Origin: Tsukamurella pulmonis
GTDB taxonomy: Bacteria; Actinomycetota; Actinomycetes; Mycobacteriales; Mycobacteriaceae
Reading direction: 5' to 3'
Assembly (NCBI RefSeq): GCF_900103175.1
Contig: NZ_FNLF01000002.1
Span: 4,230,136-4,294,135 of the forward strand
Length of the DNA: 64,000 nucleotides
In this document: one piece after another, positions 1 through 64,000 of the stretch
How the letters are laid out: each line of letters begins with the position of its first letter
How positions within the stretch are numbered: the stretch's first letter is position 1
Translations under genes and position numbers: made by a program
Notes under the pieces: generated by a model
The model's database searches: none
Seen by the model: the letters and a program-made list of their open reading frames with translations, nothing else
What the model was told of the DNA's origin: nothing

Positions 1-1001
1 CGGTACTCGTCGAGCGTGGTGGCGCCGATGGTCTGCAGCTCACCGCGGGCCAGCTTCGGCTTGAGGATCGAGGCGGCGTCGATCGCGCCCTCGGCGGCAC
101 CCGCGCCGACGAGCGTGTGCAGCTCGTCGATGAACAGGATGATGTCGCCGCGGGTGTCGATCTCCTTGAGCACCTTGCGCAGGCGCTCCTCGAAGTCACC
201 GCGGTAACGCGAGCCGGCCACCAGGGAGCCCAGGTCCAGCGTGTACAGCTGCTTGTCCTTGAGGGTCTCCGGCACGTTGCCGTTGACGATGGCCTGCGCC
301 AGGCCCTCGACCACGGCGGTCTTGCCCACGCCGGGCTCGCCGATCAGCACCGGGTTGTTCTTGGTGCGCCGCGAGAGCACCTGCATGATGCGCTCGATCT
401 CCTTGGACCGGCCGATGACCGGGTCCAACTTGCCCTGGGCCGCCGCGGCGGTCAGGTTCCGGCCGAACTGGTCCAGGACCAGGGAGGTCGACGGAGTGCC
501 CGCCTCGCCCCCGCCGCTCGTGCGGGCACCGGCACCGGCCGGCTCACCGCCGCCCTCCTTGCCCTGGTACCCCGAGAGCAGCTGGATGACCTGCTGCCGG
601 ACGCGGTTGAGATCGGCGCCCAGCTTCACCAGGACCTGGGCGGCGACGCCCTCGCCCTCGCGGATCAGGCCGAGCAGGATGTGCTCGGTACCGATGTAGT
701 TGTGGCCCAGCTGCAGCGCCTCGCGCAGCGAGAGCTCGAGGACCTTCTTGGCACGCGGCGTGAAGGGGATGTGGCCCGACGGGGCCTGCTGGCCCTGCCC
801 GATGATCTCCTCGACCTGGCTGCGCACTCCCTCCAGGGAGATGCCCAGCGACTCGAGCGCCTTGGCCGCCACACCCTCACCCTCGTGGATCAGGCCCAGG
901 AGGATGTGCTCGGTGCCGATGTAGTTGTGATTGAGCATCCTGGCTTCTTCTTGCGCCAGGACGACGACGCGACGAGCGCGGTCGGTGAACCTCTCGAACA
1001 T
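1..1001 (-). CDS. clpC: ATP-dependent Clp protease ATPase subunit ClpC (5' part only)
   Basis: AAA+ unfoldase that feeds substrates to the ClpP protease in the cytoplasm. About 333 N-terminal residues are visible; the rest lies beyond base 1. The protein begins [20 protein letters not shown], carries the two Clp-N repeats (each with [13 protein letters not shown]), a Gly-rich linker, the first Walker A (GEPGVGKT) and Walker B (IILFIDEL). I chose the ATG at 1001 because GAGGA lies 8 bases upstream; the ATG at 1007 is too close to that site. Order with lsr2 and lysS matches M. tuberculosis clpC1. Identity is near certain; only the start is a choice. Confidence 0.97.
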
Positions 1002-1210
1002 GGCCATTTTCCTCACATCCCGGTTACTTCGGGGACCGGCCGAGGCCGGGCCCGCAGATAGCCGTCTGCATCAACGTCTTCTCACTGTAGTTCGGAGCGG
1101 TGGACGATGGTGTCGGCAGTGCCCCGCCTGCGGGGCCCGCGGGCCGCTCCGTCCGTCTTTCCGATCCTGATACACCAGGTCAAACGCGCCGTCGTGGCGG
1201 ATTGATTCCC

Positions 1211-1229
1211 GTTCCGCCGTGAGCGAAAC
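1211..1229 (-). promoter_or_regulatory. Candidate ClgR-type box upstream of clpC
   Basis: On the minus strand the core CGCTCACGGCG fits the CGCYNANRGCG core reported for ClgR, the activator of clp genes in corynebacteria and mycobacteria. The flanking A/T positions of the longer consensus do not all match. It lies about 210 bases upstream of clpC, between that gene and the lsr2 terminator. Placement supports it; a single GC-rich match in a GC-rich genome is weak evidence. Confidence 0.35.
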
Positions 1230-1245
1230 GGCCCCGGAGACGACT

Positions 1246-1272
1246 CACCCCGGCGCCGAGGGCGCCGGGGTG
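1246..1272 (-). terminator. Hairpin terminator after lsr2
   Basis: A perfect 12-base-pair stem (CACCCCGGCGCC, loop GAG, GGCGCCGGGGTG) starts 15 bases beyond the lsr2 stop codon. No T-run follows on the minus strand, which is common for actinobacterial terminators. Confidence 0.7.
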
Positions 1273-1286
1273 GATTCGTCGGTGCG

Positions 1287-1631
1287 TCAGTTCGCCTCGT
1301 TGTAGGCGTCGATCACGTCCTGGCTGATGCGGCCGCGGTCGTTGACCTTCATGCCGGACTTGCGGGCCCACTCGCGGATCGCGGCGCTCTGCGAGCGGTC
1401 GATCGGCGTCCGGCCGCGGGGCGCGGACAGCGAGCGCGTGCCGCGCTTGCGGCCGCCGGCGCGCCGGGCATTGGCGACCCACTCCTCGAGGGAGCTGCGC
1501 AGCTTCTCGGCGTTCTTGGACGAGAGATCGATCTCGTAGGTGACCCCGTCCAGCCCGAATTCCACGGTCTCGTCAGCGGTCTGCGTATCGTCCACGTCGT
1601 CGACCAGCGTAACGGTGACCTTGCGCGCCAT
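1287..1631 (-). CDS. lsr2: Nucleoid-associated protein Lsr2
   Basis: H-NS-like xenogeneic silencer that bridges AT-rich DNA and represses horizontally acquired genes. At 114 residues it has the usual length. The N-terminal dimerisation half starts [20 protein letters not shown]; the C-terminal DNA-binding half ends with the minor-groove RGR hook (residues 99-101) within [17 protein letters not shown] second PRGR sits in the linker (71-74). It lies between clpC and lysS as in mycobacteria and is probably transcribed alone, given its own terminator and AT-rich leader. High confidence. Confidence 0.98.
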
Positions 1632-1817
1632 AGTTTTGGCCCCTTCTCGATTAATCGTCCAATGCGTCGTTCGAAATCGAGTGTATACACAGCAATGCGA
1701 TTATTTCGATTCGATCGCACTGAATGAGGTCGCGATCGGGTAACGATCATCGATTGACGGGCGCCGGAACTTCGGACGAAACACGCTATTCGGCGGTAAT
1801 TCGCCGAATCCGCGGAA
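1632..1817 (-). promoter_or_regulatory. AT-rich upstream region of lsr2
   Basis: This 186-base gap is visibly richer in A and T than its surroundings, with runs such as TTAATCG, GATTATTTCGATTCGATCG and CGGTAATTCG, and holds no open frame. Lsr2 prefers AT-rich DNA and regulates its own gene in mycobacteria, so this is the likely lsr2 promoter and an autoregulatory binding zone. The start site was not fixed. Confidence 0.5.
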
Positions 1818-3593
1818 CTACGCCGGAGTGAGCAGGGAACGCACGCGATCGACGCCGATGGCGAGCAACAGCGTGGGCAGGCGCGGGCCGGTATCGCTGC
1901 TCACCAGCAAGCGGTAGAGCAGAACGAAGAATGCGCGTTGCGCCGCGGCCAGTTCCTTATCGCCCTTGACGATCTGATCCGCACCGAGGCCGCGCTGGAC
2001 CTTCGCGACGCCGTACACCTGGTGGGTGATGCCCGCCAGCGTCCAGTCGTCCTCGAGCCGGCCGAGGCCCGCGGGCGCGGGCGTACCCGAGCCCTCGAGC
2101 AGCAGCCGCAGCCCCTCGCGCTGCTCGTCGGTGAGCGAGGCCAGCAGCTCGGCGTCCGGCTGGGCGCGCACCACGGTCCGCTCGTCGGCCGGCATCTGCT
2201 CGGCGACCCAGGCGCTGGCCCGGTCGAGGCGGGGGCGCAGCGGCTCCAGTTCCGTCAGCGGCCGGTCGGGCTCGAGCGCCGCGAGGATGCGCAGCGTCTG
2301 CTCGTCGTCGCCGGTGGTGATGTCGACGACGGAGGCCAGCGTCTTGTACGGCATGGGCCGCGGCGTGAGCGGCAGCTCCCGCACCCGCCCCGACGCCGTG
2401 TCCAGCACGGATGCGGCGCGGGCGTGCGCGGCGATGTCGCCGGGCTGCGCCTTGTCGCCGCCCGTCTTGCGCACCAGCGCGTCCCACTCGTCGTAGGTGC
2501 GGGGCAGTTCGCCGTCGAGCGCCACGTCGAAGGACTGGTTCGGCTTCTTGCGGCCGTAGAGCCAGCGCAGCAGCGGCGGCTCGAGGTAGCGCAGCGCGAT
2601 CGCGGCGGTCGGGACGCCGCCCTTCGACGACGACATCTTGGCCATGCCCCGGATGCCCACGAAGGCGTACATGGGGCCGAGCGGCCGCTTCCACCCGAAG
2701 ATCGGCGCGACGTCCTTGCCCACGGCGAACGAGGAGCCGGGCGATTGGTGATCGACGCCGGACGGCTCGAAAGTGATCTTCTCGAAGGCCCAGCGCATCG
2801 GCCAATCGACCTTCCACACCAACTTCCCGTCGGTGTGCTCGCGCAGGATCACGGTCTCCCCGTGGCCGCACCGACACGTATAAGTGAGCTCGGTCGACTC
2901 GTCGTCGTACGCCGTCACGGTGGTGAAATCAGTTCCGCACGCGGAGCAGTAGGGCTTGTACGGGTAGTAACCGGAATCGCTCGAGCCGTCGGCGTCCTGC
3001 GCCGCTCCCGATGCCGCCTCGGCGGCGTCCGCGTCCACTTCTTCCGCATTTTCCTGCACGGGCGTCGAATCGCCGCGATCGAGCGTCCGATAACGCTCCA
3101 GGATGGAATCAATGCGCCCCCGCTGCGCCATCGCGTGCAGCACCTGATCGATGTACGCACCCGAGGTGTACATCTGCGTCTGGCTGATTCCGCGGTACTC
3201 GACACCGAGTTCTTCGAGCGCACCCTGCAATTCGCGGCGGAAATGCTCGGCCCAGTTCTCCGCGTCCGAACCGTGCGGGGCCGGGACGCGCGTGAGGGGC
3301 TTGCCGATGTGCTCGGCCCAGGAATCGTCGACGCCGGGCACGTTCGGGACCTTGCGGAACCGGTCGAAATCGTCCCAGGAGATGATGTGCTCGACCTGCA
3401 GGCCACGGCGGCGCAGCTCGTCGGCGACGAGGTGCGGCACCATCACCTCACGCAGATTGCCGAGGTGGATCGGGCCCGACGGGGAGATGCCCGACGCCAC
3501 CTTCACCGGCGTCTCGTTCCGCTCGGCGAAGGCCACGGCCTCATCGGCGAGTCGCGAGACCCAGTCGTCCAGGGGAGCGTTGCGTTCCGTCAC
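1818..3593 (-). CDS. lysS: Class I lysyl-tRNA synthetase
   Basis: Charges tRNA-Lys. The 591-residue protein is the class I (archaeal/Streptomyces-type) enzyme, not the class II type usual in mycobacteria. The HIGH-like HLGN is at residues 43-46 in SGISPSGPIHLGNL, KMSSSK at 319-324, and two CxxC/CxC knuckles (C216, C219, C240, C242) form a zinc site. An acidic, alanine-rich insert (about 180-206) precedes the zinc site. It starts with ATG at 3593 and stands alone between the rhodanese gene and lsr2. Confident in both class and function. Confidence 0.97.
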   Translation of the reverse strand: MTERNAPLDDWVSRLADEAVAFAERNETPVKVASGISPSGPIHLGNLREVMVPHLVADELRRRGLQVEHIISWDDFDRFRKVPNVPGVDDSWAEHIGKPLTRVPAPHGSDAENWAEHFRRELQGALEELGVEYRGISQTQMYTSGAYIDQVLHAMAQRGRIDSILERYRTLDRGDSTPVQENAEEVDADAAEAASGAAQDADGSSDSGYYPYKPYCSACGTDFTTVTAYDDESTELTYTCRCGHGETVILREHTDGKLVWKVDWPMRWAFEKITFEPSGVDHQSPGSSFAVGKDVAPIFGWKRPLGPMYAFVGIRGMAKMSSSKGGVPTAAIALRYLEPPLLRWLYGRKKPNQSFDVALDGELPRTYDEWDALVRKTGGDKAQPGDIAAHARAASVLDTASGRVRELPLTPRPMPYKTLASVVDITTGDDEQTLRILAALEPDRPLTELEPLRPRLDRASAWVAEQMPADERTVVRAQPDAELLASLTDEQREGLRLLLEGSGTPAPAGLGRLEDDWTLAGITHQVYGVAKVQRGLGADQIVKGDKELAAAQRAFFVLLYRLLVSSDTGPRLPTLLLAIGVDRVRSLLTPA

Positions 3594-3659
3594 GGACCGT
3601 CATCTTACCGACGTCCGCGGGTGCGGACGGTGCGCGCCCGGAGCGGGCCGTCGAACCGC

Positions 3660-4034
3660 TCAGGCCTCGTGCGCGGCGAACTGCGCGAGCGCGCGCTCGT
3701 ACGCGGGCGAGGCGCCCGCACGCCCGGCGCCGGAGCCCAGTCCGAGGGCCAGGGCGCGGAAGCCGCCGTCGACGGACGAGGCCTGCACGCCGCGGTCGCG
3801 CAAGCGGGTGGCGATGGCGGCGGCCGTCGCGCCGTTGCCGCTGACCAGCAGCCAGTGGGCGTCGGGGCCGGCGGCGGCGAGGCTGGTCGGCAGGCCGGGA
3901 ACGAGGCGGGCGGCGACGGCCGCGGCGTCGAGCGCGACGGCGCCGGGCAGGATGCCGTCGCGGTTGCGCTCGGACTGGTCACGGACGTCGACGACGATCT
4001 GGCCGGCGGCGGGGGTGAAGTGCACGGGGTGCAT
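3660..4034 (-). CDS. Rhodanese-like protein lacking the catalytic cysteine
   Basis: A single rhodanese domain of 124 residues: the N-terminal VVDVRDQSE strand, the PGAVALD region, and a loop WLLVSGNGATAAAIATRL where an active rhodanese would have a Cys at the start of the loop. No Cys is present anywhere in the protein, so sulfurtransferase activity is unlikely. It may act as a carrier, sensor or relic. It follows a cysteine-rich leader peptide by 67 bases, which suggests sulfur-responsive expression. A GGAG lies about 10 bases before the ATG. Confidence 0.8.
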   Translation of the reverse strand: MHPVHFTPAAGQIVVDVRDQSERNRDGILPGAVALDAAAVAARLVPGLPTSLAAAGPDAHWLLVSGNGATAAAIATRLRDRGVQASSVDGGFRALALGLGSGAGRAGASPAYERALAQFAAHEA

Positions 4035-4101
4035 GGGGAGTCTCCAGGAGGGAGGCGGAGCGCGCGGTGGGCGCGTCCGGGCAGCGGAAGGGGGCGGGTT
4101 C

Positions 4102-4146
4102 CTAGCGGACCCGACAACACTCCATGCAGCTGCGCACCTGGCTCAT
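4102..4146 (-). CDS. Cysteine-rich leader peptide (MSQVRSCMECCRVR)
   Basis: A 14-codon open frame reading MSQVRSCMECCRVR, with three Cys in five residues, lies 67 bases upstream of the rhodanese-like gene on the same strand. A near-canonical promoter places transcription initiation at or next to its ATG, so it would be leaderless. Short leaderless polycysteine frames of this kind act as cysteine-responsive attenuators in mycobacteria: shortage of Cys-tRNA stalls the ribosome and changes downstream expression. No strong hairpin with a T-run was found in the 67-base gap, so the control may be translational. Confidence 0.7.
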   Translation of the reverse strand: MSQVRSCMECCRVR

Positions 4147-4153
4147 GACAGCG

Positions 4154-4182
4154 AAATTAGCACCCCGTGCGGCGACCGGCAA
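4154..4182 (-). promoter_or_regulatory. Promoter of the cysteine leader and rhodanese
   Basis: On the minus strand TTGCCG (4182-4177), a 17-base spacer and TAATTT (4159-4154) are followed by 7 bases and then the ATG of the leader peptide at 4146. Spacing fits a housekeeping sigma promoter with a start on the A of the ATG. Confidence 0.7.
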
Positions 4183-4191
4183 CAGTTCGAA

Positions 4192-5025
4192 TCACAGGTG
4201 AGACGAATTCCGCGCACGCCGCTCGCGCTGCGCCCGGTTGGCGCTCTCGCGCAGGTGCACGGCCCGCAGGCCCTGCAATGTCAGGTCCGCGCGGTGTTCG
4301 CCGACGGTGCCGCACTCGGCGGCGATGCCCTCGTCGAAGCCGCCCGTCGCGATCACGCGGGCCCCGGGCACCACCTCGAGCGCCCGGCCCACGAGGGCGT
4401 CGACCATGCCCGCGAAGCCGTAGATGATGCCGGACTGGAGCGCCTCGACGGTGTTCTTCCCGACCACCGAGCGCGGCGCCGCGAGCTCGACCCGGCGCAG
4501 CGCGACGGTCCGCTCGGCGAGCGCGTCCAGCGCGCTGCCGACGCCCGCGGCGATGGCGCCGCCGAGGAACTCGCCCTTGGCGCTGACCACGTCGACCCGC
4601 GTCGACGTGCCGAAATCCACCACGATGCACGGCGTCCCGGCGTCCCGGCCGATCAGCTCGAACGCGCCGGCGGCATTGGCCACCCGGTCGGTGCCCACCT
4701 CGCGCGGGTTGTCCACCAGCAGCGGCACGCCCGTCTTCACCCCGGGTTCGAGGATCACGTGCGCGGCGTCCGGGTAGTAGCGGGGCATCACGGCCCGCAG
4801 TGAACGCAGCAGCTCGGGCACCGTCGAGAGCACGCTGACCCCGGTCACGGCCGCGGGGTCGAAGCCGCCACCGGTGAGGAAGCCGTTCAGGATGAGCGCC
4901 AGCTCGTCCGAGGTCATCCGCGGATCGCTGCGCAGCCGCCAGGTGCCCAGCAGTTCCTCGCCCTCCGCCGAGGCGAACAGCCCGACGGTGACCGCGGTGT
5001 TGCCGGCGTCGATCGCCAGCAGCAC
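4192..5025 (-). CDS. coaX: Type III pantothenate kinase
   Basis: Phosphorylates pantothenate, the first step from vitamin B5 to coenzyme A. The 277-residue protein shows the ASKHA fold signatures: DAGNTAVTVGLF at the N terminus, GTDRVANAAGAF and the DFGTST phosphate loop followed by GEFLGGAIAAGV. It starts with GTG at 5025, overlapping the panD stop by one base, so the two are translationally coupled. With panC and panD it forms a pantothenate-to-CoA operon. The last 15 residues are basic and differ from the conserved core. Confidence 0.95.
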   Translation of the reverse strand: MLLAIDAGNTAVTVGLFASAEGEELLGTWRLRSDPRMTSDELALILNGFLTGGGFDPAAVTGVSVLSTVPELLRSLRAVMPRYYPDAAHVILEPGVKTGVPLLVDNPREVGTDRVANAAGAFELIGRDAGTPCIVVDFGTSTRVDVVSAKGEFLGGAIAAGVGSALDALAERTVALRRVELAAPRSVVGKNTVEALQSGIIYGFAGMVDALVGRALEVVPGARVIATGGFDEGIAAECGTVGEHRADLTLQGLRAVHLRESANRAQRERRARNSSHL

Positions 5026-5432
5026 TAGACGCGCCCCGTGACCAGGCCGTAGCCGTCCGGCACGTGCGCGGCGTCCGCGGTCAGCTCGACGGGCTTGTTG
5101 TCCGCGTCGACGAAGACGACGCTGGGCGCGTAGGTCGTCAGCTCCTCCTCGTTCAGCTGGCCGTAGGCGATGAGGATGACGATGTCGCCGGGGCTCACCA
5201 GATGCGCGGCGGCACCGTTGATCCCGATGACGCCGCTGCCCCGCTCCCCCGCGATCGTGTAGGTCTCGAGGCGCGCGCCGTTGGTGACATCGACGATGGC
5301 GACCTGCTCGCCCTCGAGGAGGTTCGCGGCGTCCAGCAGGTCGGCGTCGACGGTGACCGAGCCGACGTAGTGCAGGTTCGCCTCCGTCACGGTGGCGCGG
5401 TGGATCTTGCTGGTCATCATGGTGCGCAGCAT
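5025..5432 (-). CDS. panD: Aspartate 1-decarboxylase (proenzyme)
   Basis: Makes beta-alanine from aspartate for pantothenate. The 135-residue proenzyme has the self-cleavage site in HYVGSVTVD (Gly-Ser), where Ser becomes the pyruvoyl cofactor, and the conserved [10 protein letters not shown] and [11 protein letters not shown] segments. It begins [20 protein letters not shown], matching family N termini, two bases after the panC stop. The C-terminal tail resembles the degradation-signal region of mycobacterial PanD. Confidence 0.97.
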
Positions 5433-5434
5433 GA

Positions 5435-6328
5435 CTACTCCGCCTCCTCGAGGAACCCGGTGCCGATGGCGATGCCCACGTTGTCGAGCAGGCGGGTCGT
5501 CCCGAGCTTGGCGGCCACCAGCAGCCGGCCGTCGCCCTTCGCCGGCGCGGGACCGAGGTCGGGTGCGCGCAGCTCCAGGTACTGGATGTCGATCTCGGGG
5601 CGCGCGGCGAGCACCTCGTTCGCCGCGGCGAGGATGGCGCTCTCGCCGCCCTGCGCGGCGTAGGCGCCGGCGAGCAGGGCCGCCGACAGCGCGGTCGCCG
5701 CCTCGCGGTGCTCCCCGGAGAGGTAGACGTTGCGCGAGCTCATCGCCAGGCCGTCGGGCTCGCGGACCGTCGGGACGCCGACGATCTTGACGTCCATGTT
5801 CAGGTCGGTGACCATCTGCCGCACCAGCACGAGCTGCTGATAGTCCTTCTCGCCGAAGTAGGCGGTGTGCGGCCGCACGATGTTGAGCAGCTTGCCGACC
5901 ACGGTGAGCATGCCCGCGAAGTGGGTGGGCCGGCCGTCGGCCTCGAGGCCGTCCCCGGCGGCTCCGGGCTGGATGGTGGTGCGCGGGCCGTTCGGGTACA
6001 TGTCGGCGGCCGACGGCGCGAAGACCAGCTCGACGCCCGCGGTGCGCAGCTTCTCGACGTCCGCGTCGAGGGTGCGGGGGTAGGCGTCGAGATCCTCGCC
6101 CGCGCCGAACTGCAGCGGGTTGACGAAGATCGAGACCACGACGACGGCGCCGGTCAGCTTGGCGGCGTGCACCAGCTCCAGGTGGCCGTTGTGCAGCGCG
6201 CCCATGGTCGGGACGAAGGCGATCTGCCGGCCCGTCGACTTCAGGGCGGACGTCACCTTGGTCAGCTGCGCCGGGTCGTGGTGCACGGTGAGCTGGCCGG
6301 GGGTGTACGGGCGGGTGGGTGCACTCAT
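5435..6328 (-). CDS. panC: Pantothenate synthetase
   Basis: Ligates pantoate and beta-alanine with ATP to give pantothenate. The 297-residue protein has [16 protein letters not shown] with the HIGH-like [24 protein letters not shown] and the KMSKS-like AMSSRN. The start ATG at 6328 overlaps the stop of the upstream DUF2520 gene in ATGA. The frame is open much further upstream, but that extension only shadows DUF2520 and is ignored. Confidence 0.97.
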
Positions 6329-7287
6329 CGGTTGTCCTTCTCGAGGGCGGGATCGATCATGGCTGAGGTTCCGGATTGGGCCGCCGCGCGCCGGGATTGG
6401 GCGCGGTAGGCGTCGGTGATCGCGGGGTCGACGGTGTCGAGCGCGGCCAGGTGGCGGGTCACGGCCGCGGCGTCGCCGCGGGCGGCGGGCCCGGTGAGGG
6501 CGGACGGTCCGCGGGCGAGGGCGTTCTCGAGGGCGGCGCGGGCGAGCGGCGCGAGGACGCGCTCGGCGAGGGAGCCGGGTGGTCCGCCGCCCAGGAACTC
6601 GGAATCGTCGAGCCCCACCCCGCCGGCGAGCGCGGCGCGCAGCGCGAGCACCGCGTCGTCGACCAGCGCGACCAGGTGGTTCGCGCCGTGCGCGAGCGCC
6701 GCGTGGTAGAGCGGGCGGGCCGCTTCGGGCACCCGCACCGGCTCGGCACCGAGCTCCAGCGCGAGCGCCTGACCGACGGCGTGCCCGATCTCGTCGGCGG
6801 CCGTGATGCCGATGCAGCAGTCGGCGAGCCGGGCGGTGTCGTCCGGATCGTCGACGAAGGTCATGGCGGGGTGGAAGGCGATCGTGGTGCAGCCGAGCCG
6901 CGCGAGCGGCGCGAGCACGCCGACGCCGAGCGCGCCCGAGGTGTGCAGCACGATCGCCGACGGGTTCACCCGGGCGGCGAGCTCGTCGACCAGGGCGGGG
7001 AGCTCGGTGTCGGGCACGGCCAGGATCAGCAGTTCGGCCTTCGCGGCGATGTCCGACGGTGCGCCCACCGCGGCCTCGGGCAGGCGGTGCGCGGCGCGCT
7101 CGCGGGAGATGCTCGACGGTGCGGCGACGGCGGCCACGATGTGCCCGGCGCGTTCGAGGGCGGCGCCCAGTGCGGTGCCGACCCGGCCGGCGGAGATCAC
7201 GCCGACGGACAGTCGCGCGGGAGCGGGGGGATTGGGGATGCCGGACAGCGGGTCCGTGGCATCGGTCGAGTCCGAGAACTCGGGCAT
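6325..7287 (-). CDS. Rossmann-fold DUF2520 oxidoreductase in the pan operon
   Basis: A 320-residue protein with an N-terminal NAD(P)-binding motif ([21 protein letters not shown]) and a helical DUF2520 C-terminal domain ([20 protein letters not shown]). It corresponds in position to M. tuberculosis Rv3603c. Its coupling to panC (4-base ATGA overlap) suggests a ketopantoate-reductase-like role, but that is inference from context. Start ATG at 7287 has GGAGG 9 bases upstream; an earlier in-frame start adds 19 uncharacteristic residues. Confidence 0.85.
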
Positions 7288-7397
7288 GGGCGTACGCCTC
7301 CAAGGGGTCGTTCCAGTCCCGCATCGCGGGTACCAGACGGTCACCAGAAGGCTATGCCCGCGCAGGTCGCGCGGGCAACGGCGTGTGAGCTAGATCA

Positions 7398-8597
7398 TCA
7401 CTCCGGCTTACGGCGGCGGCCGCCGCTCGAACGCTCGGTGTCGGCGTTCATCCGCGCGATCAGGTCCGCGACGGTGCTGCCGGACGTGTGCTGGCCGGCG
7501 TGGCCGGGCTGCTCGACCTGCTGTTCCTGCCGATCCTCGGGCGCCTGCTGCGGCGGGGTCCGCTGCGCCTGCCAGGGGCTGTTCTGCTGCGGGGCCTGCG
7601 GCGGCGCGGACTCGAACGGCGAGTACGGGGCCGCCGGGGCGTCCGGCGTGTACGGCCGGGGCGGCAGCGGGGAGCGGTAGCCGGACTGCGGTGCGAGCGG
7701 CACGAACGGATCGTCGGGGTTCTCGACGTGCTCGACGTCAACCGGCTGGGCCTCGGGCTCGGCGGCCGCCGCGGGTGCGGACGGCGCGGGTGCGGACGGC
7801 GCGGGCGAAGGCTCGTCGGCGACCACGTGGAAGACGGTGGTCGGCGACTCCTCCTGCGGGCGATCGGCGCCGGGCGCGGCGGGGCCGGTCGGTCCGCCGT
7901 GCGCGCCGGCGGGGCCGGCCGGTGGCGTGGGCGGGACGGGCGCGGCGGGGACGTCGGTCACCGTCGCCTCGTCGATCGACTCGTCGGCGACGGACGCGGC
8001 CGAGGCGGCGCCGTAGTAGTCGTCGACGGCGGGGTCCGGCTCCGGTACGCCGGCGAAGTCCTGCTGGGCGCGGAACCGGTCGTCGTCCTCGAAGACGGAC
8101 GACTTGGCGCGCTGCGCGGCCAGGGCGCGCTGCTCGGCGGCGGCGTAGAGCTCGCTGTACGAGGGCCCGAGATCGCGGCCCAGCAGCTCCTCGAGGTTCG
8201 CGCGCAGCGCGAGCACCTCGGCCTTGAGCGCGGTGAGCTCCTCGTTCGCCTCGCCCTTGAGTTCGGCCCGGATGTCGCGCTCGACCTGCAGCTCGTACTC
8301 GCGGCGGGCGCTGATCTCGCGCTCGAGCTGCAGCCCGTAGACGGTCTTGAGGCCGCTCTCCTTCGACTCCGCGGCGCGCAGGTCGCGCGAGTAGCGCGCG
8401 ATGAGGAAGGCGGCGATCACCAGGCCCCACACCAGCAGGATCAGCGAGACCAGGCCCCACCGGCGATCCTCGGAGAACACCCACAGGCCGGTGCCCACCA
8501 CCGCGAGCAGGATCACGACGCCGAGCATCCACTGACCCGCTCCCGAGGAACGTCGCGGGACGCGCTTTCGTGAACTCGGGATCGGTGGTTGCGTCAT
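7398..8597 (-). CDS. DUF6779-type membrane protein with P/Q-rich tail
   Basis: A 399-residue protein with two close N-terminal membrane helices (about 24-42 and 49-67), a charged coiled-coil stretch (about 75-150, rich in E, R and A) and a long disordered Pro/Ala/Gln-rich C-terminal half. It corresponds to the Rv3604c position between the fol and pan genes. The tail carries SPTTVFHV, similar to the ETT-type motifs noted elsewhere in the window. Function unknown; a membrane-anchored scaffold is possible. Confidence 0.8.
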   Translation of the reverse strand: MTQPPIPSSRKRVPRRSSGAGQWMLGVVILLAVVGTGLWVFSEDRRWGLVSLILLVWGLVIAAFLIARYSRDLRAAESKESGLKTVYGLQLEREISARREYELQVERDIRAELKGEANEELTALKAEVLALRANLEELLGRDLGPSYSELYAAAEQRALAAQRAKSSVFEDDDRFRAQQDFAGVPEPDPAVDDYYGAASAASVADESIDEATVTDVPAAPVPPTPPAGPAGAHGGPTGPAAPGADRPQEESPTTVFHVVADEPSPAPSAPAPSAPAAAAEPEAQPVDVEHVENPDDPFVPLAPQSGYRSPLPPRPYTPDAPAAPYSPFESAPPQAPQQNSPWQAQRTPPQQAPEDRQEQQVEQPGHAGQHTSGSTVADLIARMNADTERSSGGRRRKPE

Positions 8598-8633
8598 ATC
8601 CGCGACCTTACCTTTTACCTGAGGTCGTATTCC

Positions 8634-9161
8634 TCAGGCTGGCGATGTGTCGGCGGGCTGGTCATCGGGATCGTCGGGTGTGCGACAGCAACGCTCGAGC
8701 CACAGCGCCGCCGCGAGGAGCAGCAGGGCGCCCGCGACGCCGATCCACGCGCCCGGACGATCGGCGTGGGTGGCCGTCAGTCCGGCGCCCTCGGTGAGCA
8801 GGAAGACCAGCATGCCGCCGAAGAAGCCCAGCGCCACCGCGCCGAGGTACGCCGACGCCTTGGCCAGCGCCACCGCGCGCGCGACGGCGATGGGATGGAT
8901 CCGTCCCGGTCCCCACCCGACCTGCCCCTGGGACAGCCGGGAACGCACGAGCTGCGCGATATAGAGATCGGCCGCGGCGACGCCGTAGAGCAGCGCCCCG
9001 GCCCAGACGGGCACCACCGGCACGACGTTGCGCACAAGCAGGTACGAGCCGAGGCCCACACCCAGCACGATGACGACCAGCTCGATCCAGCCGGTCGCGC
9101 GCACGGTGGGACCGCCCGGTTCCTCCGGGTCCCGGTTCGGGTCCTTCGACGGTCCGCTCAC
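8634..9161 (-). CDS. DUF3180 integral membrane protein
   Basis: A 175-residue protein with four predicted membrane helices (WIELVVIVLGVGLGSYLLV, VWAGALLYGVAAADLYI, ASAYLGAVALGFFGGMLVFL, WIGVAGALLLLAAALWL) separated by basic loops. It matches the Rv3605c position after folK. GTG start at 9161 overlaps the folK stop by four bases (GTGA), so it belongs to the folate operon. No biochemical role is known. Confidence 0.85.
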   Translation of the reverse strand: MSGPSKDPNRDPEEPGGPTVRATGWIELVVIVLGVGLGSYLLVRNVVPVVPVWAGALLYGVAAADLYIAQLVRSRLSQGQVGWGPGRIHPIAVARAVALAKASAYLGAVALGFFGGMLVFLLTEGAGLTATHADRPGAWIGVAGALLLLAAALWLERCCRTPDDPDDQPADTSPA

Positions 9162-9646
9162 AGCCGGGTCACCTCCGCGCTCTCGTCGGCGGGCAGGGCC
9201 CGCAGCAGGTCGGCGACGCAGCCGTGCCCCGGCAGCTGCGCGTCCGGGTCGGCGTCGAGCCACGGCAGCAGCACGAAGGCCCGCTCGTGCGCGCGCGGGT
9301 GCGGCAGGGTCAGCTCGGGATCGTCGGAGAGTACGGGCTCCCCGCCCTCCCACACGGCGATGACGTCGACGTCGAGAGTCCGCGGGCCCCAGCGGATCTC
9401 GCGGACGCGCTGCGCTGCGGCCTCCTGCTCGCGGGCGAAGGCGAGCCAGCCGGCGGCGTCGCGGGCCGGATCGTCGACGAGCACCGTCGCGTTGACGAAG
9501 TCGTCCTGCTCGACCCCGCCCCACGGCGGGGTGCGGTAGAGCGCCGAGGCGCGGACCAGCGCGGGGCCGAGGGCCTCGATCGCGGCGCGGACGGCGGCGT
9601 CCGCCGCGCCGAGGTTGGCGCCCAGCGAGAGCACGGCGCGGCTCAC
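9158..9646 (-). CDS. folK: 2-amino-4-hydroxy-6-hydroxymethyldihydropteridine diphosphokinase
   Basis: Pyrophosphorylates the pterin alcohol made by FolB, feeding FolP. The 162-residue protein has VLSLGANLG near its start, [18 protein letters not shown], the [12 protein letters not shown] signature and [16 protein letters not shown] start at 9646 overlaps the folB stop (GTGA). It lies in the order folE-folP-folB-folK, as in mycobacteria. Confidence 0.96.
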
Positions 9647-10023
9647 GGCAGGCTCCGCGCGCCGGAGCGCGAGCGGCGGGCCACGACGGCGACATCGGCG
9701 AAGGTGAGCGGGATCGGAGCCGAGGGCTTGTGCACCGTGACCTCGACGGCGTAGACCTTCTCGTCCGCCACGACGGCGTCGGCGATCTCCGCGGCGACGG
9801 TCTCGATGAGGTTGCGCGGCTCCCCCGCGACGATGTCGTGGGCGCGCTGCGCGAGCGCCCCGTAGTCGACGGTGTCGGCCAGGTCGTCCGAGGCGGCCGC
9901 CGGCCGCGAATCGAGCCACAGCACGAGGTCGATGACGAACTCCTGCCCGTCGCGCCGCTCGTGCTCGAAGACTCCGTGGTGGCCGCGCACGCGCAGGCCG
10001 GTCAGTTCGATCCGATCCGCCAT
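9643..10023 (-). CDS. folB: Dihydroneopterin aldolase
   Basis: Cleaves dihydroneopterin to the hydroxymethyl pterin and glycolaldehyde. The 126-residue protein shows [17 protein letters not shown] with the conserved GxxGVxxxER region, TVDYGALA and [11 protein letters not shown] (catalytic Glu region), and [12 protein letters not shown] near the end (conserved Lys). ATG at 10023 overlaps the folP stop (ATGA). Confidence 0.96.
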
Positions 10024-10862
10024 CAGGCTCCGCCCTTCCGCCAGGCCTCGGTCACGGCGATGGCGTCCGCCGTCGACCGCACGTCGTGGACGCGGACGCC
10101 CCACACCCCCGCCTGGGCGGCGAGTGCGGAGACGGCCGCGGTGGCCGTTTCGCGGCCCGCGGGTTCGCGGCCGCCCAACAGTTCGCCGAGGAAGCGCTTG
10201 CGCGAGGCGCCCACGAGGATCCGCAGGCCCGTCGCCTGCAGCGTCGGCAGTCCGTGCAGCAGCGCCCAGTTGTGGCTCGCGTTCTTGGCGAAGCCGAGGC
10301 CTGGGTCGAGCACGATCCGCTCGGCGGCGATGCCCGCGGCCACGGCGGCGTCCGCCTGGTGCAGCAACTCGTCGCGCACCTCGGTGACCACGTCGTCGTA
10401 CTCGGTGATCTCGTGGTGGATGCCGGCCCACACCGGGCCCGGCGCGCCGGGCGAGGGGCGCCAGTGCATGAGGATCCACGGCGCCGTGGAGTCCGCGACG
10501 ACGCGGGCCATGCCGGGATCGGCGCGACCGCCGGAGACGTCGTTGACGACGGATGCGCCGGCCTCGAGCGCCGCGGCGGCGACGGAGGCGCGCATGGTGT
10601 CCACGGAGACCGTGACGCCCTCGGCGGCGAGCGCCGCGATGACGGGGACCACGCGGTCGCGCTCCGTCTCGGCCGGAACGCGGTGCGCGCCGGGGCGGGT
10701 GGACTCCCCGCCCACGTCGACGATGGCGGCACCGTCGGCGACCAGGGCGCGCGCCCGCGCGACGGCCGCCTCCGGATCGAGGTAGCGACCGCCGTCCGAG
10801 AAGGAATCGGCGGTCACGTTCACGACGCCCATGATGAGCGTGCGGCCGGGCTCCGTCGTCAC
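10023..10862 (-). CDS. folP: Dihydropteroate synthase
   Basis: Condenses the pterin pyrophosphate with p-aminobenzoate; the sulfonamide target. The 279-residue TIM barrel has [46 protein letters not shown]-type [16 protein letters not shown] and [15 protein letters not shown] start at 10862 overlaps the folE stop (GTGA). Full-length and intact, so probably the catalytic FolP1 rather than the paralogue FolP2. Confidence 0.97.
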
Positions 10863-11454
10863 CGGCGCAGGATCAGATCGAGCGCCTCGGCGCGCGAGGT
10901 CGCACTGTCCTTGAAGGCCCCGCGCACCGCCGAGGTGGTGGTGCTCGCGCCCGGCTTGCGGATACCCCGCATCGCCATGCACAGGTGCTCGGCCTCGATC
11001 ACCACGATCACACCGCGCGGATCGAGCTTGCGCATCAGCGCATCGGCGATCTGCGCGGTGAGCCGCTCCTGCACCTGCGGCCGCTTGGCGTACAAATCCA
11101 CGACGCGGGCCAGCTTGCTCAGGCCGGTCACGCGGCCGCTCTCCCCCGGCAGGTAGCCGACGTGCGCGACCCCGTGGAAGGAGACGAGGTGGTGCTCGCA
11201 GGTCGAGTACATCGGGATGTCCTTGACCAGCACGAGCTCGTCGTGGTCCTCCCCGAAGGTGGTGTCCAGCACCGTGTCCGGGTCCACGTGCAGCCCGCCG
11301 AAGACCTCCCGGAAGGCCCGGGCGACCCGCTCGGGGGTCTTCTGCAGGCCCTCCCGATCCGGGTCCTCGCCGACCGCGATCAGCAGCTCACGAACCGCCG
11401 CGACGGCGCGCTCGTGGTCGAACGGGGCGATCGCCGCCCCGCTGTTCCGCCCCA

Positions 11455-11455
<1 letters not shown>
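10859..11455 (-). CDS. folE: GTP cyclohydrolase I
   Basis: First step of folate synthesis, GTP to dihydroneopterin triphosphate. The 198-residue protein has the zinc ligands in [13 protein letters not shown] and [11 protein letters not shown], and the family end [20 protein letters not shown] at 11455 overlaps the ftsH stop by one base (TGATG), so folE follows ftsH directly, an arrangement also seen in mycobacteria. Confidence 0.97.
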
Positions 11456-13908
<2,453 letters not shown>

Positions 13909-14067
13909 ATGGCTTCGCCTCGCGGCTCGTCAGTCCTTCTTCTTCCGGCGCGCGGCAGGCCGCGCTGGGTCGACTTCCCAGGTTACCGTGCAGCAACGAC
14001 GCCGGGCCGTTCGCGTGGGTGCGCCCTGAGCGAACAACGTCCGTTTCGCACCGTTTATGCTGCTCCG

Positions 14068-14649
14068 GTGACCGACAACGGCCTTCCGCCCCAGTACCCG
14101 ACCGATCCGCAGAGCCCGTACGGCCGGCAGGCGCCGTATCCGGGCCAGCAGCAGGCGCCGTTCACGCAGGGACAGCAGCCGGCGTACGGCCAGCAGGCGC
14201 CGTTCGGGGCGCAGGCGCCGTTCCCCGGGCAGGCGCCGCTTCCGGCCGGCGTGCACGAGCGCTGGCGCAGCCGGTTCGAGTTCTTCGGCCGCTACGGCCA
14301 GCCCGCGTCCTCGCCCGAGGCGACCGCGGCGTTCAAGCAGTTGTCCTTCGGCGAGCGCTTCCGGCTCGGCTTCAACGGTCCCGCGTTCTTCTTCGGCCCG
14401 ATCTACTTCGCGATCAAGGGCCCGTGGCGCAAGGGCCTGAGCCTGTTCGGGATCTCCATGATCGTGGGTTTCCTGCTCAGCCTGGTCGAGGTGGCGCTGA
14501 ACATCACGTTCCCGGCCGCCTCGTACGGCATCGTCAGCGGCCTGATCTTCCAGAGCGTCGCGAACTGGGCCTACTTCCTGCACGCGGCGCGCGGCAGCAC
14601 CAGCTGGAACCCCTTCGAGGGCATGCCCCTGTTCCGCAAGCGGAGCTGA
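14068..14649 (+). CDS. DUF2628 membrane protein with Q/P/G-rich N terminus
   Basis: A 193-residue protein. Residues 1-60 are a Gln/Pro/Gly repeat region (QQAPF, PYPGQQQ, FGAQAPFPGQ) like the FtsH tail next door; the rest contains a DUF2628-type domain with LSFGERFRLGFNGPAFFFGPIYF and two or three membrane helices. GTG at 14068 (VTDNGLPPQYP) was chosen since the open frame upstream overlaps the divergent ftsH promoter. Function unknown. Confidence 0.75.
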   Translation: MTDNGLPPQYPTDPQSPYGRQAPYPGQQQAPFTQGQQPAYGQQAPFGAQAPFPGQAPLPAGVHERWRSRFEFFGRYGQPASSPEATAAFKQLSFGERFRLGFNGPAFFFGPIYFAIKGPWRKGLSLFGISMIVGFLLSLVEVALNITFPAASYGIVSGLIFQSVANWAYFLHAARGSTSWNPFEGMPLFRKRS

Positions 14650-14724
14650 GTCCCACCGGGCCCCGGCGCCGTAGCGCCACCGCGCACCGCCCACCCCGAC
14701 GGCCGCGCCGGGCGTGACCGAGGG

Positions 14725-16035
14725 TCAGACCTCGATCTTCGCGGCCAGCGCGAGCAGGTCGGCCTCGCCGCCGGGGCGGGCGATCAGCTGCACGCCCTCG
14801 CCGAGGAAGGGCACCGTCATCGCGGGCCAGCCGACGAGGTTCCACAGGCTGGGGTACGGCGCGTACGCCAGGCTCGGGATGGCGCTCGCCGCCCACGGCA
14901 GTTCCGCGTACGGCCGCGCCGGCGCGGGACGACGCGCCAGGGCGGGCGTCACCAGCACGTCCACCCCCTCGGCCGCGAAGAAGCGCTCCAGCGCGGATTC
15001 GAGGCGCGCGGCGTCGGCGGGCCGGACGAGGCCGCGCCGCTCGGCGATCCGCCCGAGGGCCGCGTGCCGCCGGGTGCGGGCCTGCAGCAGAAAGGGATTC
15101 GCGCCGCGCGCGACGATGTCGTCGGCGTCGGAGGCCGCCGCGGCCACCCACCGCGCCAGCAGCGGCAGCGGCGAGGCCGGGTAGGGGACCTTGACGTCGC
15201 GGACCGTGTGCCCGCTCTCGGCGAGCCGCTCGGCGGCGCTGCGCACCGCCCGCACGATCGACCGGGAGGTGAAGGTCACCGGCGTCGGGCGGTTGAGGCC
15301 CAGGCCCACGCGCAGCCCGGCACCGTCGCCGACGACGGCGAGCTCCGGCCGCCCGGCGAGCACCGACAGGCCCAGTGCCGCATCCTCGACGGTCCGCGTC
15401 ATCGGCCCGTTCTCGGACATGCCGAACCAGTTCGTGGGCCCGAGCTGCGCGGGCACGACGCCGCGGCCGGGCTTGATCGCGACGATCCCCGTGCACGCGG
15501 CGGGGCCGCGCAGCGAGCCGAGGCCGTCGTTGCCGTGCGCGAGAGAGACGTGGCCGGCGGCGACCACGGCGGCGCTACCGCCGGAGCTGCCGCCCGCGGT
15601 GCGCCCTGGGCGGTGCGGGTTCCCCACGACTTCCCGGGCGTCGTCGGTCATGGCCCACAGGCACAGTTCCGGGACCCGGGTCAGCCCCACCACGACGGCG
15701 CCCGCGGCCCGCAGCCGCTTCACGACGGGGTGGTCGTTCTGCTCGATCGGCAGTCCCGCACCGCAGGCCTCGGAGACCCCGTCGAGCACGCGGTAGCCGG
15801 AGACGGCGACGTTGTCCTTGATCGCGATCGGCACACCGGCCAGCGGCAGGGAGTAGCGGTCCGGGCGGGCGTCGATCGCCGCCGCCTCCGCGAGGGCCTC
15901 CTCGGGGCGCACCACGCGCCAGCCGTGCACCGCATCGTCACCGATGCGCGCCAGCGCCTGCCGAGTCGCGTCGACGGCGGTGAGCCGCCCCGAACGCACT
16001 CGGTCCGCGGTGGCGGCAGCGGTGAGCAGCGTCAT
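14725..16035 (-). CDS. Amidase signature family protein
   Basis: Hydrolyses an amide bond; substrate unknown. The 436-residue protein has the Ser-cisSer-Lys apparatus: Lys73 in [12 protein letters not shown], the GGSSGGSAA segment (cis-Ser at 150/151) and the nucleophile Ser174 in GLGSLRGPA. The usual DTGGS is NDGLGS here, a modest departure. ATG at 16035 overlaps the hpt stop (ATGA), so it is the last gene of the dacB-tilS-hpt run. A GatA role is unlikely because no gatB/gatC is nearby. Confidence 0.88.
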
Positions 16036-16604
16036 TCGCTGTAGACCTTGGGCTCCAGGATGCCGATGTAGGGCAGGTCGCGGTAGCGCTCGGCGTAGTC
16101 GAGGCCGTAGCCGACGACGAACTCGTTGGGGATGTCGAAGCCGACCCACTTGACGTCCACATCCACGCGCACCGCGTCGGGCTTGCGCAGCAGCGTCACG
16201 ACCTCGAGCGAGCGCGGGTTGCGGGTCGCGAGGTTGCGCAGCAGCCAGCTCAGCGTGAGGCCGGAGTCGATGATGTCCTCGACGATGAGCACGTCGCGGC
16301 CGGCGATGTCGCGGTCGAGGTCCTTGAGGATGCGCACCACGCCGGAGCTCGAGGTGGAGCTGCCGTAGCTCGAGACCGCCATGAACTCGAGCTGCGTGGG
16401 CACCGGCAGCGCCCGCGCCAGGTCGGTCACGAACATGACCGCGCCCTTGAGCACCGTGATCAGCAGGAGGTCCGAGTCGCCCTCCTGGGCGCCGTACTGC
16501 TCCGCGATCTCGGCGGCCAGCTCGGCCGTCCGCTCCTTGATCTGTTCCTCCGTGAGCACCGTCGAGGCGATGTCTCCCGCGTACAAGTCACCCGTGCCGT
16601 TCAC
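16032..16604 (-). CDS. hpt: Hypoxanthine phosphoribosyltransferase
   Basis: Salvages hypoxanthine and guanine with PRPP. The 190-residue enzyme has [16 protein letters not shown], the PRPP loop [18 protein letters not shown] and [29 protein letters not shown] typical of the family. The GTG at 16604 overlaps the tilS stop (GTGA); a GTG one codon earlier is possible. Paired with tilS as in most bacteria. Confidence 0.96.
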
Positions 16605-17539
16605 CACGCCCTCAGAATGCCACCTGTCCGATGCACCTGCAGCCGCCGCCCCGCACTTCCGCCCGGGATCGCGGTCGGTCCCTGCCCGTGCCAGTCCGTG
16701 ACCAGGGCGTCGACGGCGACGAGGTGCGCGCCCGTCAGCGCCCGCGCGCCGCGGCCGGCGAGCCAGGTGCGCAGCGCCCGCAGGCGCAGGGCCGCAGGCA
16801 GTCCCGCCACCGCCTCGACCTCCAGGTCCGCCTCCGACGGTGCCGGCGCGAGGGCGTCGAGGGCGTCGTTGTCGGCGCGCAGGGAGGCGGCGGTGCGGGC
16901 CAGGGAGTCCGCCACTCCCCCGCCCAGGACCTCCTCGAGCAACGGGAGCACCTCGGTGCGCAGCCGCACCCGGGTGTAGCGCGGGTCGAGGTTGTGGGGG
17001 TCCTCCCACGGGGTGAGGCCGAGCTCCGCACACGCGGCCCGGGTGTCGGCGCGCCGCACGCCCAGCAGGGGCCGCCCGTAGGGTGCGGCCCACGCGGCCA
17101 TCCCGGCCAGTGAGCGCGCCCCGCTGCCGCGGCCGAGCCCCAGCAGAACCGTCTCCGCCTGATCGTCGAGGGTGTGGCCGAGGAGCACCGGCAGTCGGCC
17201 CCGCGCGGCGTCCAGGGCGGCGTACCGCGCGGCACGGGCGGCGCCCTCGGGCCCGCCGGGACCCTCGACCGCGACGCGCAGCACCTCGGTGCGCATCGCC
17301 CCGGCCTCGCGCGCGGCGGCGGCGGCGGCTTCGGCCACGGCGGCGGAGCCGTCCTGCAGGCCGTGGTCGACGGTCAGCGCGACGGCGTCGAGCCCCGCGG
17401 CCAGAACGCCGGTGAGCAGGGCGAGGGAGTCGGCTCCGCCGGAGAGCGCCACGGCCACCGGCCCGCCCGTGCCGTGCGCGCGATCCCACGCCTGCACCGC
17501 CCGCCGCACGCGCAGGGCCGCGGGGCCGGGCCGGTTCAC
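16601..17539 (-). CDS. tilS: tRNA(Ile)-lysidine synthase
   Basis: Converts the wobble C of the CAU-anticodon tRNA-Ile to lysidine, an essential decoding step. The 312-residue protein has the PP-loop SGGADS at residues 33-38 in [15 protein letters not shown], the [19 protein letters not shown] segment and the [14 protein letters not shown] motif. GTG start at 17539 overlaps the stop of the upstream metalloprotease (GTGA). The frame is open further 5' but that part only mirrors neighbouring genes. Confidence 0.94.
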
Positions 17540-18582
17540 GGCGCGGCGGGACCCAGGACCCGCGCGATCCAGCGCGACGGGTCGTCGAGCTCGTCGGGCA
17601 ACGGGAGCGTCTCGGGTCCGGTCCAGATCCGGTTGAACCGTTCCATGCCCACCTCGGCGACGACCGCGTCGACGAACTTCTTGCCGCGCACGTACTGCGC
17701 GATCTTCGCGTCCATGCCCATCAGGGCGCGCAGCAGGCGCTGGAAGGGGTTCGACGGTGCCGCCCGCCGCCGGTCGAAGGCCGCGCGGATGGTCGCGACG
17801 GAGGGGATCACGGCGGGGCCGGCGGCATCCATCACGTGATCGGCGTGCCCCTCGAGGAGGGTGCCGAGCATGAGCAGCCGCTCGACGGCGGCGAACTGCT
17901 CGGGCGGGGCGGCGATCTCCAGCACCCCGATCACGCCGCGGTGCCGGGCACCGCCGGAGAGCGCCTTCTGGGTGCGGGCGAGCAGATCGCCCACGGAGCC
18001 GGTCCCGGTGGTGCCGGTGAGCGCGGCGACGTTGTCCCGCATGTAGTCCCGCAGCCACGGGTTGGCACCGAACTGCACGCGGTGGGTCACCTCGTGCAGG
18101 CACACCCACATGCGGAAGTCGTCGGAGCGCAGGTGCAGCGCTCGCTCGACGGCGAGGACGTTGGGCACCACGAGCAGCAGCTCCCCGCCCTCGACGCCGA
18201 ACGGGTCGTACTGCCCCAGAACGGAACCGGAGACCATGCCCAGCATGGCGCCGGCCTGCACCCCGGCCAGGCGCGCGCCGAGGCCGGGGTGGCGAGCATC
18301 TTCGGGCTCGATCAGCGACTCCATGGAACGGGCTGCGGCGGAAACCCATTCGCAACGGTCGACGGTCCGCGCGGGCGGCACCGCCCCGGGCGTGAGGAGT
18401 CCGGTGACGGCGCGGACGTGCTCCTCCGCGGCGACGGCGTCCTCTTCCAGCTCGACGGCGGCGCGATCGCGCGTGTACGCGGTGGTCGCGGGCCCGTCGC
18501 CGAGGACGCGCACCACGCGGCGTCCCGCGGCGGCGGCCAACGCCCAATCGACCTGCGCGCGTTCCGCCTTCGACTCGGCCAT
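17536..18582 (-). CDS. Zinc-dependent metalloprotease (DUF2342 family)
   Basis: A 348-residue protein of the actinobacterial family often labelled coenzyme F420 biosynthesis-associated, corresponding to Rv3626c. A gluzincin-type HEVTH motif occurs in [19 protein letters not shown], with a downstream Glu in [17 protein letters not shown] likely to be the third ligand. It begins [16 protein letters not shown] at 18582, five bases after the dacB stop. Substrate unknown; the F420 label rests on genome association only. Confidence 0.85.
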
Positions 18583-18587
18583 GGCGA

Positions 18588-19958
18588 TCAGCGGCACCCG
18601 CAGCCGCGCAGTGCGGCGGTGACGGCGTCCATCGCGGGGCGGGCCACGTCGACCGGCGTACCCGAGGACATGAGCGTGAAGGTGAACACGGCACCGTCGC
18701 GCCCGGCGACGTACCCGGCGAGCGTGGAGACGCCCGAGAGGCTGCCGGTCTTGGCGCGCACGAAACCCGCGCCGGGACGGTTGACGGTGACGTACCGGTC
18801 GGCGAGGGTGCCGGTGGCCCCGCCGACGGGCAGCAGGTCGAGCAGCGGACGCAACTGCGGCTTGCCCGTGCCCGCCGCGCCGGTGACGATCTCGTCGAGC
18901 ACCTTCGCCGGGATGCGGTTGAGGGTCGACAGGCCGTCGACGTCGGACAGTTCCACGCCGCCGACGTCGAAGCCGGCGGTGCGGAGCGTGTCGAGCACGG
19001 CGCGGGCGGAGCCGTCGAAGGACAGCGGCTGCCCGGCCGCCTGGGCGACCTCCCGGCCGATCGACTCGGCGAGCACGTTGTCCGAGTGCACGAGCGCGTC
19101 GTGCAGGCGGGTGGTCAGCGGGGCGCTGCGGACGGCGGCGAGCTGCGCGGCGCCCTGCGGCGCGGTGCCCGAGGAGACTGCCGTGGGCGGGAGCCCGAGC
19201 GCGGAGGCCAGCGCCTGCCCGGCGGCGAGCGCGGGATCGTTCACGCGGGGCGAGTAGTCCTCGCCGGGGCGGATCCGGCCCGCGTCGACCATGAGCGACT
19301 GCAGCGGGGTGATGTCGCCACCGGCGATGTCCGCCCGCTCCCAGCCGCGGGCGAAGTCGGTGCCGGTGAACAGCGAGGTGTCCACCACGATGCGGGTGAT
19401 CGGCGTGCCGGCGCGGCGGAGCTGGGTGGCCAGGTCGGAGATCTTGGGGGCGTCGGTGAAGATGGACGCCGTTGCTGCGCGGAGCGTCGGATCGCCCGCG
19501 CCGACGAGGACCGCCTCGCCCGGGCTCGCGCCCGCGACGACGGTGGTGGTGATGCGCTTGTCGGCGGGCAGCGTCAGCAGCGCGGCCGCGGCCGTGAGCA
19601 CCTTGGTGGTGGAGGCCGGCGTGCGCGGGCGGGCGGCGTCGCGCTGCCACAGCACCTGTCCGGTGCCGGCGTCGGCGATCACGCCGGTGAAATCGCCCAG
19701 GTCGGGGCTGCGCAGGGCCCCGGCGATCTGCGCCGTCACGCCGGCGGCGGTCGGCGGGTTCGTCGGCGTCACCTCGGCGATCGCCGGCTGGTAGGCCGGT
19801 TCGGCGGGGCGCGGGGGCACCTTCTCGGCGAGGTCCTGCCGATCGCGGTAGGCGCCCCAGCCGAGGGCCGCCGCGACGGTGCCGACGACGACCAGCGCCA
19901 GCACGACCACGGTGATCGTTAGGCGCAGCAGAGTCCGTCGGATTCGCGAGCGTCGCAC
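18588..19958 (-). CDS. dacB: D-alanyl-D-alanine carboxypeptidase/endopeptidase (PBP4 type)
   Basis: Peptidoglycan-trimming penicillin-binding protein outside the membrane. The 456-residue protein has an N-terminal signal anchor (about 13-32), SxxK STTK at 116-119, the SxN motif SDN in LVHSDNVLAESIGREVA and KTG in VRAKTGSLSGVSTLAGY. Position before the metalloprotease, tilS and hpt equals Rv3627c. Divergent from ppa, sharing a 70-base promoter gap. Confidence 0.93.
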   Translation of the reverse strand: MRRSRIRRTLLRLTITVVVLALVVVGTVAAALGWGAYRDRQDLAEKVPPRPAEPAYQPAIAEVTPTNPPTAAGVTAQIAGALRSPDLGDFTGVIADAGTGQVLWQRDAARPRTPASTTKVLTAAAALLTLPADKRITTTVVAGASPGEAVLVGAGDPTLRAATASIFTDAPKISDLATQLRRAGTPITRIVVDTSLFTGTDFARGWERADIAGGDITPLQSLMVDAGRIRPGEDYSPRVNDPALAAGQALASALGLPPTAVSSGTAPQGAAQLAAVRSAPLTTRLHDALVHSDNVLAESIGREVAQAAGQPLSFDGSARAVLDTLRTAGFDVGGVELSDVDGLSTLNRIPAKVLDEIVTGAAGTGKPQLRPLLDLLPVGGATGTLADRYVTVNRPGAGFVRAKTGSLSGVSTLAGYVAGRDGAVFTFTLMSSGTPVDVARPAMDAVTAALRGCGCR

Positions 19959-20028
19959 CGTACCACCCTAACGGCAACCCGACACGGGTATCCTCAGCGT
20001 GCATGGTTGACGTGAGCGAAGGGAAACA

Positions 20029-20532
20029 ATGAGCGTCGAATTCGAGGTCACCGTCGAGATCGCCAAGGGCTCGCGGAACAAGTACGAGGTGGACCACAAG
20101 ACGGGTCGCCTCAAGCTGGACCGCTACCTGTACACCTCGTTCGGCTACCCCACCGACTACGGCTACATCGAGGACACCCTCGGCGAGGACGGCGATCCGC
20201 TGGACGCGCTGGTCCTGCTGCAGGAGTCGGTGATCCCCGGATCGCTGGTCGACTGCCGCGCGATCGGCATGTTCAAGATGGAGGACGAGAAGGGCGGCGA
20301 CGACAAGGTCCTCGTCGTGCCGGCAGGCGACCCCCGCTGGGACTCCATCCAGGACATCGGCGACATCGACAAGTTCGAGCTGGACGCCATCGAGCACTTC
20401 TTCGTGCACTACAAGGACCTCGAGCCCGGCAAGTTCGTCAAGGGCTCGTCCTGGGTGGGCAAGAAGGAGGCCGAGGAGGAGATCGCCCGGTCGATCGCCC
20501 GCGCCGAGACGGCGGGTTCCGAGGCGCACTGA
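20029..20532 (+). CDS. ppa: Inorganic pyrophosphatase
   Basis: Hydrolyses PPi, pulling biosynthetic reactions forward. The 167-residue family I enzyme has [13 protein letters not shown], the signature around [13 protein letters not shown] and the substrate-site [24 protein letters not shown] precedes the ATG, and TATCCT about 33 bases upstream of the start is a candidate -10 box. Monocistronic, ending at a strong hairpin. Confidence 0.97.
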
Positions 20533-20546
20533 CGCCCGGCACGCAC

Positions 20547-20590
20547 GACGGAAGAAGCGGCGGTGAGGATTCCTCACCGCCGCTTCCGTC
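20547..20590. terminator. Bidirectional hairpin between ppa and the lipoprotein gene
   Basis: A long stem pairs GACGGAAG-AGCGGCGGTGAGG with CCTCACCGCCGCTTCCGTC across an ATTC-type loop, with one bulged base. It lies between two convergent genes and is followed by GTTTCC on the plus strand. Confidence 0.85.
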
Positions 20591-20620
20591 GTTTCCGGAC
20601 CCTTCCGGACCTGTCCCTCG

Positions 20621-21295
20621 CTAGAGCTTGCCGGCGACCCGCCGGATCAGGTCCTCGAAGACCGGCTCGTCAACGGCACCGCTCTGGTTCGGGTTGGCGC
20701 TCACCATCGCGAGCACCCCATTCTTGGTGAAGTACGCGGAGGCCGAGCGCACGGTCTGTCCAGCGCCGGTTCGAGTCGCCTCGAGAATGAAGCCATCGGC
20801 GCCGACCACATCTGCTGGAAGCGCGGCGCGCGTCGTCGTCTGCTTGAGCACGGTGCCGTAGGACAGCGAGCTGCACTCACCCGTCCCGGCCGCCTCGAAT
20901 ACCGACAGCCGTGCCGAGTTCGGAAGCAACGTGACACCGTAATTGGTCGCACCCTGCGACACGGTCTGTTGCCCGCCATACTTGATCGTCTCGAGCAGCT
21001 CCTGCTGCAGAGCGACGTTCTTGTCCTTGCACGTAGCCGGGGTGATCTCCGCGGCCTGCACTTGGCCGAAGGCCTGCATCGCCGACTGGAACGCGGTGTC
21101 GGGCGGCACCGTCGCAAGGGCGAACCCCTCCGGTAGGTCGGCTTGCGTGAGCAACTTCGCTTCGTCGACGGGAGGCGCCGACGACGGCGGCGCCGACGGC
21201 TCGTCGCCGCCACCGCCGCAGGCAGTGAGCAACAGGCCGGACGCGGCGACCGCCGCGAGCAGGCCCAGGGAACGGTTCGTGTCACTGCGGCGCAA
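20621..21295 (-). CDS. Secreted lipoprotein, unknown function
   Basis: A 224-residue protein with a lipoprotein signal ending in the lipobox LLTAC followed by GGGG and a Ser/Pro linker. The mature part has two further Cys (TCKDKN and TGECSSL) that may pair. I chose TTG at 21295, which gives MRRSDTNRSLGLLAAVAASG and has AGGAG 7 bases upstream; the longer frame adds a Pro/Ser/Arg-rich stretch that is not signal-like. Resembles small mycobacterial lipoproteins of the sensor or LpqN-like kind, but no family is certain. Confidence 0.78.
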   Translation of the reverse strand: MRRSDTNRSLGLLAAVAASGLLLTACGGGGDEPSAPPSSAPPVDEAKLLTQADLPEGFALATVPPDTAFQSAMQAFGQVQAAEITPATCKDKNVALQQELLETIKYGGQQTVSQGATNYGVTLLPNSARLSVFEAAGTGECSSLSYGTVLKQTTTRAALPADVVGADGFILEATRTGAGQTVRSASAYFTKNGVLAMVSANPNQSGAVDEPVFEDLIRRVAGKL

Positions 21296-21329
21296 CGGTT
21301 TTCTCCTGCCGATCGGGTACCGGATCGCG

Positions 21330-24300
21330 CTAGACCTTACCGAACCCCCGGAGGAAGGCCGCCGCGAAGCCGGGGAAGGCCCCGTCGGCGATCGCACGCC
21401 GCGCCGCCGCGGCCAGCGAGACGAAGAAGTGCTCGTTGTGCAGGGCGCACAGGGTCACCGCCAGCCCCTCGTTGGCGACGAAGAGGTGGTGCACGTAGGC
21501 GCGCGTGAAGTCGTCGGCGCGATTGCCGCCGCCCGGCCGGTCCTTCGCGGGGTCGAGCGGGCGGAAGTCCGCGCGCAGAGCGGGATCGGTGACATCGAGG
21601 ACACCCGTCGAGGTGTAGACCCGGCCCTCGGCGGCCGCCCGCGCCGGCTCCGTGCCGTCGACGAGGTCGACGCCGGCCTCGATCGCGGCCAGCAGATCCG
21701 CGGGGCCGGTGATGCCGGCGAGGTAACGCGGCCGGTCGGAATCGAGCTCGCCGATCGCGGCGCGCAGCGCGCCAGCGTCGGCCGCGGGCGCGCCGACGCC
21801 CTCGATCCGGTAGCCGCCGAAGCCCAGTCCGCCGGCCCGGCGGTCCTCCTCGCCGAGGCGCCGCAGGGCGCGGGCGGCGGACCGTCGGCGCTCGGGATCC
21901 GCACCCCCGGTCACCACGGCCCACAGCGACAGGGCGTCGTGCCGGTCGGCGGTCTGCCAGGCGTGCTCGGCGAGCGCGCGGCGCGCCCAACGCTCGGTCC
22001 GCGCGGGATCCGCGGGATCGGCGAGGGCGAACGCGACGTCGAAGCCCATCCGGTGGGCCAGGCGCACCGCCTCCTCGGCGTCCCAGCGGTGCGGGGAGCC
22101 GTCCAGGCGGCCGCGGAAGGCGATGCCCTCGTCGGAGACCTTCGTCTTGCGCTGCTCGAGCACCGCGCCGACGCCGGTGTCGGCGATGGTGGGGGCCTGC
22201 CAGGCCATGGCCGTGCCGATCCCGCCCGCGCCCTCGATCACGTCGGCACCGGGCTGCAGGTACAGCTCGTGTAGGTCGAGGACGAGTGCGCGCGCCCCGA
22301 GCCCCGTCAGCTCGCGCGGGGTGAGGCCGGCGATGGCGCCGCGCCCGGCCACGGGCAGGTACGCGGGCGTGGCGATCTCGCCGCGCGGCACCGTCATCCG
22401 GCCGGTGCGCGAGCCGCCGGCGCCGGTGGCCTCGACGGTGAACCGCACCGCATCGGTGGTGCCGGCGGCGCGCAGGCGCGTGTTGCCGGCGATCGCCCGG
22501 TAGCCGGTACGCAGCTCCGCGAGCTCGGCGGCGAGGGTGGCGTTCTGCTCCCGCAGCTCGTCGATCTCGGAGCGCGAGGGCGGGACCGGCGCGGCGGGGA
22601 CGGGCGGTTGCCGGCGCGGCTGCGGGGCGACCGGTTGCCGCGCGCGGGGCCCCGACGGTGCGGGCGCGGGCGGCACGGCAGGGTGCGGCGCGAGGGGGCC
22701 GGTGGGCGGTTCGGTCACGGTCTCCTCCGTCGGTACGGTGCCGGCCACCGACTCCGCGGCGGCGCTGATCTCAGCGGCCTCGATCGTCGCAGGTGATGCG
22801 GGGTCGGCGCCATCCGGGGCCGTCGCCTCGATGCCCGCCGCGGTGCGCAGGGGCACGGACTTCCAGAACAGCACCAGGACCAGGCCGATCGCGGCCAGCA
22901 CGGTGACGGCGAGGAAGACGACGTCCATCGAGTCCGCGAAACCCGCCTTGAGCGGGTGGACGAGGGTGTCGGGGAGCGTCTGCAGAGCGGAGGTGTCCGA
23001 CATGACGTCGCTGACGGCGCTCGCATCGCCGTGCAGGAGCTTGGCCGCGAAGTCCTGCGCGGCGGGGCCGTCGTGGCCCGCGGCGGCGCGCTGCAGCGCA
23101 GCGGTGTACTCCGGATCCGCCGCGGCGTCGGAGAGCCGGGTGCTCATCTTGTTCGGCATCTGGGAGAACAGCACCGAGAGGAACACCGCGACGCCCAGCG
23201 TGCCGCCGATCTGCCGGAAGAACGTGGCGGCGGCGGTGGAGACGCCCATGTCGCGCGGCGGCAGGATGTTCTGCAGCGCGAGGGTCAGCGGCTGCATGAG
23301 GTTGCCGAGGCCGAAGCCGATCACGGCGGCGCCGGCCATGACCCAGCCGATCTCGACGTCGGCGCTGATGTAGTGCAGGGCGAACATGCCGGCGGTGAGC
23401 AGCACCGCGCCGATGATCGGGAACACGCGGTAGCGGCCGGTCCGGGAGATCATCTGGCCCGCGAGGATCGAGCCGAGCATGAGCCCGGCCACCATCGGCA
23501 GCATGAGGAAGCCGGCCTTCGTCGGGCTCGCGTCCCGCACCACCTGGAAGTACTGCGGGAGCAGGGAGATGCCGCCGAACATGGCCGCGCCCACGACCAT
23601 CGAGATGAGCACGCCCTGCGCGAAGATCCGGTTGCGGAAGATGCGCAGCGGGATGATCGCGTCCTCGCCCATCATCTTCTCGATGGCGATGAAGGCGAGC
23701 ACGCCGAGTCCGCCGACGACGTAGCAGGCGATGGCACGGCTCGAGCCCCAACCCCACTCCTGCCCCTGCTCGGCGACGATGAGCAGCGGCACGAGGCCGA
23801 CGGAGAGGGCGATGGCGCCGAACCAGTCGATGCGCACACCCTCGCGGCGGGTGTGCGGCAGGCGCAGCACGCGGAAGACGACGGCGAGGGCGACGATGCC
23901 GATCGGCACGTTCACCAGGAACACCCAGCGCCAGCCGGCGATGCCGAGGATCTGATCCGCACCGGAGAAGACGCCGCCGAGCACGGGGCCCAGCACCGAG
24001 CTGGTGCCGAAGACGGCGAGGAAGTAGCCCTGGTACTTGGCGCGCTCGCGGGGCGGCACGATGTCGCCGATGATGGTCAGCGCCAGCGACATCAGGCCGC
24101 CCGCGCCCAGGCCCTGGACCGCGCGGAACGCGGCGAGTTCGTACATCGACGTCGAGGTGCTGCACAGCAGGGAGCCGATCACGAAGACGGTGATGGCGAA
24201 CATGAAGAAGGGCTTGCGCCCGTAGATGTCGGAGAGCTTGCCGTAGAGCGGGGTGACGATCGTCGACGTGATCAGGTACGCGGTGGTGACCCAGGCCTGC

Positions 24301-24473
24301 AGCTTGTAGCCGTTGAGGTCGTCGGCGATGGTGCGGATGGCGGTGGAGACGATGGTCTGGTCCAGGGCGGCCAGGAACATGCCGGTCATCAGGCCGGAGA
24401 GGATGTAGAGGATCTGCTTGTGCGTCAGCCCCGAGGCCGAGGTCTCGACCGGGTCCAATGACGCCGCGGTCAT
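21330..24473 (-). CDS. MFS (DHA2, EmrB/QacA type) transporter fused to a degenerate tRNA-guanine transglycosylase domain
   Basis: One uninterrupted 1047-codon frame. Residues about 17-545 are a 14-helix DHA2 drug exporter (motif A GKLSDIYGRKPFF, motif C region GTSSVLGPVLGG). Residues 546-675 are a Pro/Ala-rich linker ending in a short coiled coil (SEIDELREQNATLAAELAEL). Residues 676-1047 (bases 22448-21330) align along their length with bacterial TGT: PRGEIATPAYLPV, ADTG for TDSGG (Asp765), VDLVDG for MFDC (Asp939), FTRAYVHHL and LHNEHFF. The zinc Cys-x-Cys-x2-Cys is missing (PLDPAKDRPGGG instead), as are TDSGGFQ and ARNG. Both catalytic Asp positions remain. It overlaps marR (ATGA), so MarR probably controls it. 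Fusion or merged genes cannot be told apart without homologues. Confidence 0.88.
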   Translation of the reverse strand: MTAASLDPVETSASGLTHKQILYILSGLMTGMFLAALDQTIVSTAIRTIADDLNGYKLQAWVTTAYLITSTIVTPLYGKLSDIYGRKPFFMFAITVFVIGSLLCSTSTSMYELAAFRAVQGLGAGGLMSLALTIIGDIVPPRERAKYQGYFLAVFGTSSVLGPVLGGVFSGADQILGIAGWRWVFLVNVPIGIVALAVVFRVLRLPHTRREGVRIDWFGAIALSVGLVPLLIVAEQGQEWGWGSSRAIACYVVGGLGVLAFIAIEKMMGEDAIIPLRIFRNRIFAQGVLISMVVGAAMFGGISLLPQYFQVVRDASPTKAGFLMLPMVAGLMLGSILAGQMISRTGRYRVFPIIGAVLLTAGMFALHYISADVEIGWVMAGAAVIGFGLGNLMQPLTLALQNILPPRDMGVSTAAATFFRQIGGTLGVAVFLSVLFSQMPNKMSTRLSDAAADPEYTAALQRAAAGHDGPAAQDFAAKLLHGDASAVSDVMSDTSALQTLPDTLVHPLKAGFADSMDVVFLAVTVLAAIGLVLVLFWKSVPLRTAAGIEATAPDGADPASPATIEAAEISAAAESVAGTVPTEETVTEPPTGPLAPHPAVPPAPAPSGPRARQPVAPQPRRQPPVPAAPVPPSRSEIDELREQNATLAAELAELRTGYRAIAGNTRLRAAGTTDAVRFTVEATGAGGSRTGRMTVPRGEIATPAYLPVAGRGAIAGLTPRELTGLGARALVLDLHELYLQPGADVIEGAGGIGTAMAWQAPTIADTGVGAVLEQRKTKVSDEGIAFRGRLDGSPHRWDAEEAVRLAHRMGFDVAFALADPADPARTERWARRALAEHAWQTADRHDALSLWAVVTGGADPERRRSAARALRRLGEEDRRAGGLGFGGYRIEGVGAPAADAGALRAAIGELDSDRPRYLAGITGPADLLAAIEAGVDLVDGTEPARAAAEGRVYTSTGVLDVTDPALRADFRPLDPAKDRPGGGNRADDFTRAYVHHLFVANEGLAVTLCALHNEHFFVSLAAAARRAIADGAFPGFAAAFLRGFGKV

Positions 24474-24946
24474 TCGCCGTCCCGCATCAGCTTGAGCGCC
24501 TGCTCGAACTGCTGCAGCGCCCGGGTGCCGAGGACCACGAACTGGTCGATCTCCTCGTCGGTCCACTCCTCCATCAGCGGCCGCAGCTTCGCGTTGCGCT
24601 GCTGCCGGATGAAGTCGACCTTCGCCCGGCCCTCGTCGGTGGCGGACACCAGCGCCGCGCGCCGGTCGGACGGGTCGGCGGTGCGCTCCGCGTAGCCGAG
24701 GCCGGTGAGCGTGCTGACGTACCGGCTCGCCGTCGACGGGTCGGTGTGGATCTGCTCGGCGAGCACGGACGAGCGCATCGGACCGTCCTTGACCAGGGCG
24801 AAGAGTGCGGTGTACGCGGCGAGCTCCACGCCGTCCGGAGCGACCGCGTGCCGGGTCATCACCGCGTGGCGCTCCTTGAGCCGGGTCAGCTCGGCGATCA
24901 CGCCGACGATCCCCTCGATCCGGTCGGCCCGTTCCTCGTCCGTCAT
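24470..24946 (-). CDS. MarR family transcriptional regulator
   Basis: A 158-residue winged-helix regulator: the recognition helix region LAEQIHTDPSTASRYVSTLTGLGYAERTADPSDRRAALVSAT includes the wing motif DPSDRRA. The dimer helices are at both ends. It sits directly before the MFS-TGT gene with a 4-base overlap, the classic arrangement of a local repressor of an efflux pump. Start ATG at 24946 has GGAGG four bases away. The upstream 100 bases are AT-richer (ACTACGTGCACCCTACAACT) and probably hold the operator, although no clean palindrome was seen. Confidence 0.92.
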   Translation of the reverse strand: MTDEERADRIEGIVGVIAELTRLKERHAVMTRHAVAPDGVELAAYTALFALVKDGPMRSSVLAEQIHTDPSTASRYVSTLTGLGYAERTADPSDRRAALVSATDEGRAKVDFIRQQRNAKLRPLMEEWTDEEIDQFVVLGTRALQQFEQALKLMRDGE

Positions 24947-25045
24947 CACGCCTCCGCAGGTCCGCACGCCGCGCGGTGTTCGGGCATGCAAAACTACGTG
25001 CACCCTACAACTATTAGCGTTGCGAGTCGACTCGGGCGAACCGGC

Positions 25046-25528
25046 CTATGCCGCCGATGTCATGACGATTCTGGCACCCGTCAGCGCCACCAGCGCCTCG
25101 AAGTCGGTACGGAAGAGCGTGTCGTGTGTCCCGGCGGCGGCGTACAGATCCGGGTACGCGCGCAGCGACTCGTCGATGACGATCACCAGGGGCGCGGGGT
25201 GGCCGACGGGCGAGACGCCGCCGATCACCTGGCCGGTCGCGGCCACGACGTCGTCCGGCGTCGCCCGGGTGATCGCGCCGTACCCGAGTCGCTCCGCGAG
25301 GCCGGCGGTGTCCACCCGGTGCCGGCCGCTCGAGAGCACGAGCAGCGGCGCACCGTCGGCCAGGAAGACCAGGCTGTTGGCGATCGCCCCCACCTCGCAG
25401 CCGAGCGCCGCGGCCGCGTCGGCGGCCGTCCGGGCACCGTCGGGGACGTGCCGGATGGTGTCGGGGTGCCCTGCCGCCGCGAGCGCGGCGCGAACGGCCT
25501 CGGTGCGGGAGGAGAACTGCGCGGTCAC
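25046..25528 (-). CDS. YbaK/ProX-type aminoacyl-tRNA deacylase
   Basis: Domain that removes mischarged amino acids from tRNA (for example Cys-tRNA-Pro or Ala-tRNA-Pro). The 160-residue protein shows EVGAIANSLVFLADG, GRHRVDTAGLAERLG, ATGQVIGGVSPVGHP and DESLRAYPDLYAAAGTHDTLF, the family landmarks. Where YbaK has a catalytic Lys before SLVF, this protein has Asn; that variant is shared by a branch of the family whose activity I cannot judge. GTG start at 25528. Stands alone between marR and the LLM-like gene. Confidence 0.85.
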   Translation of the reverse strand: MTAQFSSRTEAVRAALAAAGHPDTIRHVPDGARTAADAAAALGCEVGAIANSLVFLADGAPLLVLSSGRHRVDTAGLAERLGYGAITRATPDDVVAATGQVIGGVSPVGHPAPLVIVIDESLRAYPDLYAAAGTHDTLFRTDFEALVALTGARIVMTSAA

Positions 25529-25562
25529 GCGACCAGTATGCCCGGCCGCGCGAGCGCGCGGG

Positions 25563-25946
25563 CTAGGCCGCGAGCAGGGTCGCGATGAGGTCCTTGGTGC
25601 GGGCCCCGCCCACGGGGCGCAGCACGATCGCGTCCGCCACCTCGGCGGCGTAGACGTCCTCGATGAGCGACTTCAGGCCCGACGGGGTGCCCACGTACGT
25701 GATGCCCTGCGCCACCGCCCCGTTCGGGGCGTAGCTCGCGCGGGCGTCGGCGGCGCGCTCGTCGATCACCACGTCGACCTCGAGGGCCACGGCCCCCGGC
25801 TCCCGCCCGGCGCGCTCGGCCTCGGCGCGCAGGTAGCCCCGCTCGCGCTGCGCGAGACGGAGATCGGCGGCGCGCACCCGGGTCAGGTGCGCGGACTCGG
25901 GCTCACCGTCGACGGTGACCACGAGGGCGGGGCGGGAGACGGTCAT
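25563..25946 (-). CDS. Small protein resembling the C-terminal end of luciferase-like monooxygenases
   Basis: A 127-residue protein. Its last 60 residues ([34 protein letters not shown]) resemble the C-terminal VGTPEELADLLEEWYEAGAADGF region of flavin-dependent LLM monooxygenases, preceded by an [11 protein letters not shown] helix typical of that family. The barrel and flavin site are missing, so it is not an enzyme by itself. It follows the desulfurase-like gene by 14 bases, downstream of the SAM-IV riboswitch, so it is probably part of a sulfur-controlled operon. Start ATG 25946 has GGAGG about 4-5 bases upstream. Confidence 0.7.
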
Positions 25947-25960
25947 GGTTCCTCCGGTTG

Positions 25961-27244
25961 TCACTTCGCTCGTGCGGACAGGTCTTCCAGGGCGCGCACC
26001 AGGCGGCGCACGTCGTTCTCGCCGGTGCCGAGGCCGATGCTGGCGCGGACGGCACCGTCGTAGCAGCCCAATCGGTGAACGACGGGATGGGCGCAGAACT
26101 TCCCGTCGCGCACGCCGATCCCGTACTCCGACGAGAGGAACTCGGCGACCTCGCGGGGCGCGCGGCCGGCGACGGTGAAGGCGACGATGCCCACCCGTTC
26201 CGTGGAGTCGGCCCAGATGGTGAGGGTGCGGACACCGTCGATGCGCTCCAGCGAGCGGAGCAGCAGGTCGGTGAGGAAGCGCTCGTGCCGGGCGATCGCG
26301 TCCTCGCCGAGGCGCTCGACGGCCTCGCACGCGGCGGCGATCGCGACCGCGCCCAGCACGTTCGGCGAGCCGGCCTCGTGCCGCGCGGGGCCGGTGTGCC
26401 AGGCCACCTCGACGGACTTCGCGACGGGCGTACCGATCACCTCGTAGCTGGCGCCGCCGCCGCAGCGCACGGGCTCGGCCTCGTCGAACCAGTCGGCGCG
26501 GCCGACCAGCACGCCGGAGCCGAAGGGCGCGTAGAGCTTGTGCCCGGAGAAGGCGAGGTAGTCGACGCCGCTCTCGCGCAGGGAGATCCGACGGTGCGGG
26601 ACCAGCTGCGCCCCGTCGACGGCCAGGCGCGCGCCGTGCCGGTGCGCGAGGGCGGCCAGCCGGCGGATCGGCAGGATCTCGCCGGTCACGTTGGAGGCGC
26701 CGGTGACGCTGACCAGGGCGGCGGGCCGCTCGCTCAGTTCCTTCTCCAGCGCCGTCAGGGTGCCCTCGATCGACAGCGGCGCGGAGATCACCCGCGCGCC
26801 GATCTTCTTCCACGGCAGCAGGTTCGCGTGGTGCTCGCAGTCGAGGACCACGACCTCGCCGGGCACGCAGCCCGCGAGCAGGTTGATCGAGTCGGTGGTG
26901 TTGCCGGTGAAGATGACGTGGTCGTCGGCGCGGGCGCCCACGAACTCGGCGACGATCTCGCGGGCCCGCTCGTAGCGGGAGGTGGAGCGCTGCGAGAGGT
27001 GGCCGGCGCCGCGGTGCACGCTCGCGTACTCGCCCAGGGCCGCCTGCACCACCTCCTGCACCTCGAGCAGGGCCGGGGCGCTCGCCGCGTAGTCGAAGTT
27101 GGCGTAGCGGACTGTCGCGCCGTCCTTGAGTGGGGCGTATTCGTCGGCACCGGTGACGGCAGCCAGGGGGCCGATCGCGAGCGGGGCGCTGCGGACGGTG
27201 GGGGTGAGGCAGACGGCGGTGCGCTCGGTGGTGGCAGTGCTCAT
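25961..27244 (-). CDS. Class V aminotransferase, cysteine desulfurase-like
   Basis: A 427-residue PLP enzyme of the SufS/NifS fold: [20 protein letters not shown], the PLP-contacting [21 protein letters not shown] and the Schiff-base Lys in [16 protein letters not shown]; the C-terminal part has [13 protein letters not shown] with a Cys where desulfurases carry their catalytic one. It could release sulfur from cysteine or act on another thiol amino acid. A SAM-IV riboswitch directly upstream ties it to methionine/SAM status. The bona fide Fe-S SufS of this organism should lie in a suf operon elsewhere. Confidence 0.85.
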
Positions 27245-27299
27245 GAGAAAAGTCCTTCGGTATCAGGACGCGCGGCACCGATCGAGCAGTGCCGCGAAT

Positions 27300-27413
27300 C
27301 CGCGCTTGCCGTGCACGGTTCGGCACGGCCAGGTCGTCACCCGGAGCACCCCACCGCGGAGGAGGGTTGCCGACCAGCGAGCCGGGGCTTGTCACTGGCA
27401 CTCATGACCTGGC
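27300..27413 (-). ncRNA. SAM-IV riboswitch
   Basis: On the minus strand the sequence reads CCAGGTC then ATGAGTGCCAGTGACAAGCC, with the later landmarks GGCTCGCTGG, CGGCAACCCTCC, GCGGTGGGGTGCTCCGGGTGA and GACCTGG. This matches the SAM-IV consensus of Actinobacteria almost base for base. P1 is a perfect 7-bp stem (27412-27406 with 27335-27329); a CCGTG/CACGG stem (27328-27324 with 27313-27309) begins the 3' pseudoknot domain. It lies 56 bases ahead of the desulfurase-like gene and should lower its expression when SAM is plentiful. The 3' limit is approximate. Confidence 0.93.
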
Positions 27414-27493
27414 TCGAGAATGCACGCTCGCGCCGGTCGGCGTCAAGGTTCGAATCACGGCGACGCGAAACCCGCGCGAGTAGATTCGCGGGC

Positions 27494-28279
27494 ATGAGCG
27501 AATGGACGTACCTGATGGACATGGACGGCGTCCTGGTGCACGAGGAGCACCTGATCCCCGGCGCCGACGCCTTCATCGCCGAGCTCACGGCGGCGGGGAC
27601 GCCGTACATGGTGCTCACCAACAACTCGACCCGCACGCCCCGCGACCTGCGCGCGCGCCTGGTCGCGACGGGCCTCGACATCCCCGAATCACGGATCTGG
27701 ACCTCGGCGCTGGCGACCGCGAAATTCCTGCAGGACCAGCGGCCGAACGGCACGGCGTACGTGGTCGGCGAGTCCGGCCTGACCACCGCTCTGCACGACG
27801 TGGGCTACGTGCTGACCGACAACGATCCGGACTACGTGGTGCTCGGCGAGACCCGCACCTACTCGTTCGAGGCGATCACCACCGCGATCCGGCTGATCGA
27901 CCGCGGGTCGCGCTTCATCGCCACGAACCCGGATGCGACGGGCCCGTCGCGCGACGGGCTGTTGCCCGCGACCGGCGCCGTGGCCGCCCTGATCCGCGAG
28001 GCCACGGGCCGCTCGCCGTACTACGTGGGCAAGCCGAACTCGCTGATGATGCGGTCCGCGCTGCGCGCCCTGGGGGCGCACTCCGCGGACACGCTCATGA
28101 TCGGCGACCGGATGGACACCGACATCGTGTGCGGCCTGGAGGCCGGTCTCCGCACGATCCTGGTGCTGACCGGCATCTCCACGCACGAGTCCGTGACCGC
28201 GTTCCCGTACCGCCCCACCCGCACGATCGATTCCGTCGCCGACCTCGTCGGTCACACGGAAGACCCGTTCCCAGGCTGA
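27494..28279 (+). CDS. HAD-superfamily (IIA, NagD-like) phosphatase
   Basis: A 261-residue hydrolase with the HAD motif [10 protein letters not shown] (nucleophile Asp and acid/base Asp), motif [12 protein letters not shown], and motifs III/IV GKPNS and [18 protein letters not shown]. The NagD group dephosphorylates small sugar or nucleotide phosphates; substrate unknown. TAGATT at 27481-27486 lies 7 bases before the ATG, so a leaderless message is likely. Divergent from the SAM-IV-controlled operon and convergent with rtcB. Confidence 0.93.
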
Positions 28280-28294
28280 GCCACGGTACGGGCT

Positions 28295-28327
28295 CGCAGG
28301 GTGCGGCTTGATGTGCCGCACCCTGCG
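28295..28327. terminator. Bidirectional hairpin between the HAD gene and rtcB
   Basis: A perfect 13-base-pair stem, CGCAGGGTGCGGC with GCCGCACCCTGCG, closes a TTGATGT loop in the 53-base gap between two convergent genes. Confidence 0.85.
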
Positions 28328-28332
28328 AATAC

Positions 28333-29499
28333 CTACTGCCCCTTGACGTTGACGATCTGCCGCAGGACGGCACGCACCGTCACCAGGTCGTCGGCATCGG
28401 CCATGACTCGGTCGATCGGCTTGTAGGCCTGCGGGATCTCGTCGATGAAGTCGGGACTGTCGCGGAACTCGATGCCCGCCATGGCCTCCTGCAGCTGCTC
28501 GTGTGTGAAGGCCTTCCGCGCCGCGGACCGGGAGTACTCCCTGCCCGCGCCGTGCGGCGAGCTGTTGAGCGACGGGGCGAACCCCTTGCCCTCGACGATG
28601 TACGAGGCGGTTCCCATCGAGCCCGGGATCAGGCCGAGCTTGCCCTCGGTCGCCTCGATGGCACCCTTCCTCGACACCCACACCTCCTTGCCGAAGTGCT
28701 TCTCGCGCTGGGTGAAGTTGTGGTGGCAGTTGATCCGCTCGGCCTCGGCGACGGGCGTTCCCACCCACTCGCCGAGCTGCCTGATCACCCGGTCCATCAT
28801 CTCCTCACGGTTGAGCAGCGCGAAGTGCTGCGCCCACTTCAGCTCGGCGATGTACCGACGGAACTCGGGCGTGCCCTCCACGAGGTAGGCCAGGTCCGGA
28901 TCCGGCAGTTCGATCCACCACTGCTTGCACAGGCGGGTCGCAACGGCGATGTGGTGCTGGGCGATCTTGTTGCCCACGCCACGGGAGCCGGAGTGCAGGA
29001 AGGCCCAGACGGTGTCGTCCTCGTCGAGACTGATCTCGATGAAGTGGTTACCGCCGCCGAGGGTGCCGAGCTGCAGCTTCCAGTTCCCGGCGTACTTCGC
29101 CGGGTCGAACTCCGCCCGCTCGGCGAGCGCCTCCAGCTCCGCGATCCTCGGCTCCGCCGTCGCCACGACCTTCTTGTTGTAGCGGCCGGGCGAGAGCGGG
29201 ATCGCCCGCTCGATGGCCTCGCGGACCGTCGAACGATCTTCCGGCAGATCATCCTTCGTGAACTGTGTACGCACCGCGATCATGCCGCAGCCGATGTCGA
29301 CGCCGACGGCCGCGGGGATGACGGCGCCGAGGCTCGGGATGACCGAGCCGACGGTCGCCCCCTTGCCGAGGTGCGCGTCTGGCATCAACGCGATGTGCGG
29401 GTAGATGAACGGCATTCTCGCCGTGGTGATCGCCTGCTCGCGGGTCTTGTCGTCCACGATGGACGCCCACGAGACCAGGGTCTTGCTGATCTTCTCCAT
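28333..29499 (-). CDS. rtcB: RNA-splicing ligase RtcB
   Basis: Joins 2',3'-cyclic phosphate or 3'-phosphate RNA ends to 5'-OH ends using GTP and Mn2+, in RNA repair or tRNA healing. The 388-residue protein has GVDIGCGM (metal Cys), LGTLGGGNHFIE, HSGSRGVGN, INCHHNFT and the guanylylated His in NSSPHGAGREYSR. It is shorter than E. coli RtcB (408) but complete. No archease, RtcA or RtcR gene is next to it. The next 288 bases upstream hold a palindrome also found near 42.56 kb. Confidence 0.95.
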   Translation of the reverse strand: MEKISKTLVSWASIVDDKTREQAITTARMPFIYPHIALMPDAHLGKGATVGSVIPSLGAVIPAAVGVDIGCGMIAVRTQFTKDDLPEDRSTVREAIERAIPLSPGRYNKKVVATAEPRIAELEALAERAEFDPAKYAGNWKLQLGTLGGGNHFIEISLDEDDTVWAFLHSGSRGVGNKIAQHHIAVATRLCKQWWIELPDPDLAYLVEGTPEFRRYIAELKWAQHFALLNREEMMDRVIRQLGEWVGTPVAEAERINCHHNFTQREKHFGKEVWVSRKGAIEATEGKLGLIPGSMGTASYIVEGKGFAPSLNSSPHGAGREYSRSAARKAFTHEQLQEAMAGIEFRDSPDFIDEIPQAYKPIDRVMADADDLVTVRAVLRQIVNVKGQ

Positions 29500-29787
29500 G
29501 TCTTTCTCGTCTCGGTGTGATGGTCACCGGTCCGAGCAGCCATGCGTGTGACGCATGGGCACCGGGCCGGCGGTGGAGCGACGGCCCGGGTTGCCGCAGG
29601 TTATGCGGGCATGCCGAACCGACGGCAGTGGTACTGCCGCAGCGATTCGGGAAGCTTGCGCATATCCATGTCGGGCAGCGTATTCGACGGAGCGGGCACG
29701 GTACAGAGATTTCCGCGCCATCCGACGCATGTACTTCCCTTCTCGCTCCGACGCCGCGCGCCGACTCCCGCACCTTAAAGTGGGCCG
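29500..29787. other. Intergenic region between rtcB and cutC
   Basis: This divergent gap contains, from left to right, the palindrome at 29540-29559, a hairpin CCGGGCC/GGCCCGG at about 29562-29588, and an AT-richer stretch near 29695-29780 that holds the cutC -10 box. A 68-codon minus-strand frame (29524-29730) crosses the hairpins and has no recognisable product; I do not call it. The rtcB promoter was not pinned down. Confidence 0.5.
29540..29559. repeat. Palindrome, copy 1 (CCATGCGT-GTG-ACGCATGG)
   Basis: An 8-base perfect inverted repeat with a three-base centre, 40-60 bases upstream of the rtcB start. A second copy differing only in the central base lies at 42556-42575. Each copy is followed by G and then by another GC-rich hairpin. 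It could be a protein operator, an RNA hairpin or a dispersed extragenic palindrome. Confidence 0.6.
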
Positions 29788-30462
29788 ATGACACTACTGG
29801 AAGTCATCGCACTGGACGCACGGGATGCGGTCGCGGCGCAGGAGGGTGGGGCGGATCGGGTCGAGTTGGTCGCCGACATGGCGGCCGACGGACTGAGCCC
29901 CTCTGCTGCCAGCGTCGCTGAAGTCCGCTCGGCCGTGGACATCCCGGTCCGCGTGATGCTCCGGCTCACCGACGGTTTCGCCGCCGGGAGCCTCGACGCG
30001 CTGATCCGGCGCACGGCCGACCTGCGCGCCGCGGGAGCGGAGGAGTTCGTGCTCGGCTTCCTCACGCCCGCCGGGGCGGTCGACCTACCGGCGGTCGCGC
30101 GCATCGTGGACACGATCGGCGGCTCCCCGTGGACGTTCCATCGCGCGATCGATCACTGCGCGGACAGGGCCACGTTGCGCGCGGCCGTCACAGACCTTCC
30201 CGGACTGGACACGATCCTCACGGCGGGCGCGGCAACCGGGGTCGACGACGGCATCGCGACCCTGATCGCCGAGAAGCGAGGACCGCACCGCAACCTCGTG
30301 GGTGGCGGGCTGCGTCTCGATCACCTCCCACGGCTGCTGGCGGCAGGGCTGGACGCCTTCCACATCGGCAGCGCGGCGCGGCCGCGCGGCTGGGACGCAG
30401 CTGTGTCGGCCGAGGAAGTGCGCCGCTGGCGACGGGCGATCGATGTTCGGCCATCCGTCTGA
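29788..30462 (+). CDS. cutC: CutC family protein
   Basis: A 224-residue TIM-barrel protein: VIALDARDAVAAQEGGADRVELVADMAADGLSPS at the start, VMLRLTDGFA where others have IRPR, GFLTPAGAVD, TFHRAIDHC with the conserved His, ILTAGAATGVDDG and NLVGGGLR. Named for copper homeostasis, though the enzyme activity of CutC is unsettled; recent names call it PF03932. TAAAGT ends 6 bases before the ATG, implying a leaderless message. Confidence 0.92.
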   Translation: MTLLEVIALDARDAVAAQEGGADRVELVADMAADGLSPSAASVAEVRSAVDIPVRVMLRLTDGFAAGSLDALIRRTADLRAAGAEEFVLGFLTPAGAVDLPAVARIVDTIGGSPWTFHRAIDHCADRATLRAAVTDLPGLDTILTAGAATGVDDGIATLIAEKRGPHRNLVGGGLRLDHLPRLLAAGLDAFHIGSAARPRGWDAAVSAEEVRRWRRAIDVRPSV

Positions 30463-30514
30463 ACGATCGTGACGACGAATGACCGAACATTCCGGCTGCG
30501 ATGCAGCCGGGTCC

Positions 30515-31051
30515 TCAGCCCAACGCGGCAGCGAGTTGCGCGGCGGTCAGCGGGCGGTCCGCGTACACCAGCCGGACCGCCGCCGGGTCAGGATTGCCGG
30601 CATCCGGTCCGCGATGGACCCGCGTCAGGCCGACTTTGGCCGCCACACGCGCTGATGCGGCGTTGTGCTCCACCAGGTACGCGACGATCGGCGTGCCTTG
30701 ATCTCGTTCCCACACGGCATCCATCCCCCGGCGCGCCACCGCCGTCGCGATGCCGCGCCCGTGGACTTCCGCCGCCAGGCGATAGCCCAGGTTCCAGAAG
30801 GCCCGGCCGCTCGGACCGCCGCGCAGATCACACCCGCCGTACCCGATCACGGCACCGTTGTCACGGACGATCCACGGCCCCAATCCGTCTCGGTCCCACG
30901 CCGCGATCCACCGAGAGAGCAGATCCTGTGTCTGCCCGACGTCTGCGTGCCTGAGGCTCGGATAGTGCGTCCACACCCGCGGATCTTCGAGGATCGCATG
31001 CAGGGACCGCACGTCGCCGGTCGTCGGCCGGGCAAGGTCGAGATCCGGCAC
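30515..31051 (-). CDS. GNAT family N-acetyltransferase (RimJ/RimL-like)
   Basis: A 178-residue acetyltransferase with the acetyl-CoA-binding segment VHGRGIATAVARRGMDA (Q/RxxGxG/A type), a preceding beta strand RAFWNLGYRLA and the late VEHNAASARVAAKVGL motif of the RimJ/RimL group. The acceptor is unknown: protein N termini, antibiotics or small amines are all possible. It follows metZ by 7 bases on the same strand and may share its transcript. Confidence 0.9.
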   Translation of the reverse strand: MPDLDLARPTTGDVRSLHAILEDPRVWTHYPSLRHADVGQTQDLLSRWIAAWDRDGLGPWIVRDNGAVIGYGGCDLRGGPSGRAFWNLGYRLAAEVHGRGIATAVARRGMDAVWERDQGTPIVAYLVEHNAASARVAAKVGLTRVHRGPDAGNPDPAAVRLVYADRPLTAAQLAAALG

Positions 31052-31058
31052 GCGTGCC

Positions 31059-32264
31059 TCAGCCGAGGGCGCGGTCGAGATCGGCGATGAGGTCGTCGAC
31101 GTTCTCCAGCCCCACGGATAGGCGCAGCATCGAATCGGTGAGCCCGATCTTCGCGCGACCCTCCGGCCCCGTCGCCCGATGAGTCGTGGTGGCGGGGTGC
31201 GTGATCAGCGACTTGGCGTCGCCGAAGTTGTTGGAGATGTCGATGACCTGCAACCGGTTGAGGAACTGGAAGGCGCGCTCCTTGCCCGCCGCGGAATCCG
31301 AATCGGCCAGCTCCAACGTGATCACGGTGCCGCCCGCCTTCATCTGCGACTTCGCCAGCTCGTGCTGCGGGTGCGAGGGCAGGAAGGGGAAGAGCACCTT
31401 CGACACCCGCGGATCGGCGTCGAGGAACTCGGCGACCTTCTGCGCGTTGGCGCTCACCCGCTCGGCCCGCAGGTCGAGAGTCTCGAGCGCCTTGAGCAGC
31501 ACCCAGGCGTTGAACGGCGCCATGGCCGGGCCGGTGTGCCGCATCAGCTGCTTCACGGGACCGTCGATGTAGTCCTCGCGGCCGAGGATCGCGCCGCCCA
31601 TGACGCGCCCCTGCCCGTCCATCGTCTTGGTGGAGGAGTGCACGATCACGTCGGCACCCATGCCGAACGAATCCTGGTAGCCCACAGGCGTGAAGCCCGC
31701 GTCGAGGACCACCTGGGCACCGGCCGCGTGGGCGAGCGCCGACACAGCCCGCACGTCGACCAGGCCCTGCATCGGGTTCGCGGGGGTCTCGAAGAAGACG
31801 GCCTGCGTCGGCTCACTCAGAGCCGACTCCCACTGCGCGAGGTCCTCGCCGTCGACGAAGACGGTCTCGATGCCCCAGCGCGGCAGGATCTCGTTGCACA
31901 CCACGTAGCAGGAGCCGAACAGCGAGCGGGCGGCGACGAGCCGGTCGCCGGCCTTGAGCAGCGCCCCGAGCGCGGTGAACACGGCCGACATGCCGGAGGC
32001 CGTGGCGAAGCAGGCTTCGGCGCCCTCCAGGAGGCGCAGGCGCTCCTGGAACATGGCCACCGTCGGGTTGCCGTAGCGCGAGTAGACGAACCGGTCGATG
32101 TCACCGTTGAAGGCGGCCTCGGCGGCTTCGGCGCTCTCGTAGGTGTAGCCCGAGTTCAGGAACAGCGCCTCGGAGGTCTCCTCGTAGTTCGTGCGCAGGA
32201 CTCCACCGCGCACGGCGTACGTCTCGGGCTGCAGACCGTCGGGCAGGGGGCTGAACTCCGTCAT
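31059..32264 (-). CDS. metZ: O-succinylhomoserine sulfhydrylase
   Basis: Makes homocysteine directly from O-succinyl- (or O-acetyl-) homoserine and sulfide, on the way to methionine. The 401-residue PLP enzyme has YSRYGNPTVAMFQERL, FATASGMSAVFTAL, the cofactor Asp in VLDAGFTP and Lys213 in HSSTKTMDGQG; ITHPATTTHR near the end is typical of the Cys/Met metabolism family. It follows a rhodanese gene by 9 bases, the same pair as Rv0391-Rv0390. Confidence 0.96.
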   Translation of the reverse strand: MTEFSPLPDGLQPETYAVRGGVLRTNYEETSEALFLNSGYTYESAEAAEAAFNGDIDRFVYSRYGNPTVAMFQERLRLLEGAEACFATASGMSAVFTALGALLKAGDRLVAARSLFGSCYVVCNEILPRWGIETVFVDGEDLAQWESALSEPTQAVFFETPANPMQGLVDVRAVSALAHAAGAQVVLDAGFTPVGYQDSFGMGADVIVHSSTKTMDGQGRVMGGAILGREDYIDGPVKQLMRHTGPAMAPFNAWVLLKALETLDLRAERVSANAQKVAEFLDADPRVSKVLFPFLPSHPQHELAKSQMKAGGTVITLELADSDSAAGKERAFQFLNRLQVIDISNNFGDAKSLITHPATTTHRATGPEGRAKIGLTDSMLRLSVGLENVDDLIADLDRALG

Positions 32265-32273
32265 GGCTCCAGC

Positions 32274-32687
32274 CTAGAACTGCCGCCAGGGCAGGCCGTC
32301 GGCGCGCCAGCCCGCGACGCCCCGATGTCCGAGTGCGTCGACGGGGCCCTCGAAGCCGTCGAGCACGTTGTAGGCGCGCTCCACGCCGGCCGCCGTCGCC
32401 GCCTCCGCGGCGCCGATCGAGCGATGCCCGGAGCGGCAGAGGAAGACGACGGGCGCGTCGTCGGTGACGCCCTTGGCGCGGAGCTCGTCGACGAACGACG
32501 GGTTGAGCGCACCGTCGGGGTAGCGCTGCCACTGCACGAGCACCGGATGGCGACCGACCTGCGAGAGCTCGGGGATGCCGACGTAGTTCCACTCGGCCTC
32601 GGTGCGGCAGTCCACCAGAACGGCGGACGGGTCCTGCTCCAGCAGCTCCCAGGCCTCGCGGGGCGTCAGGTCTCCGGCGTAACTCAT
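32274..32687 (-). CDS. Rhodanese domain sulfurtransferase
   Basis: A 137-residue single-domain rhodanese with the active Cys in VVFLCRSGHRSIGAA, and VLVDCRTEAEWNYVGIPEL earlier. It probably passes sulfur to or from MetZ or trims persulfides; homologue of Rv0390. ATG at 32687 overlaps the stop of the upstream membrane protein (ATGA). A GTG 5 codons earlier is possible but lies inside that gene. Confidence 0.94.
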   Translation of the reverse strand: MSYAGDLTPREAWELLEQDPSAVLVDCRTEAEWNYVGIPELSQVGRHPVLVQWQRYPDGALNPSFVDELRAKGVTDDAPVVFLCRSGHRSIGAAEAATAAGVERAYNVLDGFEGPVDALGHRGVAGWRADGLPWRQF

Positions 32688-33151
32688 GAGCACTTCTTCC
32701 ACTTGCCGTCCTCACGGACGAACTTCGCCTGCTCGGTGCGCTCCTGCGCCTTCTCGTACTGCACGGTGAGCTCGGCCGATGCCGTGTCGCCGTTCACGGT
32801 GAGGTTCTTCACGCCCTTCTCGTCGAGCTTCGCCTCGCCCTCCTGCTCGACGACGGCCTTGCGAGCCTCGGCGAAGCCGGCCTCCTTCGGGAAGTCGGCG
32901 GCGGCGCGATCCTTGGCGCAGGTGTTGGCGACGAGGTCGGCGTAGCGCCCCTTGTTCAGGGCGCCGTAGTACTGGCCGATGGTGACCTGCACCTGGGCGG
33001 AATCGCTGAGCCGCTCGTCGGACGGGCGGATGGCGTTCCAGGTGAGGACGCCGCCGATCAGCAGGACGGCGACCACGAGCGCGATGAGGAACGGGGTGGC
33101 CGTGGTGCGGCGCTCGGGCGGCGGTCCGGCGGGGGTCTTGCCAGCGCTCAT
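32684..33151 (-). CDS. Membrane-anchored protein with DUF4878/NTF2-like domain
   Basis: A 155-residue protein with an N-terminal cytoplasmic tail, one membrane helix (PFLIALVVAVLLIGGVLTW) and an extracellular domain of about 110 residues with two Cys (ANTCAKD and the last-but-one residue). The GQYYGALNKGRYADLVANTC segment resembles small lumazine-fold or NTF2-like domains found in actinobacterial membrane proteins. It heads the metZ-rhodanese unit. Function unknown. Confidence 0.8.
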   Translation of the reverse strand: MSAGKTPAGPPPERRTTATPFLIALVVAVLLIGGVLTWNAIRPSDERLSDSAQVQVTIGQYYGALNKGRYADLVANTCAKDRAAADFPKEAGFAEARKAVVEQEGEAKLDEKGVKNLTVNGDTASAELTVQYEKAQERTEQAKFVREDGKWKKCS

Positions 33152-33298
33152 AAGAAGTCTCTACCCTCTGCTACTAGAACACGTTCCAGTTCCTGGGGCG
33201 GGGTGGAATCCGCCACCCGCACTAGGAACAGTTGATAAGTCCGCACTAACCTGGTGGGGAACTTCAACCGCGTATGCAGACAAGGTAGCCGACTTCAC

Positions 33299-34687
33299 AT
33301 GACCGAACAGAACCGCCCGTTGCGCGTCGCGATCGTGGGCGCGGGCCCCGCAGGCATCTATGCGGCCGACGCCCTCATGAAGTCCGACGAGGCGAAGGAC
33401 CCCGGCGTCAGCATCGATCTCTTCGAGAAGATGCCCGCCCCGTTCGGCCTGATCCGGTACGGCGTCGCGCCTGATCACCCGCGGATCAAGGGCATCATCA
33501 CCGCGCTGCACAAGGTGCTCGACAAGCCGCAGGTCCGCCTGCTCGGCAACCTCGATTTCGGCAAGGACTTCACCCTCGAGGACGTGCGCCGCCACTACGA
33601 CGCGGTGATCTTCTCCACCGGCGCCGTCGCGGACCGCAACCTGGAGATCCCCGGCATCGACCTGGACGGCAGCTACGGCGCCGCCGAGTTCGTGGCCTGG
33701 TATGACGGGCACCCGGACTTCTCCCGCGAGTGGCCGCTGACCGAGGAGAAGGTCGCCGTCCTGGGCGTCGGCAACGTCGGCCTCGACGTGGCACGCGTGC
33801 TGGCCAAGACCGCCGACGAGCTGCTCCCGACGGAGATCCCGCCGAACGTCTACGAGGGCCTCAAGCTCAACAAGGCCAAGGAGGTGCACGTCTTCGGCCG
33901 CCGCGGTCCCGCGCAGGTCAAGTTCACCCCGCTCGAGCTCAAGGAGCTCGACCACTCGCAGACCATCGAGGTCGTGGTGAGCCCCGAGGACATCGAGTAC
34001 GACGAGGGCTCGGCCAAGGCCCGCCGCGAGTCGAAGATCACCGACCAGGTCGCCACGATCCTCGAGAACTACGCGATCCGCGAGCCCAACAACCGCCCGC
34101 ACAAGCTGTTCATCCACCTCTTCGAGTCGCCGGTGGAGATCCTGGGCGAGAACGGCAAGGTCACGGGCCTGCGCACCGAGCGCACCGAGCTCGACGGCAC
34201 CGGCAACGTGCGCGGCACGGGCAAGTTCACCGACTGGGAGATCGGCGCCGTCTACCGCGCCGTCGGCTACCTCTCCAACGACCTGCCGGAGATCCCCTTC
34301 GACGACCAGGCCGGCGTCATCCCGAACGAGGCCGGCCGCGTCATCGACGCAGGTCAGCACATCCAGGGTGTGTACACCACGGGCTGGATCAAGCGCGGCC
34401 CCGTCGGCCTCATCGGCCACACCAAGGGCGACGCCAACGAGACCATCGCGTGCCTGCTCGAGGACTTCCACGCGGGCAAGCTCAACGCCCCGTCGGACCC
34501 GTCCACCGAGGGCGTCACGAACTGGCTCGACGAGCACGAGACCCCGTACACCACCTGGGACGGCTGGTACCGCCTCGACGAGCACGAGCGCAGCCTGGGC
34601 GAGGCCGAGGGCCGCGAGCGCGTGAAGGTCGTCGAGCGCGGCGACATGCTCGCCGCCTCGGAGCCGGGCAAGGTCCAGCAGGACTAG
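33299..34687 (+). CDS. fprA: Ferredoxin-NADP+ reductase (FprA type)
   Basis: Transfers electrons between NADPH and ferredoxin for P450s or other redox partners. The 462-residue flavoprotein resembles mycobacterial FprA/adrenodoxin reductase: FAD motif VAIVGAGPAGIYAADAL, FGLIRYGVAPDHPRIKGI, NADP motif VLGVGNVGLDVARVLA, VFGRRGPAQVKFTP and GWIKRGPVGLIGHTKGDANETI. ATG at 33299 has no clear ribosome site, so a leaderless message or another start 15 codons upstream cannot be excluded. Followed by a strong terminator. Confidence 0.95.
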   Translation: MTEQNRPLRVAIVGAGPAGIYAADALMKSDEAKDPGVSIDLFEKMPAPFGLIRYGVAPDHPRIKGIITALHKVLDKPQVRLLGNLDFGKDFTLEDVRRHYDAVIFSTGAVADRNLEIPGIDLDGSYGAAEFVAWYDGHPDFSREWPLTEEKVAVLGVGNVGLDVARVLAKTADELLPTEIPPNVYEGLKLNKAKEVHVFGRRGPAQVKFTPLELKELDHSQTIEVVVSPEDIEYDEGSAKARRESKITDQVATILENYAIREPNNRPHKLFIHLFESPVEILGENGKVTGLRTERTELDGTGNVRGTGKFTDWEIGAVYRAVGYLSNDLPEIPFDDQAGVIPNEAGRVIDAGQHIQGVYTTGWIKRGPVGLIGHTKGDANETIACLLEDFHAGKLNAPSDPSTEGVTNWLDEHETPYTTWDGWYRLDEHERSLGEAEGRERVKVVERGDMLAASEPGKVQQD

Positions 34688-34707
34688 TCCCGAGCCCTAG
34701 TACGACG

Positions 34708-34746
34708 GTGCCGCCGTCCCGATTTTTCGGGGCGGCGGCACTTTTC
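34708..34746 (+). terminator. Intrinsic terminator after fprA
   Basis: GTGCCGCCGTCCCGA pairs with TCGGGGCGGCGGCAC (one mismatch) around a TTTT loop and is followed by TTTT: a textbook intrinsic terminator 20 bases past the stop. Confidence 0.9.
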
Positions 34747-34851
34747 GCTCACGATGATTCCAATTGCGGTCCGAACGTCGGGTTCTACGAAGCCGCGCGG
34801 CCAACTCTTGCCGCGAACGCAAGCAGAACCCGAAATTCGGGACGCGCCGGT

Positions 34852-35253
34852 TCACTCCCAGGTGAAGCCGCGGGCGCCGTGACGGCACGTCAGCATTCCG
34901 CCGACCCCGACTCGCGTCGCACCGACGGTGGTGCACCGTTCGCCCGCGCGACGATCTGCGGAGGAGTCGGCCTCCACCTCCTGCCACCGCCCGGCGACGC
35001 ACTCCAGATCGCGGCTCCGTGCACTCTCCCCGAACGAGCAGGACTTCCCCGCGCGCGGCGGCGAGGTGTCGACGCGCCACTCGCCGAACCTGCACTCGTG
35101 GCCGGGCTTGGTCTCGAACATCCGGCACTCGCGTTCCGTCGGATCCGCCACCGCTGCACCGACTCCCGTGAGGCCCGGCACCGACAGGGCCACGACGACC
35201 GCGGCGAACATTCCGCGCGAGGCACTCTTCGTCCGATTCTGCATGCGCAACAT
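34852..35253 (-). CDS. Small secreted cysteine-rich protein
   Basis: A 133-residue protein with a Sec signal (TKSASRGMFAAVVVALSVPGLTGVGAAVA, cut probably after AVA). The mature part has six Cys in short modules of the form G-x-x-C-x3-G...L-x-C-x2-G (KSCSFGESARSRDLECVAGRW; ERCTTVGATRVGVGGMLTC), consistent with three disulfides. No family recognised. ATG at 35253 or 35244 both give a good signal peptide. Divergent from the iron-regulated SIP gene with 124 bases between. Confidence 0.7.
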   Translation of the reverse strand: MLRMQNRTKSASRGMFAAVVVALSVPGLTGVGAAVADPTERECRMFETKPGHECRFGEWRVDTSPPRAGKSCSFGESARSRDLECVAGRWQEVEADSSADRRAGERCTTVGATRVGVGGMLTCRHGARGFTWE

Positions 35254-35358
35254 CCTAGGTATCCGAGCGCACCGACATGGGATTGTCGGCCGATCGCGTC
35301 CGCCGTCGACGCGGACGAGTCGGTGGCGCACACCACGTATGTAGGCGGCCGCAACTAT

Positions 35359-35377
35359 TTAGGGTAGCCTCAGCTGC
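35359..35377 (+). promoter_or_regulatory. IdeR/DtxR iron box upstream of the siderophore-interacting gene
   Basis: TTAGGGTAGCCTCAGCTGC matches 14 of 19 positions of the palindromic iron box TTAGGTTAGCCTAACCTAA, with the left half nearly perfect. It ends next to the ATG of the downstream gene and overlaps the likely -10 (TATTTA at 35356-35361), so bound IdeR would block transcription when iron is sufficient. Confidence 0.75.
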
Positions 35378-36100
35378 ATGGGTAGAGGAGTGACCGGCCT
35401 GATCCTCAAGGCGATGCGGGCGGACGACTACGTGTTCACGGTGCTCGGGACGGAGGCCGTCAACGAGCACTACCACCGCATCCGGTTCGACGGTGGCGAC
35501 TTCCTGCAGGAGAACCCGTGGTTCCCGACCATGTGGGTGCGACTGTGGGTGCCCAAGAGCGGCACCGCCACCACCGACGAGGACGAGGGCACGCTCGTGC
35601 AGCGCGGTTACACCATCGTCGCGCCGGAGGGCTCGGAGTTCAGCATCGAGTTCGCCATGCACGACGGTCCCGCACCGCGCTGGGCGCTCGACGCCGCGCC
35701 GGGCGACCGGATCGCCGCGGCCATGATGGGCGCAGACCTGACGGTCCCGGAGGATCCGGCACCGTCGGAGTACGTGCTCGTGGGGGACGCCGCCTCGATC
35801 CCCGCCATCAACAGCATCCTCGGCACCGCCGCCGCGCCGTGCCGGGTGTTCCTCGAGTACCAGCACGACGCGGAGCGGGAGCTGCCCGTGCAGTCCGAGA
35901 CCGTCACCTGGGTGCCGCGCGAGGGCCGGGGCTCGACGCTCGTCTCCACTGTGATCGACGCCGGGATCGCCTCGGAGGCATTTCTTTTCGTCGCCGCCGA
36001 GACCAAGGCGACGCGCGAGATCACCAAGGCCGCCAAGCGCGACTTCGGCCTGACGAAGGACCGGATCAAGTCGCAGGCCTACTGGCTCCAGCGCGGATAA
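35378..36100 (+). CDS. Siderophore-interacting FAD-binding reductase (SIP family)
   Basis: Ferric-siderophore reductase that releases Fe(II) with NAD(P)H. The 240-residue protein has an N-terminal FAD-binding barrel (VQRGYTIVAPEGSEFSIEFAMHDG; the usual RxYT appears as RGYT) and a C-terminal SIP domain (YVLVGDAASIPAINSIL, AETKATREITKAAKRDFGL). An iron box overlaps the promoter. ATG at 35378 follows the box directly; a GTG at 35390 is an alternative with a ribosome site too near. Confidence 0.92.
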   Translation: MGRGVTGLILKAMRADDYVFTVLGTEAVNEHYHRIRFDGGDFLQENPWFPTMWVRLWVPKSGTATTDEDEGTLVQRGYTIVAPEGSEFSIEFAMHDGPAPRWALDAAPGDRIAAAMMGADLTVPEDPAPSEYVLVGDAASIPAINSILGTAAAPCRVFLEYQHDAERELPVQSETVTWVPREGRGSTLVSTVIDAGIASEAFLFVAAETKATREITKAAKRDFGLTKDRIKSQAYWLQRG

Positions 36101-36141
36101 CTCCGTGGCGCCCGGCCGCGGGACGGCCTAGGGTGCATCCC

Positions 36142-36201
36142 ATGAGTTCTTCGGCAGCAGCCGCAGCAGCGGCGGCAGTAGTGGATCGCGGCCGCATCTA
36201 G
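36142..36201 (+). CDS. Poly-alanine leader peptide of erm (MSSSAAAAAAAAVVDRGRI)
   Basis: A 19-codon frame, MSSSAAAAAAAAVVDRGRI, ends 105 bases before the erm start. TAGGGT (36129-36134) lies 7 bases before the ATG, so it would be the first thing translated on a leaderless message. Actinobacterial erm genes often have such leaders; drug-bound ribosomes stall on the leader and refold the downstream RNA. The eight alanines come from mixed GCA/GCC/GCG codons. Confidence 0.72.
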   Translation: MSSSAAAAAAAAVVDRGRI

Positions 36202-36202
36202 C

Positions 36203-36296
36203 GGCGGCGAAGCCTCCCACGCCTTCTCGGCTTCACCGCCCCAGCATCCTTCCGCTGGGCGGCGACCCATGCTGCCCGGGTGATCCCGACCCGGAG
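36203..36296 (+). promoter_or_regulatory. Attenuator hairpins between leader and erm
   Basis: Three hairpins: HP1 36203-36214 with 36229-36240 (11 of 12 pairs); HP2 36236-36245 with 36254-36262 (9 pairs, one bulge); HP3 36276-36281 with 36289-36294 (6 pairs), whose 3' arm contains the first bases of the GGAG ribosome site of erm. HP1 and HP2 share bases 36236-36240, so they exclude each other. HP1 begins two bases after the leader stop. This is the layout expected of a ribosome-stalling attenuator. Confidence 0.65.
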
Positions 36297-36306
36297 AACT
36301 CCCTTC

Positions 36307-37077
36307 ATGCCCACTCACCGTGGCGGCCGTCATGAGCACGGCCAGAACTTCCTCACCGACCGCACCGCGATCGACGCGGTGGTCGACCTCACCCGCCGGA
36401 CCGGCGGGCCGATCGTCGAGATCGGCCCCGGCGCAGGCGCATTGACCGAGCCGCTGCTCCGCCTCGGCAGGCCGCTCACCGCCGTCGAGATCGACGGCGA
36501 GCACGTCCGGCGCCTGCGCCGTCGCCTTCCCGCGGCGACGGTGGTGCACGACGACTTCCTACGGCACCGTCTGCCCGCCGGACCGCATGCGGTGGTGGGG
36601 AATCTGCCGTTCCACCTCACTACGGCGGTGCTGCGCAGGCTGCTGCACGCACCGCACTGGACCGACGCCATCCTCATCGTGCAGTGGGAGGTCGCGCGGC
36701 GACGGGCCGGAATCGGCGGCTCCACGATGATGACCGCGCAGTGGTCGTCCTGGTACGAGTTCGGGCTCGCCCGTCGAATCCCCGCCTCCGCCTTCGCACC
36801 TCGCCCGTCCGTCGACGCGGGACTGCTCACGATCAGGCGTCGGAGCGAACCCCTCGTACCGCTCGCGCGCCGGCGCGAGTACGCCGGATTCGTGCACGCG
36901 GTCTTCACCGGCCGCGGCCGCGGCATTCCCGAGATCCTCGCCGGGATCGCGCCGCGACACCGTCGGGCGGAAGCGCGCCGGTGGGCCGTCGGGCGCGCCA
37001 CCGCACTCCCCCGCGACCTGCGCACCGCGGACTGGGTGGACGCCTTCGCGCGGTTCGGTCCACCATCGGAACGGTAG
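36307..37077 (+). CDS. erm: 23S rRNA (adenine-N6)-methyltransferase, Erm family
   Basis: Methylates A2058 of 23S rRNA, giving macrolide-lincosamide-streptogramin B resistance. The 256-residue protein has motif X HGQNFLTD (11-18), motif I VEIGPGAGALTEPLLRLG (37-54), DDFLRH (about 82-87), motif IV NLPFHLTTAVLRRL (99-112) and QWEVARRRAG. It lacks the KsgA-type C-terminal region, and the NLPFHLTT with QWEVARR favours Erm over KsgA. GGAG lies 10 bases before the ATG. A leader peptide and attenuator precede it. Likely an intrinsic resistance gene like erm(37)/erm(38) of mycobacteria. Confidence 0.9.
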   Translation: MPTHRGGRHEHGQNFLTDRTAIDAVVDLTRRTGGPIVEIGPGAGALTEPLLRLGRPLTAVEIDGEHVRRLRRRLPAATVVHDDFLRHRLPAGPHAVVGNLPFHLTTAVLRRLLHAPHWTDAILIVQWEVARRRAGIGGSTMMTAQWSSWYEFGLARRIPASAFAPRPSVDAGLLTIRRRSEPLVPLARRREYAGFVHAVFTGRGRGIPEILAGIAPRHRRAEARRWAVGRATALPRDLRTADWVDAFARFGPPSER

Positions 37078-37078
37078 G

Positions 37079-37114
37079 TTGCTCAACAAGCTAGCCGGAG
37101 CTAGCATGCTCAGC
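37079..37114 (+). promoter_or_regulatory. Promoter and operator of the first padR gene
   Basis: TTGCTC (37079-37084), a 17-base spacer, TAGCAT (37102-37107) and 7 bases lead to the ATG at 37115. GCTAGC-CGGA-GCTAGC (37090-37105) fills the spacer and enters the -10, and ATGCT/AGCAT follows; a PadR dimer bound here would block RNA polymerase. Confidence 0.7.
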
Positions 37115-37474
37115 ATGGGAGATGTCGAACGGCGCAGCCTCGTCCTTCGCGGCGTGCTCGATCTGTGCATGCTCTCGCTCCTCCGCGAGAGACCGGTCTA
37201 CGGATACGAGCTCACCCAGCGGCTCGCCGAACAGAACCTGCAGGTCTCCGGCGGCTCGACCTACCCGCTTCTCGCGCGGCTGGAGAAGGCGGGCCTCGTC
37301 ACCACCGAGGTCCGCCCCTCGCCCTCGGGGCCGCCGCGCAAGTACTACTCCCTGAGCCCGGCAGGAGCCGAAACCCTCGCGCAGGGGACCGCCGACTGGC
37401 TCGACGTCGCAGCGAGCGTCACCGCATTACTGCAGTCCAGCGCCCCCATTCCCTCGGAAACGGAGTTCGCATGA
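37115..37474 (+). CDS. PadR family transcriptional regulator
   Basis: A 119-residue winged-helix repressor: VLRGVLDLCMLSLLRERPVYGYELTQRLAEQNLQVSGGSTYPLLARLEKAGLVTTEV, then PRKYYSLSPAGAETL, all PadR hallmarks, with a short C-terminal dimer helix. I start at 37115 because the -10 lies 7 bases upstream, giving a leaderless message; earlier in-frame starts (37106, 37079) lie inside the promoter. It overlaps the next gene (ATGA), whose product it probably controls. It follows erm by 37 bases. Confidence 0.9.
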   Translation: MGDVERRSLVLRGVLDLCMLSLLRERPVYGYELTQRLAEQNLQVSGGSTYPLLARLEKAGLVTTEVRPSPSGPPRKYYSLSPAGAETLAQGTADWLDVAASVTALLQSSAPIPSETEFA

Positions 37475-38136
37475 CCACGACGATGGCACCGACGCCCGAG
37501 CATCGCGCGATACACCGCACGGCGGAGCGGACATGGCGGCGCGCAGGCGTGCTCCGTCGCGATCGAAAGCAGTTGCACGAGGAGCTGTCGGTCGAACTGA
37601 CGGGCGCTCAAGCCGACGGCGTCGAACCGAGCGCGATCCTCGGAGACGATTCGCGTCGCACTCTCCGCAGCTGGGCACACGCGCGCGAGATGTCCGGCCG
37701 CGCACTTCGACTCGCCCTGGTCGTCCCAGCCGCCATCCTCGGCATCCTCACGGGAACATCCCTCGTCCTCGCCACGCTCCACGGCGCCTTCCGGGGCTGG
37801 TCCGACACGCTGGATCCGGGCCGACCGGCTTTCGCTCTCGCCTTCTACGCCTCCGGCGCCCTACTCGGCTACCTGTGCGCGCTGGTCAGCGTCGGCGCCG
37901 CCCTGCACGGCTTCGAAGATCCGCACGCCACGTCGACGATGCGCCGCCTCGCGCTACTCCTGCCCGCTGGTGCGGCACTGTGCGCGATCGGTGGTGTCGC
38001 CGTGGCCTCGGTACGCGGATTCACCACGACCACGCCGACCTTCCTCGCCGTCGCGGGCATCGTCGTCGCCGGACTCGTCGCGACGGTCGCGCTCGCCCGA
38101 TACCTCGCCGTCCGGCCCGAGATCGCCTCCACCTGA
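37471..38136 (+). CDS. PadR-associated membrane protein with N-terminal helical prefix domain
   Basis: A 221-residue protein: an N-terminal cytoplasmic helical domain (RRDRKQLHEELSVELTGA, then GVEPSAILGDD) like the prefix domains found beside PadR regulators, then four membrane helices (LVVPAAILGILTGTSLVLA; FALAFYASGALLGYLCAL; LALLLPAGAALCAIGGVAVA; FLAVAGIVVAGLVATVALA). ATG overlaps the padR stop. Pairs of this type respond to envelope or drug stress in other Gram-positive bacteria; function here is unknown. Confidence 0.78.
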   Translation: MTTTMAPTPEHRAIHRTAERTWRRAGVLRRDRKQLHEELSVELTGAQADGVEPSAILGDDSRRTLRSWAHAREMSGRALRLALVVPAAILGILTGTSLVLATLHGAFRGWSDTLDPGRPAFALAFYASGALLGYLCALVSVGAALHGFEDPHATSTMRRLALLLPAGAALCAIGGVAVASVRGFTTTTPTFLAVAGIVVAGLVATVALARYLAVRPEIAST

Positions 38137-38176
38137 TCAACCGGGCACACGCGCACGACGACGCACGTGGCGACTC

Positions 38177-40030
38177 CTACTCGGGTCGCTGGGGAGGCAG
38201 GTTGATCGAGGTGGCGGGGTTGTGGTCGTACTCCTCCGTCTCCGGCGCGGCCGGCGGCTTCGGACGGGTCGCGTGCTCGCCGGTGGCCGGCCGCGGGGCG
38301 GGCTGGATCGGGCGGGGCGGCGCGGGCCGGCGCGCGGCGACGGGGTGCATGCTCGTCGGCGGGATGGGCTCGCCCGGGGCCTGCTGGGGCGGGCTCGACG
38401 GGGGCGGCGAGACCCGGGAGGCCTGCTGCGGCGGCACGACCGGCGAGGCCGCGGTCGGGGGCGCGGGCGGCACCGGCGGCTGCTGGCCGGGAGCGGGTTG
38501 CGCGGGCCGCGGCGGCGGTCCCTGCGGGGCGGGCTGCGCGGGCGGTCCCTGGGGCGCCTGGCCCGCCGGCCCCTGTTGCGGCGCGGGCTGGGCCGCACCG
38601 GACGGACCGGAGCCGGACGGAACGGAGCCGGACGGACCGGAGCCGGGCTGGCCGGGAGCGGGCTGAGGCGGGCCGGGCTGCGCCGGGCGCTGCACCGGCA
38701 TGGCGCGGGTGGACAGGTCCTCGGGCTGCTGCGGCCGCTGGATCGGCACCGCGGTGGTCTCGGGCGCGCCCTGCTGGAGGGGGTCGGCGCTGTCGACGAC
38801 GACCACCCGGGCCGCCGCCTCCGCGGCGTTGGCCCGCGCCACCTCGACGGTGTCGGCGGTCGCGACCGCCACGCCGAGCCGTCGCTTGGCGTAGCCCTCG
38901 GGCTTGCCGAACAGGCGCAGGTCGCTCTCGGGCACGTCGAGCGCGCGGCCCACGCTGTCGAACGCGACGGAGCTGCTGTCCTTGCTGCCGTAGATCACCG
39001 CGGACGCCGCGGGCGACATCAGCGAGGTGTCCACGGGCAGGCCGAGGATCGCGCGGGCGTGCAGCTCGAACTCGGAGAGCCGCTGCGAGCCCAGCGTCAC
39101 CAGGCCGGTGTCGTGCGGGCGCGGGGAGACCTCGGAGAAGTAGACGTCATCGCCCTTGACGAACAGCTCCACCCCGAAGACGCCGCGGCCGCCGGTGCCG
39201 CCGTCGCCGAGGGCGGTGGTGATGCGGCCCGCGACCGACGTCGCGGCGTCGTAGGCGGCCTGGCTCATCGCCTGCGGCTGCCAGGACTCGACGTAGTCAC
39301 CGTCGGACTGCCGGTGCCCGATGGGCTCGCAGAAGCGGGTGACGACCTTGCCGCGCTCGGCGTCGTAGACGCGCACGGTGAGCAGCGTGATCTCGTAGTC
39401 GAAGTCGACGAACCCCTCGACGATGACCCGCTCGTTGCGGACGCGGGCGCCCTCCACGGCGTACTCCCAGGCACCGTCGAGCTCCTCGATCGAGCGCACC
39501 ACCGATTGGCCCTTGCCCGAACTCGACATGACCGGCTTGATCACGCACGGGAAGCCGACCTCGCGGGCCGCGGCGCGCACCTCGTCGAGCGAGGAGGCGA
39601 AACCGTACGGCGAGCAGGGCAGGCCCAGCTCCTCGGCGGCGAGCTTGCGGATGCCCTCGCGGTTCATCGTCAGGGAGACGGCGCGCGCGGTGGGGATGAC
39701 CTCGGCGAGGCCCTCCTCGTCGATCGCGACCAGGGCGTCGGTGGCGAGCGCCTCGATCTCGGGGACGACGAAGTCGGGCTTCTCCTCCTCGATGACGCGA
39801 CGGACCTCGGCGGCGTCGGTCATGTCGATGACGTGGCTACGGTGCGCGACCTGCATCGCGGGCGCGTTCGCGTACCGGTCGACGGCGATCGTCTCGACGC
39901 CGAGGCGCTGGAAGGCGATCACCACCTCCTTGCCCAGCTCGCCCGAACCCAGCATCAGCGCCTTCGTGGCACCGGGGGTGAGCGCCGTGCCGATCCGGGG
40001 GTTGCCGCCGGTCTCGCTGAGGTTCGTCAT
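38177..40030 (-). CDS. purT: Formate-dependent GAR transformylase PurT with a long Pro/Gln-rich tail
   Basis: Adds formyl to GAR using ATP and free formate, a folate-free alternative to PurN. Residues about 14-410 match Pur[32 protein letters not shown], the ATP-grasp segment [28 protein letters not shown] and [12 protein letters not shown]. After the family core comes a tail of about 190 residues, mostly Pro, Gln, Ala, Gly ([28 protein letters not shown]). Its start carries ETTAVPI (424-430). ATG at 40030. Intact, in a genome with folate synthesis. Confidence 0.93.
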
Positions 40031-40159
40031 GGCACCATTCTGGCAAACGCCGCGCCGCGCGGTGCGGCTGCCGACCCGACGATGCCCGATCGGTCGCCGT
40101 TGCTCTGCGTTTCGTTCGTTATCGCACGGACCCATCGGGGCGGTGCCTATGTTCGGTGC

Positions 40160-41548
40160 ATGAAACCACTGGTGATCCGCAGCGCCGTGGTCGCGTCACT
40201 GGGCGGCCTCATCTTCGGCTTCGACACGGCCGTCATCTCCGGCGCGGAGAAACAGATCCAGGACCGGTTCGGGCTCGGCGACGCCGCGCTGGGGTTCGTC
40301 GTGACGACGGCGCTCATCGGCACCATCATCGGCGCGCTGGTCGCGGGGCGCCCCGCCGACCGGTTCGGCCGCAAGAAGGCGCTGACCGTCATCGGCGTGC
40401 TGTACGTGGTGGGCGCGCTGGGCTCCGCGTTCGCGCCGAACGTCGAGCTGCTCATGCTGTTCCGGTTCATCGGCGGCCTCGGAGTCGGCGCCTCCAGCGT
40501 GTGCGCGCCGATCTACACCGCGGAGATCTCCCCGCCGAAGCACCGCGGGCGGCTCGTCGGGCTGGTGCAGTTCAACATCGTGCTCGGCATCCTCGTCGCG
40601 TACGCCTCGAACGCGGTCATCCGCGCCGTCGACGACGGGCCGCACGCGTGGCGCTGGATGCTCGGCGTGATGGTGGTCCCGTCGGTGCTCTTCCTCGTCC
40701 TGCTCGCGACGGTGCCCGAGACGCCCCGGTGGCTGGCGGCGCACCGTCGGAGCGCAGAGGCGCGGGCGGTCTCCGAACGGCTGTGCGCGACGATCGAGGA
40801 GTCGAACGCCCAGATGGCGGAGATCGAGGAATCGCTCGCCGCCGAGTCCGAGGCGCAGGGCGTGAAGTTCTTCACCCGGCGGCACCGCAGGGTGATCATG
40901 CTGGCCGTCGCGATCGCCTTCTTCAACCAGCTCTCCGGGATCAACGCGATCCTCTACTACGCGCCGCGCGTGATCGAGGACGCCGGCGCCAGCACCAACG
41001 CCTCGTACCTGATGTCGATCGCGGTGGGCGTGATGAACCTGGTCGCGACGATGGCGGCGCTGACCGTGATCGATCGACTGGGGCGGCGTCGGCTGATGCT
41101 CGTCGGATCCGTCGGGTACCTGCTCTCGCTGGGCTTCCTCGCCGTGGTCATGTTCGTCTACGAGGGCCGCTTCGACGGGACGTCGTCGGTGCTGGTGCTG
41201 GTCGGGCTCATGGTCTTCATCGCATCGCACGCGTTCGGCCAGGGCGCGGTGATCTGGGTGTTCATCTCGGAGATCTTCCCCAACCGCATCCGCGGCCGCG
41301 GCCAGGCGCTGGGCAGCTTCACGCACTGGGTGTTCGCGGCGATCACCACCTTCGCCTTCCCACCCATCATCGGCGCGCTCGGCGGCGGCGTAGCCTTCTC
41401 CATATTCTTCGTGGCGATGCTCGGTCAGCTGATCTGGGTGATCCGGGTGATGCCGGAGACCAAGGGCATCCCGCTCGAGGAGATGGAATCCAGACTGGGA
41501 CTCGCGGACGGCACCCGCTCCGAACTCCCGGAGCCGAAGGGACGTTGA
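40160..41548 (+). CDS. MFS sugar/H+ symporter
   Basis: A 462-residue 12-helix sugar porter: [24 protein letters not shown] (motif A), [12 protein letters not shown], the [16 protein letters not shown] motif that lines the sugar site, DRLGRRRLM, and [12 protein letters not shown] at the end. It would import a hexose, pentose or polyol. TATGTT ends 6 bases before the ATG, so a leaderless start is likely. A pfkB kinase follows after one base, suggesting import and phosphorylation of the same sugar. Confidence 0.92.
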
Positions 41549-41549
41549 G

Positions 41550-42500
41550 ATGACCGACCGCACTCTGTGCCTGGGCGAGGCCCTCGTCGACGTCGTGCTT
41601 CGCGACGGTGCCGAGCCGAGTGAGCACGTGGGCGGGAGCCTGTTCAACGTCGCGTGCGGGCTGGCGGCGCTGGGCGATCCGACGTCGATCCTGTCCTGGT
41701 GGGGCCGCGACGTGCGGGGAGCGCGCATCGCCGAGACGGCGACGCGGGCCGGGGTCGAGGTGGTGCCCGGCACCGACGGCGCCGCGAACACGCCGCTCGC
41801 GTACGCGCACGTCGACGCGGACGGTCGCGCGAGCTACGAATTCGACCTCACCTGGGAGGTGCCGGCGGTCGACTCCCTGGAGCGCTACGGCCACCTGCAC
41901 ACCGGCAGCTTCGCCGCGACGCTCGCCCCGGGCGCCGACGGCGTGCGCGACGTGGCCGCCCGAATCCGCGAGCACGCCACCGTCTCCTACGACCCGAACA
42001 TCCGGCCCGCCCTGATGGGGACGCCCGCGCAGGTACTGCCGCGGGTGACCGAGATGATCGCGATGGCCGACGTGGTCAAGGCCAGCGACGAGGACGTCGC
42101 ATGGCTGTACCCCGGCGAGCCCGTCGAGGACGTGATGCGCCGGTGGATCGCTGCCGGGCCCGCGATGGTGGTGCTCACCCGCGGGCCGTGGGGCGCGTAC
42201 GCGCTGCTCGCGGGGAACCGGGACATGCTGCACGTCGACCAGCTGACCGTCGAGGTGGGCGACACCGTCGGCGCCGGCGACTCCTTCATGGCCGGCCTCG
42301 TGTCCGGGCTGCTCGACGCCGGGTACCTCGGCTCGCGCTACGCCGCCCGACGGCTCCGGGCCGCGCAGTGGAGCGACGTGCAGCCCGCGCTGCACCGCGC
42401 CGTCATCACCTCCGCGCTGACCGTCGGCCGCGCCGGGGCCTACGCACCGTCGATGGACGAGGTCGCCGCCGTCCGCGCGCAGGACCCGACGCTGCGCTGA
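41550..42500 (+). CDS. PfkB-family carbohydrate kinase (fructokinase-like)
   Basis: A 316-residue ribokinase-fold enzyme with the N-terminal GGSLFNVACGLAALG signature, TRGPWGAYALL and the ATP/anion-hole motif GDTVGAGDSFMAGLVSGLL containing the catalytic Asp. Fructose is the most frequent substrate in this subgroup; others are possible. It starts one base after the transporter stop and should be cotranscribed. Confidence 0.92.
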   Translation: MTDRTLCLGEALVDVVLRDGAEPSEHVGGSLFNVACGLAALGDPTSILSWWGRDVRGARIAETATRAGVEVVPGTDGAANTPLAYAHVDADGRASYEFDLTWEVPAVDSLERYGHLHTGSFAATLAPGADGVRDVAARIREHATVSYDPNIRPALMGTPAQVLPRVTEMIAMADVVKASDEDVAWLYPGEPVEDVMRRWIAAGPAMVVLTRGPWGAYALLAGNRDMLHVDQLTVEVGDTVGAGDSFMAGLVSGLLDAGYLGSRYAARRLRAAQWSDVQPALHRAVITSALTVGRAGAYAPSMDEVAAVRAQDPTLR

Positions 42501-42555
42501 CGAGGCCCGGTCGCGCGGTCGGATGCGCGAGGGCCGTGCGCGCCGTCGCGGCCGG

Positions 42556-42575
42556 CCATGCGTGCGACGCATGGG
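42556..42575. repeat. Palindrome, copy 2 (CCATGCGT-GCG-ACGCATGG)
   Basis: Differs from the copy at 29540-29559 by one central base. It lies 56 bases past the kinase stop and 160 bases before the next gene, within a 234-base gap that otherwise holds GC-rich hairpins (GCCCG/CGGGC) and no convincing frame. Confidence 0.6.
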
Positions 42576-42734
42576 TGCTACGAACGAAAGGCCCGGCTGA
42601 GGCCCGTGGAACGAGCGGGCAGCCGGCCGGTCCGGGGGTGTTCGGCAGCGCGCTCCCAGCCGATCCGCAGGAAGTGCGCACATCGTCGGAGTCAGCGCGG
42701 TCACGGTGACCGCACCGACCGAAGCGAGAATCCG

Positions 42735-43181
42735 ATGCCCGAGCCCACCGACCCGCAGCCCACCGACCCGCAACCGGCCGCCGCGCAGCCGCCCACCGCG
42801 CCGATCCCACCCGTCGTCGAGGCGGCACCGACCGGGCCGCCGCCCGCAGCTCCCGCGCCAGCCGCGGCTCCGTCGGGTGGACCGTCGCGGAAGCTGCTGA
42901 TCGGGGCGATCGTCTTCGGGCTCATCGGCTTCAGCGGCGTGAGCTTCACCGCCGGCTACTGGGTCTCCGAGCTCGGCGACCACCGCGGCGGACACGCGAT
43001 GGAGCGCACGGGCCCGGGCGGGCACGGCGCGCAGGCACGCCTCTTCGAGCTGCACCGCGAGGGCGGCCGTGCGGAGCGGATGCGTCCGCCGGGCCTGGAC
43101 CCGTCGGAGCCGACGGCGGGGCGCACCACGGCGGACCCGAGCGGCACACCGTCGACCCCGACGCCGGCGCCGGCCCCCTAA
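42735..43181 (+). CDS. Proline-rich single-pass membrane protein
   Basis: A 148-residue protein: a Pro/Ala-rich N-terminal half (PTDPQPTDPQPAAAQPPTAP), one membrane helix (LLIGAIVFGLIGFSGVSFTAGYWV) and a basic His/Arg/Gly C-terminal part (HRGGHAMERTGPGGHGAQ) ending in Thr/Pro repeats. No family recognised. The weak GAAGCGAGA before the ATG makes the start uncertain. Convergent with purA, 19 bases apart. Confidence 0.65.
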   Translation: MPEPTDPQPTDPQPAAAQPPTAPIPPVVEAAPTGPPPAAPAPAAAPSGGPSRKLLIGAIVFGLIGFSGVSFTAGYWVSELGDHRGGHAMERTGPGGHGAQARLFELHREGGRAERMRPPGLDPSEPTAGRTTADPSGTPSTPTPAPAP

Positions 43182-43200
43182 GCGACCGGGCGGGCCCGGA

Positions 43201-45200
<2,000 letters not shown>

Positions 45201-45208
<8 letters not shown>

Positions 45209-46439
45209 GCCCTTCGGCCTTCGGCGCCGGATCGGCCGTCGGTTCCGCGGCCGGCTCCGCCGGCAGCGGACGCCGGGGGTGGGGCACGTCGTGCATCTGC
45301 GCGACGGCCGAGGTGCGCGAGAGACCCGCGACCTGCAGGAGGTCGACGATCGTCGAGCGCAGCTGCCCGTAGATCATCACCTCGTTGAGCGACTCGCCCT
45401 CGGAGATCTGATCGTGCAGCGGCAGCGCGTTGACCCGCCGCGCGGCCGAGCGCAGCACCCGCGCGGCCTCGGCCTGATCGGGCTGCGTCCCCGGCTCGGC
45501 GAGCACCACGTCGCGCATGATCTTGAAGACGTCGGCGAGCTTGCCCACCTCCCGCACCAGCGCCGGATCGATCCGTTCGCCGTCCTGGTTCGAGGCGAGC
45601 GCGCGCCGGGCCAGCACGCGCACGTTGCGCACCGCGTTGTCGAGCGGGTCCGCGATCGCCTGCAGCCGGTCCATGCGCCCGCGCGCGCTCCAGAACAGCG
45701 GGGAGACCCGCGCGATCTCCACGCCGCCGGCGAGGTCACTGGCGAGCTGATCGAGGTCCGGCTGGGTGGCGCGCGCCGTCTCCAGGGCCCATTCGAGCGA
45801 GGAGATGTCGCGGTCGGTCAGCCCCGCCGCGACCGACGCGACGACGCGGCGCATGGTGTCGAGCACCTTCGCGGCGTCCTTGCGGGGCCGGCGGGCGGGG
45901 TTGTTCGGGATGAGAGCGGCGACCACCACACCGACGAGGCCGCCGATGAGCGCGTCGAGCATGCGGGTCCAGCCGCCCGTCGAACCGGGCGGGATCAGCG
46001 TCGCCACCAGCACCGCCGACGAGGCCGCCTGCATCGGCACGAGCGGGCCGCGGTCGGCGAGCACGGCGACGGCCATGGCGATCGCCACCACGAGGGCCAG
46101 CTGCCACGGGCCGGTGCCGATCACCGAGATCAGCAGATCGCCCACGCCGATCCCGACGGTGACGCCGCCGACCAGCTCGAGCGAGCGGCGCAGCCGCTGC
46201 TGCAGGGACAGGCCGAGCGAGATGATCGCGGCGATCGGGGCGAAGAACGGCGAGACGTGGCCGATCACGTCGTTCGCGATGTACCAGGCGACCCCGGCGG
46301 CGACGGCGCACTGCAGGATCGGCAGTTTGGTGTTCCAGAGCCGCTTGGTGCGGCTCTGGATCACCTGCGGCAGCGCATTGTGCCGCCGGACGATGCGGCT
46401 ACGCGCCGAGTCCGAGAGCGCCGGCGGCTTCGGGGTCAC
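45201..46439 (-). CDS. FUSC-type membrane protein (aromatic acid exporter-like)
   Basis: A 412-residue protein with an N-terminal membrane half of about six helices (LPILQCAVAAGVAWYIA; FFAPIAAIISLGLSLQQRLRRSLELVGGVTVGIGVGDLLI; LALVVAIAMAVAVLA; AASSAVLVATLI; LDALIGGLVGVVVAALI) and a cytoplasmic helical half. QRLRRSLELVGGVTVGI is typical of FUSC/ArAE families that export small organic acids. GTG at 46439 lies 41 bases inside the DUF3151 gene; a later GTG is possible. Takes the place held by Rv0359 in M. tuberculosis. Confidence 0.82.
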
Positions 46440-46818
46440 AGTCGTTCAACAGGTCCAGGCAGCGGAGGTACTCGTCCTCTTCGCCGATCGACTTCGCGGC
46501 GCGCGCGAGGGCGGCCACGGCCCGCAGGAATCCGCGGTTGTTCTCGTGGCTGTAGGGCACCGGGCCGAATCCGCGCCAGCCCTGGCGGCGCAGCTGGTCC
46601 AGGCCGCGGTGGTAGCCGGTGCGGGCGTAGGCGTAGGCGGTGACCGCCTGATCGGCCTCGAGCGCGGACTCCGCCAGGACGGCCCACGCCAGCGACGAGG
46701 TGGGGGTGTCCGCGGCGACCTCGGCCGCCGGGCGGCCCTGGTTCAGTTGCAGTTCCGGCTCTTCGTCGATGTCGAGCAGGACCGGGGGCGGGCTGAGGAG
46801 ATCTCCGAAGGACGTCAT
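46399..46818 (-). CDS. DUF3151 family protein
   Basis: A 139-residue cytoplasmic protein with ALAESALEADQAVTAYAYARTGYHRGLDQLRRQGWRGFGPVPYSHENNRGFLRAVAALARAA-type landmarks, here seen as TAYAYARTGYHRGLDQLRR and GPVPYSHENNRGFLRA. It matches Rv0360c in position. Function unknown; the TPR-like helical spacing suggests protein contacts. Its 3' end overlaps the FUSC gene. Confidence 0.88.
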   Translation of the reverse strand: MTSFGDLLSPPPVLLDIDEEPELQLNQGRPAAEVAADTPTSSLAWAVLAESALEADQAVTAYAYARTGYHRGLDQLRRQGWRGFGPVPYSHENNRGFLRAVAALARAAKSIGEEDEYLRCLDLLNDCDPEAAGALGLGA

Positions 46819-46916
46819 CGGTCCAGTGTCCCACGCAGTGCGGGGCGAAGGAGGAAGGACGTGCGCGGCCGGACAACGCGCCGGTCCCCGCGGGTGCGCG
46901 CCCGCTAGGGTGTCAG

Positions 46917-49241
46917 GTGTTCCGCGTGTGGCACGCCGCCGCGGAGGAGGAACCGAACACGATCGAGGGGATGGCGGAAGCGATGGCGCGGGATGACCAC
47001 CGGGGACCACTGTCGCGACTGCGGGACCTGCGCGGACGCCTCGCGTCGTGGCCCGCGGCACCGCTGCACGAGCACGAGGACACCGCCGGCTCGCTCGGCA
47101 GCGCCCCCGCCGACGCCGTGACCCCCTCGCGGTCGGACTCCCTCGCGCAGCTCGTCCAGGACGCAGCGCCCACCCCCACGCCGGGCGAGGCCGAGACCAC
47201 CGCCATCCCGGTCGACGGTGCGCCGTCCTCCGGCGACTCGTCGTCGGCACCCGCCTCGCCGTCGGACGCGGAGACGCGGGTGCTGCCCGCCGCCGGTCGC
47301 GCGCTCGTCGACGAGAAGGCCGCGCAGGACGAGGACGAGGGGGACGCCGAGGGCGAGGACGACGCGTCCGCCCCGGACGACGATGCCGGTTCCGCTGAGA
47401 CCGATGCGGACGAGACCGCCGCGGAGGAGACCGCCGACGAAGCGGCTGCGGCGGAGGAAGATTCCGACGAGGCGGCTGCGGCGGAGGAGGACTCCGACGA
47501 GGAGCCGAGCGAGCCCGAGGCCGCCGAGACCGACGCCGCCGAGACCGACGCCGCCGAGACCGACGCCGCGGAGACCGGGGCCGCGGCTGCGGCGTCGCCG
47601 CTGCGCACCGTGGGGCCGGTAGTGACCACCTCCCCCGCCGCCGAGGGCGCCGACGCCGAGACCGAGGTACTCCCGGTGGTCCAGCGCCCCAGCGACGCCG
47701 AGACCACCGCTTTCGCCGTGCCGCACACCACGGAGGAGACCGCGGACGCCGAGTCCGACGAGGCGGACGACACGACCGACGAGGCCGAGGGCCTGGCCGA
47801 CTCCGATGCCGAGGACACCGCGGAGCCGGACACCGACGCCGCCGCGGACAACGTCGAGGACGGGACCACAGACCCCGAACCCGCCGCCGAGGCCGAGGCC
47901 GCCGCCGAGGCTGACAACGAGGCCGAGGCGACGGATGCGGAGGACACCGCGGGCGCAGGCGCCGTCGCTGCGGGGATCACCGGTGCCGCCGGAGTAGCGG
48001 CGGTGGCGGCAGCGGCGGGTGCCGCCGACGCGGACTCCGACGCGGCCGCGACCGCGGACGACGCGGCGCAGGCCGACGACGGTGACGACGCCGACGAGCC
48101 CGAGACCCACGGCGACGCACCCGCGGAGGACGAGCAGACGGACGCGGAGGACGCGGCCGCCGACGACGACAGCGCCGCCGAGGATGTCCAGGGCGATGAG
48201 GACGTCCCGGGCGATGACGCGGACGACACCGCACCGGCAGCGGCCGACGGCGCGGACCAGGACGGCGAGCCGGCCGAGGCCGACGACGAGCCGGCCGACG
48301 ATGCATCGGCCGAAGCCGCCGAAACGGAAGCCGACGAGGCCGAGGGCACTGAGGCCGAGGGCGCCGCTGCGGCGTCGCCGCTGCGCACCGTCGGACCGGT
48401 CCGGACCGACGCCCCGGACGCCGAGGCGACCACGGACGACGCCGAGCAGAGCGCGCCGGACGAGGAGGCGGAGGACACCGCCGACAGCCAGACTCCTACC
48501 GCCGAGGAGACCGAGGCCGAGACCACGGCGATCCCCGTCGCGCGGCCGGACCAGGCGACGATCGACACCGAGCTGCCCGACGCGACCCCCGCGACCGAGG
48601 TGCTCCCCCTCGCGCCGCTGGCGAAGTCCGCTCCGGCGGAGCCGGCGCCCGGCGAGACCGCGCCCGGGACCGCGACGCCGCCGGCCGAGACGTCGGCGAC
48701 GCCCGACCCCGCCTGGGCGGAGACCGCGCCCCAGGAGATCGCGCCCCGGCAGTCGCCGGCCTACTTCGCGCCGGCGAACGGTGCCGACGCTCCGCCCAAG
48801 AACCGCCGCGTGCTGTGGATCGCCGCGGCCGCGGTGATCGCGGTGGTCATCGTCGCCGCGATCGCGCTGCTGGTACCCAAGTCGAGTTCGGAATCGTCGC
48901 AGGACCCGCGGCAGCAGGCCGCGAACGCGACCACCTCCTTCATCGACGCGGTGGGCCGCGGCGATCTGGCCGCGCTGCGCCAGCAGACCTGCGGCGGCGC
49001 CAAGGCGTACTACGACCGGATGGACGAGGCGCAGTGGCAGCGCGTCCACGGCAACGCCAAGGCCGACGGGCTGCTCCCCGAACTCGACGGGCTGCAGGCG
49101 ATCGACGTGCGCGACGACAAGGCGGAGGTCCAGGTCGAGGTGCACTACGCGAACAAGCCGAGCGCGAAGGTGCGCAACACGCTCACCCTCGAGAAGGACG
49201 CGGACACCTGGAAGGTGTGCACCCGCGTCGGCGGACGATGA
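46917..49241 (+). CDS. Large acidic membrane protein of the Rv0361 type with internal repeats
   Basis: A 774-residue protein. About 600 residues of Glu/Asp/Ala/Thr-rich low complexity form the cytoplasmic part; one membrane helix (about 631-653) follows, then a small extracellular domain (about 665-774) with two Cys (QQTCGGAK, WKVCTR), like Rv0361. The acidic part holds 10-residue tandem repeats (EAAAAEEDSD), fourfold AETDA repeats, a duplicated AAAASPLRTVGPV (223-235 and 483-495), and recurring ET-x-x-I/L-P motifs at 93, 119, 248, 262 and 535. GTG at 46917 follows TAGGGT by 5 bases; ATG at 46971 is an alternative. Confidence 0.8.
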   Translation: MFRVWHAAAEEEPNTIEGMAEAMARDDHRGPLSRLRDLRGRLASWPAAPLHEHEDTAGSLGSAPADAVTPSRSDSLAQLVQDAAPTPTPGEAETTAIPVDGAPSSGDSSSAPASPSDAETRVLPAAGRALVDEKAAQDEDEGDAEGEDDASAPDDDAGSAETDADETAAEETADEAAAAEEDSDEAAAAEEDSDEEPSEPEAAETDAAETDAAETDAAETGAAAAASPLRTVGPVVTTSPAAEGADAETEVLPVVQRPSDAETTAFAVPHTTEETADAESDEADDTTDEAEGLADSDAEDTAEPDTDAAADNVEDGTTDPEPAAEAEAAAEADNEAEATDAEDTAGAGAVAAGITGAAGVAAVAAAAGAADADSDAAATADDAAQADDGDDADEPETHGDAPAEDEQTDAEDAAADDDSAAEDVQGDEDVPGDDADDTAPAAADGADQDGEPAEADDEPADDASAEAAETEADEAEGTEAEGAAAASPLRTVGPVRTDAPDAEATTDDAEQSAPDEEAEDTADSQTPTAEETEAETTAIPVARPDQATIDTELPDATPATEVLPLAPLAKSAPAEPAPGETAPGTATPPAETSATPDPAWAETAPQEIAPRQSPAYFAPANGADAPPKNRRVLWIAAAAVIAVVIVAAIALLVPKSSSESSQDPRQQAANATTSFIDAVGRGDLAALRQQTCGGAKAYYDRMDEAQWQRVHGNAKADGLLPELDGLQAIDVRDDKAEVQVEVHYANKPSAKVRNTLTLEKDADTWKVCTRVGGR

Positions 49242-49750
49242 GCGGCCCGTCGGAGGAGCCCACGCTCCGCAACCCCGGGCTCCCGGGTCGCCCCGATCCG
49301 GCCGCGCCCGCGGCGGACCGGGCGCGATCGGCACCGTCGGAGCCCAAGCTCGCGTACTCCGAGGTCCCGGACCCGCCCACGCCCCGCACCGACCGGATCG
49401 CGCGCGGCGCGGGCCGGGTGGCGCCGCCCCGTCGGTCGGCCACGCCGCCGGCCGCGGCCCCGCACCGGATGGCGCCGCGCCCGCACACCCCGCACCCGCA
49501 CCCGCACCGTCCGGCCGCGCCGCCCGCGCGGGCGGCGCAGGCCCGGCGGGCACCGCAGGCCCGTCCCGCACCGCCGCGCGCCGCGGCCCCGGCCGCCCCC
49601 GCTCCGCAGGCACCGGAGGCCCCGGCCGCACCCGCCGCAGCGCCGGCCCCGCAACGCACACGGCCGCGGCTCACCGGCCCGGAATGGGCGGCGGCCGCGG
49701 CCATGATCGTGCTCGTGCTGGCCGTCCTGCTCGGACTGGCCCTCGCCTAG
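49238..49750 (+). CDS. Proline/alanine-rich tail-anchored membrane protein
   Basis: A 170-residue protein almost wholly Pro/Ala/Arg/His (PHTPHPHPHRPAAPP, APAAPAPQAPEAPAAPA), with a single helix at the extreme C terminus (WAAAAAMIVLVLAVLLGLALA), so the bulk should face the cytoplasm. ATG overlaps the stop of the acidic protein (ATGA), implying joint translation with it. Its stop abuts the convergent fba stop with no gap. Function unknown. Confidence 0.7.
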   Translation: MSGPSEEPTLRNPGLPGRPDPAAPAADRARSAPSEPKLAYSEVPDPPTPRTDRIARGAGRVAPPRRSATPPAAAPHRMAPRPHTPHPHPHRPAAPPARAAQARRAPQARPAPPRAAAPAAPAPQAPEAPAAPAAAPAPQRTRPRLTGPEWAAAAAMIVLVLAVLLGLALA

Positions 49751-50779
49751 CTACTTCGCGCTGATCGACTTGCCGGCGGAGTGCAGGTCGTTGCAGGCCT
49801 CGACGACACGCTCGGCCATCGAGGTCTCGGCCTTCTTCAGGTAGGCGCGCGGATCGTAGGTCTTCTTGTTGCCGACCTCGCCGTCGATCTTCAGGACGCC
49901 GTCGTAGTTGCTGAACATATGGCCCGCGACGGGGCGGGTGAAGGCGTACTGGGTATCGGTGTCGACGTTCATCTTCACCACGCCGTAGCTCAGCGACTCC
50001 TCGATCTCGCTCTTGAGCGAACCCGAACCGCCGTGGAAGACGAACTCGAACGGCTTGCTGCCCTCGGGCAGGCCCAGCTTCTTCGCGGCCACGGCCTGGC
50101 CGTCGCGCAGGACGGTCGGGCGCAGCTTGACGTTGCCCGGCTTGTAGACGCCGTGGACGTTGCCGAACGTGGCGGCCAGCAGGTAACCGTCCGTGCCCAG
50201 CGCGTCGACGGTCTTCGCGAAGTCCTCGTCGGAGGTGAACAGCTTGTCGTTGATCTCGTTCTCGACGCCGTCCTCCTCGCCGCCGACCACGCCGATCTCG
50301 ATCTCCAGGATGATGTTGGCGGCCTTCGACTTGGCCAGCAGCTCCTGCGCGATCTCCAGGTTCTCCTCCAGCGGCACCGCCGAGCCGTCCCACATGTGCG
50401 ACTGGAACAGCGGGTTCTGCCCGTTGTCGACGCGCTCCTGCGAGATCGCGAGCAGCGGCCGCACGTAGGTGTCCAGCTTGTCCTTCGGGCAGTGGTCGGT
50501 GTGCAGCGCGACGGTCACGTCGTACTGGGCCGCCACGACGTGCGCGAACTCGGCGAGCGCGACCGCGCCGACGACCATGTCCTTGACGCCCAGGCCGGAA
50601 CCGAACTCCGAACCGCCCGTCGAGAACTGGATGATGCCGTCACTGCCCGCGTCGGCGAACCCCTTGATCGCGGCATTGATCGTCTCGCTCGACGTGCAGT
50701 TGATCGCCGGGTAGGCGTAACCGCCCTCGCGAGCGCGGTCCAGCATCTCCCGGTAGGCCTCGGGGGTTGCGATGGGCAT
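49751..50779 (-). CDS. fba: Fructose-bisphosphate aldolase, class II
   Basis: Zinc-dependent glycolytic/gluconeogenic aldolase. The 342-residue enzyme has VALHTDHCPKD (zinc His and catalytic Asp), EIEIGVVGGEEDGVEN, ATFGNVHGVYKPGNV, FVFHGGSGS (second zinc-ligand region) and KMNVDTDTQYAF. Close to mycobacterial Fba (Rv0363c) and in the same neighbourhood. ATG at 50779 with GGAGGA upstream. Confidence 0.97.
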   Translation of the reverse strand: MPIATPEAYREMLDRAREGGYAYPAINCTSSETINAAIKGFADAGSDGIIQFSTGGSEFGSGLGVKDMVVGAVALAEFAHVVAAQYDVTVALHTDHCPKDKLDTYVRPLLAISQERVDNGQNPLFQSHMWDGSAVPLEENLEIAQELLAKSKAANIILEIEIGVVGGEEDGVENEINDKLFTSDEDFAKTVDALGTDGYLLAATFGNVHGVYKPGNVKLRPTVLRDGQAVAAKKLGLPEGSKPFEFVFHGGSGSLKSEIEESLSYGVVKMNVDTDTQYAFTRPVAGHMFSNYDGVLKIDGEVGNKKTYDPRAYLKKAETSMAERVVEACNDLHSAGKSISAK

Positions 50780-50828
50780 GTCTGTCCTCCTGAGCGGTTC
50801 GGCGTTTCCAGGTGCAAGACTATCGCCC

Positions 50829-52700
50829 ATGGAGCTCGCTGTTGGGCTGGTAGCCCTCGTGGCCACGGTTCTCGTGGTCAGTGCTTTCTGCGACCGTCTC
50901 GGTCTGGCCGCGCCGCTGGTGCTGACGGTGGTCGGTATCGGCGCCTCGTTCATCCCGGCCGTCCCCGAGGTGCCGCTCAACCCCGACGTGGTGCTGCTCG
51001 GCCTCCTGCCGCCGCTGCTCTACGCCGCTGCGTCGAAGGCCTCGCTCGTCGACTTCAAGGAGAACATCCGCCCGATCGGGATGCTGTCGGTCGGGCTGGT
51101 GCTGTTCACCGCCGGCGCCGTGGGCGTGGTGACCTCCTACCTGCTCGACATCCCGTTCGCCGCGGGCCTGGCGCTCGGCGCCATCGTCGGGCCGCCGGAC
51201 GCCGTGGCCGCGACCGCCGTGGGCCGCCGCATCGGCCTACCGCGCCGGGTCACGACGCTGCTCGAGGGCGAGTCGCTGTTCAACGACGCCACGTCGATCG
51301 TGCTGCTCCGCACGGCCATCGCCGCGGTCGCGGGGACCATCGGCTTCTGGCAGGTCCTGGGCTCGTTCGCGCTGAGCGCGATCGGCGGCGTGCTCGTCGG
51401 CGGCCTCGCCGCGCTGCTGATCCGGTTCGCGCTGCGCCGGCTCACCGACCCGGTGCTCACCACCGGCATCAGCCTGATCAGCCCGTGGATCGCCTACCTG
51501 CCCGCCGAGCACATCCACGCCTCGGGCGTGGTGGCGACGGTCGTCGCGGGGCTCATCGTCGCGTACAAGGCGCCCACGGATCAGACGGCCGTCGGCCGGA
51601 TGTCGGCGCGCATCAACTGGAACACCGTCCAGTTCCTCCTGGAGAACGCCGTCTTCCTGTTGATCGGCCTGCAGATGCGCACGATCTTCGAGGGCGCCGA
51701 CCAGTCGCCCATCGGCTGGCCGCTGATCATCACCACCTGCGTCGCCGTGATGCTCACCGTGATCCTCGCGCGGATCGTGTGGTGCGCCCCGTCGGCGCTG
51801 ATCGCGATCAAGGTCGACGACGCGAGCGAGCGCCTGAGCCCGGGCGAGACGGCCGTGCTGTCCTGGGCCGGCATGCGCGGTGTGGTCACGCTCGCGGCGG
51901 CGTTCATCCTCCCGTTCGACTTCCCCGACCGCGAGGTCCTGGTCTTCGCCGCGATGGTCGTGGTGGCGGGCAGCCTCCTGATCCAGGGGTCGACGCTGCC
52001 CGCGCTGGCGAAGCTGCTCCGCGTGCAGGGGCCCAACGCACGCACCGACGCCCTGCAGCAGGCCGTCGTCATGCGGGCCGCCCTCAACGCGGGCCTCGCG
52101 CGCCTCGACGAGATCGCCGCCAGCCCGGAGAACACCGTCCCGGCCACCGTGCTCGACGGTGTGCGCGAGCACACCATCAGCCGCGAGCGAGCGTTCTGGG
52201 AGCGGCTCGGCCCGGACGCGGCGAACACGCCCGCGGCGCAGCTGCGCGCCGTCCGCCTGCAGATGATCGACGCCGAACGCGCCGAGGTGCTGCGCATGCG
52301 CGACGCGGGGCAGGGCGATCACGAGGTCCTCGAGCAGGTGCTCTCCACCTTCGACGTCGAAGAGGCGATGCTCGAGGTGTCCGCCGTCCGCAGTGAGAGG
52401 ATCGCCGTGGCCGAACTCCTCACTCCTCCGTGGGCCCAGGACGAGTGTGCCCACATCCGGGTCTCCGACGAGGTCGCCGACCCGGTGGCGCTCAGCGAGA
52501 CCTGCCTCGAGTGCGTGGCGGAGGGGCATGATCCGGTCGCGCTGCGACTGTGCCTGAGCTGCGGACACGTCGGCTGCTGCGACTCCTCGGAGGGCAAGCA
52601 TGCGACGGCGCACTACGAGCAGACCAACCATCCGGTGATCCGGAGTTTCCAGTCCGGTGAGTCGTGGCGCTGGTGCTACGTGGACGAACTGTTGAAATAG
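50829..52700 (+). CDS. Na+/H+ antiporter (CPA1/NhaP type) with C-terminal UBP-type zinc finger
   Basis: A 623-residue protein. Residues 1 to about 410 form 11-13 membrane helices with the CPA1 core (GAIVGPPDAVAATAVGRRIGLPRRVTTLLEGESLFNDATSIVL, GPPDA and NDA being the ion-site motifs) exchanging Na+ or K+ for H+. A helical regulatory region follows. The last 90 residues are a zf-UBP domain (TCLECV, LRLCLSCGHVGCCDSSEGKHA, HYEQTNHPVIRSF, WRWCYVDE) with its Cys/His ligands intact. In eukaryotes this fold binds free ubiquitin C termini; in bacteria its ligand is unknown. Confidence 0.92.
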   Translation: MELAVGLVALVATVLVVSAFCDRLGLAAPLVLTVVGIGASFIPAVPEVPLNPDVVLLGLLPPLLYAAASKASLVDFKENIRPIGMLSVGLVLFTAGAVGVVTSYLLDIPFAAGLALGAIVGPPDAVAATAVGRRIGLPRRVTTLLEGESLFNDATSIVLLRTAIAAVAGTIGFWQVLGSFALSAIGGVLVGGLAALLIRFALRRLTDPVLTTGISLISPWIAYLPAEHIHASGVVATVVAGLIVAYKAPTDQTAVGRMSARINWNTVQFLLENAVFLLIGLQMRTIFEGADQSPIGWPLIITTCVAVMLTVILARIVWCAPSALIAIKVDDASERLSPGETAVLSWAGMRGVVTLAAAFILPFDFPDREVLVFAAMVVVAGSLLIQGSTLPALAKLLRVQGPNARTDALQQAVVMRAALNAGLARLDEIAASPENTVPATVLDGVREHTISRERAFWERLGPDAANTPAAQLRAVRLQMIDAERAEVLRMRDAGQGDHEVLEQVLSTFDVEEAMLEVSAVRSERIAVAELLTPPWAQDECAHIRVSDEVADPVALSETCLECVAEGHDPVALRLCLSCGHVGCCDSSEGKHATAHYEQTNHPVIRSFQSGESWRWCYVDELLK

Positions 52701-52718
52701 AGCCGGTATCCTGGTTCG

Positions 52719-53453
52719 GTGCCTCTCAACGACCTGACTCTGGCCGCCTCGACCACCATGCAGGCGTTCGCCCTCAAGGACATCACCGACCCGGTCGCCG
52801 TCCTCAACGCCTTCGGCGGCATCGCCCTGGTGGGCCTGCTGCTGGTGGTGTTCATCGAATCCGGAGTGCTGTTCCCCGTCCTCCCCGGTGACTCGCTGCT
52901 GTTCGTCGCCGGGCTGCTGACCGCCGCCGGAACGGGCGCAGCGGTCGGCGAAGCCACCTACACCGGCTCGGCGATGTCGCTGCCCGTCCTCCTGATCGCC
53001 ACGCCCATCGCCGCGATCCTCGGATCGCAGGTCGGGTACGTCATCGGCCGGTTCGGCGGGGAGAAGTTCTTCTCGCCCGACGCGCGTTTCCTCAAGACCA
53101 AGTACCTCGACGAGTCCCATGAGTTCTTCGAGAAGTACGGTCCCGCGACGCTGATCCTCGCCCGTTTCGTGCCCTTCGTGCGCACCTTCGCCCCCATCGC
53201 CGCCGGCGCGGCCAAGATGAACTACATCAAGTTCATCGTGTGGAACGCCATCGGCGCCGTGATCTGGGCCGACGGCATCATCCTGCTGGGCGTCTGGCTC
53301 GGCAAGATCGACTGGGTCCGCGACAACATCGACAAGATCTTCATCGGCATCGTGCTCGTCTCGGTGCTACCCATCGTGTGGGGCGTGGTGAAGAAGTACC
53401 TCGCGGGGCGGCGCGAGGCCGCCGCCGACACCGGCGCCGACACCGGCGCGTAG
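52719..53453 (+). CDS. DedA family membrane protein (first)
   Basis: A 244-residue DedA/SNARE-associated protein, probably an undecaprenyl-phosphate or phospholipid flippase: VFIESGVLFPVLPGDSLLFVAGLL, GYVIGRFGG, EFFEKYGPATLILARFVPFVRTFAPIAAGAAKM and a following pair of helices. The conserved Glu (ESG), Arg (RFVPFVR) and PGDS are present. TATCCT ends 6 bases before the GTG, so leaderless. Matches Rv0364. It begins 18 bases after the antiporter. Confidence 0.93.
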   Translation: MPLNDLTLAASTTMQAFALKDITDPVAVLNAFGGIALVGLLLVVFIESGVLFPVLPGDSLLFVAGLLTAAGTGAAVGEATYTGSAMSLPVLLIATPIAAILGSQVGYVIGRFGGEKFFSPDARFLKTKYLDESHEFFEKYGPATLILARFVPFVRTFAPIAAGAAKMNYIKFIVWNAIGAVIWADGIILLGVWLGKIDWVRDNIDKIFIGIVLVSVLPIVWGVVKKYLAGRREAAADTGADTGA

Positions 53454-53461
53454 GCCCGCCC

Positions 53462-54097
53462 GTGCTCGAATTCGTCCAGAGCGCCGGGCCGGTGATGATC
53501 TGGCTCGTCGTGGCCGGATTCGTCTTCTGCGAGTGCGCCTTCATCATCGGGCTGTTCCTGCCCGGCGATTCACTGCTGCTCACCGCGGGGCTGGCGATGG
53601 CCACCACCGGCCACTCCGCCGCCTCGGTGTGGGGGCTGGCCTTCGCCGCTTTCCTCGCTGCGATCGCCGGCAACCACGTGGGCTACGGGATCGGCGCGAA
53701 GATGGGCGATCACGTGCTCGCCAAGAAGGACGGCCGCTACCTCAACGCGCACAACCTGCACCGGGTCAAGGAGCTGATGGACAAGCACGGCTTCTTCTCC
53801 GTGCTCATCGCCCGCTGGATCCCGTGGGTGCGCACGCTGTGCCCGCTGGTCGCGGGCGCGGTCGGCATGGACAAGCGGAAGTTCACCCTCGCCTCGGTGC
53901 TCGGCTCGCTGATCTGGGCGCCGTTCCTCCTGCTCGTGGGGTACTACGCCTCGTCGGCGCTGGAGGACTACAAGTGGGTCCTGGACTGGGCGCTGCGCGG
54001 CATGATCGTCATGCTCGTCGTGGGCACGATCGTCGGGATCGTCGGCTACCGCCGCGAGATGTCCAAACCGAACGTCTCCGTCGACCTCGAAGACTGA
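53462..54097 (+). CDS. DedA family membrane protein (second)
   Basis: A 211-residue paralogue 8 bases after the first: FVFCECAFIIGLFLPGDSLLLTAGL (CEC replaces ESG, with Glu kept), GYGIGAKMG, KHGFFSVLIARWIPWVRTLCPLVAGAVGM. It is divergent enough to serve a different lipid or partner. GTG at 53462. Tandem DedA pairs are less common than single copies. Confidence 0.9.
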   Translation: MLEFVQSAGPVMIWLVVAGFVFCECAFIIGLFLPGDSLLLTAGLAMATTGHSAASVWGLAFAAFLAAIAGNHVGYGIGAKMGDHVLAKKDGRYLNAHNLHRVKELMDKHGFFSVLIARWIPWVRTLCPLVAGAVGMDKRKFTLASVLGSLIWAPFLLLVGYYASSALEDYKWVLDWALRGMIVMLVVGTIVGIVGYRREMSKPNVSVDLED

Positions 54098-54098
54098 C

Positions 54099-55762
<1,664 letters not shown>

Positions 55763-55768
55763 GTCCCG

Positions 55769-56059
55769 TCAGAGGTGCCGCGTGGGGTCCATCCGCTGAT
55801 GCAGGACGCGGACGACGTCCACGCCGTCGATGCGGGGTCGGTAGAAGATCAGATCGCTCCCCATGGCGTACCGTCGGTAACCTTCGCGGACGTCGTCACA
55901 TGCGCGACCCCGATCGGGGTCCTCAGCGATCCGTTCGATCGCGGCGCGGATCTCGACCAGGTAAGTCTCCGCCTGGCGGACGCCCCAGCGCTCCTCCGTG
56001 TAGTCCCAGATCGATGAGAGGTCGCGTCGTGCGGCAGGAGTGAGCCGATAGCCGGTCAC
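55769..56059 (-). CDS. parE: ParE/RelE superfamily toxin
   Basis: A 96-residue toxin: YRLTPAARRDLSSIWDYTEERWGVRQAETYLVEIRAAIERIAEDPDRGR is the ParE N-terminal layout, followed by GYRRYAMGSDLIFYRPRIDGVDVVRVLHQRMD. ParE proteins poison DNA gyrase; RelE relatives cut mRNA, but the catalytic RelE residues are absent, so ParE is preferred. GTG at 56059 overlaps the antitoxin stop (GTGA). Reads downstream of parD. Confidence 0.88.
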   Translation of the reverse strand: MTGYRLTPAARRDLSSIWDYTEERWGVRQAETYLVEIRAAIERIAEDPDRGRACDDVREGYRRYAMGSDLIFYRPRIDGVDVVRVLHQRMDPTRHL

Positions 56060-56289
56060 GACTTCTTGGCGGCGATGAATTCGTCGAAGTCGAAGGCCTC
56101 CGGCGTTCCGCCCTCCTCGCCCTCGATGAGGGCGCCGCGAAGTGTCGCCATCCGGGTCTCGTGGTCCTCGAGCATGCGGAGCCCGGCACGCACCACTTCG
56201 CTCGCTGACCGGTACCGGCCCGTCGCGACCTCGCGCGCGAGGAACTCCGTCATGTGGTCGTCGAGGCTGATCGACGTGTTCGTCGCCAT
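56056..56289 (-). CDS. parD: ParD-type ribbon-helix-helix antitoxin
   Basis: A 77-residue antitoxin: the N-terminal ribbon-helix-helix (NTSISLDDHMTEFLAREVATGRYRSASEVVRAGLRMLED) is the DNA-binding and dimer part; the acidic C-terminal half (LIEGEEGGTPEAFDFDEFIAAKKS) should wrap ParE. ATG at 56289; a TACCTT box ends 6 bases before it. A 15-base palindrome just upstream is the probable operator. Confidence 0.9.
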   Translation of the reverse strand: MATNTSISLDDHMTEFLAREVATGRYRSASEVVRAGLRMLEDHETRMATLRGALIEGEEGGTPEAFDFDEFIAAKKS

Positions 56290-56299
56290 GAGTGCAAGG

Positions 56300-56314
56300 T
56301 ACCAATGATTGGTA
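56300..56314 (-). promoter_or_regulatory. parDE operator palindrome
   Basis: TACCAAT-G-ATTGGTA is a perfect 7+7 inverted repeat with a one-base centre, 10 bases upstream of the parD ATG and overlapping its likely -10 (TACCTT on the minus strand). ParD or the ParDE complex would bind it for autorepression. Confidence 0.75.
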
Positions 56315-56368
56315 ACGGACGCTCGCAGAGTCGTTCCGGAACACCGGCGAGCCCCTGCATGTGACCCC

Positions 56369-56397
56369 TTGCACATCTGCATAAGTCGACTTACAGT
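56369..56397 (+). promoter_or_regulatory. Promoter with embedded TAAGTCGACTTA palindrome upstream of DUF2236 gene
   Basis: TTGCAC (56369-56374), exactly 17 bases, then TACAGT (56392-56397). The 12-base perfect palindrome TAAGTCGACTTA (56382-56393) lies in the spacer and reaches into the -10, so a dimeric repressor would block this promoter. The cognate regulator is unknown. Confidence 0.75.
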
Positions 56398-56423
56398 GAG
56401 ATTCACCCCACCGAGGAGACGGC

Positions 56424-57341
56424 ATGCAGAAGATCGACCGCAACCGCGGCCTGAACCCGGAGACCGACTACGTCGAGATCTCGCGGAACCTCGGGACGTA
56501 CGACTTCCCGTGGGACATCACCCAGGCGCTGAGCTTCGCGCTGTTCCGCACGTACGCCGTGCCCAGCATCGGCCGCCTCCTGGCGGACACGGGCGAGTTC
56601 ACCGAGCGCGTGCAGAAGCGCTACGACGACACGGCGCTCCTGCTGGAGGTGCCGCTGCTCAAGGGCTTCGCCAGCCCCGAGGGCAGGGCGGCCGTCCGGC
56701 GGATCAACCAGATGCACAAGATGTACGACATCTCCGACGACGACATGCGGTACGTGCTGTGCACCTTCGTCGTGGTCCCGATCCGCTGGATCGCGGACTA
56801 CGGCTGGCGCGACCTCACCGAGGCGGAGCAGCTCGCGACGGTCCGCTACTACCAGGCCCTGGGCAAGCACATGGCGATCCCGGACATCCCCGCCGACTAC
56901 GACGCGTTCGCCGACTACATGGACCGCTACGAGGCCGAGCACTTCGCCTTCGACGAGGGTGCCCGCCGCGTCGCCGACTCCACCCTCGACCTGCTCAAGA
57001 GCTTCTACTTCGCGCCCGTTCGCCCGGCGATCGGCGTCTTCAGCCGGGCGCTCATGGACCCGCCGCTGCTCGCCGCCTTCCACTACGACGATCCGGGGCC
57101 CGTCGTGCGCCGGCTCTCCGTCGGTGCGATGAAGCTGCGCGCCCGCCTCCTCGCCGCCCTGCCGTCGCGGCGCACGCCCGCGCTGGTGCGGAACAACCAC
57201 CGGATCCGCAGCTACCCGAACGGATTCCGCACCGAAGCTCTGGGCACCTTCGCCCCGGGGTGCCCCGTGCACCGCAGCACCGCCGTCGACCCCGTCGTCG
57301 GCACCGCCGCCGGCCCGGCCACCGCCGGCGAGGGCCGCTAG
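56424..57341 (+). CDS. DUF2236 (MpaB/Lcp-like oxygenase) family protein
   Basis: A 305-residue protein of the family that includes latex-clearing protein and mycophenolic acid synthesis protein B: TGEFTERVQKRYDDTALLLEVPLLKGF, RRINQMHKMYDISDDDMRYVL with the conserved His, and RWIADYGWRDLTEAEQLA. Members use heme b for oxidative C=C cleavage or other oxygenation; many are uncharacterised. GAGGAG lies 5 bases before the ATG. Its promoter contains a perfect palindrome. Confidence 0.88.
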   Translation: MQKIDRNRGLNPETDYVEISRNLGTYDFPWDITQALSFALFRTYAVPSIGRLLADTGEFTERVQKRYDDTALLLEVPLLKGFASPEGRAAVRRINQMHKMYDISDDDMRYVLCTFVVVPIRWIADYGWRDLTEAEQLATVRYYQALGKHMAIPDIPADYDAFADYMDRYEAEHFAFDEGARRVADSTLDLLKSFYFAPVRPAIGVFSRALMDPPLLAAFHYDDPGPVVRRLSVGAMKLRARLLAALPSRRTPALVRNNHRIRSYPNGFRTEALGTFAPGCPVHRSTAVDPVVGTAAGPATAGEGR

Positions 57342-57417
57342 CACCGGCGAGGTCCGTTAGGGCCGGCGAGAGACGAGGCCGAGCGCGCCGGCGCAAGGGT
57401 GCGTCGCACGACCGCCG

Positions 57418-57897
57418 TTACCGAGCGCACCCGCCTCGCTGCTCGACGCGCGCACGCAGCTCCGAGAGCGCCTGATGCTGACCGAGCCGGATCGCGGCTG
57501 CCGTGCAGCCGAGCACGGCCCCCGCCTCCTCCGCGGACAGGCCGACGACCACGCGCAGGATGAGGATCTCGCGGTGACGGGCGGGCAGGCCGTCGACGGG
57601 CGATCCCCCGATCGCCCCGGCCCGCCCGCCCGACCGCGTCGCGGCGTCGGCCGCGATGCGGTACACGAAGGTTGCGAAGTGCTGATCTCGCAGCCGGTAC
57701 CCGGGCAGTGACGCCAGTACCGCACCGCACACCTCGCGCGCCAGTTCGTCCGCGCGTCCACCCGACGCGGACACCCGGGCCCGGCAGTACCGCACCACCG
57801 GCGGGCGGATCACCGTCAGCACCTCACGGACTGCGCGCTGGTCGCCGCGCTGCGCCGCGCGCACGATGCGGGTGAAATACACACCGCTCCAGTCCAT
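57418..57897 (-). CDS. Short SigD-like ECF sigma factor
   Basis: A 159-residue sigma-70 relative. Region 2 is recognisable in GGRADELAREVCGAVLASLPGYR and the following FATFVYRIAADAA; region 4 in LPARHREILILRVVVGLSAEEAGAVLGCTAAAIRLGQHQALSEL. The order and DELAREVC-type helix resemble mycobacterial SigD, but it is shorter and the inter-domain linker is only about 15 residues. No anti-sigma gene is next to it. It could be a genuine orphan sigma or a degrading copy. Confidence 0.78.
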   Translation of the reverse strand: MDWSGVYFTRIVRAAQRGDQRAVREVLTVIRPPVVRYCRARVSASGGRADELAREVCGAVLASLPGYRLRDQHFATFVYRIAADAATRSGGRAGAIGGSPVDGLPARHREILILRVVVGLSAEEAGAVLGCTAAAIRLGQHQALSELRARVEQRGGCAR

Positions 57898-57961
57898 CAG
57901 GCCCCTCCGTCGTCGGTGATCCCGAGCTGGCTCCCTTCGCGAGTGACACTACCTTCCTATT

Positions 57962-57990
57962 CTGACATGTCAATTATGACATGTTAGATT
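57962..57990 (+). promoter_or_regulatory. Promoter and PadR box of the second padR gene
   Basis: CTGACA (57962-57967), 17 bases, TAGATT (57985-57990), then 7 bases to the ATG at 57998. A perfect inverted repeat ACATGTCA-ATTA-TGACATGT (57965-57984) fills the spacer. It contains the ATGT-N8-ACAT pattern of PadR operators, so autorepression is very likely. Confidence 0.85.
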
Positions 57991-57997
57991 GCTGGCC

Positions 57998-58531
57998 ATG
58001 AGTCTCCGCTACGCCGCGCTCGGTCTGCTCTCCAAGCGGCCCGGCAGCGGCTACGACCTGCTGCGGCGGTTCGAGCGGTCGATCGGCAACTTCTGGGTGG
58101 CCACGCAGAGCCAGCTCTACACCGAGCTGGGCAAGCTCGAGAAGGACGGGTTCATCGAGGTCGTCGACACTGGGCCGCGCTCGCGCAAGGTCTACTCCGC
58201 GACCGACGCCGGCCGCGCCGACCTCACGGAGTGGATCAGTCGCCCGGTCATCGACACCCCGCCCCGCAACACCAAGCTCCTCCGGGCCTTCCTCCTCACG
58301 GAGGTCGACGACGCCGTCGCGGACCGGTTCTTCGAGACCGTCATCGCCGATGCGCAGGAGCGCATCGCCGCCCTCACCGCGGTCCGCGACGGGCTGCCCG
58401 AGCTCGAGAACGTCTCCGCGTTCGACCGGATCTCCATCGACCACGCCCTGCGGCACAGCCGCACCGACATCGAATGGGCCACCGCCGCAGCGGAGTACCT
58501 CGCGAGCGAGCGCGACCGCCCCACCCCGTAG
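57998..58531 (+). CDS. PadR family transcriptional regulator with C-terminal effector domain
   Basis: A 177-residue PadR of the long (VirR/AphA-like) kind: SLRYAALGLLSKRPGSGYDLLRRFERSIGNFWVATQSQLYTELGKLEKDGFIEVVDTGPRSRKVYSATDAGRADL-type layout, then a helical Vir C-terminal half (IADAQERIAALTAVRDG, ISIDHALRHSRTDIEWATAA). ATG at 57998 follows the -10 by 7 bases. The convergent hydrolase and nearby DUF2236 gene are possible targets, but only self-control is supported by sequence. Confidence 0.92.
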   Translation: MSLRYAALGLLSKRPGSGYDLLRRFERSIGNFWVATQSQLYTELGKLEKDGFIEVVDTGPRSRKVYSATDAGRADLTEWISRPVIDTPPRNTKLLRAFLLTEVDDAVADRFFETVIADAQERIAALTAVRDGLPELENVSAFDRISIDHALRHSRTDIEWATAAAEYLASERDRPTP

Positions 58532-58537
58532 CGGGCC

Positions 58538-59382
58538 CTACTCGAGCCCTCCCCCGTGCAGGGCGTGCGCGCGGAGCGCGGAGATCACCGCGTCCCACGT
58601 CGACGGTGGCGGGATCTCGTGCCCCGGTCCGTGCAGCACGAGCAACCGCCCGCCGGGGATCATCCGCGCGAGGGCCTCGCCGTGCGCGAGCGGGAACAGC
58701 GGGTCGTCCGCGCTGTGGATCACCAGCGTCGGGGCGGCGATGGCCGCGGGGTCGACGGGCGGCGCAGGTTCGGCGAGGAAGTGATTTCCCTGTTCCGCGT
58801 GCGACGCACCTCGCGCGTCGCGATCGCCCGCGTCCGATCCTCGTCGAGACCGTTCGGCCCGACGTAGGGCCGCTCGATCGCCACGCGGTGGTCGATGACG
58901 GCGGCCTCGTCCGACCAGTCGATCGCCGGCGGCGGCTCCGCGAAGCCCGCCCGCACCGCCGGTGCGGGGCCGGGCAGGGGGCGACCCGGCTCGCCGCCCG
59001 CCGGACTGGACTCGATCAGCGTCAGGGTCCGCACTCGCGAAGGCGCATCGACCGCCACCGCCTGCGCGATGCCGCCGCCCATGGACATGCCGACCAGGTG
59101 CGCCGCGTCGATGCCCAGGGCGTCGAGGATCCGCACCGGGTCGGCGGCGAGGTCGGCACCGGTGTAGTCCGGCGCACCGGGCGGCGAGGCGCTGGATTCG
59201 CCGGTGTCCCGGTGGTCGTAGCGGATCACCCGCAGGTCGTCAGCGGCGAGCAGGGCGCAGAACTCCGGCGTCCACCAGTCCATCGACTGGCCGCCGCCGG
59301 CGATGAGGAGTACCGCCGGGGCGTCGTCCGGGCCGACGACGTCCACCGCGAGGGCGGCACCGTCGACCTGGACGACCCGCAC
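58538..59382 (-). pseudogene. Alpha/beta hydrolase with a frameshift
   Basis: The N-terminal frame (GTG 59382) has the oxyanion strand LLIAGGGQSMDWW, RYDHRDTGESS and the nucleophile elbow HLVGMSMGGGIAQAVA (Ser in GMSMGG). Near 58790 the frame changes; the C-terminal part (LVIHSADDPLFPLAHGEALARMIPGGRLL and GPGHEIPPP with the catalytic His) is in another frame. Adding one base around 58790-58797 joins RRTRN to QGNHFLAEPAPPV and rebuilds a protein of about 281 residues. It starts 7 bases after the GH76 stop. Confidence 0.82.
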
Positions 59383-59389
59383 GACGGCC

Positions 59390-60505
59390 TCAGCCCCGCG
59401 CCAGCGCGGCGGCGGCCTCCATGGCCATCCAGCCGCCGATCTGCACGGAGAGGTCGCGCTCGGGCGTCTGGCTGGAGCGGACGGTGCCGCCGGTGAAGTA
59501 GGCGGGCGCGTCACCGGTGCCGGGGATGCGTGCGTCGCGGGTCCAGTCCGCGGAGAACAGCACGCGCCCGTCGAGCTCACGGGCGCCGCGCCACGCCGCC
59601 TCGGCGGAGGCGAAGACGATGTCCGAGGCCATCGAGCGGGCGTCCTCGGCGCCCGGACCGCGCAGCGCGCGGGCGGCGAGCGCGAGGTAGCGGATGAGGA
59701 TGCCGTTGAACAGGCCGCCGTCGCCGCCGTCGCCGCCGGTGATCACGTCGCCCTCGGTCATGTGATCGGCGACCGCGGCGATGAGGCCGGCGGCGCGCAC
59801 GGCGTGCGTGGGCGCGAGGTCCGAGGACAGCTCCGTGTCCAGCCCGATGGTGACGCCCTGGTTGTAGGAGTACTTCTCCGGGTAGATCTTCCCGACGTCG
59901 GGATGCTCGTAATCGCCGTCGACCCCGTCGTTGATGAGGCCGGTCTCCAGGTCGAGCAGCCGCCGGTAGAGCCAGTCCGAGGTCTCCTCCGCCCGCTCGA
60001 ACCGGCCCATCCGAGCGAGGAAGATGCCGGCCGGGCCGTTGGCGGGCGCGTTGAGGAACAGGCCCTTGGTGCGCCAGGTGATGCCGCCGCCGGCCTCGGG
60101 GACCCAGGCGTCGAACAGCACGTCGCGCAGCACCCGCAGCCGACGGTCCGCGTTCAGCCCCGCGTGCCGCTGCGCCCGCTCGAGCGCGAGCCCCATCCAG
60201 GCCATGTCGTCGTAGTAGGAATTGGTCACGCGCAGCAGGTTGCGCAGCCGGTGACCGCGCGCGATGCGCAGCACCAGCTTGCGCGTGGACGGTGCGCCGT
60301 CCCGGACGTAGGCGTCCACCGCCACGTCGAGCAGGTGCGCCTGCCACCAGTAGTTCCAGCTGAAGAACAGGGCCTCGCGCCGCGTCGCGGGGTAGGCGGG
60401 CGTGCCGAGCAGCGTGCCGGGGATGCCCCAGACGGGCTTGAGGTGCCGCTCGACGACCGCGGCCTGCGCCGCGGCCGCGCGCTGATTCCACTCGACCGAA
60501 CTCAT
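59390..60505 (-). CDS. Glycoside hydrolase family 76 protein
   Basis: A 371-residue (alpha/alpha)6 enzyme of the alpha-1,6-mannanase family, with the adjacent catalytic Asp pair (Asp99-Asp100) in NSYYDDMAWMGLAL and GLFLNAPANGPAGIFLARMGR later. No signal peptide is visible. The M. tuberculosis homologue Rv0365c lies beside the same DedA gene. It may act on mannan-type glycolipids or arabinomannan. Confidence 0.9.
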   Translation of the reverse strand: MSSVEWNQRAAAAQAAVVERHLKPVWGIPGTLLGTPAYPATRREALFFSWNYWWQAHLLDVAVDAYVRDGAPSTRKLVLRIARGHRLRNLLRVTNSYYDDMAWMGLALERAQRHAGLNADRRLRVLRDVLFDAWVPEAGGGITWRTKGLFLNAPANGPAGIFLARMGRFERAEETSDWLYRRLLDLETGLINDGVDGDYEHPDVGKIYPEKYSYNQGVTIGLDTELSSDLAPTHAVRAAGLIAAVADHMTEGDVITGGDGGDGGLFNGILIRYLALAARALRGPGAEDARSMASDIVFASAEAAWRGARELDGRVLFSADWTRDARIPGTGDAPAYFTGGTVRSSQTPERDLSVQIGGWMAMEAAAALARG

Positions 60506-60562
60506 GGTGACATCACATCACGGGTGGCCGACACGTGCACGTCCCCGCAGGTCAGCGGGCAG

Positions 60563-61258
60563 TCACCAGGCGGTGTCGAGGTCCGCGTGCTCGCGGACCC
60601 AGGCGTGCATCGCGATGCCGGCCGCCACGCCCACGTTGATCGAGCGGGTCGAGCCGAACTGGGCGATCGACACCGTCGACCCCGCGACGTGCCGCGCGTC
60701 GCCGGAGACGCCCGGCCCCTCCTGCCCGAACAGGAGCAGGCACCGTCGGGGCAGTGCGGCGCGCTCCAGCGGCACCGAGCCCGGCAGGTTGTCGACGGCG
60801 ACGATGGGCAGGTCGCGCTCGGCGCACCAGGCGGCGAGCGCGTCGGTGTCCGGGTGGTGGTGCAGGTGCTGGTAGCGGTCGGTGACCATGGCGCCGCGCC
60901 GGTTCCACCGCTTGCGCCCGACGATGTGCACCGCCTGCGCCCCGAAGGCGTTCGCGGTGCGCACGACGGTGCCGATGTTGGCGTCGTGACCGAGGTTCTC
61001 GATGGCCACGTGGAAGGGATGGCGGCGGGCGTCGAGATCGGCGACGATCGCCTCCCGCGTCCAGTACCGGTACGGGTCGACCACGTTGCGCCGGTCGCCC
61101 TCGGCGAGCAGTTCCGGGTCGTAGCGGGCGCCGGTGGGGGCGGGCTCGCCGGGATGCTCCTGCGCCCACGGCCCCAGCCCGACGGTGTGCGGTCCGGGCA
61201 CGCCCGTGATCCACTCGGTCGGCCCGAGCCCGTCGTCGGGGCCGGGCTCGGTCGTCAC
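60563..61258 (-). CDS. TrmH/SpoU family RNA 2'-O-methyltransferase
   Basis: A 231-residue SPOUT methyltransferase with the three motifs: IENLGHDANIGTVVRTANAFG (motif 1), LLFGQEGPGVS (motif 2) and IAQFGSTRSINVGVAAGIAMHAW (motif 3). The RNA target, probably a tRNA or rRNA ribose, cannot be read from sequence. GTG at 61258 overlaps the pyrE stop (GTGA), as in the Rv0380c-pyrE pair. Confidence 0.93.
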   Translation of the reverse strand: MTTEPGPDDGLGPTEWITGVPGPHTVGLGPWAQEHPGEPAPTGARYDPELLAEGDRRNVVDPYRYWTREAIVADLDARRHPFHVAIENLGHDANIGTVVRTANAFGAQAVHIVGRKRWNRRGAMVTDRYQHLHHHPDTDALAAWCAERDLPIVAVDNLPGSVPLERAALPRRCLLLFGQEGPGVSGDARHVAGSTVSIAQFGSTRSINVGVAAGIAMHAWVREHADLDTAW

Positions 61259-61818
61259 AGCCCCAGGTCGGCGAGGCCGAGCACCGAGCGGTACTCCAGC
61301 CCCTCGGCGGCGATCACGTCCGCCGCGCTGGTGGCCCGATCGACGACGGTGGCGACGCCGACGACCTCGGCGCCGACGTCGCGCAGCGCGCGGACGGCGG
61401 TGAGTGGCGAGTTGCCGGTGGTGGTCGTGTCCTCGACGACGAGCACGCGCTTGCCCACGACGTCGGGCCCCTCGACCTGGCGCTGCATGCCGTGCGCCTT
61501 GGCGGCCTTGCGGACCACGAAGGCGTCGATGGGGCGGCCGGGCGCGTGCATGACCGCCGTGGCGACCGGATCGGCACCGAGGGTCAGGCCGCCGACGGCG
61601 ACGTAGTCCCAGTCGGCGGTGAGCTCGCGCAGCAGCGCGCCGATCAGCGGCGCCGCCTCGTGGTGCAGCGTCGCGCGCCGCAGGTCGACGTAGTAGTCGG
61701 CCTCGATGCCGCTGGAGAGCGTCACCTTGCCGTGCACGACGGCGAGCTCGCGGACGAGCTCCGCCAGCCGGGCCTTCGCGACGGAGTCGAGCGGCACGGC
61801 GCCGAGCGGTGAGGTCAT
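61255..61818 (-). CDS. pyrE: Orotate phosphoribosyltransferase
   Basis: Makes OMP from orotate and PRPP in pyrimidine synthesis. The 187-residue enzyme has GKVTLSSGIEADYYVDLR, GGLTLGADPVATAV, FVVRKAAKAHGMQRQVEG and the PRPP loop RVLVVEDTTTTGNS. ATG at 61818 overlaps the stop of the upstream gene (ATGA). Confidence 0.97.
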   Translation of the reverse strand: MTSPLGAVPLDSVAKARLAELVRELAVVHGKVTLSSGIEADYYVDLRRATLHHEAAPLIGALLRELTADWDYVAVGGLTLGADPVATAVMHAPGRPIDAFVVRKAAKAHGMQRQVEGPDVVGKRVLVVEDTTTTGNSPLTAVRALRDVGAEVVGVATVVDRATSAADVIAAEGLEYRSVLGLADLGL

Positions 61819-62510
61819 CGTCCGGACTCCTTGCCGGAGCGGACGGGCACGGGCTGGCCCGGATCGCGGGGGCCGCCGGCCGTGACGACGCGCGCGTGGC
61901 CCTCGGGAGGGAGGACGCGCAGCAGGTCGCCGAAACGGCGGACGGCCTCGAGCGCCTCGTCGAGGTCATCGGGGTCGCCGGTGGCGGTCATGGACGCCAG
62001 CGTCCACTCGCCCTCGTTCCACAGCGTCTCGATGTAGTCGGGCACCTGCTCGGCGAAGCCGATCATCCGGCGGTCGGCGACGCGGCGCGCGACCTCGGCG
62101 TTGTTGGTGTAGAGCACCCGCGGGCCCAGGGCGCCGAGCGGCTCCATGCCGGGCTCGGTGGGGGCCGGCGCGCCCTCGCGCCGCAGGTCGAGCAGTGCGC
62201 CCGAAGAGGCGCCCCGGCTCACCGCCGCGATCGTGGCGGCGCCCTCCAGGTCGAAGACGTAGGCGGCGGCACCGAAGTAGCTGCCGAAGGCCACGTCGAC
62301 GATCGCGGGATCGCCGGCGACGACCATCCCGCCGCGGTGGAACTCGTCGTGCAGCGACGGGTCCGACGCGGAGTAGACGAACTCGCGCTCGGCGGCCCAA
62401 TCGGCGCGCTCGGAGTTCATGGCGGGCGAGTGGTTGCGCTCATACCAGATGAGCGCGGCGGCCAGCGCCGCGCAGACCACCGCGAGGATCAGGAACACTA
62501 CGTACGACAT
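61815..62510 (-). CDS. Membrane-anchored conserved protein of the Rv0383c type
   Basis: A 231-residue protein with one N-terminal membrane helix (YVVFLILAVVCAALAAALIWY) and an extracellular or cytoplasmic domain (EFVYSASDPSLHDEFHRGGMVVAGDPAIVDVAFGSYFGAAAYVFDL). TAGTGT lies 8 bases before the ATG at 62510, favoured over a GTG six bases upstream. Heads the unit with pyrE and trmH, the same order as in M. tuberculosis. Function unknown. Confidence 0.82.
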   Translation of the reverse strand: MSYVVFLILAVVCAALAAALIWYERNHSPAMNSERADWAAEREFVYSASDPSLHDEFHRGGMVVAGDPAIVDVAFGSYFGAAAYVFDLEGAATIAAVSRGASSGALLDLRREGAPAPTEPGMEPLGALGPRVLYTNNAEVARRVADRRMIGFAEQVPDYIETLWNEGEWTLASMTATGDPDDLDEALEAVRRFGDLLRVLPPEGHARVVTAGGPRDPGQPVPVRSGKESGR

Positions 62511-62542
62511 CGCCACCTACACTAGCGCGTCGACCGGGGAAT

Positions 62543-62983
62543 TCACCCGACGGACGGCGTACCGGCGACCGAGATCTGACCGGCGTAGATCGCGAGCGCC
62601 GACTTCCCATCGGTGCTCACCTGGATGATGACCACGTCGCCGACCGCGAGATCGGACAGCGTATTGCCGTGCGTGGTCGTGACCTGGGTATCGGTATCCG
62701 TCCGCAGGACGACGGTGCCGCCGTCGGGCGCGGAGCGCACCGTGATCGCCTTCTCGTCGAGGGACAGGACCGCGCCGATGACCTCCCGACCGGGGGTGAT
62801 CGCGACGGACCGCTGGTCGCTCACGGAGACCCCGGCGGACTGCGCCGCGGGCTGGATGCGGCGGGATCCCAGGTCGGAGGACACGTGCAGCGCATACGCG
62901 AGGCCCGCACCGACGACGCCGATACCGAGCAGGCACAGGATCACCGCGGGCCACGGGCCACGGGCGCGAGCGCCTCCGCCCAC
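62543..62983 (-). CDS. Single-pass membrane protein with a small beta-rich domain
   Basis: A 146-residue protein: one membrane helix (WPAVILCLLGIGVVGAGLAYAL) then a domain rich in beta strands (GAVLSLDEKAITVRSAPDGGTVVLRTDTDTQV, LAVGDVVIIQVSTDGKSALAIYAG) that looks like the DUF5666-type OB or SH3-like repeats of secreted actinobacterial proteins. GTG at 62983 has GAGGAGG 8 bases upstream and is preferred to the GTG at 62992. Confidence 0.72.
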   Translation of the reverse strand: MGGGARARGPWPAVILCLLGIGVVGAGLAYALHVSSDLGSRRIQPAAQSAGVSVSDQRSVAITPGREVIGAVLSLDEKAITVRSAPDGGTVVLRTDTDTQVTTTHGNTLSDLAVGDVVIIQVSTDGKSALAIYAGQISVAGTPSVG

Positions 62984-63122
62984 CGCGACCACCTCCTCGC
63001 GTGCGTTCCGACTTCATCCTGCGCGCCGTCCAGCGCATCCTGCGCGAACCTATTCGCCGTGTCTGAGACTGGCCTGTGAATGCGGCGGGCGAATGTCTAT
63101 GCACCCCGCTAGCGTTGTCGGC

Positions 63123-63485
63123 GTGGGACGACTCTGGCCGCCGCGCGCCCTCACCGATGGTGAGGCGCCGGACGCACGGTTCACCTTGGCGAACGAGCGG
63201 ACCTTCCTCGCATGGATCCGGACCTCACTCGGGCTGGTCGCCGCGGCCGTCGGCCTCGAGGCCTTCGCGCCGCACGTCGTGCCCTCGCCGGTGCGGACGC
63301 CGCTCGTCGTGCTGCTACTGCTCGTCGCCGCCGCCCTGGCCGGCTACGCCTTCGCCCGGTGGCTCCGGGTCGAGGGCTCGATGCGCACCGGCCGCGCTCT
63401 GCGCGGCTCCCCCGCGACGCTGGTCCTGTCCGCCCTGATCGTGCTGGCCGGCATCGTCCTGGCCGTCTCGCTGCTGGTGACATGA
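63123..63485 (+). CDS. DUF202 (YidH-like) membrane protein
   Basis: A 120-residue protein with the DUF202 opening RFTLANERTFLAWIRTSLGLVAAAVGLEAF and three membrane helices. TAGCGT (63110-63115) lies exactly 7 bases before the GTG at 63123. It overlaps the next DUF202 gene (ATGA). Function of the family is unknown. Confidence 0.88.
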   Translation: MGRLWPPRALTDGEAPDARFTLANERTFLAWIRTSLGLVAAAVGLEAFAPHVVPSPVRTPLVVLLLLVAAALAGYAFARWLRVEGSMRTGRALRGSPATLVLSALIVLAGIVLAVSLLVT

Positions 63486-63742
63486 GCACGCCCGCACCGT
63501 CGACGCTCGCGGCCGAGCGCACCTGGCTCGCGCGCGTGCGCACCGCGGTCGCGCTGGTGCTGACCTGCGCGATCGTCGCGCGGGCCGCCCTCGAGGCGCG
63601 GCCCGCGGCGGCGCTCGTGTGCCTGGTGGTGGCCGTCGCCGCCGTCGCGACGCTGCGGCTGCGCCCGCCGCTCGCGCACCTGGTGCTCGCCCTGGCGGCG
63701 GCGGCCCTCGCCGCGGTCGGTCTGCTCACCGTCGCGCCGTGA
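63482..63742 (+). CDS. DUF202 membrane protein (second, short)
   Basis: An 86-residue paralogue: LAAERTWLARVRTAVALVLTCAIVARAAL keeps the AERTWLAxxRT motif; three hydrophobic segments follow. Tandem DUF202 pairs of one longer and one shorter protein are frequent in actinobacteria and probably form a heteromer. Confidence 0.85.
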   Translation: MSTPAPSTLAAERTWLARVRTAVALVLTCAIVARAALEARPAAALVCLVVAVAAVATLRLRPPLAHLVLALAAAALAAVGLLTVAP

Positions 63743-63791
63743 GTCCTGCGCCCCGGCATTTCCTTCGACATCCCGCGAGGAATCGGACATC

Positions 63792-64000
63792 ATGGCCCGC
63801 GTGAACGAGATGACCGACGCCGCCCGCGCCGCCCGCACCGCCTCCGCCGTCGACGCCGCTGTCGCGGCAGCTCGGGAGCTGGGCCTCGAGGTCACCGACG
63901 CGGCGGTGCTGCACGACCTGTTCTCCGTGGTGGTGCGCCTGGAGCCGGCACCCGTCGTGGTCCGCATGCCGACGGTGCTGCCGGCGACCGAGACCCTCGC
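63792..64000 (+). CDS. Phosphotransferase-family (APH-like) protein, 5' end only
   Basis: Seventy residues before the window ends: MARVNEMTDAARAARTASAV, then AAVAAARELGLEVTDAAVLHDLFSVVVRLEPAPVVVRMPT. The LHDxxSVVVRLxPAPVVVR stretch is typical of the N-terminal lobe of actinobacterial APH-fold proteins. AGGA lies 10 bases before the ATG at 63792; internal starts are possible. Catalytic motifs are beyond the window, so the call is tentative. Confidence 0.6.
   Translation, partial: MARVNEMTDAARAARTASAVDAAVAAARELGLEVTDAAVLHDLFSVVVRLEPAPVVVRMPTVLPATETL

What the first reader, a model, noticed from the sequence alone, without database searches (positions are those of the whole stretch)
21330..24473. 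Drug exporter fused in frame to a degenerate tRNA-guanine transglycosylase domain
One 1047-codon frame joins a 14-helix DHA2 efflux pump (about residues 17-545), a coiled-coil linker, and a full-length TGT-like domain (676-1047). TGT homology spans the whole domain, both catalytic Asp positions are kept (Asp765, Asp939), but the zinc Cys-x-Cys-x2-Cys, TDSGGFQ and ARNG are lost. The TGT fold binds 7-deazaguanines or tRNA, so the domain might sense or deliver a purine-like ligand to the pump, or be a repurposed base-exchange enzyme at the membrane. A local MarR probably controls it. I know of no described pump with this domain.
Basis: partly seen in the sequence, partly recalled or inferred. Interest (0 to 1): 0.82.

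Follow-up and report, generated by a model that had tools for sequence, protein, structure and literature searches.

The report
Drug pump carrying dead tRNA-enzyme tail
In Tsukamurella bacteria a drug-export-type pump carries, in the same protein, a copy of a tRNA-modifying enzyme that looks catalytically dead; the fusion was mentioned in print in 2024, but selection keeps the tail, even in one strain that lost the pump, which suggests that it now docks to the working enzyme, itself fused to another transporter.

Summary
Confirmed: minus strand 21333-24473 encodes one 1047-aa protein: DHA2/EmrB-type MFS pump, Pro/Ala linker, coiled coil, full-length TGT (PF01702) domain. It is no artefact: 14 of 15 Tsukamurella loci with this tail have the pump in the same frame, behind a marR gene; in the 15th (PLM1) the pump is gone and the tail alone follows marR. 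All four TGT domains found in this genome are transporter tails; only the one on an MmpL protein has intact motifs. The genus lacks QueA and QueF (0 of 16) but has YhhQ (16 of 16), so it probably salvages queuine. The window domain keeps the D102 and D280 positions, has lost D156, Q203, the TDSGGFQ loop and ARNG, and evolves under purifying selection (dN/dS 0.11-0.14 in the six closest pairs computed). Missing zinc cysteines are no sign of decay: the intact MmpL-TGT lacks them too. The fusion itself is published (Quaiyum 2024: Tpau_0550, Tpau_4044); I found no mention there of a dead domain, several carriers or pairing. Best reading: a non-catalytic, QTRT2-like docking module that ties a MarR-linked pump to the membrane-bound queuine TGT (confidence 0.43).

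The parts
21330..24473 (-). DHA2 pump - linker - coiled coil - TGT-like fusion gene, 1047 aa, ATG at 24473, stop at 21330-21332
   Evidence: pump and tail in one frame in 14 of 15 fetched Tsukamurella loci with this tail
22839..24425 (-). DHA2/EmrB-type MFS pump, about residues 17-545; best NCBIfam scores to OtrB and Tcr3, whose cut-offs are not reached
   Evidence: stand-alone homologs 64-65% identical in three genomes of other genera of the family
22584..22838 (-). Pro/Ala-rich linker, residues 546-630, fast evolving
   Evidence: dN/dS 0.12-0.63 in the six closest of 12 pairs computed
22449..22583 (-). coiled-coil segment, residues 631-675, shared with the four other transporter-TGT fusion types of the genus, not seen in the two stand-alone TGT rows printed beside it
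   Evidence: weak DivIC match 635-666, below cut-off; dN/dS 0.03-0.21 in the six closest pairs
21333..22448 (-). TGT-like domain, residues 676-1047: D765 (D102) and D939 (D280) kept; D156->A818, Q203->T855, C281->G940, TDSGGFQ loop deleted, ARNG lost; TRAYVHHLF (Y330/H333 region) kept
24470..24946 (-). marR-family regulator gene directly upstream, overlapping the fusion gene by 4 bases (start placed by the 477-base CDS annotated in T. tyrosinosolvens; the open frame reaches 25003 as a GTG start)
   Evidence: homolog found in 15 of 15 DHA2-A loci
20621..21295 (-). downstream gene of a predicted lipoprotein (lipobox by eye), no Pfam match; start placed by the 675-base CDS annotated in T. tyrosinosolvens

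Best explanation
Shown: a MarR-linked DHA2 pump whose C-terminal tail is a TGT domain that groups, with the same coiled coil, with the intact TGT tail of an MmpL protein in the same genome; the tail has lost base- and tRNA-contacting residues but is under purifying selection, and in one strain (PLM1) it stands alone behind marR after loss of the pump. Inferred: the tail is a non-catalytic docking subunit. Through the TGT C-terminal dimer helices and the shared coil it pairs with itself or with the catalytic MmpL-TGT, much as non-catalytic QTRT2 pairs with QTRT1 in eukaryotes, and so holds the pump in one membrane complex with the queuine-inserting enzyme. The pump itself probably still exports a drug-like or purine-like compound under MarR control.
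For: Four TGT domains found in the genome, all transporter tails. Stand-alone TGTs form one side of a 100/100 branch from all fused copies; the coil is common to the five fusion types. Selection: dN/dS 0.108-0.141 for the TGT domain in the six closest of 12 pairs computed (91 possible), like the pump (0.064-0.178), the linker looser (0.123-0.633). PLM1 has no orthologous pump (none in 19 kb; best genome match 41% identical) yet keeps coil plus TGT, with dN/dS 0.26-0.37 against 8 other rows, as for pump-bearing G007 (0.24-0.38). Of columns fixed in 23 intact TGTs, 16 of 17 from residue 970 on are kept in at least 85% of 14 orthologs, against 59 of 149 before it; Y330 and H333 are kept in 14 of 14. 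Published, passages seen: W326, Y330, H333 and F92 form the dimer hot spot (PMC5395182); D102, D156, Q203 contact the base (same); QTRT2 has replaced catalytic residues, with Glu at the D280 position, yet forms the heterodimer (PMC6165067). The eroded second MmpL tail has Glu there in 7 of 8 rows.
Against: F92 of the hot spot is Ala in 14 of 14 DHA2-A orthologs (it is Phe in 23 of 23 intact TGTs, in G010 and in 7 of 8 second-MmpL tails), and the loop-helix motif that meets the partner's helices has changed (G709A, K715A). Conservation of the C-terminal part may serve the fold alone; the boundary at 970 was chosen after seeing the data and the rows are related, so the Fisher p (1e-5) is no probability. 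For DHA2-C the same contrast is weak (12 of 17 against 71 of 149). New fixed residues in the pocket (N733D, Y735H, H736E) point to a new pocket role as much as to docking. PLM1's pump loss may be too recent to show in dN/dS. In distant pairs dN/dS is higher (0.66 for window against G010). No structure prediction, no interaction data.
Confidence: 0.43

Rival explanations
1. The DHA2 domain has become a transporter of a queuosine precursor (queuine, preQ1 or preQ0), and the TGT tail is a relic or handing-over site of that pathway, as the fusion-based search of Quaiyum et al. supposed.
For: Fusion with TGT was used as a hint of Q-precursor transporters (PMC11130926, passages). The genus lacks QueA (0 of 16) and QueF (0 of 16) and so should depend on uptake. 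An MFS of Bartonella henselae was shown there to carry preQ0/preQ1.
Against: A known precursor transporter family, YhhQ/QPTR, is present in 16 of 16 genomes. The pump scores as a DHA2 exporter, is MarR-linked, and 64-65% identical stand-alone homologs exist in other genera. The base pocket is lost. PLM1 keeps the tail without the pump. A Corynebacterium propinquum MmpL tested in that paper gave no transport in E. coli, though the authors do not rule out poor expression. I saw no Tsukamurella protein among the tested candidates in the passages read.
Confidence: 0.22
2. The TGT-like tail is a ligand sensor that gates the pump: a rebuilt barrel pocket (new D733, H735, E736 next to kept D765 and D939) binds a purine-like or other compound and switches transport.
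For: 18 positions fixed as one residue in 23 intact TGTs are fixed as another residue in 14 of 14 orthologs, including N733D, Y735H, H736E and D818A; strong purifying selection in close pairs.
Against: PLM1 keeps the tail without a pump to gate. The second-MmpL copies, which share the module, have lost much of the pocket stretch by deletion, yet occur in 8 of 16 genomes. The G010 copy lacks D733, H735 and E736. No ligand known.
Confidence: 0.12
3. The tail is a repurposed enzyme, for example a base-exchange or hydrolase activity at the membrane that uses D939 and D765.
For: Both catalytic Asp positions are kept in 14 of 14 orthologs.
Against: Base- and tRNA-contacting residues and the active-site loop are lost. 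At the D102 position G010 has Glu and DHA2-C Asn; at the D280 position the second MmpL tail has Glu in 7 of 8.
Confidence: 0.08
4. The tail is a passenger left by duplication and recombination, with no function.
For: The module has been copied onto several transporters, and a second-MmpL homolog without room for it exists in G012.
Against: dN/dS well below 1 over the TGT domain while the linker before it is looser; pump and tail in one frame in 14 of 15 loci, and the tail kept where the pump is lost.
Confidence: 0.08
5. The fusion is an assembly or sequencing artefact.
For: T. tyrosinosolvens NCTC13231 lists only the TGT part as a gene.
Against: One open frame with a pump match in 14 of 15 fetched Tsukamurella loci; 14 loci of named records found in another collection, all Tsukamurella (many are the same genomes). 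In NCTC13231 the pump (93% identical) and TGT parts are both present, in order.
Confidence: 0.01

Closest known systems
Tpau_0550 (MFS-TGT) and Tpau_4044 (MMPL-TGT) of Tsukamurella, Quaiyum et al. 2024 (PMC11130926)
   Different: The paper (abstract, outline and passages seen; a word search of the main text for inactive, catalytic, degenerate, pseudoenzyme, DHA2 and coiled found none; supplements not seen) treats them as candidate precursor transporters. New here: the MFS-borne domain looks non-catalytic, is under selection, shares a coil with four other fusion types and coexists with an MmpL-borne TGT that has intact motifs.
QPTR (YhhQ)-TGT fusions named in the same paper
   Same: Transporter fused to bacterial TGT.
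   Different: A known preQ1/preQ0 transporter there; an exporter-type pump and a degenerate TGT here.
QTRT1/QTRT2, the eukaryotic queuine TGT heterodimer
   Same: Queuine salvage without de novo synthesis; one catalytic and one eroded TGT protein in one organism. The second-MmpL tail has Glu at the D280 position in 7 of 8 rows, as QTRT2 does.
   Different: The Tsukamurella members are tails of transporters and group with each other against stand-alone actinobacterial TGTs; no heterodimer has been shown. QTRT2 has Glu and Cys at the two catalytic positions, where the window domain keeps both Asp.
MarR plus DHA2/EmrB drug efflux operons (EmrR-EmrB type; recalled)
   Same: marR gene directly upstream with overlap; DHA2 pump over the TIGR00711 cut-off.
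   Different: Carries the TGT tail; no EmrA-type partner gene was looked for.
OtrB / Tcr3 tetracycline efflux pumps
   Same: Best NCBIfam scores over the pump domain (429.8 and 404.6 bits).
   Different: The curated cut-offs (999, 1000) are far from reached; substrate unknown.

Membership tests
TGT fold family (PF01702) | score over the curated cut-off, full-length domain | tested here: met
   224.6 bits against 26.3, profile 3-354 of 357
Functional tRNA-guanine transglycosylase (TIGR00430 equivalog) | score over the equivalog cut-off | tested here: not met
   189.2 bits against 306.75
Functional tRNA-guanine transglycosylase | D102 and D280 (Z. mobilis numbering) | tested here: met
   D765 and D939 in 14 of 14 orthologs
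Functional tRNA-guanine transglycosylase | base contacts D156, Q203 and the Tyr/Phe106 loop | tested here: not met
   Ala at 818 in 14 of 14; Thr at 855 in 12 and Ala in 2 of 14; loop columns deleted. D819 is one residue on, so the D156 column could be shifted by one.
Functional tRNA-guanine transglycosylase | zinc ligands CxCxxC | tested here: not met
   absent, but also absent in the intact MmpL-TGT and in 5 of 12 stand-alone TGTs, so not discriminating in this lineage
QTRT2-like non-catalytic TGT subunit | eroded active site with a TGT of intact motifs in the same organism | tested here: met
   intact TDSGGFQ / FDE / VQG / ARNG in 11 of 11 full MmpL-A tails aligned; an MmpL-A-type match in 16 of 16 genomes. 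Catalysis itself not tested.
QTRT2-like non-catalytic TGT subunit | dimer interface kept | tested here: inconclusive
   Y330 and H333 kept 14 of 14; position 326 Phe (Tyr or Phe in the intact ones); F92 lost 14 of 14; loop-helix changed
QTRT2-like non-catalytic TGT subunit | forms a heterodimer with the catalytic subunit | not testable with these tools
   needs pull-down or native mass spectrometry
DHA2 family MFS exporter (TIGR00711) | score over the subfamily cut-off | tested here: met
   272.3 bits against 230.2
Queuosine precursor transporter | transports preQ0, preQ1 or queuine | not testable with these tools
   no transport data; a known transporter family (YhhQ) is present as well
Transporter-TGT fusion (Quaiyum 2024) | transporter and TGT in one polypeptide, Tsukamurella | tested here: met
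   one open frame; the polypeptide itself was not observed

The most novel reading that the evidence does not exclude
Tsukamurella runs a split, membrane-bound queuine transglycosylase assembled from transporter tails: the catalytic half hangs from an MmpL protein and a non-catalytic, QTRT2-like half hangs from a MarR-linked drug pump, so that drug or purine stress and wobble-base Q34 modification are physically coupled. The coil-plus-TGT tail has become a plug-in module found on five different transporters of two superfamilies, and in one strain on none.
Probability: 0.22. Interest if true: 0.8.

Novelty: new variant of a known kind. Interest (0 to 1): 0.5.

Why it matters
Transporter-TGT fusions are being used to guess missing queuosine-precursor transporters. 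If the pump-borne domain is a dead enzyme kept for docking, that inference needs care in this genus, and TGT would join the enzymes reused as protein scaffolds. A bacterial pair of a catalytic and a non-catalytic TGT at the membrane would be an independent counterpart of QTRT1/QTRT2 and would make a link between drug efflux and tRNA wobble modification directly testable.

Tried and rejected
Artefact of assembly: rejected by conservation of the frame. Zinc loss as a sign of decay: rejected, since the intact MmpL-TGT and 5 of 12 stand-alone TGTs lack the cysteines too. Fusion outside the genus: none seen. Of 298 order genomes, 61 have a TGT match; in the 58 that are not Tsukamurella the TGT frames are 405-948 aa; I fetched 18 of the 58, and none has a match to the four transporter queries in the TGT frame. 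Genome collection: 14 of 14 loci are Tsukamurella (the scan used two short peptide patterns, so distant copies could be missed). Viral contigs: none. Promoter or terminator near the gene: no consensus match. A long frame in the window (37970-41548) is no second fusion: Pfam sees only a sugar-type MFS at its end. Structure prediction could not be run, so no fold search was made; pocket and interface are judged from sequence only. A search for mammalian TGT at the mitochondrial membrane found no held paper, so I make no use of that recollection.

Found when checking this report: I had taken PLM1 (L100) for a split frame; searches show that the pump is missing there and the tail stands alone. I moved the odds a little for that reason (best reading 0.40 to 0.43, precursor transporter 0.25 to 0.22, sensor 0.15 to 0.12, repurposed enzyme 0.07 to 0.08, novel case 0.20 to 0.22). 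One search added a second genome (G011) with the DHA2-C fusion.

Literature searches. Only PMC11130926 was found to hold Tsukamurella with queuosine, or the gene names; the library holds open-licence papers only, so 'not in print' is limited to that.
Full report
What is there. The 1047-aa frame lies on the minus strand, 21330-24473. It joins an MFS pump (MFS_1 28-427; TIGR00711 DHA2 efflux 272.3 bits, over cut-off; best NCBIfam scores OtrB and Tcr3, far below their cut-offs) to a TGT domain (688-1043, 224.6 bits). Third-position G+C is 0.94-0.98 in pump, coil and TGT and 0.87 in the linker, as expected of coding sequence in a window with 72% G+C. A marR-family gene lies directly upstream with an ATGA overlap; a homolog was found in 15 of 15 DHA2-A loci of the genus. 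Downstream is a gene for a predicted lipoprotein without a Pfam match.

Not one fusion but a family. The genome is a Tsukamurella (nearest named record T. tyrosinosolvens, 90% identical over 90% of the protein). Four TGT domains were found in it, and all four are transporter tails: MmpL-A-TGT (1425 aa, motifs intact, 383 bits to PF01702), MmpL-B-TGT (1199 aa, eroded), DHA2-B-TGT (982 aa, eroded) and the window gene, DHA2-A-TGT. Over 16 genus genomes: an MmpL-A-type TGT in 16 of 16, in an open frame of 1374 aa or more in 14 of 16 (the others are PLM1, where the frame is split at 613 aa, and a contig-edge fragment of G011); a DHA2-A-type tail in 15 of 16; MmpL-B-type in 8 of 16; DHA2-B only in the own genome; a fifth type, DHA2-C, in G010 and, cut by a contig edge, in G011 (74% identical pump, then coil and the start of TGT). 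Where I fetched loci and tested for a transporter in the same frame, DHA2-A passed in 14 of 15, MmpL-A in 10 of 12 and MmpL-B in 7 of 8. The failures are PLM1 (both types) and two contig edges (L114, L119); one MmpL-B pass (L118) has only part of the MmpL in the frame, the rest lying apart. G011, without a DHA2-A tail in view, holds a fragment of the DHA2-A pump (84% identical over residues 1-244 of the query).

A natural test: PLM1. In the complete genome of Tsukamurella sp. PLM1 (G009, L100/L157; 83% estimated completeness) the marR gene is followed at once by a tail-only gene of coil plus TGT, with an ATG before the coil; no pump match lies in the 19 kb, and the best pump match in that genome is 41% identical, so the orthologous pump is gone. 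The tail's dN/dS against eight other rows is 0.26-0.37, as for pump-bearing G007 at like distance (0.24-0.38). So the tail either works without the pump or lost it too recently to tell.

Genus-specific. In 298 genomes of the order, 61 have a TGT match; three are Tsukamurella, and in the other 58 the TGT frame is 405-948 aa. The 18 of these that I fetched have no match to the transporter queries in the TGT frame. A scan of a collection with one genome for each of 84,980 species gave 14 loci, all Tsukamurella. In 4 of 4 fetched loci of genus g6 an MmpL gene lies directly upstream of tgt on the same strand (L087, L176-L178), a natural two-gene forerunner of MmpL-TGT; in the four g5 loci (L079-L082) no MmpL match was seen. 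The three closest DHA2 homologs found in other genera of the family (64-65% identical) are stand-alone, with tails of 8-30 residues.

The biochemical setting. QueA: 0 of 16 genus genomes; QueF: 0 of 16; YhhQ/QPTR: 16 of 16. A glutamyl-Q tRNA(Asp) synthetase-like gene (name by my reading, no profile run) was found in 11 of 12 fetched MmpL-A loci (all but L122, whose contig ends just behind the gene) and in 10 of the 12 stand-alone loci L079-L090. Together this is the profile of a queuine salvager in which the only TGT with intact motifs that I found is bound to a membrane transporter.

What the window's TGT domain has lost and kept. Against 23 intact TGTs (11 MmpL-A, 12 stand-alone), 166 columns are fixed; in 14 DHA2-A orthologs (PLM1 included, G010 left out) 63 are kept in all, 55 are lost in all and 48 are mixed. 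D102 and D280 positions are kept in 14 of 14. D156 is Ala in 14, Q203 is Thr in 12 and Ala in 2, C281 is Gly in 14, R289 is Ala in 13 and Arg in 1; the TDSGGFQ loop is deleted. Published contacts of the base are D102, D156, Q203, G230 and L231, sandwiched by Y106 and M260 (PMC5395182, passage); M260 is already Leu in all 23 intact TGTs here. The zinc cysteines are missing, but also in MmpL-A-TGT and in the stand-alone TGTs of g5 (4 of 4) and g6 (1 of 1); the other 7 of 12 stand-alone rows keep them. Eighteen positions carry a new residue fixed in 14 of 14, among them N733D, Y735H and H736E near the pocket: change, not just decay. The G010 ortholog is an intermediate, with Tyr-His kept at 735-736, D156 kept and D102 as Glu.

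It is under selection. In the six closest pairs (TGT dS up to 0.37) dN/dS is 0.108-0.141 for the TGT domain, 0.064-0.178 for the pump, 0.030-0.209 for the coil and 0.123-0.633 for the linker. In the 12 pairs computed (of 91 possible) the TGT range is 0.108-0.658, highest in the pair window against G010. So a fast, loosely held spacer separates constrained parts.

History. On a tree of 48 TGT domains the 12 stand-alone ones are one side of a 100/100 branch and all fused copies the other. DHA2-B of the own genome falls inside DHA2-A, beside the G006/G012 copies (100/89, starred), although its pump is only 24% identical to the DHA2-A pump and the pump's closest genus homologs (49-50% identical, 14 of 16 genomes) lie at places without a TGT match: the tail was moved to another pump. 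G012 has an MmpL-B homolog (67% identical) in a 766-aa frame, too short for the tail. The G010 copy of DHA2-A does not group with the other DHA2-A tails but nearer the intact ones, and long branches (DHA2-C, MmpL-B) make their placement unsure, as the tool warned. The five fusion types share a coil of the kind 'L-R-x2-N-x3-A-x-L-x2-L-R-x2-Y-R', which the two stand-alone rows printed lack.

How it most likely works. A domain that loses catalysis but stays under selection usually keeps a binding role. The best-kept part is the C-terminal helices (16 of 17 intact-TGT columns kept, against 59 of 149 before residue 970), which in Z. mobilis hold the hot-spot residues W326, Y330 and H333 that meet F92 of the mate (PMC5395182, passage). 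In eukaryotes the queuine TGT is a pair of a catalytic and an eroded subunit (PMC6165067, passages). I therefore infer that the tail docks the pump to its own kind or to MmpL-A-TGT. Shown: fusion, loss pattern, selection, genus setting, common grouping, a pump-less tail in PLM1. Not shown: any interaction, any effect on Q34, the pump's substrate, or activity of MmpL-A-TGT. Against: F92 is lost in 14 of 14, the loop-helix motif has changed, DHA2-C shows the contrast only weakly, and the contrast was tested after the fact on related sequences.

Compared with what is known. Quaiyum et al. 2024 (PMC11130926; abstract, outline and passages seen) report MFS (Tpau_0550) and MMPL (Tpau_4044) domains fused to TGT, unique to Tsukamurella, and use such fusions as hints of precursor transporters. 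The fusion as such is therefore known. Their main text, by word search, does not hold 'inactive', 'catalytic' or 'degenerate'; the supplements were not available to me. The additions here are the loss pattern, the selection, the five carriers, the pump-less tail, the queuine-salvage context and the pairing idea: a new variant of a known kind.

Noticed in passing
L168, L169, L172 (DHA2 homologs in three genomes of two other families of the order): Homologs of this DHA2 pump carry C-terminal extensions of about 330 aa; in the two scanned (L169, L172) these hold CarboxypepD_reg repeats. C-terminal appendages recur in this pump family.
   Followed up: partly
L100 (PLM1), 8916-10794: A tail-only gene (coil plus TGT-like domain) directly behind marR, with the orthologous pump missing from the genome: a free-standing version of the module.
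   Followed up: partly
L087, L176, L177, L178: In four of four fetched g6 loci an MmpL gene lies directly upstream of a stand-alone tgt on the same strand, a likely two-gene forerunner of the MmpL-TGT fusion.
   Followed up: partly
L148 and L149 (G015): The second MmpL-TGT gene of this genome lies in two pieces about 3.7 kb apart, with unexamined DNA in between.
   Followed up: no
L079-L082, L087 and the aligned MmpL-A tails: TGTs with intact catalytic motifs but without the CxCxxC zinc ligands, beside stand-alone relatives that keep them.
   Followed up: partly
NZ_LR134453.1 (L017): A 26-kb record labelled 'plasmid 11' of T. tyrosinosolvens carries a run of ordinary chromosomal genes (tilS, hpt, ftsH, folE, lysS), so it is probably a mislabelled chromosome piece.
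   Followed up: no
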